Shown: positions 1-31,921 of the stretch, piece by piece
Position numbering within the stretch: position 1 is the stretch's first letter
How the letters are laid out: every line of letters begins with the position of its first letter
IMG/VR virus record: IMGVR_UViG_3300025030_000319
Location: 1-31,921 of that record
From: a virus
Length of the DNA: 31,921 nucleotides
Direction: 5' to 3' (one strand)
Notes under the pieces: model-generated
Databases searched by the model: none
What the model was told of the DNA's origin: nothing
Seen by the model: the letters and a program-made list of their open reading frames with translations, nothing else
Made by a program: the position numbers and the translations under genes

Positions 1-234
1 AAGGAATTCGCTACAACCAATAACAACTTAACTCCTATTCAAGAACCATCTAAAACTACCGCTATGGTTGAAGCTAAGAAAGAATCATTTACTTCTGTTA
101 ATGAAACTCCGCAACCTTTAGCTATCGGTAAGGTAGGTAATGATATCACCAATATTATTTCTAATTCAACATTAAATGCGAACTTCCCTTATCAGTCTGA
201 GTCTAAAATGAAGTTTGCCTTTGGAGTGGCCTAA
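1..234 (+). CDS. C-terminal part of a late (structural?) protein, gp14-like by position
   Basis: An open frame runs in from the left edge and stops with TAA at 232-234, giving 77 residues. The visible part is rich in Asn, Thr and Ser, has no Cys, and ends in FAFGVA. No family is recognisable from this fragment. In T4 the order is 13-14-15-16, and the next two + strand genes here are 15- and 16-like, so a neck protein gp14 is the expected neighbour. This is inferred from gene order only. Confidence 0.6.
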   Translation, partial: KEFATTNNNLTPIQEPSKTTAMVEAKKESFTSVNETPQPLAIGKVGNDITNIISNSTLNANFPYQSESKMKFAFGVA

Positions 235-244
235 TGAATTGTCA

Positions 245-433
245 CTATAATTTCATCACAGTTCGTTGTTCAGAAACTTCCACAATAAAAGATGCCAACA
301 GGGGTGTGTCGTTCTCTAAAAATGAAATAGCATCATTAAGAGAGCCATGTGTGTCAAAAAGGCAATGACCTTGAATTAAATCATTATAACGCCAAACTTC
401 ATAAATTTTCTTACAAACTAAATGTTGGTTCAT
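245..433 (-). CDS. Small phage protein of unknown function, opposite to late genes
   Basis: This 62-residue protein begins MNQHLVCKKIYEVW and is preceded by an ACGAGGTTAAA ribosome binding site. It lies on the - strand between two + strand late genes and has its own sigma70-type promoter at 461-489. It has no membrane segment, zinc motif or recognisable domain. An early-expressed cargo gene inserted into a late block is the most economical reading. Function is unknown. Confidence 0.65.
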   Translation of the reverse strand: MNQHLVCKKIYEVWRYNDLIQGHCLFDTHGSLNDAISFLENDTPLLASFIVEVSEQRTVMKL

Positions 434-460
434 TTTAACCTCGTTTATTTTATTTTTAAT

Positions 461-489
461 ATTATATCACAAAGGAAAGAATAATGCAA
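461..489 (-). promoter_or_regulatory. sigma70-type promoter for the 62-residue gene
   Basis: On the - strand the -10 box is TATAAT (466-461), preceded by TGA, with 17 bp to a weak -35 box TTGCAT (489-484). The -35 overlaps the start codon of the + strand tail gene. The TGATATAAT context recurs in the promoter at 3737-3765, and ATGATATAAT in that at 7158-7186. Confidence 0.5.
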
Positions 490-1209
490 TATTTTTATAA
501 TAACATGACAAGAAAATATATCTTATGCTTTGCCCATCTCTTTAGTAATATTCATGTACAAAGATTTGATGAGGATGGATTAACTTTATTAAGCGACTCC
601 TTAGTTCCTCTCATCTATGCCTCAAAGAGTAAGATGTTTTATGAGATTAAAGCTTTGCCTGACTCAAGTGATATAGCAATTATCTCAACTTATCTCCCAA
701 GAATGGGATTTAATATTTCCTCAATGGTTTATGATTCAACACGAAAAATGAATAACACTATGAGGATTAGTTTTGGAGATGAAGAATTAAGTTACCCCGG
801 TGTTCCTTATAATTTTACCATTGATCTTTCTATCTTAGCCAAGACTCAGGATGATTTATTTCAGATCATAGAACAGATTAGTTCTAACTTTACTCCAGAC
901 TATACGATTACGATTAAGGAAATTGAAAATGTTATTCATAGGGATGTGAGTTTAAATTTAGATTCAATTAGTTTTACAAGTAATTTTGAGTATGAGGATA
1001 CAGGTAATCGTACCGTGAGTGCTGACTTAAACTTTACTCTGAAGGGTTATATCTATCCTAAGATTCAAGATGACGATGGGAAGTATATTAAGAATATTAT
1101 GGTGGGATATAAATTCAATGATTCTGATAATGATATAAGTGTGACTGTGAGCCAAGCACAAGCTACTGTGAGTGCTGAGATTATAAAAACTATTACTGGT
1201 AGCTATTAA
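484..1209 (+). CDS. 15: Tail sheath stabiliser and completion protein, T4 gp15-like
   Basis: The 241-residue product resembles T4 gp15, which caps the contractile tail sheath and helps join tail to neck. Family features visible are the N-terminal YFYNNMTRKYILCFAHLFSNI, a central VPYNFTIDLSILAKTQDD segment, and FQIIEQISSNFTPDYTITI, the part best conserved in T4-like phages. T4 gp15 is somewhat longer (about 272 residues). The ribosome binding site AAAGGAAAGAATA precedes the ATG. The next + strand gene is a gp16-like small terminase, matching T4 order 15-16. No clear late promoter is seen just upstream, so transcription probably reads in from the left. A strong hairpin follows the stop codon. 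Confidence 0.85.
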   Translation: MQYFYNNMTRKYILCFAHLFSNIHVQRFDEDGLTLLSDSLVPLIYASKSKMFYEIKALPDSSDIAIISTYLPRMGFNISSMVYDSTRKMNNTMRISFGDEELSYPGVPYNFTIDLSILAKTQDDLFQIIEQISSNFTPDYTITIKEIENVIHRDVSLNLDSISFTSNFEYEDTGNRTVSADLNFTLKGYIYPKIQDDDGKYIKNIMVGYKFNDSDNDISVTVSQAQATVSAEIIKTITGSY

Positions 1210-1214
1210 ATGTG

Positions 1215-1248
1215 AAAGCCCTTAGATTAAGTTCTAAGGGCTTTTCTA
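1215..1248. terminator. Rho-independent terminator (12-bp stem), probably bidirectional
   Basis: Perfect inverted repeat AAAGCCCTTAGA (1215-1226) and TCTAAGGGCTTT (1233-1244) with a 6-nt loop, followed by TTTT on the + strand. It ends the tail gene. Read on the - strand it also gives a GC-rich hairpin ending in TTT, suitable for ending the small transcript started at 1328-1356. Confidence 0.85.
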
Positions 1249-1321
1249 ATAGATGATTGAGTTGAAGATTAATTAGAGCATAAGTCACCTCGCTGTGTTG
1301 GTAGGGTTAATTGTTAATGAC
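1215..1321 (-). ncRNA. Candidate small RNA between gp15 and gp16 genes
   Basis: A consensus sigma70 promoter (1328-1356) points leftward into an intergenic region with no - strand gene. Initiation near 1321 would give a transcript of about 105 nt ending at the 12-bp hairpin 1215-1244. The only reading frame is a start-stop unit, ATG CTC TAA at about 1282-1274, behind an AGCGAGG-type binding site, so a protein product is unlikely. Promoter and terminator are visible; existence of the RNA is inferred. Confidence 0.45.
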
Positions 1322-1327
1322 TATATA

Positions 1328-1356
1328 ATTATACTTGTTTTATTATGAAATGTCAA
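1328..1356 (-). promoter_or_regulatory. Consensus sigma70 promoter, leftward
   Basis: TTGACA (1356-1351), 17 bp, TATAAT (1333-1328) on the - strand: a perfect match in both boxes and spacing. It lies immediately upstream of, and divergent from, the gp16 gene. Confidence 0.75.
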
Positions 1357-1358
1357 GA

Positions 1359-1366
1359 GATAAATA
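1359..1366 (+). promoter_or_regulatory. Late-promoter-like GATAAATA before the small terminase gene
   Basis: T4-type late promoters have TATAAATA as their only conserved element. GATAAATA here would place transcription start near 1372, just before the AAAGGAG binding site of the terminase gene at 1388. The 8-mer is not rare in DNA this AT-rich, so its placement is the main argument. Confidence 0.4.
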
Positions 1367-1387
1367 AAGGTAAAGGAGATTTATTTT

Positions 1388-1810
1388 ATGAAAAAAAGAA
1401 CTAATAAAGATTCATTTGGTGAAGCTCTAGGCTTAGATCCTGAAGATAAAGTTGAAATAGAATTAGACGACACTTCCATTACTTCTCATGGAACTAAGGA
1501 AGATATCAAAGAAGACTATATTAAACTGAGAGAGAGTTTAATCGGTTCCATCATTAGAAGTCAAGAAATTATTGATGTAACAGCTAAGGAAATTAAGGGT
1601 GGTAGCTCTGCCATGATGGTTCAAAGTTTATCCCAACTCATTAAGGGTGTTGGGGATACCGCTAAGGTTGTCTTAGAGTTACATGAGAAGATTAGAAAAT
1701 TAGATGAAGTTAAGGAAGAAGAGAAACCTAGTGAGAAGAAAACTATTAAGACTAATCTGAATGATATAATTGATATAGCTAGGGAAAGAGAAAAAAGAAT
1801 GAACGGTTAA
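1388..1810 (+). CDS. 16: Terminase small subunit, T4 gp16-like
   Basis: The 140-residue protein matches the short gp16 form of divergent T4-like phages. An acidic N-terminal segment is followed by DYIKLRESLIGSIIRSQEIID, then SLSQLIKGVGDTAKVVLELHEKI, the predicted central coiled coil of small terminases, and a charged tail. Gp16 forms rings that recognise DNA for packaging and stimulate the large terminase gp17. The binding site AAAGGAG lies 8-9 nt before the ATG. Unlike T4, the large terminase does not follow: the gene ends in a convergent terminator facing gp32. Confidence 0.8.
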   Translation: MKKRTNKDSFGEALGLDPEDKVEIELDDTSITSHGTKEDIKEDYIKLRESLIGSIIRSQEIIDVTAKEIKGGSSAMMVQSLSQLIKGVGDTAKVVLELHEKIRKLDEVKEEEKPSEKKTIKTNLNDIIDIAREREKRMNG

Positions 1811-1848
1811 ACAATAAAGCCCTAAGTTAATTCTTAGGGCTTTATTGT
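1811..1848. terminator. Bidirectional terminator between convergent late and early blocks
   Basis: A perfect 16-bp stem, ACAATAAAGCCCTAAG (1811-1826) and its complement (1833-1848), with a 6-nt loop TTAATT. It begins right after the TAA of gp16 and lies just past the end of gp32 on the other strand, so it can end both transcripts. Confidence 0.85.
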
Positions 1849-1872
1849 AACTACTTGATATTATTGAGGAAA

Positions 1873-2784
1873 CTAAAAAGGTATCTCGTCTGAATCATCT
1901 AAACCTGAGAAGAGATCATCATCCTCTTCGTCTTCAGACTTTGTTGGAGCAAGATTCTTCTTACCCTCAGATTTCTCTTTAGGTTTATCTTCAGACTTAT
2001 CTCCACCCTCAGATTTCTTCTCAGTGATATTCTTCTTGAAAAGATTCTCAAGACGCTTGTTCAACTCTTCCTCAGACTTAAATCCTGATTCGTCAGTGAA
2101 CTCTTTGAAGGAATACATCTTGTTAAAGATTTCTTCCTGCTTATCCTCATCACCACCAGCAACAGCAGACTTCTTCATTTTGAAAGCACACTGGTCATAC
2201 TGATTTTGTTTCTTACCGTCAGCATCTTTCTTGTAAACGTAAATGGTAAAGTCATGACCCTCATCAAAGTTAAACACCTTGCGTGAAGGATATTCTTTTT
2301 CCTCACCATCAACCATCTTCGTGTAACCAGCTTGAGTTTTGGTGATGATATCAAAAATCTGACTACCAAATTTATAAAGGAAAACTTTACCTTCATTTTC
2401 GGGTTTCATCTCATCTTTAATGACGAGAATATTAGTTACATAGAATTTCTTTTTAGCTAATCCTTTAATATTCTCATAACCAATATCATTGACGTATTGG
2501 CAGATAGCACAAGGTTTCTTGACACTCCAGCTGCATCTCTCGATCAGCCACTTAGAGCCTTGTGGGGTTTTGTGTTCGTAATTATGTTGAAGGTCTAGCA
2601 CCCACGGAGTTTCGCCAGCCACATTACTACCCAAAAATCTAATAACTGCTTTTGCGTTGCCAGCATCATCAAATGTTGGAAACCATACCCGATCATCCTT
2701 ATAAGATTTAGCCTCATCTCCTTTAGGATTTAGATCTTGTTCGTTAACTGCCTTCTGAGCTTTCTTGAAATCTTTAAACGCCAT
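1873..2784 (-). CDS. 32: Single-stranded DNA-binding protein, T4 gp32-like
   Basis: The 303-residue protein coats ssDNA during replication, recombination and repair. A basic N-terminal segment (1-20) used for cooperative binding is followed by the OB-fold core. The zinc site is visible as H71, C84, C92 and C95 (T4 H64, C77, C87, C90). The acidic C-terminal tail, with EDEEDDDLFSGLDDSDEIPF at the end, is the partner-binding region. Length is close to T4 (301). The binding site AAGGAG precedes the ATG. A hairpin 49-76 nt upstream of the start may be the autogenous operator. Confidence 0.95.
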   Translation of the reverse strand: MAFKDFKKAQKAVNEQDLNPKGDEAKSYKDDRVWFPTFDDAGNAKAVIRFLGSNVAGETPWVLDLQHNYEHKTPQGSKWLIERCSWSVKKPCAICQYVNDIGYENIKGLAKKKFYVTNILVIKDEMKPENEGKVFLYKFGSQIFDIITKTQAGYTKMVDGEEKEYPSRKVFNFDEGHDFTIYVYKKDADGKKQNQYDQCAFKMKKSAVAGGDEDKQEEIFNKMYSFKEFTDESGFKSEEELNKRLENLFKKNITEKKSEGGDKSEDKPKEKSEGKKNLAPTKSEDEEDDDLFSGLDDSDEIPF

Positions 2785-2832
2785 TTCTCTTTCTCCTTCT
2801 TCGTGTTTACCATTCGTTTAATCTTCGTTTTA

Positions 2833-2860
2833 AGTTTCGATTCACCTATTGAATCAAACT
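2833..2860 (-). promoter_or_regulatory. Hairpin in gp32 leader, possible autogenous operator
   Basis: In the mRNA, AGUUUGAUUCA (2860-2850) pairs with UGAAUCGAAACU (2844-2833) as 6 + 5 bp with one bulged G, loop AUAGG. It sits about 49-76 nt before the gp32 ATG and is followed by an A/U-rich stretch. T4 gp32 represses its own translation from a pseudoknot at a similar distance. No loop partner for a pseudoknot was found here. The 5' arm overlaps the stop codon of the preceding gene. Confidence 0.45.
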
Positions 2861-3086
2861 AACTGAACTCTATTTGTTTTCTAATCTCCTTTTTTATAAC
2901 TTCTATTTGTTTTCTAATCTCCCCTAAATATTGTCTAATCTGATCTTTTAAGTCTTCTGATTCTTTCTCAAGTTTAGTTATGATTTCTTTCTGTTTATTT
3001 ATCTTATCATTAAGTCGTTCAACTTCACACCCAGCACAGGGCGAGTAACCAAAAGCTGGGGTTAATTTATGTTTATCGCAAGTCAT
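2859..3086 (-). CDS. Small zinc-site plus coiled-coil protein
   Basis: The 75-residue protein starts with MTCDKH and a CAGC pair (residues 17-20), which may bind one zinc. The rest is a charged heptad-like coiled coil rich in K, E and I. The end contains an 11-residue unit (EIRKQIE...) present twice, encoded by a 21-bp exact direct repeat (2869-2889, 2902-2922). Its start overlaps the end of the membrane protein gene by 14 nt, so the two are probably coupled. Function is unknown. Confidence 0.65.
   Translation of the reverse strand: MTCDKHKLTPAFGYSPCAGCEVERLNDKINKQKEIITKLEKESEDLKDQIRQYLGEIRKQIEVIKKEIRKQIEFS
2869..2922. repeat. 21-bp direct repeat, 33-bp period, inside a coding region
   Basis: The 21-bp sequence at 2869-2889 recurs exactly at 2902-2922. 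The 33-bp period keeps the frame and duplicates part of an 11-residue coiled-coil unit. This indicates a recent in-frame duplication. Confidence 0.85.
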
Positions 3087-3489
3087 TTTTCATCCTCTCT
3101 TCATCCTTACCCAAGTAGGTCATGTCTCTTTCCAAATAAACATCACCATTATCAAAATACAATTTATTATTACTTTTCCTATCACCTCTCTGAATATTAG
3201 ACTTAGGTGGTTGATTCATTACATATTCGATAAAGGTTTGCTGATTATTCTTCCTAAGATACTTAGCAGGAATATGCACACTTTCCATGAAAGCTCCACC
3301 ACTCTTATAAGAATTATAATAGATTAAACCTGTAATTCCCAATAAGGCACCACATAATACCATCAAATATGTGATGATAGTTAAAAGTGCAAGAGAGATC
3401 CAAGAAATTTTAATCTTACCTGAGAGTTTGGCTAAGATTAATCCACCGATAATTGCTTGAAGAATTGGGAAATCTTTCTTTTCTTCCAT
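3073..3489 (-). CDS. Phage membrane protein of unknown function
   Basis: The 138-residue protein has a short hydrophobic stretch at about 9-22 and a long one at about 28-58 (ISWISLALLTIITYLMVLCG onward), followed by a soluble charged C-terminal half with a DNGDVYLERDMTYLG segment. One or two membrane passes are likely. The binding site GAGGAG lies 9 nt before the ATG. It is the first gene behind the strong promoter at 3737-3765 and the roughly 170-nt folded leader. No family is recognised. Confidence 0.65.
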   Translation of the reverse strand: MEEKKDFPILQAIIGGLILAKLSGKIKISWISLALLTIITYLMVLCGALLGITGLIYYNSYKSGGAFMESVHIPAKYLRKNNQQTFIEYVMNQPPKSNIQRGDRKSNNKLYFDNGDVYLERDMTYLGKDEERMKNDLR

Positions 3490-3512
3490 GATAATTTACT
3501 CCTCAATGAAAC

Positions 3513-3684
3513 TTAACTCAGCCTAGTCACAGATTTAAAGGAACCACTTCTCCTTCCACACGATTGCCTCTTTTTACATCTCAATCACCACTTGAGATAA
3601 CTATCCTATTGATAGCGGGTTAGTGTGGATGTTGTATTCCTTGACTAGTAGGATTGGTCGTGTCTTTATCTTCCGCTGAGTTAA
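3513..3684 (-). ncRNA. Structured 5' leader RNA of unknown class
   Basis: The leader behind a perfect promoter contains nested pairings. The outer stem is UUAACUCAGC (3684-3675) with GCUGAGUUAA (3522-3513), 10 bp. Next are CUAGUC (3648-3643) with GACUAG (3528-3523), UCCACAC (3629-3623) with GUGUGGA (3561-3555), a 5-bp hairpin at 3615-3601, and a 7-bp hairpin at 3598-3578. A competing pairing, ACACGA (3663-3658) with UCGUGU (3563-3558), overlaps one arm of the 7-bp stem. Riboswitch, ribozyme and structured operator remain possible. Confidence 0.5.
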
Positions 3685-3736
3685 AAATTACTTTAAGTCT
3701 CCTGATTCATAGTTAAGTGTCGCTCAATGTTTAAAT

Positions 3737-3765
3737 ATTATATCAGGTTATTTATCTTTTGTCAA
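3737..3765 (-). promoter_or_regulatory. Consensus sigma70 promoter for the membrane protein-gp32 unit
   Basis: TTGACA (3765-3760), 17 bp, TATAAT (3742-3737) on the - strand, with TGA before the -10. The spacer contains GATAAATA, a late-promoter-like word, perhaps by chance. The transcript would cross a leader of about 240 nt before the first start codon at 3489. Confidence 0.8.
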
Positions 3766-3768
3766 CAC

Positions 3769-3951
3769 TTATTTAAGATCCTCAACGGTAAACTTAGTTC
3801 TCTCAACACTTCCATTATCAGTGATGGTCATGACTAGACCATTCCAAGTGAAAAATTTATAACCAGACACAATAACAACAGGAATAATCTTATCTATATG
3901 ACCCCAATAACGATCACCAACAGAAGAGTTAAACACAAATTTCCAACTCAT
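3769..3951 (-). CDS. Small phage protein, unknown
   Basis: This 60-residue product, MSWKFVFNSSVGDRYWG..., has many beta-favouring residues and no Cys. The binding site AAGGGATATTAATT overlaps the stop codon of the preceding gene, so translation is probably coupled. Function is unknown. Confidence 0.65.
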   Translation of the reverse strand: MSWKFVFNSSVGDRYWGHIDKIIPVVIVSGYKFFTWNGLVMTITDNGSVERTKFTVEDLK

Positions 3952-3963
3952 AATTAATATCCC

Positions 3964-4131
3964 TTAAGGTAAAAGATTACGACTCTTAGGAAGACAACTC
4001 AAGAATGCTTTAAATTTAAGTTCAGTGTTAAGAGGGCAATCCTCACAATTAACTCCAGCACAATTACCAGTTGCACTAATCCTATGACAGAGAGCGCGAA
4101 GTTCTTTTTCAATTTCATCAGTCTCGTTCAT
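3964..4131 (-). CDS. Small Cys-containing phage protein
   Basis: ATG at 4131-4129 opens a 55-residue frame. Five Cys (15, 24, 29, 32, 46) include C24-x4-C29-x2-C32, suggesting a metal site. An acidic helix is predicted at the N-terminus. It begins only 2 nt after the upstream stop, and its own stop overlaps the binding site of the following gene. Confidence 0.6.
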   Translation of the reverse strand: MNETDEIEKELRALCHRISATGNCAGVNCEDCPLNTELKFKAFLSCLPKSRNLLP

Positions 4132-4133
4132 AT

Positions 4134-4745
4134 TTAATTACTCCTCAATTTTTGTTTAATGATTTCTTTCCAGTCTTTATCCTTAAGGTAATTATGACAG
4201 ATCGAAGTGAATTTGTCAAGAGCTAATAACTTCTCAACAATCTTTTTTCTTTCCAGTTCAACCACACCCTCTAGTTTAATATTCTCAGTAATCTTAAATA
4301 CTGTGTTAATGATAGCAAAGGTAAATGGAGAGAGATTTAGCTTTAAAATACTACTATCACAGAATAATGATTTCAGCTTCATATCATGTTGAATACAATA
4401 TTCCATGATCGTCACTAAGTCTACATCTAAGGTATGATGAATATTTTTTAATTCTACCTTATGTTTCTCCCATAACTGAAACTTATCTGAAATGACATCA
4501 GCCACAAAGAAAGATTTATTATAGTATTGATAGATTGAGTAAAGATAAATCAATTCTAATTTCTTTGGGTAATGTTGTTCAACGATATAATAAAGCTTAC
4601 CATCAGAATTAAAATGATCGTTATTCCACTTAGCAATAAAGGATTCTTTTTTAGGGAATCCTTTATTCAAGTCATAAGTTTTTGATTTGAAATGGGCCTT
4701 AACTGCACAGTAACAATAGTAAGATTTAAACCCACCTTCAGTCAT
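4134..4745 (-). CDS. Conserved-looking phage protein, unknown
   Basis: The 203-residue protein has many aromatic residues in its first half (SYYCYCAVKAHF, LIYLYSIYQYYN) and a helical second half. No catalytic motif or known family is recognised. Its start (ATGACTGAAGG) overlaps the end of the upstream 54-residue gene by 8 nt. It belongs to the short-gene chain between the nucleotide kinase-like gene and gp32. Confidence 0.7.
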   Translation of the reverse strand: MTEGGFKSYYCYCAVKAHFKSKTYDLNKGFPKKESFIAKWNNDHFNSDGKLYYIVEQHYPKKLELIYLYSIYQYYNKSFFVADVISDKFQLWEKHKVELKNIHHTLDVDLVTIMEYCIQHDMKLKSLFCDSSILKLNLSPFTFAIINTVFKITENIKLEGVVELERKKIVEKLLALDKFTSICHNYLKDKDWKEIIKQKLRSN

Positions 4746-4902
4746 TTAGTTTGCTTCCATCTTTGCAAAAATAATTATCTAATTCTTCTTTTAATAGTTT
4801 AGCTAGAAGGGTTTCCCACATTTCTTTTTCTGCAAGTTCAAACCTCTTTGATATTTCCTCTAGCCATAATTCTTCTAGGTTTATTTCGTGTGATTTAATC
4901 AT
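4738..4902 (-). CDS. Small helical phage protein
   Basis: The 54-residue product MIKSHEINLEELWLEEISKR... is strongly charged and helical. Its ATG overlaps the stop codon of the upstream gene (ATGA), and its end overlaps the next start by 8 nt. This coupled arrangement is the main support for it being a real gene. Confidence 0.6.
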   Translation of the reverse strand: MIKSHEINLEELWLEEISKRFELAEKEMWETLLAKLLKEELDNYFCKDGSKLND

Positions 4903-5147
4903 ATATCACACTCCATTAAAGTTTTACCACGTTCAAAGATTCCCATTTCAAATCCATCCTCACCAATTTCAGAACTAGACTCACAGAGAGCATCATAACA
5001 TTCAGGGTGAAGATAATCGTATTGAAACTCATCAAAGACATAGACACGATATCTAGCCTTTCCCTTAACCTCAATCCATTCATTACACCAACAGCATCTA
5101 TGACGTTTCGTAACTGTAACTTCTTTATCTTTAAGATAATGACTCAT
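4899..5147 (-). CDS. Small zinc-ribbon-like protein
   Basis: The ATG at 5147 is preferred because AGAAGGACC lies just upstream and the start overlaps the previous stop (ATGA). The 82-residue product has paired cysteines (HRCCWCNEW) and a distal HPEC...LC, likely binding one zinc. The order CxxC ... HxxC is common in small phage zinc proteins that contact nucleic acid or host proteins. Function is unknown. Confidence 0.65.
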   Translation of the reverse strand: MSHYLKDKEVTVTKRHRCCWCNEWIEVKGKARYRVYVFDEFQYDYLHPECYDALCESSSEIGEDGFEMGIFERGKTLMECDI

Positions 5148-5329
5148 AATTGGTCCTTCTCGAAACACTCTCTGTGATAATGGTTGATTGTAGACTTACT
5201 CTCCATCATAAACGGATAGTAAGTATGGCGACAAATATCTCCCACCATGATAATTAACTTACAACTCTCACAACGATACTTATCTGGAGTATAACAAATA
5301 TTATCACCATAGTTGTTATGAAACCTCAT
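5144..5329 (-). CDS. Small zinc-binding protein
   Basis: The 61-residue product from ATG 5329 has RCESCK near residue 20 and YHREC near the end, the same CxxC...HxxC pattern as the next gene (4899-5147), so the two may be old duplicates. An AGGG binding site lies 7 nt before this ATG. A longer form starting at 5347 has no good binding site. Confidence 0.6.
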   Translation of the reverse strand: MRFHNNYGDNICYTPDKYRCESCKLIIMVGDICRHTYYPFMMESKSTINHYHRECFEKDQL

Positions 5330-5331
5330 GA

Positions 5332-5694
5332 TTAATCCCTGTGACATTCTAGGATAGATAAAGCTTTACGGGTCTTCTCCTTACCTTTAATCTTACTGTG
5401 AATGATATCATCTAATCTTGATTTACAATCATCTATATTATAATTAATCTTTATCTTACCACACTTAACACAAACCTTAGTTTTAGGAGAACAGAGGATA
5501 CAAGATTCAATAGTGTCAACGTTATCACAATCCCACTCATAAATCCTAATATCATTCTTATGATAATAATTATATAAGTTATATAAGTTTCTTGTATTTA
5601 AAACAAACCCCAATGACATTAAGTATAAATGTAAACTATGTTTGATTAAATTTGTGTCATTAAATTCTTCATAATCATGAAATAAAATACACAT
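5332..5694 (-). CDS. Phage protein with a Cys-rich centre
   Basis: The ATG at 5694 follows AAGGAGATAATTG. The 120-residue product has an aromatic Tyr/Asn-rich N-terminal half and a central CILC...VCVKCG motif that may form a zinc ribbon, then a basic helix. It is the third consecutive gene with a putative metal site. Function is unknown. Confidence 0.6.
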   Translation of the reverse strand: MCILFHDYEEFNDTNLIKHSLHLYLMSLGFVLNTRNLYNLYNYYHKNDIRIYEWDCDNVDTIESCILCSPKTKVCVKCGKIKINYNIDDCKSRLDDIIHSKIKGKEKTRKALSILECHRD

Positions 5695-5705
5695 CAATTA
5701 TCTCC

Positions 5706-5939
5706 TTAAAACAACATACTTAGATCTTGTTGAAGTTTCTTATCTCTACCCTTAAGTAAATTTAAATTCTCACACTCAGTCTTATATATCAAAAGTAAGT
5801 TAGAATCAAGTTTTAAAATATCAACTAGCGCCTCAACGTCAATAGTTTTATTCCTGAGCATTTCACTGAGGATATCTGAGAGTTTTTCTGAATTACTATT
5901 ATACTTATCATAGATAAGCTTTCTGATATTTTTAGTCAT
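5706..5939 (-). CDS. Small helical phage protein
   Basis: The 77-residue product from ATG 5939 (MTKNIRKLIYDKY...) is predicted all-helical, with repeated Leu and charged residues. The start follows the TAA of the nucleotide kinase-like gene by 4 nt and uses a weak GGAT binding site. A longer form would overlap the upstream gene by 50 nt and is less likely. Confidence 0.6.
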   Translation of the reverse strand: MTKNIRKLIYDKYNSNSEKLSDILSEMLRNKTIDVEALVDILKLDSNLLLIYKTECENLNLLKGRDKKLQQDLSMLF

Positions 5940-5943
5940 AATA

Positions 5944-6444
5944 TTAATCCAAAATATAAGTTTTAGTAAACCATTTAGCCGTTGACGACAGATCACTTAG
6001 AGAACCATAATTAAAGATGGTGACATCATATTCTATCTCGTTGACTTTATCATCAGAGTCATTTCCAATAACCTTAATATCTCCAGCCTGAACAAAGACT
6101 AATAGAGTCTCAGGATAAAGATCCTTAATCTTAGCGATCTCTGAGACTTCCCTGATATGAAGGAATAACGCTTGCCCATCCTTAAGACTCTCAATAGCCC
6201 TTACACATTGTTTAAATGGTAGATCATTATAGTCAGCGAGAATACGTTTAAATTCACTTAGGAATAATCTTAGTTTAGCATCTTTAGTCTTTGTGTCAAC
6301 ATCAAGATAAGTTTCCGAGAGCCAGCGGATATAATCTATTGAACTGAAATTGTGTGTATCTGGATGATAACTTTTGACGAAGTTAACGAATGTATCTTTT
6401 CCGCTTGCTGCTTGCCCGTTAAGAATGATGATCTTCTTTTTCAT
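5944..6444 (-). CDS. P-loop nucleotide kinase, dNMP kinase-like
   Basis: The 166-residue protein starts with a beta strand and a Walker A loop, GQAASGKDT (10-18), typical of nucleoside monophosphate kinases. ALFLHIREVSEIAKIKDLYP resembles the NMP-binding and lid region of phage dNMP kinases such as T4 gp1, which make dNDPs for replication. It is shorter than T4 gp1 (241 residues), so the exact substrate is uncertain. The ATG overlaps the stop of a tiny upstream frame (ATGA). Confidence 0.7.
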   Translation of the reverse strand: MKKKIIILNGQAASGKDTFVNFVKSYHPDTHNFSSIDYIRWLSETYLDVDTKTKDAKLRLFLSEFKRILADYNDLPFKQCVRAIESLKDGQALFLHIREVSEIAKIKDLYPETLLVFVQAGDIKVIGNDSDDKVNEIEYDVTIFNYGSLSDLSSTAKWFTKTYILD

Positions 6445-6500
6445 TTATTATCCTTTTCTAACATAATGGGTTCTTCTGGAAACAACTCAATATAATTCAT
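6441..6500 (-). CDS. Possible 19-residue peptide gene
   Basis: ATG at 6500 opens MNYIELFPEEPIMLEKDNK and ends in TGA overlapping the next ATG. Its start also overlaps the previous stop (ATGA). Both junctions are coupled, so it either encodes a peptide or keeps ribosomes moving to the kinase gene. It is too short for statistical support. Confidence 0.4.
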   Translation of the reverse strand: MNYIELFPEEPIMLEKDNK

Positions 6501-6661
6501 TGTAATGTTACCTCATGCCTAATCTCAAAAATTTTGTCCCTTAAAGCTTTCATTAAAATTTCCTTATTCTCTACTGTCGCCACTTGATTAATCCTTTCTT
6601 TAGCCTGATATAAACTTTGTCTATCCCTAATATCCTTAATTAATGATAACGTAACGTTCAT
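6497..6661 (-). CDS. Small helical phage protein
   Basis: ATG at 6661 gives a 54-residue product (MNVTLSLIKDIRDRQS...) that is predicted to be one charged helix. It starts 4 nt after the HAD-like gene and overlaps the tiny next frame by ATGA. Function is unknown. Confidence 0.6.
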   Translation of the reverse strand: MNVTLSLIKDIRDRQSLYQAKERINQVATVENKEILMKALRDKIFEIRHEVTLQ

Positions 6662-6665
6662 CTAA

Positions 6666-7124
6666 TTATTCCAATCCTTTCACATCAATAGTATTTATAA
6701 GATGATTACCAATAAACAGTGAAGTATTTTTAACCATATCATCTAAGAGGAAACAGTCGCACTCATGAAATAACTGTTCACAAATTAATCTGAACGCAAT
6801 ATCCTTTTTCATGAAAGCAAAGAAGTCATCACGATCCATAATAATTCTTAGATTATTATTACAGAGTTTAATCATCTTATCAATGGTTAAAATATTATCA
6901 TTGAATTTAATTTCAAAGACACTCTCTAACCAACCTCTAAACTCAGGACGGTCAAAGGTATTTACATCATCCTCATTCCAAATAGCATATGAGAATACAT
7001 GAACCTCATCAAAATTATTTTCCTTGATCCAATTCTTAATGACTTCGTGATTAGATGCAAGATTACACGTATCCCAAGTGTCAATGATTGTATTTTCTAA
7101 GTCTAGAAATAAAATTCGTTTCAC
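6666..7124 (-). CDS. HAD-superfamily-like protein
   Basis: A GTG start at 7124 is chosen because GAGAGGATTAATT lies directly upstream; the only longer form would need a TTG inside that binding site. The 152-residue product opens with RILFLDLENTIID, resembling HAD motif I (DxDGT) but with Glu10 in place of the second Asp. A late FLLDD (motif IV-like) is visible. HAD enzymes are mostly phosphatases; the altered motif I makes activity uncertain. It is the first gene behind the promoter at 7158-7186. Confidence 0.65.
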   Translation of the reverse strand: MKRILFLDLENTIIDTWDTCNLASNHEVIKNWIKENNFDEVHVFSYAIWNEDDVNTFDRPEFRGWLESVFEIKFNDNILTIDKMIKLCNNNLRIIMDRDDFFAFMKKDIAFRLICEQLFHECDCFLLDDMVKNTSLFIGNHLINTIDVKGLE

Positions 7125-7145
7125 AATTAATCCTCTCAAAATAAT

Positions 7146-7177
7146 AAACCTACAAACATTATATCATTTGCAGGTTT
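7146..7177 (-). terminator. Inverted repeat around a -10 box, terminator-like
   Basis: AAACCTGCAAA (7177-7167) and TTTGTAGGTTT (7156-7146) pair with one G-U, followed by ATTATTTT. Transcripts reading through from upstream would form the hairpin. Transcripts starting at the promoter inside the loop would lack the 5' arm. Confidence 0.5.
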
Positions 7178-7186
7178 AGAAGTCAA
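7158..7186 (-). promoter_or_regulatory. sigma70 promoter for the HAD-like gene and downstream
   Basis: TTGACT (7186-7181), 17 bp, TATAAT (7163-7158) on the - strand. The -10 box lies in the loop of the inverted repeat 7146-7177. Confidence 0.8.
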
Positions 7187-7203
7187 GCTATTTAATTATT
7201 AGA

Positions 7204-7365
7204 TTATCCGAAAAGAACTTGTTTACCTTCCTTGATGATCTTTATAGGATTCTGTTTTTCGTATTTCCAAACACAACCACAATCCAAACATTCATATTTA
7301 TTCTGAAACTCATTAATCTCAGCAAGCGTTATAGAAGTAAAATTATTACAATTAGGACAAAACAT
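7204..7365 (-). CDS. Small zinc-ribbon protein
   Basis: ATG at 7365, 53 residues. CPNC near the start and CLDCGC near residue 26 make a compact zinc ribbon of the kind found in transcription or translation factors and many phage accessory proteins. AAGGATAACC precedes the start, 6 nt after regA. It is the last gene of the regA transcript before the promoter at 7158-7186. Confidence 0.65.
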   Translation of the reverse strand: MFCPNCNNFTSITLAEINEFQNKYECLDCGCVWKYEKQNPIKIIKEGKQVLFG

Positions 7366-7371
7366 TATTGG

Positions 7372-7758
7372 TTATCCTTTCACAGACCCGATCCTGTATT
7401 TATGACTGATAATATACTCACCTTTCTTGTTATGAGGAAGAACAAACACGTTAGGATACTTATCTTTCTGAATAACATTTTCTTGATCTAGAATAGTAAT
7501 CAATCCCCAAGTCTGAAGTAACTTAGTAATAGCGGTTTGTCTAAGATTATCTTCTTCGCTGAGAGTAGATTCTTTGCCGTCAAGACTGAACATATTCTTA
7601 AAGTGCATGATAAAATAACTATCACGTTTCTGGAGAATATAACATGAAGGATAAAGAGTTTTATTCTTATGATTACAAACTCCAATTCGCTCAAGTGTTT
7701 CTCTGACTACATTAAAATTATCACCCTTTAGTTCAACTCTGATACCTTTGATTTCCAT
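7372..7758 (-). CDS. regA: RegA translational repressor
   Basis: The 128-residue protein aligns with T4 RegA (122 residues) through most of its length. Shared features include the LERIGVCNHKNKTLYPSCYILQK region, YFIMHFKNMFSLDGK, SEEDNLRQTAI, LLQTWGLITI and a C-terminal HKYRIGS. RegA binds near start codons of early mRNAs, including those of the clamp and clamp loader in T4, and lowers their translation. GGAGATTAATTG precedes the ATG. The gene begins 38 nt after tnpB, so the putative TnpB guide would be taken from this start region. Confidence 0.92.
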   Translation of the reverse strand: MEIKGIRVELKGDNFNVVRETLERIGVCNHKNKTLYPSCYILQKRDSYFIMHFKNMFSLDGKESTLSEEDNLRQTAITKLLQTWGLITILDQENVIQKDKYPNVFVLPHNKKGEYIISHKYRIGSVKG

Positions 7759-7781
7759 TCAATTAATCTCCATTTCATTTT

Positions 7782-7854
7782 ATCTAATTACCGATCTTAA
7801 TGTAAATTAAGTATCGTGGTCATTTCATTTGGAATTGCTAATAACGAATTAGAT
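7782..7854 (-). ncRNA. Putative omega RNA 3' part / right end of the TnpB element
   Basis: The tnpB stop region folds as ACC(a)CGAT(a)CTTAAT, loop TTAC, ATTAAGATCGGT (7820-7790). Outside it, AUCUAAUU (7854-7847) pairs with AAUUAGAU (7789-7782). TnpB guide RNAs overlap the 3' end of tnpB and end at the element's right end, where the guide begins. Here the guide would be read leftward from about 7781 into the regA binding site and start codon. Confidence 0.45.
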
Positions 7855-8963
7855 GAACCTGATTCACAGCTAGTCTTATATCCCATCGATGACCGTTGAG
7901 ACGCATTAATTCCTACGTCTTTAATATTGAATGCCGCATTCAGATCCCTATCGACTGAATAACCACATTCGCAAGCAAAATTTCTATCCGATAGTTTTAA
8001 TTCATCTTTAATAGAACCGCAACTATTACAAGTCTTTGAACTAGGAAAGAATCGACCTATTTTGACGACTTCCTTGCCGTACCATTTTGACTTATAATTT
8101 AATTGATTGACGAATTGGTTCCACGCTTGCTTTTGAATTGCTCCAGCTAGTTTGTGGTTCTTCATCATTCCAGAAACGTTGAGATCTTCAATGACTATTT
8201 GATCATAATTATTTATCAAGTAATTAGAGACTTGGTGTTGAAAATGCTCACGTTTCCTAGCTATCTTTAAATGTAGTTTATCTATTTTGTTCTTAACTTT
8301 TTTGAAACGACTTGAATCTTTTTCTTTCCTAGCCATATGTCTTTGTAAGTGTTTAATCTTTCTTTGGGTTTCAGAAAAATCTAACATTTTGACTTGGACA
8401 CCATCGCTAGTGGTGACGAATTGTTTAATACCAAAATCTATACCAACTGATTTATTTGTCTTAGGTTTATGATCAATATCCTCCTCTACACAAATAGATA
8501 CATAATATTCATTGATGTTATTCTTTGAAACAGTACAGGACAATAATTTCACATCATCTGGAATTACTCGATCATATTTAATTTTAACTTTTCCTATACG
8601 TTCTAATTGAATTTTATTTTCAAGTAAATGGAACTGTATTTTTGCCAATCGATAACTAAGTCTACATTTCTTTTTTGTTTTAAACTGTGGTCTACCTATT
8701 TTCTTCTTCCTAGATTTATTGAAATATTGTTTAGTTGTAGATAAGAAATCTCTTTGTTTCTGTTGTAATGCTCCAAAAGATACACCTTTAAGAAATTCAA
8801 AGGAATTTCTGAGTTCTTTAATTGATCGGTGTTTTATGTTAGAGTTAAATTCGTTAACGAATTGATTCCACACAAATCTAACACAGCCTATTGTTTTACC
8901 AATAGAAGCACTTTGAGTCTTGTTAGGATAAATCCTAAATTTATAAGCCTTGTGTCTAGTCAT
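7797..8963 (-). CDS. tnpB: TnpB RNA-guided nuclease (IS200/IS605-type OrfB), stand-alone
   Basis: The 388-residue protein is a complete TnpB, the RNA-guided DNA nuclease ancestral to Cas12. The N-terminal helix-turn-helix region (AYKFRIYPNKTQ) is followed by split RuvC motifs with D176 (VGIDFGIK), E259 (IVIEDLNV) and D340 (DRDLNAA). A zinc ribbon has C312, C315, C331 and C333. No TnpA is present nearby, so the element is non-autonomous for transposition or behaves like a homing element. No binding site precedes the ATG. GATAAATA lies 8-15 nt upstream. It separates regA from the gp62 cluster. Confidence 0.93.
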   Translation of the reverse strand: MTRHKAYKFRIYPNKTQSASIGKTIGCVRFVWNQFVNEFNSNIKHRSIKELRNSFEFLKGVSFGALQQKQRDFLSTTKQYFNKSRKKKIGRPQFKTKKKCRLSYRLAKIQFHLLENKIQLERIGKVKIKYDRVIPDDVKLLSCTVSKNNINEYYVSICVEEDIDHKPKTNKSVGIDFGIKQFVTTSDGVQVKMLDFSETQRKIKHLQRHMARKEKDSSRFKKVKNKIDKLHLKIARKREHFQHQVSNYLINNYDQIVIEDLNVSGMMKNHKLAGAIQKQAWNQFVNQLNYKSKWYGKEVVKIGRFFPSSKTCNSCGSIKDELKLSDRNFACECGYSVDRDLNAAFNIKDVGINASQRSSMGYKTSCESGSSNSLLAIPNEMTTILNLH

Positions 8964-8970
8964 CTATAAT

Positions 8971-8978
8971 TATTTATC
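8971..8978 (-). promoter_or_regulatory. Late-promoter-like GATAAATA before tnpB
   Basis: On the - strand GATAAATA (8978-8971) is followed after about 7 nt by the tnpB ATG at 8963. A start 6-7 nt past the element would make a nearly leaderless tnpB mRNA, consistent with the missing binding site. Confidence 0.35.
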
Positions 8979-8990
8979 AGATTAAAGTTC

Positions 8991-9380
8991 TCAGACTTTA
9001 TTGAATGTGTAAACTGTGACTAGTTTTTGTTCTTCCTTACAGTCAAGAAAATAAGCTTCACTCATCCAATCAAAAGCTTCTGGTTCTCCGTGTTTGCCTC
9101 CACCATAATAACAAGTCCAACCAACCCAAGAACCATCAAACATTTTTGAGGCAACAGATTTAGTTTCATAATGACGAGAATATTCACAAGGGATATTTGT
9201 TTCTTCTTCCCCCTCTCTAAACTCATAAGCGTAATCTTGCGCTATACCTCCAGACTTTAGAGAATCATAATAATCATCAACTGAATTCTCATTAAGAGGT
9301 TCATCTTCGATTAAACTGAACTCGCCATTATCAATAGCTAGGTAAATGATGGTAACTTTAATTTTTTGTTTAGGGGTCAT
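8991..9380 (-). CDS. Conserved phage protein, unknown function
   Basis: The 129-residue acidic protein contains FDGSWVGWTCYYGGGKHGEP, a motif I recognise from hypothetical proteins of many large phages. No catalytic signature is evident. Its ATG overlaps the previous stop (TAATG). The tnpB element begins within 28 nt of its stop codon, and the stop lies in a small AAAGT/ACTTT hairpin. Confidence 0.75.
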   Translation of the reverse strand: MTPKQKIKVTIIYLAIDNGEFSLIEDEPLNENSVDDYYDSLKSGGIAQDYAYEFREGEEETNIPCEYSRHYETKSVASKMFDGSWVGWTCYYGGGKHGEPEAFDWMSEAYFLDCKEEQKLVTVYTFNKV

Positions 9381-9538
9381 TATCCTTCTCCTTTATTCTC
9401 ACAAGCTTCACATGGTTGTTGAATCTCTTCACAGGAGCAATCAGCACAACACTTAACATAATATTTACTTAACACTAAGGGGTTATTAGCTCCCTCAATT
9501 GACTGTTTAATTTTATCCTTGTGCCAACTAAATTTCAT
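9380..9538 (-). CDS. Small Cys-rich protein
   Basis: The ATG at 9538 follows GAGAGGAAAATTAAA. The 52-residue product has a C-terminal cluster of six Cys (CCADCSC, CEAC), likely a zinc site. It is the first gene behind the tandem palindromes at 9557-9605, so it and the next gene may be controlled by a repressor bound there. Confidence 0.65.
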   Translation of the reverse strand: MKFSWHKDKIKQSIEGANNPLVLSKYYVKCCADCSCEEIQQPCEACENKGEG

Positions 9539-9556
9539 TTTAATTTTCCTCTCAAT

Positions 9557-9605
9557 TTGTACTAAGTTATACAAATTATTGTACGATTAAATACAACTTC
9601 TTGTA
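9557..9605. promoter_or_regulatory. Tandem palindromic operator-like sites
   Basis: TTGTA-N8-TACAA occurs at 9557-9574 and again at 9579-9596, 4 bp apart. A further half-site TTGTA follows at 9601-9605 with the same 4-bp gap. The 22-bp period is close to two helical turns, as expected for adjacent dimers on one face of DNA. On the - strand a weak -10 (TATAAC) lies in one palindrome and a weak -35 (TTGTAT) in the other. Confidence 0.55.
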
Positions 9606-9617
9606 TGAATGGTTTTC

Positions 9618-10166
9618 TCACCCTACCATTAGTTTATTGATCTCTTCTTTAAGTTTCTCAATTCTTTTATCTTTAAGTTCTTTATCAACACTAGCTTTAT
9701 ACTTAGTAAACAACTCTTTATATTTTGTGTGAGCTTCGCAAGCATTTTCGTGCGAAAAATAAAGACTATGATTAGCAGTATCAGAATATTTAGGATTAAG
9801 GGTTTTCAATTCATTGAAAAAGTCATCGAACGTCTTAACTGGATATTCTTCGTGGAATGAATAAGCTCCACAAGAAAACGATATACAATATAACCATTCA
9901 TCTTTTGGTTGAGAGTTATCATCAGACCACGAAATTACCCTACCGTGTTTCTTTCCAAATAATCCGATAATAGAGAATTCATCAACCCTAGTCCATGCGT
10001 TATGTATCATATCAAAATTAATTTTAAATTTTTCACGTAAGGTTAATGTTGTGATGTAGCATTCTACTTGACATCTGTTATCAAGTTCAATACGAAGTAA
10101 TCCATCAGTGTGAAGATTGTTTAACATCTTAAGTAATTTCTTGTAACGCTCAATTGTGTTCATCAT
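9618..10166 (-). CDS. Conserved-looking phage protein, unknown
   Basis: The 182-residue protein has a central WLYCISFSCGAYSFHEEYPV segment and a long C-terminal charged helix (YKELFTKYKASVDKELKDKR). The double ATG overlaps the gp62 stop codon; GAGGAA lies upstream, and the second ATG (10163) has the better spacing. It follows gp62 directly but has no recognised role in replication. Confidence 0.7.
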   Translation of the reverse strand: MMNTIERYKKLLKMLNNLHTDGLLRIELDNRCQVECYITTLTLREKFKINFDMIHNAWTRVDEFSIIGLFGKKHGRVISWSDDNSQPKDEWLYCISFSCGAYSFHEEYPVKTFDDFFNELKTLNPKYSDTANHSLYFSHENACEAHTKYKELFTKYKASVDKELKDKRIEKLKEEINKLMVG

Positions 10167-10543
10167 TTCCTCACTCCACCATAAGATTTTTTAATCTTCT
10201 CAATTATTTCAGAATCAATTAATTCTAAGATATCCCTAGCCTTATCATCATCAACCGTAAAATATTCCTTAACCACATTTAAGGTTTCAATATCCATCAC
10301 TGATTGTTTAGGATATTTAAAGTAACGAGATTTCTTATGTAAGGCTCCATGATAAAAGAGATAATGAAACTCATCTGGAATCTTACTGAATTGATTCATC
10401 TCGTTAGCAAACAAGACTGTATCGGGAGCTAAGGATAAGATATAATTAATCATGTACTGGCTATAAACCTTTTTGAATTCCTCAGTACCAGATATATCTT
10501 GTTTACTATTACTTATGTTGTTCGCTATCTGAAAAATATTCAA
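10163..10543 (-). CDS. 62: Clamp loader small subunit, gp62-like
   Basis: The 126-residue protein resembles the short gp62 of marine T4-like phages. Shared features are YSQYMINYILSLAPDTVLFANEMN, the KKSRYFKYPKQ basic stretch, VVKEYFTVDDDKARDIL, and a C-terminal EIIEKIKKSYGG. With gp44 it loads the gp45 clamp onto DNA. The gene has no ATG at its 5' end: the start appears to be TTG at 10543, overlapping the TGA of the upstream endonuclease gene, with AAGGG 11 nt before it. T4 gp62 is longer (187 residues). Gene order 45-44-62-regA supports the call. Confidence 0.82.
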   Translation of the reverse strand: MNIFQIANNISNSKQDISGTEEFKKVYSQYMINYILSLAPDTVLFANEMNQFSKIPDEFHYLFYHGALHKKSRYFKYPKQSVMDIETLNVVKEYFTVDDDKARDILELIDSEIIEKIKKSYGGVRK

Positions 10544-11577
10544 GGTAAATACAACCCTTCTAATAATTTATATTGTTCTTCGTGCGGTAAATACCAAGGA
10601 ATTTCTATTAATCTAATTCCATTAGCTAAACAATAATCTCTTAATTCCTGATCTCGTTTTTGTTGTTTCTCAAAGGCTTTTTGATCTCCCCAAAACTTTA
10701 CAGGTTTGTAATGTTGCACACCATTGTATTCTATAAATACACCATTGACAACAAAATCAATATAATATTTTCTATCATTATGTTTGATTATTTTCTTCTT
10801 AACATTATCTTCCCCATATTTTTCTTTGAGCCAATTTCTAATTCTAGTTTCATTCTTTAAAAGACAGTCAGGACAACCATGCCCCTTTAAAATTACACAG
10901 GGTATGGTTTCCCATATATTCCCATCAACCAAACACTTAAATTTAATTTTAGTTTTAGCATTAACAACGTCACCTATTCTCAAAATTTGTTTGTCTGAAA
11001 GATATTCATCTACCCTTTCATTTGTTATCTTATCTAACTTAGCACATCTTGGGCAGCCATGACCACAGAATACACTGTTAGGTGTAGTTACCCACTCAAA
11101 CCCATCAATTAAACATTTAAATTTGGTCTTATAAAAACTAGTTTTGTACTCTCCTATTCGTTGAATGTTAGTTCCTAATAATCTTTCGTCGCACACACTA
11201 TTATTTATTTTCTCTTTCCCCGAACAACGTTGACACCCATTTTTATTTATTGTTAAATTTTTAGGAGTACACAACCATTCATAACCATCAACCAAACACT
11301 TGAACCTTATAGGCGTAGACCCATTTATATATTCTCCTATTCGTTGAATGTTAGTTCCTAATAATCTTTCATCTAGAATTTCATTAGTTAATTTTAGTCT
11401 ATTACTACAAATAGGACAGTTATTCCCCATTAAAACGATATTAGGTTTTGCTTCCCAAATATGATCATGTTCGCACTTAAACCTAATCTTTATTCTACTA
11501 TCAGTATAATCATCTATTCTCAGAATGTTTCTTTTAAGTAATCTTTCATCTATGATTGTGTTAGTTAACCTTTTCAT
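10540..11577 (-). CDS. Homing-type endonuclease: four zinc modules plus PD-(D/E)XK-like domain
   Basis: The 345-residue protein has four tandem units of about 60 residues (1-60, 61-120, 121-180, 181-240). Each has an FKC...W core and a closing CPxC or CxxC pair (C35/54/57, C94/115/118, C155/175/178, C215/235/238), probably DNA-reading zinc modules. Residues 250-335 form a nuclease domain with D274 (YYIDF), E283 (FIEYNG), Q288 and H289. Such architecture is typical of free-standing phage homing endonucleases. It lies between gp44 and gp62 and ends in an overlap with gp62. Start and binding site are hidden in a long hairpin. Confidence 0.85.
   Translation of the reverse strand: MKRLTNTIIDERLLKRNILRIDDYTDSRIKIRFKCEHDHIWEAKPNIVLMGNNCPICSNRLKLTNEILDERLLGTNIQRIGEYINGSTPIRFKCLVDGYEWLCTPKNLTINKNGCQRCSGKEKINNSVCDERLLGTNIQRIGEYKTSFYKTKFKCLIDGFEWVTTPNSVFCGHGCPRCAKLDKITNERVDEYLSDKQILRIGDVVNAKTKIKFKCLVDGNIWETIPCVILKGHGCPDCLLKNETRIRNWLKEKYGEDNVKKKIIKHNDRKYYIDFVVNGVFIEYNGVQHYKPVKFWGDQKAFEKQQKRDQELRDYCLANGIRLIEIPWYLPHEEQYKLLEGLYLP
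11151..11370. repeat. 37-bp exact direct repeat within the endonuclease gene
   Basis: The 37-bp sequence at 11151-11187 recurs exactly at 11334-11370, a period of 183 bp or 61 codons. It encodes the ERLLGTNIQRIGEY part of modules 2 and 3. Identity at third codon positions points to recent module duplication or gene conversion. Confidence 0.85.
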
Positions 11578-11632
11578 TTTTACACTCCTTTAAGATAAAT
11601 ACTTTATTATATTTATCTTCTGAGTGCAAAAA
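11577..11632 (-). promoter_or_regulatory. Hairpin hiding the endonuclease start, with embedded late-promoter-like GATAAATA
   Basis: In the RNA, UUUUUGCACUC (11632-11622) pairs with GAGUGUAAAAA (11587-11577), covering part of the binding site and the A of the AUG. Inside it AAGAUAAAUA (11619-11610) pairs with UAUUUAUCUU (11601-11592), loop of 8. GATAAATA (11617-11610) would start a late transcript near 11604, lacking both 5' arms and leaving the binding site free. T4 genes e, soc and I-TevI are known to be delayed this way. Confidence 0.65.
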
Positions 11633-11666
11633 TTTTTAGAATATATTTTTTGTGGTGTCGAATATG

Positions 11667-11843
11667 TTAATTACCACCCTCACTTAGTTTTTCAAGTAAC
11701 CGTGACGCTGATTGAGGATTATCACACTGGTAGTAATCCGTATAACGCTTATCATCATTTTCTAAATAATATACGTGAGCAACAACATCTTTACCAATTT
11801 CCTGTTCATTAACAATAATGTAAGCTTTATGAGTTTTAATCAT
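11667..11843 (-). CDS. Small phage protein, unknown
   Basis: ATG at 11843 gives 58 residues (MIKTHKAYIIVNEQ...), mixed alpha/beta with acidic patches. AAGGAGAAAGACA precedes the start, which overlaps the previous gene by 8 nt. It is the last gene before the endonuclease insertion. Confidence 0.6.
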   Translation of the reverse strand: MIKTHKAYIIVNEQEIGKDVVAHVYYLENDDKRYTDYYQCDNPQSASRLLEKLSEGGN

Positions 11844-11982
11844 TGTCTTTCTCCTTCTTCACAAATTTACCACATGAACATCTTGGTTGTTTAGGAATTC
11901 CATGAATAGAACAATCCTCATTAGGTTCAAGCCCATCAATTCTGCAAGTGCAGTAAATTAAAGGTTTACATTCATGCTCCAT
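11836..11982 (-). CDS. Small Cys-rich zinc-site protein
   Basis: ATG at 11982 gives 48 residues with CTC (11-13), CSIH (24-27) and CSC (35-37) motifs and a basic tail. GTGGAGTTTAAA supplies the binding site and also holds the stop of the upstream gene. Metal binding is likely; the role is unknown. Confidence 0.6.
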   Translation of the reverse strand: MEHECKPLIYCTCRIDGLEPNEDCSIHGIPKQPRCSCGKFVKKEKDND

Positions 11983-11983
11983 T

Positions 11984-12163
11984 TTAAACTCCACTTCTTT
12001 CATAATCAGCAACAGATTTAACTATCTTCTCAATCTCAAATATAGTAGATTTCTTTTGAATAACGCTATTGTCAAAGATCACTTTAACAATATCAACGCA
12101 ATCCCTATCAGTCATCTCATCTAACAAACAAAAGACTATATGTGAAATCTTCATCTTACTCAT
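11984..12163 (-). CDS. Small helical phage protein
   Basis: ATG at 12163 overlaps the gp44 stop (TAATG). The 59-residue product MSKMKISHIVFCLLDEMTDRDC... looks alpha-helical with no known motif. The coupling to gp44 suggests roughly matched synthesis with the clamp loader, but no function can be assigned. Confidence 0.6.
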   Translation of the reverse strand: MSKMKISHIVFCLLDEMTDRDCVDIVKVIFDNSVIQKKSTIFEIEKIVKSVADYERSGV

Positions 12164-13113
12164 TATTTAAACTCCAATTCTTTCATCAACTCAACACTAA
12201 AGGCACAAGTGTTAATTCTTTGGTCAATCATGCTAACCGACTTATGAGCATAAGTAGCAGTCAATAAAATTAGATCGGGTAAACTCTTAGGTTCAAGAAA
12301 ATCCTTGCAGGTATCATAAATCTTACTGAAGAAAGCATTATGATCACTAACACTAGCAACGAATAAAGTTAGACCTGTGAAATCTTTCGTCTTGAGAATA
12401 TTATAATACTCCTCCATGTTACAGGAAGATTCTTGAATAATACTTAGGTCAGACAATCGACCTTGTTTAGCAATTTTCTGAGTCTCATTCAGAGTCTTAC
12501 GGAAGTCTGGAAAATTATTATTGATAACATGAGCTAATACTTTTTTGTCGTACTCAGTATAACCTTCTTGCTTAAGAATATCAAGTAAAACTTTTCCAAA
12601 GTTACGTTTAAGTTCTACCTGTTCTTCTTTCGTAAATGAAAATTCAAATGACTCCAAACGAGAAATTAGAGGAGGAATAATTTTGTTGACATGATTACTA
12701 ATGAAGATGAATGAGCATGATGAACTGAACTCTTCAAGGAAAAACTTCAATGAATCCAAGGAGTTAGCGGATAATCTGTCGGCCTCATCAAAAATAACTA
12801 ATTTCTTCCCACCTTCCATACTAACGGTAGAAACAAACTGAGTTATCTTCCCCCTGATAGTGTCAATGCTATTATCAAGAGAACCATTGATAAGCATAAC
12901 ATCTTTATCTAATTCTGAGGATAGAATGATAGCTGCTGAAGTTTTACCAACTCCAGCACTGCCATAAAATAAAAGATTAGGGATAATTTTATCTTTAATG
13001 ATATTCCTAAAATAATCCTTAAACCTACTTGGAACTAATAGATCTTCAATAGTCTTTGGTCGATACTTCATACTCCAAATCTGATCTGAATACATTCTAT
13101 CATATAAATTCAT
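12163..13113 (-). CDS. 44: Clamp loader ATPase subunit, gp44
   Basis: This 316-residue AAA+ protein is nearly the length of T4 gp44 (319). Walker A GSAGVGKT (51-58), Walker B LVIFDEAD (105-112), sensor-1 Asn140 and the SRL arginine-finger motif (151-153) are all present. WSMKYRPKTIEDLLVP is the usual N-terminal signature. Gp44 forms a complex with gp62 that opens gp45 and places it at primer ends. GAGGTAAGTAT precedes the ATG. Confidence 0.96.
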   Translation of the reverse strand: MNLYDRMYSDQIWSMKYRPKTIEDLLVPSRFKDYFRNIIKDKIIPNLLFYGSAGVGKTSAAIILSSELDKDVMLINGSLDNSIDTIRGKITQFVSTVSMEGGKKLVIFDEADRLSANSLDSLKFFLEEFSSSCSFIFISNHVNKIIPPLISRLESFEFSFTKEEQVELKRNFGKVLLDILKQEGYTEYDKKVLAHVINNNFPDFRKTLNETQKIAKQGRLSDLSIIQESSCNMEEYYNILKTKDFTGLTLFVASVSDHNAFFSKIYDTCKDFLEPKSLPDLILLTATYAHKSVSMIDQRINTCAFSVELMKELEFK

Positions 13114-13124
13114 ATACTTACCTC

Positions 13125-13328
13125 TTAAGGTTTAACTGGTGGTTGTGGTAATTTAAATCCAGCGCAATCGTTAAATTTATTTAATTGTTCACATTTACCA
13201 TAGTGAATAATTCCATCTCTCCTCAACCAATTGGATTCACATTTACAATAAAAAGGATTATTACAAGAATACTCCCCTTCAAATCTACCCTGAATAAAGA
13301 CACATTCGCTACAATAAATTTTACTCAT
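13125..13328 (-). CDS. Small Cys-rich protein between clamp and clamp-loader genes
   Basis: The 67-residue product has seven Cys (CSEC, CNNPFYCKC, C near residues 46 and 55), probably one or two zinc sites, and ends in a Pro-rich tail. It sits in the gp45-gp44 gap with short spacers on both sides and an AAGGT binding site. The role is unknown. Confidence 0.65.
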   Translation of the reverse strand: MSKIYCSECVFIQGRFEGEYSCNNPFYCKCESNWLRRDGIIHYGKCEQLNKFNDCAGFKLPQPPVKP

Positions 13329-13331
13329 ACC

Positions 13332-13982
13332 TTAAGCCTTAAGAAGAAGTATATAACAAAGATCACCACAAATAAATTTCAGGTAAGACTTAAACACAAA
13401 CACATCATAATCACCCTTAATGAAATTCATGTTTGTGGTACTTAGGCTACACTGACAATTACCAGTACCTTCAATGTCTTGTTTGTAACGATTAGCGGCA
13501 GAGTTATCAGGATCAAGTAAGCTAATAAATCCAGTACCATCTTTTAGACTAAACTTAATCACATTGAGATTCATGATCTTACTAGCCTTAAGGATACCCT
13601 GCAAGACTCCATCAGTCAAGTTAAAACTTCCTAAGAAATCGGTATCAGAGAAATACTTATCATAGGACTTGGTTCTATTATACACATGATCGGGATTTGA
13701 ATAAAAATAAGTAACACTAGTTTTACCCTGATTAATCTCTACCGAATCATCTCCAAACTCAAAATTAATATCTTGATTAGCGTCAAACATGCGTGTGATG
13801 TTAACGAATTGGTTCAAGTCATATATAGCAAATTTGGGTAGGGTTTCCTCAATTTTAGCTAGGCCGATAACATTTTTTGCCGCCGAGCTATTTTTAATAT
13901 ATCCCGGTTCATCAATGTAAATTGATTTGTTAATGCCACAAAAATTCTCTAACACTGTAATTGTTTTCTTAGAAATTTTCAA
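13332..13982 (-). CDS. 45: Sliding clamp, gp45
   Basis: The 216-residue protein is the processivity clamp for DNA polymerase, and in T4 also activates late transcription. Similarity to T4 gp45 (228) includes the N-terminal KISKKTITVLENFCGINKSI, the FAIYDLNQFVNI strand and the final NMNFIKGDYDVFVF strand. The start is TTG at 13982: GAGGAG lies 6 nt upstream, and no ATG or GTG is available in this region of the frame. It overlaps the end of a 47-residue gene by 14 nt. RegA control of this start is known in T4 and only inferred here. Confidence 0.9.
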   Translation of the reverse strand: MKISKKTITVLENFCGINKSIYIDEPGYIKNSSAAKNVIGLAKIEETLPKFAIYDLNQFVNITRMFDANQDINFEFGDDSVEINQGKTSVTYFYSNPDHVYNRTKSYDKYFSDTDFLGSFNLTDGVLQGILKASKIMNLNVIKFSLKDGTGFISLLDPDNSAANRYKQDIEGTGNCQCSLSTTNMNFIKGDYDVFVFKSYLKFICGDLCYILLLKA

Positions 13983-14112
13983 GATTTTTCTCCTCAGTTT
14001 TAAGTCTATCAATTATTTTTCTTAGCCGCCACATGTTATCTAATAATTCATGTTCCTTATGAACGAATTTCATCCTATCATGAATGAATTGTAAGAATTC
14101 ACTATCCTTCAT
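13969..14112 (-). CDS. Small coiled-coil protein overlapping gp45 start
   Basis: ATG at 14112 gives 47 residues, MKDSEFLQFIHDRMKF..., one long charged helix. Its final codons contain the gp45 GAGGAG site and TTG start, so ribosomes finishing here could reinitiate on gp45. Its own ATG overlaps the preceding stop (ATGA). Confidence 0.6.
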   Translation of the reverse strand: MKDSEFLQFIHDRMKFVHKEHELLDNMWRLRKIIDRLKTEEKNLENF

Positions 14113-14381
14113 TTTTTACACTCCTGAGTTAGAAATTCATAAATAAAATCTGCAAAGGCATCAGGAGCAACCAACTCAAAAAAATTACCCTGCTCATTTA
14201 TCTCTATAATAGACTGATAAAGTTCATATGGAGCTTCTTCACTTAACAGCCAATTTCTAAGTTTACCAAATCCCTCCCATGTTGAGAAATCATTACACCA
14301 ATGATAAAATCCATTATTGTTAATTTCCATCCAAGGTTCACCCATATATTCAGTTAAGAATTTATCACGTTCACGATTCAT
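14109..14381 (-). CDS. Small acidic phage protein
   Basis: The 90-residue product (from ATG 14381; a start at 14387 is possible) has Trp-rich segments (EPWMEINNNGFYHWCNDFSTW) and a helical end. AAAGG lies about 9 nt before 14381. It overlaps the upstream gene by 11 nt. No family is recognised. Confidence 0.65.
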   Translation of the reverse strand: MNRERDKFLTEYMGEPWMEINNNGFYHWCNDFSTWEGFGKLRNWLLSEEAPYELYQSIIEINEQGNFFELVAPDAFADFIYEFLTQECKK

Positions 14382-14595
14382 AATCATTTCCTTTCACAAC
14401 AACCAAAAAATTAGGTTCAGATAAGTATTCACTTTTCTTACCTTCTTTCGGGTAATTCCAAGTGTTATTGTATTCTACTCTAACCTTAGTAGGAGTAAAA
14501 GCTATAACCTTTGCTAAAACTAAATGTCTATAACTAGGCGCTGTCAGAATCACTCTATCGTTAAGTTTAATTTCTTGTTTAAGAAAATCCTTCAT
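14371..14595 (-). CDS. Conserved small phage protein, unknown
   Basis: The 74-residue protein has the pattern LNDRVILTAPSYRHLVLAKV, then KVRVEYNNTWNYPKEG and a C-terminal SEPNFLVVV. I recall this from hypothetical proteins in many large phages. It looks like a small SH3-like beta barrel. The start at 14595 is chosen over 14601, which overlaps the previous stop; binding sites are weak for both. Confidence 0.65.
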   Translation of the reverse strand: MKDFLKQEIKLNDRVILTAPSYRHLVLAKVIAFTPTKVRVEYNNTWNYPKEGKKSEYLSEPNFLVVVKGNDYES

Positions 14596-14597
14596 AA

Positions 14598-14765
14598 TCA
14601 TTTACCAATCATTAAGGTAGTTGTGCTATCGATTCTCTTAACTATATCTTTAGTGTCACAACTAGCAATCATAGTAATGAACATCATGATATAAAGAAAC
14701 GTCCTTGATACCTTAGCTTTATCACATTCTTCCCTAACAATTAACCTAAGCTTATCTTCATCCAT
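14598..14765 (-). CDS. Small protein with one membrane segment
   Basis: ATG at 14765 overlaps the upstream stop (TAATG). The 55 residues begin with a charged helix, then FLYIMMFITMIASC (23-36), a single hydrophobic stretch ending in Cys, then a polar tail. The charged stretch before it is too long for a normal lipoprotein signal, so a membrane anchor is more likely. Confidence 0.6.
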   Translation of the reverse strand: MDEDKLRLIVREECDKAKVSRTFLYIMMFITMIASCDTKDIVKRIDSTTTLMIGK

Positions 14766-15067
14766 TAATCTTCTCCAATATATTCAGCATCACACGAATT
14801 ACAATAATACCTATTGGGTTCCTCAATGAAAGTGTGGAATACATTACATCGACACTCACACTTAAAGCTAGGATTATCCTTACCATGAAGATAGATCATT
14901 GTGTTCTCTTTGTCAACTGTTAGTTTAGATTCATCATCAAAGGCAACCAAGGAAAATTTAGCTAATTCTCTTCCTAATTCTTCTGGAGTATACAGATTCA
15001 AATCCCTAACAACCATTTCAAGTTTACTCCTGAAATAATCCACATCTACTCCATATTGATTATTCAT
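14765..15067 (-). CDS. Conserved phage protein with C-terminal zinc ribbon
   Basis: The 100-residue protein has YFRSKLEMVVRDLNLYTPEE, a helical motif familiar from phage hypothetical proteins. It ends with four to five Cys (CECRC, CNSC) forming a probable zinc ribbon. The ATG at 15067 follows GAGGATGAACCTA and overlaps the previous gene by 8 nt. Confidence 0.7.
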   Translation of the reverse strand: MNNQYGVDVDYFRSKLEMVVRDLNLYTPEELGRELAKFSLVAFDDESKLTVDKENTMIYLHGKDNPSFKCECRCNVFHTFIEEPNRYYCNSCDAEYIGED

Positions 15068-15374
15068 TAGGTTCATCCTCTACGACAGTGTAAACTGATC
15101 CCCAATAAAGTATATCACGAATAACCTCTTCCATTTGAGTATTAATATATTCGTAATAATCTTCTGGACTAGAGTTAAGTAATTTCTTAATCGATTCAAA
15201 CTCTCCAACCTCAAATAGATCAACGAGTTGATGGAGAAATTTTCTCTCCCTCTTATTGTAAAGAGGAAGTTCAACCTCATTACCCATTTTATTCATCTCA
15301 ATGAAGGTAGAATCGATCCGTTCACGCTCTTTATTCAGATCAATGTCAACAATAATAGTTTTACTCAGTTTCAT
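15060..15374 (-). CDS. Phage protein, unknown
   Basis: The ATG at 15374 directly follows GGAGGTTATC, a strong binding site. The 104-residue product is acidic and helical with a conserved-looking end, ILYWGSVYTVVEDEPNE. It is the first gene behind the promoter at 15411-15439 and heads the transcript leading to gp45-gp44. Function is unknown. Confidence 0.7.
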   Translation of the reverse strand: MKLSKTIIVDIDLNKERERIDSTFIEMNKMGNEVELPLYNKRERKFLHQLVDLFEVGEFESIKKLLNSSPEDYYEYINTQMEEVIRDILYWGSVYTVVEDEPNE

Positions 15375-15392
15375 GATAACCTCCAAAATAAG

Positions 15393-15425
15393 AATAACTG
15401 CTACATTTATATTATAGCAGTTATT
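15393..15425 (-). terminator. Perfect 11-bp inverted repeat around a -10 box
   Basis: AATAACTGCTA (15425-15415) and TAGCAGTTATT (15403-15393) are perfect complements, with an 11-nt loop and a U-rich continuation (CTTATTTT). The -10 TATAAT overlaps the first arm's end and the loop. Confidence 0.55.
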
Positions 15426-15439
15426 CTATCTCAAGTCAA
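15411..15439 (-). promoter_or_regulatory. sigma70 promoter for the clamp/clamp-loader transcript
   Basis: TTGACT (15439-15434), 17 bp, TATAAT (15416-15411) on the - strand, 37 nt before the ATG at 15374. It is probably the early promoter for the gp45-gp44 region. Confidence 0.82.
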
Positions 15440-15447
15440 GTTTAATA

Positions 15448-15879
15448 TTAACCTAGAAGTTTAGCAATGTTATCTAACTCAAGCTCAGTCTTAACCTCCT
15501 CACTCACCAGAGAGTCAAGTTTCTTCTGAGTGGCATCAAGAAGTTTTTTCTTCTCTTCCCACTTAACCAGATTAATGTGACTCTTAAAATCATCTTTCCA
15601 CTCGTCCAGAGTGTATCCATCCCACTCAAATTTATAGAAGTTAACTCCTAGTTCTGAACACGCTTTATTGGTATAATCTTTCTTGATATAAAGAAAAGCA
15701 AGAGCTTCGACTAAAGTTTTCTCATGCGCTACATTAAGATTAAAGAATTTCTTCTCATCATATTTGAAAATACCATTAGTCTTCAGGATAAACTTAGGAC
15801 GACTCCCTAGAGCTTGTTTCTGTTCCTCAACCTTAAGAATCAATTCCTTAATCTTACCATCATTTTTGTTTGTTGTCAT
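15448..15879 (-). CDS. Phage protein, unknown, coiled-coil ends
   Basis: The 143-residue protein has helical, charged N- and C-terminal regions around a compact centre (PKFILKTNGIFKYDEKK, ALAFLYIKKDY). Related-looking hypotheticals occur in other phages. AAGGAGAAAGAA precedes the ATG. It ends just before the promoter at 15411-15439. Confidence 0.7.
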   Translation of the reverse strand: MTTNKNDGKIKELILKVEEQKQALGSRPKFILKTNGIFKYDEKKFFNLNVAHEKTLVEALAFLYIKKDYTNKACSELGVNFYKFEWDGYTLDEWKDDFKSHINLVKWEEKKKLLDATQKKLDSLVSEEVKTELELDNIAKLLG

Positions 15880-15889
15880 TTCTTTCTCC

Positions 15890-16978
15890 TTAGCGAGTTT
15901 TAAACTCTTCGTTATATTCGTTCACATAAACTAATTTAAAAATTCCATAACCAATAACATCTTTAATTTTTGTTGATACACGATTGTTGTTATAATTCCA
16001 ACCATAATAGGAACTATTTCTAATACGGTCAGATAAATGAGTAACCTTTACTTCCTCAAAATTAATCAAATATTTGTTAGCATTAATTGACGACTCAAGT
16101 TTTTCCTCACTTCTCCTATCATAGAAATAGAATCCGTGAATACCAGCATCAGACTTGTAATAGTAATAACTACCATCACCATTAATCTCATCAAGACTAA
16201 CTGGAACTTCCTTCAGATTTAAAGTAAGACTTCCCTCAAAGGATTTCTTGAACTTAGTAAACTCATCAGCGTAGAGAGGAGAAACATCACTAGAAACCAC
16301 TGAGGCTAACTTAGTAAATCCATCTTGGACCCAAAGACGATTATCATCAAGATCAACGAAGATATGTTTCTTCTTAGACTTCACATAATAAGTGTAATCT
16401 ACGCTATCATTTAAATGATCAGCGCAACGTTCATTGTAAATATGACGACCAAGATAAAGAACCTTATGACCATCCTTGTTAAGATAAGTATATCCTTCCT
16501 TCATCTTATCTTTAGTCACTATCTGAGTCTGCAAAGCGGTGTGACCAGAAGAAAGTTTATACTCCTGAGAAGTCACAGGAAGTAAAACTAGGTCAGCTTT
16601 ATCCCAAGCATAGACGAATTCTCCCTCAAGACCCTTACCCTTAATTGACGAACATTCCTCAAGGATAAAGAGTAGATTAGGAATAGTTATCTCAAATTCA
16701 AAATTACGGGGATCATAGATGCGAGTATAGGTAGCACGACCATCCCAACCACGACCACCTCCAACTTTCTTATTCAGAACAAATCCTGAAGTCGGAACAT
16801 TATCGAAATCTTGAGTTTCAATCTTATCATCTTTCCAACTATTCCATGAGGTTTCCTTACGCCTGACGCCCTTAGCATCAGTGTAGATAACATAACCTAA
16901 CATCCCTGTATAGGTGTCGTTACGCTTGTTAAACCCTACATGAATCTTATTTGGGATCATTAACTTGTTCATTGACAT
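15890..16978 (-). CDS. Conserved large phage protein, unknown function
   Basis: The 362-residue protein carries segments I recognise from a widespread family of uncharacterised proteins in large phages: KIHVGFNKRNDTYTGMLGYV, TSGFVLNKKVGG and NLLFILEECSSIKGKGLEG. The many Tyr and Trp and the regular strand spacing suggest a beta-rich fold. No catalytic motif is evident. GAGGGACTAAATTTT precedes the ATG. Confidence 0.78.
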   Translation of the reverse strand: MSMNKLMIPNKIHVGFNKRNDTYTGMLGYVIYTDAKGVRRKETSWNSWKDDKIETQDFDNVPTSGFVLNKKVGGGRGWDGRATYTRIYDPRNFEFEITIPNLLFILEECSSIKGKGLEGEFVYAWDKADLVLLPVTSQEYKLSSGHTALQTQIVTKDKMKEGYTYLNKDGHKVLYLGRHIYNERCADHLNDSVDYTYYVKSKKKHIFVDLDDNRLWVQDGFTKLASVVSSDVSPLYADEFTKFKKSFEGSLTLNLKEVPVSLDEINGDGSYYYYKSDAGIHGFYFYDRRSEEKLESSINANKYLINFEEVKVTHLSDRIRNSSYYGWNYNNNRVSTKIKDVIGYGIFKLVYVNEYNEEFKTR

Positions 16979-16983
16979 AAAAT

Positions 16984-17199
16984 TTAGTCCCTCAAAAGGT
17001 GTTGGAATAAAATTGCTGACACACTACCACTTAACATTCCACCGTTAACTTCTTCCACCATAAACGAATCGGACACTCTAAATCTGATACCTCTCCAATC
17101 AAACCTAATTGATCCTTGATTATTAAGATCAATGTTTTCAATTTGATCAGGGTAAGGAATAGTTTTAATAACTTTCTCTAATATTTGGATGTTAGTCAC
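16984..17199 (-). CDS. Small phage protein, GTG start
   Basis: The GTG at 17199 follows GAAGGAGATTTAATC. The 71-residue product (NIQILEKVIKTIPYPDQIEN...) has a beta-rich centre (IRFDWRGIRFRVSD). It is the first gene behind the promoter at 17237-17265. Function is unknown. Confidence 0.65.
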   Translation of the reverse strand: MTNIQILEKVIKTIPYPDQIENIDLNNQGSIRFDWRGIRFRVSDSFMVEEVNGGMLSGSVSAILFQHLLRD

Positions 17200-17236
17200 G
17201 ATTAAATCTCCTTCTCAAATTGTTGTCGATGAAGAT

Positions 17237-17265
17237 AATATAACAGCAAATTTAAAATAAGTCAA
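17237..17265 (-). promoter_or_regulatory. sigma70-type promoter
   Basis: TTGACT (17265-17260), 17 bp, TATATT (17242-17237) on the - strand. An imperfect 10-bp inverted repeat (17217-17226, 17243-17252) brackets the -10, but without a U-run. Confidence 0.72.
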
Positions 17266-17268
17266 TAA

Positions 17269-17427
17269 CTATTTTGACATGCAAGAACAATTAGTTATTA
17301 GTTTATCTTTAATTCCCTTAGCAGTATCACACAACCTTGGGCATTTATCACTGTAATTATCACAACTTAGACAACAGATATTTTTATTGGTAATTGGACA
17401 AGAATCACTTCCACAATATTTTTTCAT
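17269..17427 (-). CDS. Small Cys-rich protein
   Basis: ATG at 17427 gives 52 residues with nine Cys, including CGSDSC, CCLSC and CPRLC, spaced like a pair of zinc knuckles or a small disulfide-free metal cluster. Its ATG overlaps the previous stop (ATGA). Function is unknown. Confidence 0.6.
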   Translation of the reverse strand: MKKYCGSDSCPITNKNICCLSCDNYSDKCPRLCDTAKGIKDKLITNCSCMSK

Positions 17428-17582
17428 ACATATTCTCCATCAACAAGTTGAAACAATTCCACGAAATCTCCTGACTCGTCGAACACGTCAAGATATTCAT
17501 AACCAGAAACAAAAGCGTCAATTTCGTCGAACATAATTTTGAGTGGAGCGTCACCATTACTTCCAACATAATATTTTTTCAT
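17424..17582 (-). CDS. Small acidic phage protein
   Basis: ATG at 17582 gives 52 residues (MKKYYVGSNGDAPLKIMF...), acidic and Phe/Tyr-rich. GAGGAGAAATT precedes the start. The first residues MKKY are shared with the next gene, perhaps from a local duplication of the start region. Confidence 0.6.
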   Translation of the reverse strand: MKKYYVGSNGDAPLKIMFDEIDAFVSGYEYLDVFDESGDFVELFQLVDGEYV

Positions 17583-17591
17583 AATTTCTCC

Positions 17592-17900
17592 TCACAGGCT
17601 CAAGTAAAGTTTAGTGGTTTCTTCAAAGATAGATTTCAGTTGATCACAATAAATATCATCATAAGTTTTAATGACGGTGTAATTATGTTTCACGATTTTA
17701 CCGAACTCTAGGTCATAGGTATCCATAGCATTCAGTCTAATTTTAAGGTAATTAATTCCTAAATCACCCTTCATAAACTTGAAGGAAAGATAAGTATCAC
17801 CAGAGCTATAAGAAAAATCCTTAGCACCAATCATACACTTGAGGCGACCAGCACCACCTAATTGTTGAAGAATAATTTCAGCGATTTCTCTTGAATTCAT
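17592..17900 (-). CDS. Conserved phage/bacterial small protein, unknown function
   Basis: The 102-residue protein follows a pattern I recognise from phage and bacterial hypotheticals: NSREIAEIILQQLGG, FSYSSGDTYLSFKF, GINYLKIRLNAMDTYDLEFG and a C-terminal YCDQLKSIFEETT. It looks like an alpha/beta fold of unknown role. GGGAGGTAATTAATT precedes the ATG, directly behind the promoter at 17925-17953. Confidence 0.75.
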   Translation of the reverse strand: MNSREIAEIILQQLGGAGRLKCMIGAKDFSYSSGDTYLSFKFMKGDLGINYLKIRLNAMDTYDLEFGKIVKHNYTVIKTYDDIYCDQLKSIFEETTKLYLSL

Positions 17901-17924
17901 AATTAATTACCTCCCAATGAAACG

Positions 17925-17953
17925 ATAATAACAGGATTACTATTTAAAGTCAA
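17925..17953 (-). promoter_or_regulatory. sigma70-type promoter
   Basis: TTGACT (17953-17948), 17 bp, TATTAT (17930-17925) on the - strand, placed just past the stop codon of the upstream gene and 25 nt before the next ATG. Confidence 0.72.
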
Positions 17954-17954
17954 G

Positions 17955-18350
17955 TCATTTATTTGAATTACGTTTCATTAATTCTCCACGACTAATCAAA
18001 CTTAAATCATCAATCGTGGGAATATAATCTTTACTCTGTCTCGCAACTAAAACTACATAACCTTCAGGAATATCACCTCTTAGTTTCTCCCAAAGATAAC
18101 GAGCATAACTAATTCTTCTCCTACGTTTATATTTCTTTCCTCTTGCTTCACCTGAAATCTTTTCCTCAATACAGGTAATCCAACCGTCTCTTTCGTGCCA
18201 AGTCGGTTCACCAGATTCCTTAGCATTCCAAGGTCTATTGTCTTCCTTGTATTCAGTCTCAGGACTAATCCTAAGTCCTTTAGGAATTTTATAACTCTCA
18301 AGGGATTTCTCACCCTTCAACCATTGACCAGTCTTAGAGTCTCTTCCCAT
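17955..18350 (-). CDS. HNH-fold-like protein lacking catalytic histidines
   Basis: The 131-residue basic protein ends like phage HNH-type proteins: ARYLWEKLRGDIPEGYVVLVARQSKDYIP followed by DLSLISRGELMKRN. In active members the IPEGY...V is followed by HKD/HHD; here VARQ takes that place, so nuclease activity is doubtful and a DNA-binding role is more likely. The middle has a basic RGKKYKRRRR patch. The AGGAG site is part of an inverted repeat (18361-18387). Confidence 0.6.
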   Translation of the reverse strand: MGRDSKTGQWLKGEKSLESYKIPKGLRISPETEYKEDNRPWNAKESGEPTWHERDGWITCIEEKISGEARGKKYKRRRRISYARYLWEKLRGDIPEGYVVLVARQSKDYIPTIDDLSLISRGELMKRNSNK

Positions 18351-18360
18351 AAATAAAAAA

Positions 18361-18387
18361 CTCCTCTCACAGGTTAGGTAAGAGGAG
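18361..18387 (-). terminator. Terminator-like hairpin with U-run
   Basis: CTCCTCT (18387-18381) pairs with AGAGGAG (18367-18361), and two more pairs beyond a mismatch, followed by TTTTTT. It follows the metallopeptidase gene and also contains the AGGAG of the next gene. Read-through RNA would terminate or hide that site; RNA begun at the promoter 18386-18414 would lack most of the 5' arm. Confidence 0.6.
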
Positions 18388-18414
18388 GATAAACTAATTC
18401 TATTTTATTGTCAA
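18386..18414 (-). promoter_or_regulatory. Probable sigma70-type promoter
   Basis: TTGACA (18414-18409), 17 bp, TATCCT (18391-18386) on the - strand. The -35 is perfect and the -10 matches at 4 of 6 positions. It lies in the gap after the metallopeptidase stop. Confidence 0.55.
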
Positions 18415-18417
18415 GGA

Positions 18418-19335
18418 TTATTTTTGGTATAATGTGTGAGGATAATGATCTAAAGGGTTTTCATCTTCCATCTTAGATAAGATTTTAGTCGCCTCTACGA
18501 AAAATTTCCTGATAGCAATTTTATATTTTCTCTCAGTCACATTCTTCAAGGAAAAGAGAAATTTCATAGGAATCTCATTAGCTAACCCTAACGGTAATCC
18601 ATATTTAAATCTATTTGTTGGATTCAATATACAGGATAATAATTTATTAGCATCCTTTTTATCTAACTTATATTTCCCAATAAGTAACTTAAAGTTTCTA
18701 ACTAGGGTGATAACTTGAGGGTCAAATTCTATCTCACTCGTATAATAATGTAAATCGTCTCCCGTAATCACATAATCATTCTTTAATTTTAAATCCTTAA
18801 GGTTGTTATCATTTCTTATTCTGTTCTGATAAATGTGAGCTAATTCGTGTTCGATGTCGTTACGTTTATTTTCAATCGCCAAGTTCAAGAATTTTTTATC
18901 ATTTGTGTTTTCGTAGTTATTGAGATACTTAACAAATTGATCGTCTTTAATGTTAACATATAGTATTTGTGTGGTAGGATCGAAACCAGCGTTATATAAT
19001 GTGGGTAACATTTCGCCATCGTCTATCTTAAGTTTGAGCCCTCCCCTAACATTATAGATGCTGGAATCGTATTGAATGAAATATTTTTTGGTATCCTTAC
19101 TCCAAGGAATCTTAGAGAGTGATAACATTTCCTTATACTTGCTATGGGTTTCTTCTAATTCATATTTTTCTTTGTTCTTCTCGCAAAACTCAACCATAGT
19201 TACACTCAAAACTAGATCAATTAAATCTTCGTCTATCTTAACTATCCCCTCAGTTAACATTTTATATTCGATATAAGATAACAAATTTCTCTCCCATAAT
19301 CTTGCTATGTAAACTCCTATACCATTCCAACACAT
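18418..19335 (-). CDS. Putative zinc metallopeptidase (HExxH)
   Basis: The 305-residue protein (ATG 19335, behind TAGGAGTGATT) contains DIEHELAHIYQNR with the HELAH zinc motif at 163-167. A downstream SEIEFDPQ segment (about 200-207) could supply the third ligand. The rest is charged and unfamiliar. The motif predicts a peptidase, but the target is unknown; no signal peptide is seen, so it would act in the host cytoplasm or virion. Its binding site contains the stop of the upstream glycosyltransferase gene. Confidence 0.7.
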   Translation of the reverse strand: MCWNGIGVYIARLWERNLLSYIEYKMLTEGIVKIDEDLIDLVLSVTMVEFCEKNKEKYELEETHSKYKEMLSLSKIPWSKDTKKYFIQYDSSIYNVRGGLKLKIDDGEMLPTLYNAGFDPTTQILYVNIKDDQFVKYLNNYENTNDKKFLNLAIENKRNDIEHELAHIYQNRIRNDNNLKDLKLKNDYVITGDDLHYYTSEIEFDPQVITLVRNFKLLIGKYKLDKKDANKLLSCILNPTNRFKYGLPLGLANEIPMKFLFSLKNVTERKYKIAIRKFFVEATKILSKMEDENPLDHYPHTLYQK

Positions 19336-19343
19336 AATCACTC

Positions 19344-20672
19344 CTATTTCAGTAAAGGAATTAAATTATCTTTATGAAGTTGACTTAAATTAATCTTAAG
19401 CTTCCCTCTTTCCTCATCAGTCATCAGGTCATTAGCTAAACTCATGGCAACTTTATTTTTATTCTCATCCTTAGACAAAATATAACAACCAATCAAATCT
19501 TTCAGTAATCGTTCATCTTTATTCTGTTGATAAATTTGACGATTATAATATTCCCATTTATCTAATGTTCTCTCACACTTAGGTAGTAAATTGTAAATAT
19601 CAACTAATAACTTGATATCATTAACACCAGCTTGATGGGCCATCTCTAGCCAATAAAGAGCCATCAACTTATCTTGTTTAACATTCATAAAATATTGAGC
19701 AAGACTGATATAAGGAGCGAAACGAATATTCTTCTCAATAAACTTAGGAGGTAATTGATGAGCATTAGTATACTTTAAGGTTTGAAAAGCATAATACATT
19801 GCCTTGCCAATGTCATGATTATTTAACGCCCAGTTCTGAAGGGTTTGATATACCTCTGGGTTATTAGCTAATTCTAAATAATTCTCCTCAAAATGTTTAA
19901 TCGCTTTTTCGTCATTAAGAGCCACATAACATGAAATTAGTGCATGTAGGATCAATGGTTGAAATGTTAAATCGAATAAATTTTTAGGATCAATTAATTT
20001 AATTCCCTCTAACGCTAAATCTCTGGTCCTTTCAAACTGATTAAGAATATAGTATTCTTGTCCGAGATAAAAATTTCCTGAAACGCTAGGGCCGATTTTT
20101 TCTCTTTCGATCTTCAACAGCTCAATATTGCGTTCGCCTTTGTTCTTCTCGTTTCTTTCCTTAGAAGTATATCCCCAATGTTTGATATGAGCAAAGTTAC
20201 ATTTGCCAATTGTTAGATTAACTTTAGGTGAAGAAAAGATTTCATGGGCACCTCTGATAAACTGCAATCCTTTAACTAGTGGAGACATTCTGGAACATAC
20301 CGAATTTACACTGCCCCCGTCATCGGTTTCATTAAGAATATCAAAGTTTAAGAGTTGCTTAGGGATATCTTCAGGAAATTCGCCATTAGGAGTTGTTAAA
20401 ACAAGTTGCTCATCGGCGTCTATATATAGGATGAAGTCGTTAAATTTCTTACACTTACTTAGGGCAAAATTTCTAGCATCGGCAAAGGAATTATTCCAAG
20501 TGAAGTTAAATAATTTTACCGTAGGATATTCATCCCTGATAATATCCTTAGTGTTATCGGTACTACCAGTATCAACAACAATAATTTCATCTACCTTGCC
20601 TAATAAACTGTTAAGAGATTTTCTAATATTATTCTCTTCATTCTTCACAATCATGTTTGCTGAAATCTTCAT
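19344..20672 (-). CDS. Family 2 glycosyltransferase with C-terminal helical repeats
   Basis: The 442-residue protein begins with a GT-A domain: SANMIVKNEENNI, IIVVDTGSTDNT (30-41) and the metal-binding LYIDADEQ (82-89). From about residue 190 onward it is built of helical pairs resembling TPR repeats. This domain pair is common in bacterial and phage glycosyltransferases of the SunS-like/GT2 type. It transfers a sugar from a nucleotide donor to an unknown acceptor. The ATG overlaps the previous stop. Confidence 0.85.
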   Translation of the reverse strand: MKISANMIVKNEENNIRKSLNSLLGKVDEIIVVDTGSTDNTKDIIRDEYPTVKLFNFTWNNSFADARNFALSKCKKFNDFILYIDADEQLVLTTPNGEFPEDIPKQLLNFDILNETDDGGSVNSVCSRMSPLVKGLQFIRGAHEIFSSPKVNLTIGKCNFAHIKHWGYTSKERNEKNKGERNIELLKIEREKIGPSVSGNFYLGQEYYILNQFERTRDLALEGIKLIDPKNLFDLTFQPLILHALISCYVALNDEKAIKHFEENYLELANNPEVYQTLQNWALNNHDIGKAMYYAFQTLKYTNAHQLPPKFIEKNIRFAPYISLAQYFMNVKQDKLMALYWLEMAHQAGVNDIKLLVDIYNLLPKCERTLDKWEYYNRQIYQQNKDERLLKDLIGCYILSKDENKNKVAMSLANDLMTDEERGKLKINLSQLHKDNLIPLLK

Positions 20673-20881
20673 TCAGTTCTCCCTTGTTTTACTAAATTAA
20701 CAGCATCTTCCATAAATTTAATTCTCCGATAATCCACTTGACAAGTTATACCTAATTCTTTACAAGCTAACTCAAACGCTATCTTATAAACATTAAACTT
20801 TTGTGTTTTGGTAAGAGGCCCATGAAAGTTATTTAAAAATTTCGTGTCATAGTCTTGAGAAGCGTTAGGCCATGTAGCCAT
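20669..20881 (-). CDS. Small phage protein, unknown
   Basis: The 70-residue product MATWPNASQDYDTKFLNN... contains FNVYKIAFELACKELGI and a basic helix. Both its ends overlap neighbours (TAATG upstream, ATGA downstream), tying it to the glycosyltransferase gene. Function is unknown. Confidence 0.65.
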   Translation of the reverse strand: MATWPNASQDYDTKFLNNFHGPLTKTQKFNVYKIAFELACKELGITCQVDYRRIKFMEDAVNLVKQGRTE

Positions 20882-21192
20882 TATTCTAAGCCTCCAATTA
20901 ATTCGCCGTTAATAATAAATCCATGCCAGTTACCACTAGCACTACAATCTATACTAGGGTAGACATCGAGTTGATTAAAATCATAACCATTAATTATCCA
21001 AGGAAAGTTATCTTCGCTAAACACAACAACCTTACCTTTATATTTAGATCCTTCAACATAAACTAAATTATGTTGTTCCATAAAGGTCATAGGAATAGAT
21101 TTACAGGTAAGATAGTCCTTAGCTCCAACAGGACTCTTAAAGATGAACATGTGAGGCGATATCCACTCTGGTTCAAGATCAATTAGTTTCAT
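20881..21192 (-). CDS. DUF6527-like phage protein
   Basis: The 103-residue protein has SPHMFIFKSPVGAKDYLTC near the start and YPSIDCSASGNWHGFIING near the end. The second part resembles the PSI(D/G)...W(H) core of DUF6527-type proteins and phage hypotheticals with SASGHWHGFI. Cys and His in this core suggest metal binding. The match is from memory of the motif and is tentative. It is directly followed by a small gene and preceded by a methyltransferase gene. Confidence 0.65.
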   Translation of the reverse strand: MKLIDLEPEWISPHMFIFKSPVGAKDYLTCKSIPMTFMEQHNLVYVEGSKYKGKVVVFSEDNFPWIINGYDFNQLDVYPSIDCSASGNWHGFIINGELIGGLE

Positions 21193-21193
21193 T

Positions 21194-21766
21194 TCAATAT
21201 AGCTCCTTAAATTCTTCTACACTTATAATATTCATCCACTCCTGTTTATTCTTTTCAAAGTTATCGTAAGTCAAATCAGACTCAAGAACAATTAGAGGTT
21301 CTTGTTTACCCTTAGTTATGATACCACAGCCCCAGTCAGTGTTAATGGTTCTCATAACAACATCATCTTTAGCTCTGAGTCGAACAAACCCCTTGTAAAC
21401 GTCCCCGGTCCAAGAGCCACCATGATTCTCTCTTTGCTGATTATATTCACACTCAGGTAAACAATCATGGCAAATAATAATACCACCCTCATTTAAAACT
21501 TCTAATGAATTAACAACATCGCGATAAAAGAAATCGTCCCAATGTAATCCATCCAAAAACACTAGATCAAATTTATCCTTATTGACTGCAAAGAAATCAT
21601 CACTAGTCATTTTTACTGTTGCGGCTGAAGAAGGATCAGGATCAACCCCAACCTTCTTAGAACAATAAATGCTATGAAAATTAATTCCATTCTGTACCCC
21701 AATTTCTAAGTAAGACTTATAGTGATACTTAGCAATTAGATAATTAATTATACTAGTTCTATTCAT
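21194..21766 (-). CDS. Class I SAM-dependent methyltransferase
   Basis: The 190-residue protein has the Methyltransf_24-type pattern: SYLEIGVQNGINF (18-30) for SAM binding, GVDPDP at the second strand, DLVFLDGLHWDDFFYRDV and GGIIICHDC. Such enzymes often methylate sugars or other small acceptors in glycan pathways. It sits in the glycosyltransferase cluster, which supports that idea by context only. GGAGGAAGTAA precedes the ATG. Confidence 0.85.
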   Translation of the reverse strand: MNRTSIINYLIAKYHYKSYLEIGVQNGINFHSIYCSKKVGVDPDPSSAATVKMTSDDFFAVNKDKFDLVFLDGLHWDDFFYRDVVNSLEVLNEGGIIICHDCLPECEYNQQRENHGGSWTGDVYKGFVRLRAKDDVVMRTINTDWGCGIITKGKQEPLIVLESDLTYDNFEKNKQEWMNIISVEEFKELY

Positions 21767-21935
21767 TTACTTCCTCCGTCTTTTTAAATTTACAATGATC
21801 ACAGTTGAATTCGTGAGGGCTATCAGTATACGTCCTTAAAATTCTCCAACACATTTTCATTAGTTTATGTTCCTCATATGTCAAGCTACAACAATCAGGG
21901 ATAAGATTTTGGTAAGGAATATCATAAGAATTCAT
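21759..21935 (-). CDS. Small Cys-containing phage protein
   Basis: ATG at 21935 gives 58 residues with CC near residue 15 and CDHC near the end. AAGGAGAAATTCAA precedes the start. It overlaps the methyltransferase start by 8 nt and carries that gene's binding site. Confidence 0.62.
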   Translation of the reverse strand: MNSYDIPYQNLIPDCCSLTYEEHKLMKMCWRILRTYTDSPHEFNCDHCKFKKTEEVNE

Positions 21936-21947
21936 TTGAATTTCTCC

Positions 21948-22661
21948 TTAGTATATACAGCTTCCACAAATTTTTTTATTAACGTCACCTATATTATTTC
22001 TTATCTCTTCATAGCTGTTATCATTTAAGTTTCCTAATCTACCAGTCAACCCATAATCCATACAACATAAAATTATATCCCCATTAGGTAATAATACATT
22101 ATGATCGAAATCCTTACTCAGAGAGCAATGAGCCTTACCATTCTTAACACTAGTATATATCTCCTTGTTGTTGCCAGCTCTTGAGTGAGGATCATAATTC
22201 TTGTTTATCTTAATCCCATCTTGAGGAGAATCAAAACAAGCGTAATGAGTTAAGGGAGGATTATTAGACTCGCTTATCTTATCGAAAAACTCTAAGTAAG
22301 ACTCATTAATCTTAAGCCTCATAGAAACATCAGGAACATGAATAACAAAGGGGTTAGGAGGATAATTTCTTAACGCCTCTAATTTTTCTTCGGTGATTCC
22401 GAAAAGAGTTGTATACACACAATAGTTTAATTTGTTATTTTCAAGAATCCTTATCAACTCGACAAAATGAGTATATAATAAACTCTCACTCATTCCCGAA
22501 AGATCAATCCTCACATCCTTTGGAATCATACCTAAATATTTTTCTAGGTCATTCAGACTCATTTCTTTTTGACCAGTATAATTATCCCTTAATACATCTT
22601 GAGGACAATAATTACATAAGATAGGACAAGGAAGATAAAGAGTTAATTCTAATGTTCTCAT
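21948..22661 (-). CDS. Radical SAM/SPASM-type protein
   Basis: The 237-residue protein carries CPILCNYC (C12, C16, C19), the CX3CX2C site for the radical SAM iron-sulfur cluster. A Cys-containing C-terminal region with HCSL, ILCCMDYG and KKICGSC is typical of SPASM or twitch auxiliary-cluster domains. LPNGDIILCCMDY and GRLGNL match the usual SPASM pattern. It is short for this class. The neighbours are glycosyltransferases, with ATGA overlap to the next, so it may modify a sugar or peptide in the same pathway. Confidence 0.8.
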   Translation of the reverse strand: MRTLELTLYLPCPILCNYCPQDVLRDNYTGQKEMSLNDLEKYLGMIPKDVRIDLSGMSESLLYTHFVELIRILENNKLNYCVYTTLFGITEEKLEALRNYPPNPFVIHVPDVSMRLKINESYLEFFDKISESNNPPLTHYACFDSPQDGIKINKNYDPHSRAGNNKEIYTSVKNGKAHCSLSKDFDHNVLLPNGDIILCCMDYGLTGRLGNLNDNSYEEIRNNIGDVNKKICGSCIY

Positions 22662-23446
22662 ATCAATCCTAAATCCTCGCGCTTAGTAAATTCTACAAAA
22701 TTATCGTTAGGATGAAGAACAATATGTTCCTTATAATAATCCTCTAATTTATTTTCCTTATATAAGTTATACATTGCTCTCCAATGATGTCCAAACCCAC
22801 AATTACTTTTAGGACCATCTTCATAAGCTTTTCCACCATTAATGATTTTCGTGAAGAAGTGCTTCTTACTCCTATAAGGGAAATGAAAGATAATAGTTTC
22901 CTTAGCCTCAACATGATCAGGAATTCCATCCACATTATGATTTCCCTGAGCAATCACGACAGGATAATCTTGAACCTTATACATAGCCTTTCTAGGCCAT
23001 TTCATTCTAACGCCCTCACTTGTATAATTATCTAATATCATACATTTGGTATCATTAGGAAATGATTCATTACCATCATTGTACAATAATCCCACATTGA
23101 CCAATTCAATAGTAAAGGCATTCTCAGGATGATTTAGAAATTCGTCTTTGAGGTTTTTGCTTCTATTAAAGAAAAATTCATCAGCGTCAGCATTGATAAT
23201 ATATTTGGCTCCTAGTTCCTTAGCCTTAACGTTCATCCCTGTAACCCATTCTGATTGTCGGTAGTCCTGAACAGGGTTATCGATGATAATGATATCTTTC
23301 CCGTACTGAGTTATTATATCTCTGGTTCCGTCAACACTTCCATTATCCATCACCATAATTTTATCTACACCAAAATTAAAATGATGGTCTAGGTTATATT
23401 TAATGATATCAGCTTCATCTCTAACTAATAGAGTCATTAGTAACAT
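22658..23446 (-). CDS. Glycosyltransferase, GT2-like
   Basis: The 262-residue protein shows LVRDEADIIKYNLDHHFNFG, KIMVMDNGSVDGT (29-41) and INADADEFF (84-92), the donor and metal motifs of a GT-A fold like the Glyco_tranf_2_4 group. A later HNVDG...FHFPYRS segment is typical of that group. GGAG lies 7 nt before the first ATG. It overlaps the upstream glycosyltransferase by 26 nt. Confidence 0.85.
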   Translation of the reverse strand: MLLMTLLVRDEADIIKYNLDHHFNFGVDKIMVMDNGSVDGTRDIITQYGKDIIIIDNPVQDYRQSEWVTGMNVKAKELGAKYIINADADEFFFNRSKNLKDEFLNHPENAFTIELVNVGLLYNDGNESFPNDTKCMILDNYTSEGVRMKWPRKAMYKVQDYPVVIAQGNHNVDGIPDHVEAKETIIFHFPYRSKKHFFTKIINGGKAYEDGPKSNCGFGHHWRAMYNLYKENKLEDYYKEHIVLHPNDNFVEFTKREDLGLI

Positions 23447-24101
23447 GTGAGTACTCCACTCTCAGACAGGTTGTAGTAAAGGGAACATACTGAGGATATT
23501 TATCCCCAATATATTTTGCTGCTAAACTCAGCTCATTACCCTCATTAGGATTTCTCTCAAAACTAGCATTATGATTAACCAATGCGGGAATCACATAAGA
23601 TTTCTGATTATTGTTCCTATAGTGTAAACAAAGATCAGAACCATACATGTGATTATATGAAATATTCTCATCGAATAAATAACCGTCATTTTTCTTCAAC
23701 AAGAATAATTCATCAAGCACATTTATTTCATATGGACGATCATTAGGTAATAGTCTAAAGCTACCCCAAGGAGCACCATAAGATAAACAACACCCTATAA
23801 ATCCTCCCTCCTTAGTAACTCCAGCCATTCCAGCTACACCCCAAGTGGGATCAATGAAATTTAAGTTATTGATTGCGGTGATTAATTGAGTCTCAAAATT
23901 ATCAAACATAATTATGTCATGGTGAAGATAAGCTACATATGGAGTTTTGATTTGATCTAAAACACTATTATAAGCCCTAGTACATTTATCGAAACCCTCT
24001 ATAACAATAAATTTATATTTACCTTCCTTGTAAATTTTAGATATACCTATGTTATTGTTGAATGTATCTTTGTTGTGACTCGCCACGACAAACGTAATCA
24101 T
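23421..24101 (-). CDS. Glycosyltransferase-like protein (Glyco_tranf_2_5 type)
   Basis: The 226-residue protein has ITFVVASHNKDTF at its start, AYNSVLDQIKTPYVAYLHHDI as the donor and metal site (HHD in place of DxD), and WGVAGMAGVTKEGGFIGCC. These are characteristic of the glycosyltransferase-like Glyco_tranf_2_5 group. It ends with an YGSDLCLHYR segment usual in this fold. Start and stop overlap neighbours. Confidence 0.8.
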   Translation of the reverse strand: MITFVVASHNKDTFNNNIGISKIYKEGKYKFIVIEGFDKCTRAYNSVLDQIKTPYVAYLHHDIIMFDNFETQLITAINNLNFIDPTWGVAGMAGVTKEGGFIGCCLSYGAPWGSFRLLPNDRPYEINVLDELFLLKKNDGYLFDENISYNHMYGSDLCLHYRNNNQKSYVIPALVNHNASFERNPNEGNELSLAAKYIGDKYPQYVPFTTTCLRVEYSHVTNDSIS

Positions 24102-24277
24102 TCTTCATCTTCTCCACAAAACTCTAAATAATAATCATAATCTTCAGACATTCCCTGAGAGTACAAGGCATCTCTAATTAAATTTGAGACTTCACAAACT
24201 CTACTGTTATCACTTAGGTTATCCCAAAATTCATCATTACCTTCTCTAATTTTTAATTCAAATTTAAGTATTTTCAT
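24098..24277 (-). CDS. Small acidic phage protein
   Basis: ATG at 24277 gives 59 residues (MKILKFELKIREGNDEFW...), strongly acidic at the C-terminus. Both ends show ATGA overlaps. It may be a short alpha/beta protein; function is unknown. Confidence 0.62.
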   Translation of the reverse strand: MKILKFELKIREGNDEFWDNLSDNSRVCEVSNLIRDALYSQGMSEDYDYYLEFCGEDEE

Positions 24278-24555
24278 TTGTCTAACTCCAATAAGTCACA
24301 GATCATACAATGTCTGAACTGGAATCCATTAGCCACATAAACATCCCATTTATGTTCTTTATCGTTTAATATACAATCTGGATCAGTATAATTAGTTACA
24401 GTAAATTCTTGATTGAGATAATACTTCATCCCACACTTAGAACATTGCTCTACCCTCCTATCATCACTATAATCCTCACCCTCTACATGATGATTAAATC
24501 CACAGTAAGGACAAATAGCTTCGTGTTCGTCCATGACTTGTTCATATTTAGACAT
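24274..24555 (-). CDS. Small conserved zinc-ribbon phage protein
   Basis: The 93-residue protein has CPYCGF and CSKCGMKY (a zinc ribbon), then the pattern TDPDCILNDKEHKW and a final CMIC. I recognise this arrangement from phage hypotheticals. GAGGGCTATTAATT precedes the ATG. It could bind nucleic acid or a host protein; the role is unknown. Confidence 0.72.
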   Translation of the reverse strand: MSKYEQVMDEHEAICPYCGFNHHVEGEDYSDDRRVEQCSKCGMKYYLNQEFTVTNYTDPDCILNDKEHKWDVYVANGFQFRHCMICDLLELDK

Positions 24556-24557
24556 AA

Positions 24558-24755
24558 TTAATAGCCCTCTGGATATTCGTCTTTGTGTCCATCTAAAAAT
24601 TCACCAGAATTACTCCACATAGGAGAACCACAACTAAGAGTTACCTGCTCAGCTATAATCAGTTCTTCAATACACTCAAACAAAATTACCTTAAGGTCGG
24701 TTTTAGACAAACCATTAAGCCAATCATTCAATTTTAATTTGTTTTCAAATCTCAT
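24558..24755 (-). CDS. Small phage protein, unknown
   Basis: The 65-residue product MRFENKLKLNDWLNGLSK... is acidic and helical, ending in GEFLDGHKDEYPEGY. It overlaps the end of the upstream glycosyltransferase gene by 11 nt. Confidence 0.62.
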   Translation of the reverse strand: MRFENKLKLNDWLNGLSKTDLKVILFECIEELIIAEQVTLSCGSPMWSNSGEFLDGHKDEYPEGY

Positions 24756-25671
24756 TATTCAATATCTCCTGATAGATAATTCCTTCACTCCCCAAATAAC
24801 CCTTAGCATAAATATTCTCAGCACACACCGTCTTTGATAAAGCATGACTCACAAATCCTGAGATTAATTGTACAACTCTCTTACCAGACTTCTTAACATT
24901 ATGGTGAATATAATTATCCCCATAAAATATGAGGAGTCGTTCATCAATAGGTTTATATTCAGAGGTAATTCCACACATACACCAGCCCCCAAGATAATTC
25001 CCGACATTATTCACATATTCAATGGTAGGTTTAGAGTAAGAATTATAATACATCCAAGGGTCAATGTCCTTAGTGTGGAAATTAACCAACCCAACGTTAG
25101 GATCATTCTCAAGGATATTTACGGCATCAAGAATATTATTAGAAGCGATTAAACAGTCATCATTTAATAGAAGATAATACTTAGTATTCGTTAATGAAAT
25201 TCCGTAGTTCCATGCGGGGTTAACTTTTCTATCAACTCCATCACTAATAATCTCAACCTTACTATAAGTCTCCCAAGCTAACTTAAATCTACCTTCAGGA
25301 TTATTATCAATGATGATAACCTTACTTACAAGATTGGTGTCATCTAGGTTACTCATGATGAAACGGAAATACCGCTCATCAGCTTTCCACATAGTAGGAA
25401 TTATAACTGTCATTGCTTGATTAAAGATATATTTTCTTTGAAGGGAGTGATGATTTAAGAGATGGTCGATTTGATTCTTGATATAAGAGTCAGTGATAAC
25501 CTTATGAAACAGATCATAGGAATTCATACACTGAGTATAGATATTGAATGCCTCATCTTTATATCGACTATAAGGACTTACTGCCAACATATCAGCAATA
25601 TCAACATAATACTTAGGGTTATTTGTTAGTCTACCTAGTTCTGATAAATGATTAATTATTTCTTGTGACAT
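24745..25671 (-). CDS. Glycosyltransferase, GT-A fold, helical N-terminal extension
   Basis: The 308-residue protein has an N-terminal helical region (1-85), then MTVIIPTMWKADERY, KVIIIDNNPEG, and YYLLLNDDCLI with NDD (170-172) as the metal site. NVGNYLGGWCMCGI and a final Gly-rich segment complete a GT2-like domain. Donor and acceptor are unknown. GAGGAGAAGTAA precedes the ATG and holds the previous stop. It is the fourth glycosyltransferase in the cluster. Confidence 0.82.
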   Translation of the reverse strand: MSQEIINHLSELGRLTNNPKYYVDIADMLAVSPYSRYKDEAFNIYTQCMNSYDLFHKVITDSYIKNQIDHLLNHHSLQRKYIFNQAMTVIIPTMWKADERYFRFIMSNLDDTNLVSKVIIIDNNPEGRFKLAWETYSKVEIISDGVDRKVNPAWNYGISLTNTKYYLLLNDDCLIASNNILDAVNILENDPNVGLVNFHTKDIDPWMYYNSYSKPTIEYVNNVGNYLGGWCMCGITSEYKPIDERLLIFYGDNYIHHNVKKSGKRVVQLISGFVSHALSKTVCAENIYAKGYLGSEGIIYQEILNNEI

Positions 25672-25839
25672 TTACTTCTCCTCATCCTCACAACCACCAA
25701 TACCGATATCGATTTTACCCTCAAAAAGATCAATAGAATAATCTCCAGAGTAAAATCTACAATTATATCCATCACTAATTATAACGTCTGCTTCAGGATC
25801 GAATTGAATTAATTTCTCAACCATTTCCTTATTCTTCAT
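25672..25839 (-). CDS. Small phage protein, unknown
   Basis: The ATG at 25839 follows AGAGAGATTAAAA. The 55-residue product has EKLIQFDPEADVIISDG, a pattern seen in small phage hypotheticals, and ends in acidic residues. It is followed directly by the glycosyltransferase gene. Confidence 0.65.
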   Translation of the reverse strand: MKNKEMVEKLIQFDPEADVIISDGYNCRFYSGDYSIDLFEGKIDIGIGGCEDEEK

Positions 25840-25852
25840 TTTTAATCTCTCT

Positions 25853-25996
25853 TTAGATCTGAATTTTCTTCTTGATATTCTCAATGACAGTTTCGTTGTA
25901 CTCTATTTTTGAGGTAAGTCTTTTTATAGCTAATTCAAAATCAATGTTTTGTTTCTCTAGGTAAGCAATCTTATTTAACTTACTAGCTTTTGACAT
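25853..25996 (-). CDS. Small coiled-coil protein
   Basis: ATG at 25996 gives 47 residues, MSKASKLNKIAYLEKQN..., a single amphipathic helix suited to coiled-coil pairing. GAGAAGGAATAGTT precedes it. Function is unknown. Confidence 0.58.
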   Translation of the reverse strand: MSKASKLNKIAYLEKQNIDFELAIKRLTSKIEYNETVIENIKKKIQI

Positions 25997-25998
25997 AA

Positions 25999-26289
25999 CT
26001 ATTCCTTCTCAAATTTAGCTTTTAGTTTCAGGTATTTCTCATATTCACCCTTAGCTTTAGCTACCCGTTTACCATATTCCTTATCAGTTTCCTCACGTTC
26101 AACTATCTTAAAAATTTCAATATCATCATAATATCTCCTAACGTAAACAGTTTCTGGAGAAGGAGAACATTTTATAATGTCGTTAAGTTTGTCTATGAAA
26201 GTTAAGAAAGGGGTGTCTCCATCAACAAAATCCGAGACATCTCCTAGACTAACCTCTTCTTTAATTATTAAACGTTTCTCATCGAACAT
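25999..26289 (-). CDS. Phage protein, unknown
   Basis: The ATG at 26289 follows AAGGAGAGATTT. The 96-residue product (MFDEKRLIIKEEVSLGD...) has an alpha/beta first half and a long basic/acidic C-terminal helix. It overlaps the kinase gene by 11 nt, with its binding site inside that gene. Confidence 0.65.
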   Translation of the reverse strand: MFDEKRLIIKEEVSLGDVSDFVDGDTPFLTFIDKLNDIIKCSPSPETVYVRRYYDDIEIFKIVEREETDKEYGKRVAKAKGEYEKYLKLKAKFEKE

Positions 26290-26746
26290 AAATCTCTCCT
26301 TCATAATCCTCAAAGCGGGATTTCTGACGTTGCAATACTTCAGCAGGCACGTTATGAATATCCTTAAAATTGCCTGTAGCTCTCAGGACTACCACACGGT
26401 AATCATAAAGTTTGGCTAAGTCTAAGTATTTCTGAAATTCCTTAATGGTTGTTGAGGTATTAGAGACAATACAACTATAACCATTAATTAAATTATGAGT
26501 AACCTCCCCCCTGCACCAAGCATGAGCTTCCTGAAGCTTAGAAACATCAAAACAATAATTACCATAATCATCATAGTGATAGTGATCAGCTTCACAGATA
26601 GTGTAACCCACCTCTTTAAATTCACACTCATCAACAATATAATTAGCTAAGGTTGACTTGCCGCTCCCTGAGTGACCGCGCACGACGATGAGAAGTTTAT
26701 CAGGATCTTTACCAATAAGATTAGTTATGTTTTCCTTAGTTATCAT
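26279..26746 (-). CDS. P-loop kinase, polynucleotide-kinase/N4BP2-like
   Basis: The 155-residue protein has Walker A GHSGSGKST (24-32), then EADHYHYDDYGNYCFDVSKL, EAHAWC and VSNTSTTIKEFQKYLDLA. This order matches the AAA_33-type kinases related to N4BP2 and T4 polynucleotide kinase. It lacks the phosphatase domain of T4 Pnk. A 5'-OH RNA or DNA kinase is plausible, supported by the nearby CCA-adding enzyme, but zeta-toxin-like or other substrates cannot be excluded. Confidence 0.75.
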   Translation of the reverse strand: MITKENITNLIGKDPDKLLIVVRGHSGSGKSTLANYIVDECEFKEVGYTICEADHYHYDDYGNYCFDVSKLQEAHAWCRGEVTHNLINGYSCIVSNTSTTIKEFQKYLDLAKLYDYRVVVLRATGNFKDIHNVPAEVLQRQKSRFEDYEGEIYVR

Positions 26747-26752
26747 CTTAAA

Positions 26753-26941
26753 TTACTCTCCATTAAGCGAATACAGCTTACCATCATTACATCTAACATC
26801 AATAGTTATAAGGGTGTTCAAGTGATAAATCCCTCCTTTATCAGAACAAACCTTAGTGGCCTTTTCTATTTTATAATTAGGCACAATTTCAGAACAACCA
26901 CACAACACCAACACCGCAATAATTAAAATAAGTTTAGACAT
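26753..26941 (-). CDS. Small lipoprotein
   Basis: The ATG at 26941 follows GAGGAGAAAAGAA. The 62-residue product begins MSKLILIIAVLVLCGCSEI, a short signal peptide with a plausible lipobox ending at Cys16. The mature part has two further Cys. It would be anchored in the host envelope. Phage lipoproteins there include superinfection-exclusion and lysis proteins, but no such function can be assigned. Confidence 0.7.
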   Translation of the reverse strand: MSKLILIIAVLVLCGCSEIVPNYKIEKATKVCSDKGGIYHLNTLITIDVRCNDGKLYSLNGE

Positions 26942-26952
26942 TTCTTTTCTCC

Positions 26953-28155
26953 TCACAAAGATTTATAATAATTAATCAATTGACGTTCAGCTTCAAATTT
27001 CTTATCTTTACCCTTAGCTTTATCAATACGCTCAGTATCATACTTGAAATCGCGCAATTTGTCAAGCTTAATTTTTACCTTACGTTGATCTTCACTCAAG
27101 ACATGATCAGCATTACACACCAAAAAGAAATCCTCATAATATCGTTTAGGAATTTGTTTGTAAAACTTAATGAGAGTGCTAGGTTTCATCTCATGAATAT
27201 TATGAACCTTCATATGTAATTTTGCGATAATCAATGAGAGTTCATTTACATCACTAGTAAACCGATTAACCTTCAGAATATCCTTGAGCATATCATAACC
27301 ACGATTTTCGTGGCCGATATGTTGACGACGACCATTACCATAAAACTCTTCAGGTGTGTTAATTTTTCCCAAGTCGTGAAAAAGTCCAGAAATCATACAC
27401 TTGAAGTCACCGTTAGACTCTTCAATTTTATCAATAACGTTCATGGTGTGGTCTAGGATTGAATTTTCTCCATGATACTTCTCAGGACCAGCGAAACGAT
27501 TATTCATCTCATGAACTTCAGGAAAGATATATTGAAGTCCATCAAGGTAATGAAGATCACGAAAGAAAGATGAAATTCGCTTAACATTTTTACTATGATA
27601 ACATTTATTTAGTTCTTTCTCAATTCTTTCCTTGGTAACATGTTTGAGACGATGAGAATTAAGTTTAGCAGATTGAACCGTACCAGATTCAATCTTAAAC
27701 CCAAATCTAGTGGCGAATCTTGCGAGACGCAAGATTCTAACAGGATCGTCAACAAAGGCATTAGGATTAATACTTCTCAGGATACCACTAGTAATATCAG
27801 CAACCCCATTATAAGGATCAATAATTTCTCCAGTGGCACAATTTTTGGCAACGGAATTAACGCTGAAGTCACGACGAGCTAGGTCTTCCTCAATAGGAAC
27901 TCCAACTCCAGTTACCACGAAATCTCCATAACCATTACCTGAAGATTTCTCTGACCGTGTTAATGAAATTTCGTTACCGTTAAGAAGGTAAACAGGGAAA
28001 ACATTACCTACTAATTTAGCTTCAGGAAAATGAAATGTAAATTCATCCGTGGTCATGGCTGTCACGTAATCGAAATCATTACAGGGAATCCCCATAATGG
28101 AATCTCTCACACAACCACCCACCTGAAAAAATCTATGTGTATGTTCTTTAAACAT
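26953..28155 (-). CDS. cca: CCA tRNA nucleotidyltransferase with HD domain
   Basis: The 400-residue protein is a class II CCA-adding enzyme. The head has GGCVRD (13-18), the metal-binding DFDYV (27-31) and the RRDFSVN motif (94-100). The neck has DPVRILRLARFATRFGF (137-153). A C-terminal HD domain shows HGENSILDHTM and FHDLGK. It adds or repairs the 3' CCA of tRNAs. No tRNA gene is visible in this window. AAAAGGTAAACTA precedes the ATG and includes the previous stop. It is uncommon in phages, and probably serves phage tRNAs elsewhere or damaged host tRNAs. Confidence 0.92.
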   Translation of the reverse strand: MFKEHTHRFFQVGGCVRDSIMGIPCNDFDYVTAMTTDEFTFHFPEAKLVGNVFPVYLLNGNEISLTRSEKSSGNGYGDFVVTGVGVPIEEDLARRDFSVNSVAKNCATGEIIDPYNGVADITSGILRSINPNAFVDDPVRILRLARFATRFGFKIESGTVQSAKLNSHRLKHVTKERIEKELNKCYHSKNVKRISSFFRDLHYLDGLQYIFPEVHEMNNRFAGPEKYHGENSILDHTMNVIDKIEESNGDFKCMISGLFHDLGKINTPEEFYGNGRRQHIGHENRGYDMLKDILKVNRFTSDVNELSLIIAKLHMKVHNIHEMKPSTLIKFYKQIPKRYYEDFFLVCNADHVLSEDQRKVKIKLDKLRDFKYDTERIDKAKGKDKKFEAERQLINYYKSL

Positions 28156-28159
28156 TAGT

Positions 28160-28363
28160 TTACCTTTTCTTTGGAAGTTTGTTATCTCGTATTCTGTATA
28201 GACAACCCAACCATATAACGTCAGCCCAGTATTGTTTTAGTCCTTTGGGGAATTTTGATGCTTGTTTAAACACAGCTTTAGATAATGGCATACCACTTTG
28301 ATATAATTTCAAAACTTTAGTGATACATCCATGTTTACAGTCATCGTATCTATATCTATTCAT
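28160..28363 (-). CDS. Small basic phage protein
   Basis: The 67-residue product MNRYRYDDCKHGCITKVLKL... is basic, with C-x3-C near the N-terminus and a helical YWADVIWLGCLYRIRD end. It starts 3 nt after the previous stop with only a weak binding site. Function is unknown. Confidence 0.62.
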   Translation of the reverse strand: MNRYRYDDCKHGCITKVLKLYQSGMPLSKAVFKQASKFPKGLKQYWADVIWLGCLYRIRDNKLPKKR

Positions 28364-28366
28364 CTC

Positions 28367-28600
28367 TTATCTCGTAAAATCACAACCACAATGAGGGCAG
28401 TCAAGATCATCTATTGTAACCGGTTCTAAACATTCACTACATGATCGAATTTCTTCATATTCGATTTCATGACCCAACATGACTATAGCAGCAAGATATT
28501 TTTCATTAGGTTCATCATAAGAATTCATCTCAATAATTTTACCGTCAATAATAATTCTCAGTAAAATGTCGTGTTGGGTTTTAACTAATTTGACTTTCAT
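28367..28600 (-). CDS. Small zinc-ribbon protein
   Basis: The 77-residue protein has CSEC and a final CPHCGCDF, a zinc ribbon at the C-terminus behind a beta-rich N-terminal half. GAGGTAAATT precedes the ATG. It is the first gene after the promoter-in-hairpin at 28622-28668 and heads the cca transcript. Confidence 0.65.
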   Translation of the reverse strand: MKVKLVKTQHDILLRIIIDGKIIEMNSYDEPNEKYLAAIVMLGHEIEYEEIRSCSECLEPVTIDDLDCPHCGCDFTR

Positions 28601-28621
28601 AATTTACCTCACAAAATTAAA

Positions 28622-28657
28622 AATCGTTAGCGATAAAATATCTTACCACTAACGATT
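28622..28657 (-). terminator. Terminator-like inverted repeat around a -10 box
   Basis: AATCGTTAG (28657-28649) and CTAACGATT (28630-28622) are perfect 9-bp arms, followed on the - strand by TTTAATTTT. It follows the HNH gene. The -10 of the promoter at 28640-28668 lies in the loop. Confidence 0.6.
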
Positions 28658-28668
28658 CCTAAAGTCAA
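28640..28668 (-). promoter_or_regulatory. sigma70-type promoter for the cca transcript
   Basis: TTGACT (28668-28663), 17 bp, TAAGAT (28645-28640) on the - strand. The -35 overlaps the stop codon of the HNH gene (ACTTGACTT), as in similar sites in this window. Confidence 0.6.
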
Positions 28669-28985
28669 GTATTATCTTTCTTGTTAAACTGAATATACTT
28701 AGATCTGAAAAAGTAAGGAGTCTCAATGATAGGATAAATTTCCCTGTCAATGAGATTAGAAAATATTATTTGTTCTCCCTTACTTTTATTACACTCCTCA
28801 CAACAGACAACATAATTATCCTTATAACAATCATTATTATCTTCTATATGAAGAATAGGAATGATATGATCTAAGGTAGGATTAATTACATCTTCCTTGC
28901 AGTAGACACAAATCCTACCTTGATCCTCATATAACCTTTGTCTGGTAGTTATTCTAAAATTAGGATCTTCTCTCAAATATATCAC
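28665..28985 (-). CDS. HNH endonuclease
   Basis: The 106-residue protein has a full small HNH domain: GRICVYCKEDV, LDHIIPILH with the catalytic DH, and NYVVCCEECNKSKG with the second CxxC and final Asn/Lys. GTG at 28985 overlaps the stop of the poly-Ser-tagged gene (GTGA), so it is translated as part of that operon. It could be a homing nuclease, a host-DNA nuclease or part of the operon's function. Confidence 0.82.
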   Translation of the reverse strand: MIYLREDPNFRITTRQRLYEDQGRICVYCKEDVINPTLDHIIPILHIEDNNDCYKDNYVVCCEECNKSKGEQIIFSNLIDREIYPIIETPYFFRSKYIQFNKKDNT

Positions 28986-29203
28986 CCATCATATCCACCA
29001 CCATGTTCAAAGTCAACACGTTTAATACCCTTAGCTTTAGCTTCGACTAATTTCTCAATAAGAGCATCAATATCCACTGACGTACCACCACAGCATTCCA
29101 TATCAGTGTTACCATCCTCAAGAATACTCTGACCACCAACACTCATAATAATGAAACTCGACGACGAACTGTTCGCCACAAAACTTTTTCTGATTTTAGC
29201 CAT
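28982..29203 (-). CDS. Poly-Ser-tagged protein A (FVANSSSSSF)
   Basis: This 73-residue product is the shortest of four that share an N-terminal tag: MAKIRKSFVANSSSSSF, with one residue inserted relative to the others. After the tag the sequence is Gly/Asp-rich, has CC at about 37-38, and ends HGGGYDG. The small size recalls a precursor peptide. Ser codons in the tag mix AGT and TCG. AAAGGAGATAACTA precedes the ATG, which overlaps the previous stop (TAATG). Function is unknown. Confidence 0.72.
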   Translation of the reverse strand: MAKIRKSFVANSSSSSFIIMSVGGQSILEDGNTDMECCGGTSVDIDALIEKLVEAKAKGIKRVDFEHGGGYDG

Positions 29204-29664
29204 TAGTTATCTCCTTTGACCCAATTTTGAAATTCATCGAACGTTTTAAATTGACTCTTGATAGCGTCTTCCTCCACTACAGAAGAAGTGTTAAAATTAC
29301 GATAGACATAATCATTATACTCAGGATCGTATAATTTCTTTCGACGTTTATTTAATTGTTTCACTTCCTCAAACACTACCTTTTGATCTACCTTATATTT
29401 AGCCTCAAGGTAACGCTTAACATCATAATCAGTGAAATTTAAGAACAAACAAAATGGGCAATTACTAGCAGGAATTTCGTAATAATCATCCTCTTCTAAC
29501 AACTCTCCCACAATACCATCCCGACAAATTGTATGACCATTTTCACAATCACAATGATATACATCTGAGGGTGACAAGTCTCGACCCCCAAAGGTTTCCC
29601 CACATAAATCACAAACAAAAGAACTTGAACTTGAATTACTTACGAATCCTAATCTTACCTTCAT
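29203..29664 (-). CDS. Poly-Ser-tagged protein B (FVSNSSSSSF)
   Basis: This 153-residue protein starts MKVRLGFVSNSSSSSF. Behind it lies a Cys-rich part (CDLCGE, CDCENGHTIC, CPFC), probably two zinc ribbons, then a basic helix and an acidic C-terminus. The tag uses TCA and AGT Ser codons in alternation, unlike its neighbours, so the motif is conserved in protein rather than by recent DNA copying. Function is unknown. Confidence 0.75.
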   Translation of the reverse strand: MKVRLGFVSNSSSSSFVCDLCGETFGGRDLSPSDVYHCDCENGHTICRDGIVGELLEEDDYYEIPASNCPFCLFLNFTDYDVKRYLEAKYKVDQKVVFEEVKQLNKRRKKLYDPEYNDYVYRNFNTSSVVEEDAIKSQFKTFDEFQNWVKGDN

Positions 29665-29666
29665 AA

Positions 29667-30074
29667 TTAATTGTCTCCCGAAATTAAATAGATACCAGAC
29701 CCATCATCTTCATCAGGGAGTTCACACATAGTTTCTACTTTACCCTGATCATCATGGTTATCAAGATCAAAATAACGAACAGTGTAACCGCTATTAATGG
29801 CTTTCAACATTTTCTCATAAAGATCCTTTACGTAATCTTCTTCAAGAACACTTTCCAAGTTATCATCTCGATAACCATGTTGACGTATAACAAACTCCTC
29901 AACTTGTTTAACGTTTACTATACTCTCATCACTGTTAGTTAACATTTTAATTAGCTTATTAACCATATTCTTGATGAAAGGACTTACGTTACCACAATCA
30001 AGATTAATGTCCTTGATTGCAATTAAAAAACTTGACGACGAGCTGTTTGCGACAAAACTAAATCTTGTTTTCAT
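29667..30074 (-). CDS. Poly-Ser-tagged protein C (FVANSSSSSF)
   Basis: This 135-residue protein starts MKTRFSFVANSSSSSF and continues with an acidic, mostly helical body of no known family, ending GSGIYLISGDN. AAAAGGAG lies 11 nt before the ATG. It is the second tagged gene after the radical SAM gene. Function is unknown. Confidence 0.75.
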   Translation of the reverse strand: MKTRFSFVANSSSSSFLIAIKDINLDCGNVSPFIKNMVNKLIKMLTNSDESIVNVKQVEEFVIRQHGYRDDNLESVLEEDYVKDLYEKMLKAINSGYTVRYFDLDNHDDQGKVETMCELPDEDDGSGIYLISGDN

Positions 30075-30091
30075 TCTCTTAAATTCTCCTT

Positions 30092-30739
30092 TTAATGATG
30101 ACTAAATCTTTCGTGACTTGGAAAGAAATCCCAATGTTCTCCGTGTTCAAGTTGGGATTGTAATGCTCCTTCATTATCACTAAATTCTCCCATCATGAAC
30201 ACACCCATTTTATCTTTATTATACCCCTTAATCAGGCGAATGAAGGATTCAACACTCTTAATGAATTCTTCCCTTACTTCTTTTTGTTCATACCAATCAG
30301 CTTCCCACTGCTGTCTTACTTCCCAAGGAATATTGTAAAGTGATTTCAGTTCTGGATTAAGTTTCTGTTCTTTCTTAAATATTTTATCCATGTTCTTTTC
30401 AAATAAAGTTTTACCACAACCATAATTACTATATTCTTGTTCGTATTTAAAAATCTGACTCAACTCATCAAGAATTGAACGTTCATTACACTGTTCAATA
30501 TCTTTATTGTCATCCCACTTGAAACTATAAGTTTTACTCATCTCAAGTAGTTTATCAAAGTCTAATGAGAATTCTTTTAACCCATCAAATAATCCTTGAA
30601 TGATAACAGGAGCAACAAACTCTTTAGTCTCACCAAACCAGATTTCTCCAGCTTCCTCAACAGTTTTAGGAATAGATTTACATCCGATAATGAAAGACGA
30701 GCTGGAACTGTTGCTGACGAACCCCGATCTTGTTTTCAC
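30092..30739 (-). CDS. Poly-Ser-tagged protein D (FVSNSSSSSF), GTG start
   Basis: The GTG at 30739 follows AAGGAGAATAATT and puts the tag, KTRSGFVSNSSSSSF, at the N-terminus as in the other three. The 215-residue product is the largest tagged protein, with a Trp-rich, charged helical body (IPWEVRQQWEADWYEQK) and a His-rich end (HGEHWDFFPSHERFSHH). It starts 11 nt after the radical SAM stop. No family is recognised beyond the tag. Confidence 0.78.
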   Translation of the reverse strand: MKTRSGFVSNSSSSSFIIGCKSIPKTVEEAGEIWFGETKEFVAPVIIQGLFDGLKEFSLDFDKLLEMSKTYSFKWDDNKDIEQCNERSILDELSQIFKYEQEYSNYGCGKTLFEKNMDKIFKKEQKLNPELKSLYNIPWEVRQQWEADWYEQKEVREEFIKSVESFIRLIKGYNKDKMGVFMMGEFSDNEGALQSQLEHGEHWDFFPSHERFSHH

Positions 30740-30750
30740 AATTATTCTCC

Positions 30751-31815
30751 TTAGACTTGAAACACAGGGCAATCCCTATCACACGATAGAGAAATATTCT
30801 TCCATTTATTTACAATATCTGAATTCCAGATTTCATCAAAAGATTCTGATTCCAAAACATTAATTCCATCTTTCCAATCATCACAAGAGTTTTCCATGAA
30901 AGAACAAGGGAAATATTTTCCCTCAGAATTAATGTAAGAACTAAACAATCCAAACGACTCACAAGGTTCCATAAGATGTTCGTATTTTTTCAGAATACCT
31001 AATTTCTCAAATGTACGTTTTGTCCGATGATAGGAACAACTATCAAACCCTAAACCAACATTCTCTTTGAATGCTTGAGTAACAATACTATAGAAATCCT
31101 TATCATCAATACTATTGAATGACTCTCCCCTACCCTTCTGTTTCAGTGCTAGAAGCACCACAGCATTAAGTTTAGCGAGTCGTGGATCATTAGCAGCAGT
31201 ATTGATAACCTCCTTAACAAAATCAACATTATTTTTGTGATAACACACATGAATATTAATCTGTTTCATTCCAGCATCAGTTAATGTTTTAATGGCATCA
31301 TAACAAACTTCTGGATTACGTTCATAAACACTAACACTAATCGCACCACAATATTTTACGAGGTTACTCACTATATCAGGAGTAAGTCTAGCACCATTAA
31401 TGGTAATGTTTGGAATGATATCAATACTTCTGCAATAATCAAACATCTTAAAGAGATCTTCGCAATGATCAATATCACCAACCCCCGCTGCTAGTTGCGT
31501 TAAGGTTGTAACATTATTCACTTTTTTGAATTTATCGATGATGGTCTTGAAGGTGTCAAAGGACATACTATTACCCTTGTTACCAACATTAGCTTTATAG
31601 CAAAACGGACAAGGCTGATAAACACCATTAGAGTCAGGAATACCATGACAAACTTCGTCTAATTCTATATCTAGAATTTCAGGAAATGGTGCAGAGGTTG
31701 GATCATCCTCAAAAGTTTTACCCCACCTTTGGAAGAATCCATTTTTAAGATTGAATCGATACGAATAGTCGGTGCTGTCGAAACATTTGATTCCATCCTT
31801 AATATAAAGTTTCAT
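30751..31815 (-). CDS. Radical SAM enzyme heading the poly-Ser-tag operon
   Basis: The 354-residue protein has C56, C69 and C72 (CX12CX2C), an expanded radical SAM cluster site ending CPFCYK. An alpha/beta barrel-like region follows (LTQLAAGVGDIDHCEDLF, NITINGARLT, SVSVYERNPE). C-terminal Cys 260, 285, 304, 311, 345 and 349 suggest auxiliary iron-sulfur clusters as in SPASM enzymes, which often modify peptides. The tagged genes follow immediately. No convincing promoter was found upstream. The substrate is unknown; the adjacent tag motif is the obvious candidate. Confidence 0.85.
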   Translation of the reverse strand: MKLYIKDGIKCFDSTDYSYRFNLKNGFFQRWGKTFEDDPTSAPFPEILDIELDEVCHGIPDSNGVYQPCPFCYKANVGNKGNSMSFDTFKTIIDKFKKVNNVTTLTQLAAGVGDIDHCEDLFKMFDYCRSIDIIPNITINGARLTPDIVSNLVKYCGAISVSVYERNPEVCYDAIKTLTDAGMKQINIHVCYHKNNVDFVKEVINTAANDPRLAKLNAVVLLALKQKGRGESFNSIDDKDFYSIVTQAFKENVGLGFDSCSYHRTKRTFEKLGILKKYEHLMEPCESFGLFSSYINSEGKYFPCSFMENSCDDWKDGINVLESESFDEIWNSDIVNKWKNISLSCDRDCPVFQV

Positions 31816-31873
31816 AATTTACTAAATAGTGTTAGCGGTGTTTCTCGATATAATATCATAAGCGATAATTATT

Positions 31874-31921
31874 TTAGCGATGGGACAGTTGCATACGCTC
31901 CGCAAGGTCGTGATAGAGATG
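31874..31921 (-). CDS. Possible 3' end of an upstream gene
   Basis: A frame entering from the right edge gives 15 residues (LYHDLAERMQLSHR at the end) and stops with TAA. It is richer in GC than the surroundings. Another frame is also open here, so this could instead be part of an RNA gene or spacer. Support is weak. Confidence 0.25.
   Translation of the reverse strand, partial: HLYHDLAERMQLSHR

What the first reader, a model, noticed from the sequence alone, without database searches (positions are those of the whole stretch)
7740..8990. TnpB inserted at regA: guide would match the regA start, suggesting RNA-guided homing
Seen: an intact TnpB (D176, E259, D340, zinc ribbon), no TnpA, and a right-end hairpin (7790-7820) with an outer 8-bp stem (7782-7789 with 7847-7854). 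Known: TnpB guide RNA runs off the right end into flanking DNA, and TnpB cuts the matching unoccupied site next to its TAM. Inference: the guide covers the regA ribosome binding site and start codon. Phages lacking the element at regA could be cut, so TnpB would act as a homing nuclease in co-infection. TTTAA at 8982-8986 is one possible TAM.
Basis: partly seen in the sequence, partly recalled or inferred. Interest (0 to 1): 0.78.

Follow-up and report, generated by a model that had tools for sequence, protein, structure and literature searches.

The report
Orphan RNA-guided TnpB beside phage regA
A T4-like phage carries an intact RNA-guided DNA-cutting enzyme (TnpB) without its usual transposase just upstream of its regA gene, and the end of its guide RNA reads into the regA leader, so it could cut sister phages that lack the insertion, although no such sister phage was found to test this.

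Summary
Window 7797-8963 (-) encodes a full-length TnpB with RuvC residues D176, E259 and D340 and a CCCC zinc ribbon. Its AlphaFold2 model matches ISDra2 TnpB. No transposase occurs in the 31.9-kb record. The closest relatives (52-54% identity) are also transposase-less phage TnpBs. In this clade the only partner transposases seen are IS607-type serine recombinases.

The right-end hairpin is real. The best-supported ωRNA structure, however, is a pseudoknot: loop AAUUA of hairpin 7899-7920 pairs with UAAUU at 7786-7790. Across 24 homologs 95% of the pseudoknot's base-pair cells pair, with compensatory changes (0/500 shuffles). It matches the pseudoknot in the ISDra2 cryo-EM structure.

This puts the element end at 7784-7782 and the guide at about 7783-7764. 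The guide covers the regA Shine-Dalgarno; the start codon (7758) lies beyond a 16-20-nt guide.

RNA-guided homing is plausible but untested for this locus, because no empty-site relative of this phage was found. The sister element L236 supports it: related phages lack it, and one carries a perfect match to its guide. TTTAA as TAM is compatible but unproven.

The parts
7797..8963 (-). TnpB RNA-guided endonuclease, 388 aa; RuvC D176/E259/D340; zinc ribbon C312/C315/C331/C333; disordered C-terminal tail encoded by the omegaRNA region
7899..7920 (-). omegaRNA pseudoknot hairpin AGACGUA(GGAAUUAA)UGCGUCU; loop AAUUA (7907-7911) pairs with the right end
   Evidence: stem pairs covary in 24 homologs
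   Evidence: sequence; an analogous hairpin just before the pseudoknot strand is visible in homologs printed (by eye)
7784..7790 (-). right-end pseudoknot strand UAAUU (7790-7786) plus A-G; inferred scaffold end (7784 by ISDra2 geometry, 7782 if the shared AT dinucleotide is the junction)
7764..7783 (-). inferred guide AUAAAAUGAAAUGGAGAUUA = unoccupied target upstream of regA
   Evidence: inference from the mapped scaffold end
7768..7771 (-). regA Shine-Dalgarno GGAG, inside the guide
   Evidence: sequence
7372..7758 (-). regA (translational repressor)
8964..8981 (-). inferred short left end between the candidate TAM and the TnpB start codon
   Evidence: inference; p8991 ends naturally at 8991 by comparison with homologs
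8981..8986 (-). candidate TAM TTTAA(T), unproven
   Evidence: TTAAT or TTTAAT also lies upstream of TnpB in L236 and L237; such a motif is expected by chance in AT-rich DNA

Best explanation
The feature is an orphan TnpB element (about 8981 to 7782, minus strand) of an IS607-associated phage clade, in the gap between gene p8991 and regA. Its right end encodes the 3' part of an omegaRNA closed by a pseudoknot. Transcription of tnpB runs on into regA, so the RNA past the scaffold end copies the regA leader (guide about 7783-7764). TnpB bound to this RNA should cut the uninterrupted p8991-regA junction of a co-infecting phage that has a fitting TAM, 15-22 bp past the TAM in regA's leader. Repair from the occupied genome would then copy the element in. 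Shown here: intact protein, conserved omegaRNA pseudoknot, scaffold end within 2 nt, no transposase in the record. Inferred: expression, cleavage, TAM and homing.
For: Catalytic and zinc residues are invariant in 16 homologs and the fold matches ISDra2 TnpB, TM 0.75/0.80. The pseudoknot pairs in 95% of cells, with both-sided changes at 3 of 5 pairs and 6 of 6 stem pairs, and no shuffle reaches the score. The window's A-U where most relatives have G-C is itself such a compensatory state. The geometry equals the ISDra2 pseudoknot (PMC10097598). The sister TnpB L236 sits at a gene start where related phages L317 and L319 are empty, and its 24-nt guide is identical in L319. MA9V-2 carries a homologous TnpB that MA9V-1 lacks. 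Phages with 1-5 TnpBs have no TnpA of either kind. TnpB drive into unoccupied copies is demonstrated for plasmids (PMC11870625).
Against: No empty-site relative of this phage is available, so target, TAM and homing are untested at regA. The guide covers non-coding leader, which is less conserved than the coding DNA usual for homing endonucleases. TTTAA does not directly precede the target in the empty relatives of L236. In MA9V-1 the sequence matching the MA9V-2 guide is missing. Copies at different sites within one phage (G005) cannot be explained by homing alone.
Confidence: 0.6

Rival explanations
1. An ordinary transposon remnant. The element arrived by IS607-type transposition with TnpA in trans, and TnpB only protects the insertion against loss (retention), with no spread between phages.
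For: In the same clade TnpB is paired with IS607 serine recombinases (L241, L261, L262, L266/267, L269; also L273 outside it). Several copies at different sites in one phage need a transposase. AT at both inferred junctions would fit IS607-type exchange at a dinucleotide (PMC6188088).
Against: No TnpA in the phage records carrying 1-5 copies. Retention and homing are the same cutting reaction, so this rival differs only in ecology.
Confidence: 0.25
2. A TldR-like domesticated regulator: TnpB or its omegaRNA represses or tunes regA by binding its leader, or omegaRNA processing removes the regA Shine-Dalgarno from read-through mRNA.
For: The guide contains the regA Shine-Dalgarno, and both genes are co-directional with a 38-bp gap.
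Against: All three RuvC residues are intact, whereas TldRs have lost nuclease residues (own knowledge). A guide matching the DNA next to the element is what any TnpB has. No outside copy of the target with fewer than 2 mismatches was found in fetched loci.
Confidence: 0.08
3. A decayed, non-functional TnpB passenger.
For: The short left end and the extra G in TAATTAGAT against the clade's TAAYTAT are deviations.
Against: The open frame, invariant catalytic residues and compensated pseudoknot argue for selection.
Confidence: 0.07

Closest known systems
ISDra2 TnpB-omegaRNA (IS200/IS605)
   Same: Protein fold, RuvC triad, zinc ribbon; omegaRNA overlapping the tnpB 3' end; pseudoknot next to the guide (PMC10097598)
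   Different: No TnpA; the clade's partner transposase, where present, is an IS607 serine recombinase; TAM unknown here (ISDra2: TTGAT)
IS607-family TnpB (ISFba1, RAGATH-18 type)
   Same: Clade members carry an IS607 serine recombinase next to tnpB; TM 0.75 to 8iaz
   Different: ISFba1 guide RNA is separate from the coding sequence and uses RAGATH-18 RNA with TAM AGGAG (PMC11061315); here the omegaRNA overlaps tnpB and there is no Rfam match
TnpB gene drive of IS200/605 elements in plasmids (PMC11870625)
   Same: The proposed reaction: guided cutting of unoccupied copies
   Different: Phage genome, no transposase, not tested experimentally
Freestanding homing endonucleases of T4-like phages
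   Same: Intergenic nuclease gene in a replication-gene cluster; presence/absence between related phages for sister elements
   Different: Target would be set by an RNA copied from the flank rather than by protein-DNA recognition

Membership tests
TnpB RNA-guided nuclease | RuvC D/E/D triad and zinc ribbon | tested here: met
TnpB RNA-guided nuclease | omegaRNA overlapping the 3' end of tnpB, pseudoknot before the guide | tested here: met
   by covariation, not by RNA data
TnpB RNA-guided nuclease | Guided DNA cleavage next to a TAM | not testable with these tools
   needs biochemistry; TTTAA(T) only compatible
IS607 transposon | Serine recombinase TnpA in the element | tested here: not met
   absent in the record; present in clade relatives
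IS200/IS605 transposon | Y1 transposase TnpA | tested here: not met
   none of the 41 rows of its side of the tree has one
Homing endonuclease element | Related genomes with an uninterrupted site that the nuclease recognises | tested here: inconclusive
   none for this phage; met for sister L236 against L319 apart from the unknown TAM
Homing endonuclease element | Biased inheritance in mixed infection | not testable with these tools
   needs phage crosses
TldR (nuclease-dead TnpB regulator) | Loss of RuvC catalytic residues | tested here: not met

The most novel reading that the evidence does not exclude
A clade of transposase-free TnpBs in T4-like and other phages acts as RNA-guided homing endonucleases. 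They settle at gene starts, and their guides are copied from the flanking start region, so each new insertion automatically re-aims the nuclease at the uninterrupted allele of sister phages. The window's copy targets the regA leader.
Probability: 0.35. Interest if true: 0.72.

Novelty: new member of a known kind. Interest (0 to 1): 0.5.

Why it matters
TnpB drive of the carrying element is shown for plasmids but, in the papers found here, not for lytic phages. There co-infection gives frequent contact between occupied and empty alleles, and classical homing endonucleases thrive. The mapped scaffold end, guide and pseudoknot make this locus and the L236/L319 pair directly testable. They also raise the question whether orphan TnpBs fill the homing-endonuclease niche with RNA instead of protein specificity.

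Tried and rejected
Looked for empty-site relatives of this phage: DNA similarity, viral-contig scans with TnpB, RegA and p8991, and RegA and p8991 profiles. No contig has regA next to p8991. Rfam shows no guide-RNA family in the region. T4 late promoter TATAAATA is not enriched in the window, so a late-promoter argument was dropped. The outer 8-bp stem as the functional pairing is rejected: not conserved in 19 homologs and it uses the covarying pseudoknot strand. MA9V-2/MA9V-1 cannot define the element ends, because the spacer between the two genes has diverged beyond alignment. TAM from family B left ends: the left boundary stays ambiguous by several bases. A last scan for closer kin of the window's TnpB gave none beyond L236/L237. 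Literature searches found no paper describing TnpB homing in lytic phages, but subscription journals are mostly not covered.

Full report
Observation. The window is the whole of a 31,921-base virus record. It is a divergent T4-like phage: gp45, gp44, gp62, regA, gp32-like and gp59-like genes are found, with gp44 at most about 40% and RegA at most 49% identical to named phages. The order on the minus strand is gp45, gp44, a homing-endonuclease-like gene (10540-11577), gp62, p9618, p8991, TnpB, regA. TnpB (7797-8963) is open over 388 aa. Its three RuvC acids and four zinc cysteines are invariant among 16 homologs. The best natural relative with a solved structure is ISDra2 TnpB (E = 5e-55). An AlphaFold2 model (mean pLDDT 81, tail 355-388 disordered) superposes on it (TM 0.75/0.80). 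The p8991 stop (8991) is natural, since homologs end at the same residues, and regA keeps its own Shine-Dalgarno. The element is therefore confined to the two short gaps of 27 and 38 bp plus tnpB.

Relatives. A profile search of viral contigs gave TnpBs 42-53% identical to the window's. The nearest are L236 and L237, whose tail residues (AIPxEM) also match. A tree places window + L236 + L237 together (99% SH-aLRT) within 41 sequences. In that group the only neighbouring transposases are IS607-type serine recombinases (6 of 41; Pfam Resolvase); Y1 transposases occur only on the other side of the tree. So this is most simply an IS607-lineage TnpB that lost TnpA, although the labels rest on neighbours within the fetched loci. 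Eight phage records, including one with five TnpB matches, have no TnpA of either kind.

The guide RNA. In homologs the right end is conserved up to NNAYTAT and then diverges. Upstream, within tnpB, lies a hairpin whose loop carries the complement: window AGACGTA(GGAATTAA)TGCGTCT with TAATT at 7790-7786; L236 GGAGTTAC with GTAAC; L248 GGAGTTGC with GCAAC; L252 GGAATCAC with TGATT. On 24 homologs, 95% of pseudoknot cells and 96% of stem cells pair. Both-sided changes occur at 3 of 5 pseudoknot pairs and at all 6 stem pairs. The covariation score is 0.494 against 0.205 (sd 0.032) for the pseudoknot alone, and 0.896 against 0.232 for all; 0 of 500 shuffles reach either, and slid versions collapse. 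Caution: I chose the 22-nt segments, and for most rows the search required complementarity, so the percentage paired is inflated. Six rows with imperfect pairs (L262, L275, L020, L239, L243, L244) were added by hand. The variety of compensating pair types is the stronger evidence. In the window alone the exact hairpin-plus-pseudoknot geometry arises in 1.2% of dinucleotide shuffles, and a looser definition in 20%, so the window by itself would not be convincing without the homologs. The ISDra2 structure has the same arrangement: -5 to -3 pair with -103 to -105, -2A with -106G, and -1A precedes the guide. It also rejected an earlier predicted pairing of the right end with nearby bases (PMC10097598). 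By that geometry the scaffold ends at 7784 and the guide starts at 7783. If instead the AT dinucleotide found at both junctions marks the ends, as IS607 elements exchange at a shared dinucleotide (PMC6188088), it starts at 7781. Either way 16-20 nt cover GGAG (7771-7768) but not the ATG at 7758.

Does it home? For this phage the question is open: no contig with the p8991-regA junction was found. Sister element L236 gives the best test. It lies between a 147-aa and a 989-aa gene. Relatives L317 and L319 (85% identical at the 989-aa protein) join these genes directly. The L236 guide matches L319 over all 24 nt examined and L317 with one mismatch in 20. The bases before the target are AAGTAT and AGATAT, not TTTAA. 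L236's left flank can be parsed as AATCAT| or TTTAAT|, so the TAM is not settled. In the Chryseobacterium phages MA9V-2 and MA9V-1 a homologous TnpB is present or absent beside a DNA polymerase gene, but the guide's target sequence is missing in MA9V-1. One of the two pairs thus has the matching target that homing requires.

Mechanism, step by step. Shown by sequence: intact nuclease, conserved scaffold, flank-derived guide, no transposase in the record, presence/absence of sister elements. From established work: TnpB processes omegaRNA from its own mRNA (PMC10278001, title and abstract), cuts 15-22 nt past the TAM (PMC10097598, PMC11061315), and drives its element into unoccupied plasmids (PMC11870625). 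Inferred: that this happens between co-infecting phages at regA. Copies at different sites in one genome mean that some moves to new sites must use a transposase in trans or accidental insertion; homing only explains spread at a fixed site.

Verdict. The finding is a new, well-preserved member of a known kind, in a setting that makes an RNA-guided homing hypothesis testable.

Noticed in passing
window 10540-11577 (-): Freestanding endonuclease-like gene (phrog_559; DUF4379 and CapR domains) between gp62 and gp44, a second selfish-nuclease candidate in the same replication operon.
   Followed up: partly
window 17955-18350 (-): HNH endonuclease match (phrog_1891).
   Followed up: no
L236:1307-2494: IscB-like gene (RRXRR domain) one gene upstream of the TnpB; absent at that place in L317 and L319. 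In L237 a TnpB lies in the same gap on the other strand.
   Followed up: partly
L236:4180-4193, and the right ends of L257, L261, L275: The conserved right end ...ACTAT followed by G recreates an ATG start codon of the downstream ORF in four elements, and in L242 and L020 the start lies 0-1 nt after the end.
   Followed up: partly
L243, L244, L246, L283 (one 243-kb phage contig): Five TnpB matches in one phage genome without any TnpA. By eye, the copy in L243 follows a terminase-like ORF and precedes an intein-like ORF.
   Followed up: partly
L244:1488-1724 (-) and L249:6413-6664 (-): Group I introns within a few kb of the TnpB copies.
   Followed up: no
L021 / L315 (Chryseobacterium phages MA9V-2 / MA9V-1): TnpB directly upstream of a DNA polymerase B gene in one phage and absent in its relative on the same host strain.
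   Followed up: partly
window 7777-7806 (-): A sigma-70-like promoter match (10 of 12) whose -10 box lies just past the element's right end, upstream of regA; such matches are as frequent in shuffles.
   Followed up: no

Follow-up and report, generated by a model that had tools for sequence, protein, structure and literature searches.

The locus described here raises the question of why four consecutive viral genes should share one serine-rich N-terminus, and whether the radical SAM gene that precedes them is involved. The window (the whole 31,921-nt stretch analysed, from IMGVR_UViG_3300025030_000319) carries the entire array on its minus strand, with a radical SAM/SPASM gene followed by four tandem tagged genes (Table 1). 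Inspection of the open reading frames confirmed the layout reported in the initial annotation, namely a common tag, MK-x-R-xx-FV[SA]NSSSSSF, on four successive genes downstream of the radical SAM gene, with product lengths of 73, 153, 135 and 215 residues and an 11-nt gap between the enzyme gene and that for tagged protein 1.

Table 1. Positions of the enzyme gene, its cluster motifs and the tagged genes within the window.
Feature	Position	Strand	Evidence
Radical SAM enzyme, SPASM/Twitch-like C-terminus, 354 aa, phrog_7293 family	30751..31815	-	phrog_7293 E=2.5e-74
Radical SAM [4Fe-4S] motif, C56-x12-C69-PF-C72-YK, first loop lengthened	31600..31650	-	Alignments
Auxiliary-cluster (SPASM/Twitch) region, C285-x13-G-x4-C304 ... 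C349	30769..30963	-	Alignment
Tagged protein 1, 215 aa, GTG start	30092..30739	-	Tag VKTRSGFVSNSSSSSF at 30692-30739
Tagged protein 2, 135 aa	29667..30074	-	Tag MKTRFSFVANSSSSSF at 30027-30074
Tagged protein 3, 153 aa	29203..29664	-	Tag MKVRLGFVSNSSSSSF at 29617-29664
Tagged protein 4, 73 aa	28982..29203	-	Tag MAKIRKSFVANSSSSSF (one extra residue) at 29153-29203

Tagged protein 1 is related to phrog_7397, the 'IPKTVEE' family (E=3.1e-7), the match lying at the N-terminus, and tagged protein 2 clusters with a bacterial tagged family of ~138 aa that is linked to STAND operons. Tagged protein 3 belongs to a zinc-ribbon-like family with 34 members in phages and bacterial genomes (best relatives E=1e-26). 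Family matches were sought for tagged protein 4, none of which were convincing. The PHROGs library gives neither a function for phrog_7293 and phrog_7397 nor a connection between the pair.

A tag conserved at the protein level on modular proteins

A degenerate DNA pattern for FV-x-N-SSSSS-F matched the window exactly four times, at the four tagged genes, and had no match in 100 dinucleotide shuffles of the window. Any two of these tags share 9-10 of the 10 residues of FVxNSSSSSF but differ in 5-19 of the 30 underlying nucleotides, and TCN and AGY serine codons alternate between the genes at equivalent positions. In a wider set of 325 same-locus pairs, drawn from many loci, 52% of the tag residues that are identical have different codons. 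Because the residues are identical but the codons differ, the motif is conserved as protein and does not stem from recent copying of DNA, which bears out, in the window and beyond it, the selection on the protein motif that had first been proposed from these four genes. The wider consensus, MKxRx[G/D]FV[S/T]NSSS[S/T]SF, spans 16 residues, with F7 and N10-S11-S12 invariant. Backward-pattern controls gave 0 matches everywhere searched. Chance similarity is excluded by the shuffles, the backward patterns, random viral contigs and phylum-wide genome samples.

What follows the tag is modular. When the 445 tagged proteins collected (51-919 aa, median about 133-138) were grouped by body, 140 clusters resulted, and bodies as unlike as a zinc ribbon, a 919-aa beta-propeller protein and a hydrophobic segment are found behind the same tag. 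Members of the largest cluster (85 proteins) share a faint pattern beyond it, GxxVYxGxxSDE with an aromatic C-terminus in many. A shared C-terminal signal was sought across the tagged proteins and was not found, only family-specific endings being recurrent. In an AF2 model of tagged protein 2, residues 1-10 have a mean pLDDT of 50, a strand is predicted at 13-20 and the body is well folded. The N-terminal arm of this one modelled protein is therefore probably flexible, judging by its low pLDDT. The body has no significant fold match in the PDB (best E=0.03).

Linkage of tag and enzyme in viruses and cells

Searches with the tag recovered over 119 stretches from viruses and over 118 from bacteria or archaea. 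A radical SAM homologue lies within the 8-kb stretch at 90/118 cellular tag loci, always on the same strand (90/90) and with a gap of at most 100 nt in 78. The system, often a two-gene cassette, is present in many bacteria and some archaea. Among tagged viral contigs of at least 50 kb the enzyme was detected in 35/50, vs 0/33 random contigs (Fisher p=9e-12). It is also present, usually as one copy, in 33 of the 42 tagged cellular genomes, where the best enzyme matches are mostly at E 1e-37 to 1e-54 and other SPASM proteins at 1e-9 or worse, a few partial matches excepted. Of 398 Bacillota genomes, 10 contain the enzyme and six the strict tag, all six being among the 10 (p=4e-11; p=7e-8 after leaving out two seed genomes). 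A closer inspection of the Bacillota enzyme loci without a strict tag reveals variant tags (e.g. MKIKMDFVTNSSSESF), and therefore 9/9 evaluable enzyme loci are tagged. Starting from the enzyme, a tagged gene was found at every locus read with usable flanks, including 3/3 plasmids.

The two genes are not always neighbours. Pseudoteven phages seemed from the immediate neighbourhood to possess the enzyme without tags, a suggestion overturned by whole-record searches, which revealed two tagged genes in each, about 20 kb from the enzyme. There are 172 such records with the enzyme and 173 with the tag, of nearly equal genus make-up. In one 352-kb phage the two are >100 kb apart. Both are carried by the E. 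coli phages RB43, RB16 and Lw1.

The enzyme was not found in 15/50 large tagged viral contigs, even with a broader profile, nor in 9/42 tagged cellular genomes. Incompleteness may explain these cases, but whether they are fragments or real absences has not been shown. Reliance of the enzyme-less phages on a host enzyme is unsupported, because their tags are mostly of the phage type (GFVSN) and not the bacterial type (DFVTN).

Tag residues co-vary with the enzyme clade. In viral contigs with the phage-clade enzyme, S9 occurs in 86/88 and G6 in 79/88, whereas those with a bacterial-type enzyme have T9 in 14/14 and D6 in 12/14. Shared ancestry may be behind part of this co-variation.

The frequency of the motif near such radical SAM genes, examined in both directions, was thus strongly positive. 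A motif widespread far from any such gene, the finding that the initial annotation held would refute it, was looked for and did not emerge. Linkage of tag and enzyme therefore stands; a scope limited to phages does not, given the bacteria and archaea, and nor does close neighbourhood in the pseudoteven phages. Because the enzyme gene is nearly always beside or together with tagged genes, the two probably form a system, so far undescribed, in which whole proteins are chemically modified via a common tag. It is a linkage without proof of catalysis.

The enzyme and its likeness to known systems

Aligned relatives of the enzyme range from the canonical CX3CX2C to long loops between the first and second cysteines. 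C260, C285, C304 and C349 are invariant across 20 aligned phage and bacterial homologues, so that the 'extra C-terminal cysteines' remarked on at the outset can be identified as SPASM/Twitch cysteines. The SPASM Pfam match of the window enzyme falls just below the cutoff (E=3.9e-4, 21.1 vs 21.5 bits) and a bacterial member of the family passes TIGR04085 (31.1 vs 27 bits). The AF2 model is of high confidence (pLDDT 93.6, pTM 0.92), with an N-terminus predicted as four beta strands. The nearest solved folds in Foldseek are SkfB (E=3.8e-12), SuiB (E=5e-11) and CteB (E=1e-9), with the anaerobic sulfatase maturase anSMEcpe (4k39, E=4e-8) and structures of ChlB and viperin also among the matches. 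By fold, cluster motif (with its lengthened loop) and auxiliary cysteines the enzyme thus meets membership of the radical SAM/SPASM (Twitch) class. When solved structures were searched by sequence, using the profile of the enzyme, only spurious repeat proteins were returned. The enzyme sequence is far below every NCBIfam maturase cutoff, including that for anaerobic sulfatase maturases (TIGR03942, 18.4 bits vs 349), and does not meet that for prokaryotic viperins (NF038283, 15-36 bits vs 180).

RiPP maturases (SuiB, SkfB, CteB, PqqE, MftC) have the same fold class and auxiliary-cluster layout, and their genes likewise adjoin a gene with a conserved N-terminal recognition peptide, although recognition is only inferred here. 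They differ in that the enzyme here would act on full-size proteins drawn from many unrelated families, with several such substrates in a phage genome. The short precursor with leader and core that defines RiPPs is not met, the tagged products being full-size and the modelled one folded. Moreover, no RRE (PqqD-like) domain was matched in the window enzyme by Pfam at E<=1, and no recurrent exporter or peptidase/protease was found among the neighbours of the 90 cellular loci. Enzymes of the anSME type, which convert Ser/Cys to formylglycine, are alike in being radical SAM/SPASM enzymes acting on a short motif, including a serine, in whole proteins. However, the sulfatase motif, C/S-x-P/A-x-R, is absent from the tag, and the tagged proteins that were scanned include no sulfatase. 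In VMAP ternary conflict systems, a C-terminal FxSxx peptide is associated with a radical SAM/SPASM enzyme and is freed by a zincin peptidase (PMC7159879). The aromatic-x-Ser motif, the SPASM enzyme and the coupling to NTPase-based conflict systems are shared (PMC7159879), whereas the present motif is N-terminal on full-size proteins, and neither zincin peptidase nor VMAP-ternary genes are seen among the recurrent neighbours listed. The family databases searched contain no description of the tag-enzyme system. The literature searched (few subscription papers, no preprints) describes neither the tag motif nor a radical SAM enzyme in connection with phage, STAND or jumbo phage.

Proposed modification of the tag and a possible conflict context

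We consider it likely that the enzyme docks on the N-terminal tag of full-size proteins and alters it covalently, with a role in conflict with hosts or other phages; catalysis and role are both inferred, and no modified peptide has been seen. The enzyme would recognise the arm and make a radical-based covalent change within it, the carrier bodies being otherwise unrelated. The arm would then combine the parts of leader and core, as if a RiPP leader had been grafted onto many proteins, and in its modified form would activate, anchor or protect its carrier. The chemistry can only be guessed at, for example cross-linking or oxidation near F7-V8-[S/T]9-N10, or at a serine of the run. That the tag is a recognition or modification site was raised from the window alone; the co-variation, the low-confidence N-terminus and the fold relatives that modify peptides or proteins now favour it, but no modification has been demonstrated. 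Whether this amounts to a general protein-tagging chemistry, in which one enzyme family puts an identical covalent mark on the 16-residue arm of >100 unrelated families in bacteria, archaea and phages, serving STAND-type immune operons as well as large phages with their arsenals of tagged proteins, we regard as evenly balanced.

The tag might instead follow classical RiPP leader logic and only recruit the enzyme, with the chemistry in the body or the tag later cut off. In known systems, SPASM maturases are as a rule docked by N-terminal leaders, and the fold matches include SuiB and ChlB, whose structures were determined together with the precursor and the leader, respectively. Yet the 140 clusters of bodies have no common motif and mostly face a single enzyme per genome, proteins of 51-919 aa are unlike RiPP cores, and the cellular cassettes want a recurrent protease or exporter; we think this unlikely. 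Somewhat less probable still is that the tag serves for docking or regulation without any protein being modified; the enzyme would then, like viperin, produce a small molecule, and the tagged proteins would be effectors that bind enzyme or product. The defence-like operons, the viperin structures among the fold matches and the weak match between a cellular enzyme and prokaryotic viperins (PADLOC pVip, E=6e-10) are in keeping with this. It is difficult to reconcile with scores far below the viperin cutoff, with invariant SPASM-type auxiliary cysteines, which viperin is without, with closest folds that modify peptides or proteins, and with invariant F7 and N10-S11-S12, which resemble substrate residues.

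We give little credence to the tagged proteins being distant homologues of one domain, with the tag as its best-preserved strand. The faint pattern in the largest cluster and the continuation of the tag into a predicted beta strand would fit, but the other bodies are clearly different, residues 1-10 are of low confidence in the modelled protein, and serine runs with an invariant NSS are unusual in a structural core. T4 internal proteins have a capsid-targeting sequence at the N-terminus, which arrays of small proteins with a common N-terminus recall. A targeting signal of this kind (e.g. for capsid packaging or compartment import) beside a radical SAM gene that is a chance neighbour could accommodate the 15/50 tagged viral contigs in which no enzyme was seen, but is barely tenable and already disfavoured by the cellular operons, as the tagged gene and the enzyme gene lie side by side in cellular genomes, in archaea and on plasmids, in some cases within STAND operons, and tag and enzyme clade co-vary.

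If the enzyme does mark the tag, a portable N-terminal tag would be directing radical SAM chemistry to full-size proteins, which would amount to a new system of post-translational modification and also to a tool. Hundreds of 'hypothetical' phage proteins would gain a first functional handle, a start of MKxRxGFVSNSSSSSF pointing to one pathway, and tagged phages would be connected to STAND-type immune operons by a common enzyme family and tag.

Under the proposed tag modification, phage arrays of small tagged proteins with one enzyme would most likely serve conflict with the host or other phages, and a cellular branch of the enzyme would act within an operon that encodes a STAND NTPase and is reminiscent of Avs immune systems. 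One cellular enzyme clade has the order STAND-NTPase, small protein, tagged protein, radical SAM enzyme, with examples in Sporomusa and Arenibacter, and the STAND/NACHT protein matches PADLOC Avs2 (E=1.7e-22). The full-length profile is not met; only the central part, positions 272-744 of 1504, is covered. As in Avs, the N-terminal parts of the NTPases differ between loci, but the operon adds two small proteins (one tagged) and a radical SAM enzyme. Gene context links only about 15/90 cellular loci to defence. In the wider neighbourhood, PADLOC families number 314 vs 121 (in 119 and 115 proteins), a rough enrichment. The tag-enzyme pair is also found in SMEK/STAND operons on Alphaproteobacterial plasmids.

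Tagged genes of the window

The four ORFs lying in tandem beside the radical SAM gene all begin MK-x-R-xx-FV[S/A]NSSSSSF, as the initial annotation had described for its N-terminal poly-serine tag, and the gap of 11 nt that it gave between enzyme and tagged genes is present. The tag of the 73-aa ORF contains an extra Ala, and the 215-aa ORF starts with GTG. A DNA pattern for FV-x-N-SSSSS-F matched the window at these four ORFs only and was not matched in any of 100 shuffles. The tag is conserved at the protein level. Pairs of window tags are the same at 9-10 of 10 residues, yet differ at 5-19 of 30 nucleotides. Across all loci (325 same-locus pairs) different codons are used at 52% of identical tag residues, with the serine codons alternating freely between TCN and AGY, which upholds the earlier view that the protein motif is under selection. 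In the sampled tags K2, R4, F7, V8, N10, S11, S12 and S15 are strictly kept, and positions 13 and 14 accept T, A or C; some variant tags have K for R4, and E occurs at positions 13 and 14 in variants. This conservation is partly imposed by the search pattern, and the variants come from loci found through the enzyme.

Features of the window and of other tagged loci
Location	Strand	Feature
31815-30751	minus	radical SAM gene, 354 aa
11 nt after radical SAM gene	minus	four tandem tagged ORFs, 215, 135, 153 and 73 aa
29203-29664		zinc-ribbon-like family; best relatives E=1e-26
29667-30074		member of 85-member body family, with the commonest cellular tagged proteins
26953-28155	minus	CCA-adding enzyme / poly(A) polymerase-like, HD domain; PolyA_pol E=2e-19
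21948-22661	minus	second, unrelated radical SAM/SPASM protein, CPILCNYC motif, Pfam PF04055; within glycosyltransferase/methyltransferase-like block
10540-11577	minus	345 aa, repeated DUF4379 / CapR treble-clef zinc-finger units
7797-8963	minus	IS605-type TnpB-like protein (OrfB_IS605, Cas12f1-like TNB), mid-contig
L204:3394-4812; also L227, L268, L284		tagged protein, long hydrophobic segment after tag; putative membrane protein adjoins
L263:4904-7663		919-aa tagged beta-propeller protein

The contig is a virus record with the T4-like replication genes gp32 and gp44. No tRNA gene was found in the window, despite the phage-encoded CCA-adding enzyme-like protein.

The tag is modular. When the sequence after residue 18 was compared by BLAST, 445 distinct tagged proteins of 51-919 aa (51 aa being the lower size cut-off) fell into 140 body clusters, with 97 singletons. 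Some carry a hydrophobic segment directly after the tag and one is a PQQ/BamB-like beta-propeller protein; such proteins are very unlike the phage substrates. An AlphaFold2 model of the 135-aa window protein (63 sequences) reached a pLDDT of 87, with a mean of only 50 over residues 1-10 and the serine run entering the first strand.

Linkage of tag and enzyme

A tag pattern limited to TCN serines matched 17 viral stretches, nearly all with several tagged ORFs in tandem. Whole-record searches found homologues of the window enzyme (38-45% identity) in 11 of 16 tagged viral records tested, and a further record, L003, recovered via the enzyme search, also has one. In 11 of the 12 records with an enzyme, the tag cluster is found no further than ~2 kb from it; in a 352-kb phage the distance exceeds 100 kb. 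How often the motif lies near such a radical SAM gene, a check suggested by the initial annotation, was then counted with a profile built from phage enzymes. A codon-neutral tag pattern returned >119 viral stretches, and among tagged viral contigs no shorter than 50 kb the enzyme was present in 35 of 50 (30 at E <1e-80, five at 1e-50 to 1e-58), against 0 of 33 random control viral contigs (Fisher p=9e-12). The controls were sampled via random 14- and 16-mers and are shorter on average. In a curated phage set 172 records have the enzyme and 173 the tag, with nearly identical genus counts. Almost all are enterobacterial phages, and those opened were Straboviridae of the pseudoteven kind, in which two tagged genes lie ~20 kb from the enzyme.

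On the computational side, the chief caveat lies in those tagged viral contigs where no enzyme could be detected. A second search of 18 of them with a broader profile gave no positives. Enzyme-less contigs of 54-215 kb are the records of L075, L076, L079, L082, L083, L084, L088, L090, L103, L110, L115, L118, L125, L130 and L133; the tags they carry are of the phage type, mostly GFVSN, and so do not seem fitted to an enzyme of the bacterial DFVTN type.

The tag-enzyme system is not confined to phages. Bacterial and archaeal genomes yielded >118 stretches with the codon-neutral pattern, mostly from Bacillota but also from Bacteroidota, Cyanobacteriota, Verrucomicrobiota, Myxococcota and methanogens, with the tag form MKIRxDFVTNSSS[S/T]SF. 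The same profile detected the enzyme within 90 of 118 stretches, always on the strand of the tag (90/90) and no more than 100 nt from a tagged gene in 78, frequently overlapping it; whole-genome searches found it in 33 of 42 tagged cellular genomes. The family is clearly delimited, as a rule with one copy in a genome: best matches are mostly at E 1e-37 to 1e-54, and other SPASM proteins score 1e-9 or worse bar a few partial matches. Among 398 Bacillota genomes sampled without regard to tag, ten have the enzyme and six the strict tag, all six within those ten. The other evaluable enzyme loci have variant tags (MKIKMDFVTNSSSESF, MKVKIDFVTNSSSESF, MKIKADYITNSSSTSF), so that enzyme-to-tag linkage is 9/9, one copy interrupted by contig ends being left out. 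In Bacteroidota the enzyme was found in 1 of 395 genomes, solely the seed genome. A plasmid search by enzyme alone recovered operons from Rhodobacter, Agrobacterium and Rhizobium; in every one a tagged gene directly precedes the enzyme gene.

Clusters of multiple tagged genes also occur in genome bins (L297, a Heimdallarchaeota MAG contig; L216, Kaiserbacteria; L274; L296). The L297 enzyme belongs to the phage clade and that of L216 groups with a viral-contig enzyme, suggesting that some such clusters may be mis-binned phage contigs.

The enzyme and its proposed action

The window enzyme falls in an unnamed PHROGs family (E=2.5e-74), and no NCBIfam model came near its cutoff. Its AlphaFold2 model (pLDDT 93.6, pTM 0.92) has a small N-terminal part of four strands, and the nearest solved structures are SkfB, SuiB, CteB, anSMEcpe and TigE, whose substrates are peptides or proteins. 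Four auxiliary-cluster cysteines are invariant in phage and bacterial enzymes alike; cellular enzymes retain further SPASM cysteines. In the large Bacillota clade (e.g. the L182, L191, L202 and L204 enzymes) the radical SAM motif is a non-canonical C-x7-C-x3-G-x2-C, with Gly for the middle Cys of CX3CX2C and an additional Cys upstream.

In a tree of 125 enzymes, 46 rows form a phage clade with support 100, 16 rows a cellular clade and 63 rows a clade made up mainly of Bacillota. Where a viral contig has a phage-clade enzyme, Ser occupies tag position 9 in 86/88 and Gly position 6 in 79/88; with a bacterial-type enzyme the residues are Thr in 14/14 and Asp in 12/14. An enzyme that recognises residues near F7-V8 would be expected to co-vary with the tag in this way, but joint inheritance of the two would have the same effect. 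The simplest account remains that the enzyme would bind the N-terminal arm of full-size proteins and covalently alter it. Plausible sites of modification are the run of five serines and the invariant F-V-[S/T]-N-S-S, the chemistry being undetermined. The main gap is experimental, as no modified tag has been seen.

STAND operons and the inferred conflict role

In ~15 cellular loci, essentially the 16-row clade, a STAND NTPase (up to ~1050 aa), an untagged protein (~120-156 aa), a tagged protein (~138 aa) and the enzyme follow in that order, in some with an additional ~310-aa protein after the enzyme. Examples are L190, L181, L253, L220, L187, L242 and ~10 more, with plasmids L466-L468, whose NTPases are annotated as SMEK domain proteins; hosts are Bacillota, Bacteroidota, Cyanobacteriota, Verrucomicrobiota, Alphaproteobacteria and methanogens. 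The N-terminal part of the NTPase differs among loci. That of the Methanoculleus locus matches Avs2 in part of its length (E=1.7e-22) and NACHT weakly. Moreover, 119 cassette neighbours matched 314 PADLOC families vs 121 for 115 control proteins, a rough measure with controls drawn from tagged or enzyme-bearing genomes. An Avs2 model matches four of the neighbours, and Avs2 is not among the control families listed. The four-gene operon has the appearance of an Avs-like defence system that has gone undescribed. Taken with the arrays of tagged phage genes, the STAND operons lead to the inference of a role in conflict between phage and host or between phages. A precedent for linking SPASM enzymes to NTPase-based conflict systems has been described in VMAP ternary systems, in their FxSxx peptide module (PMC7159879); the F-x-[S/T] triad of the tag resembles the FxSxx motif. 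The untagged ~140-aa protein, encoded just upstream of the tagged one and like it in size and layout, may be an untagged paralogue and a natural control for the tag's contribution.
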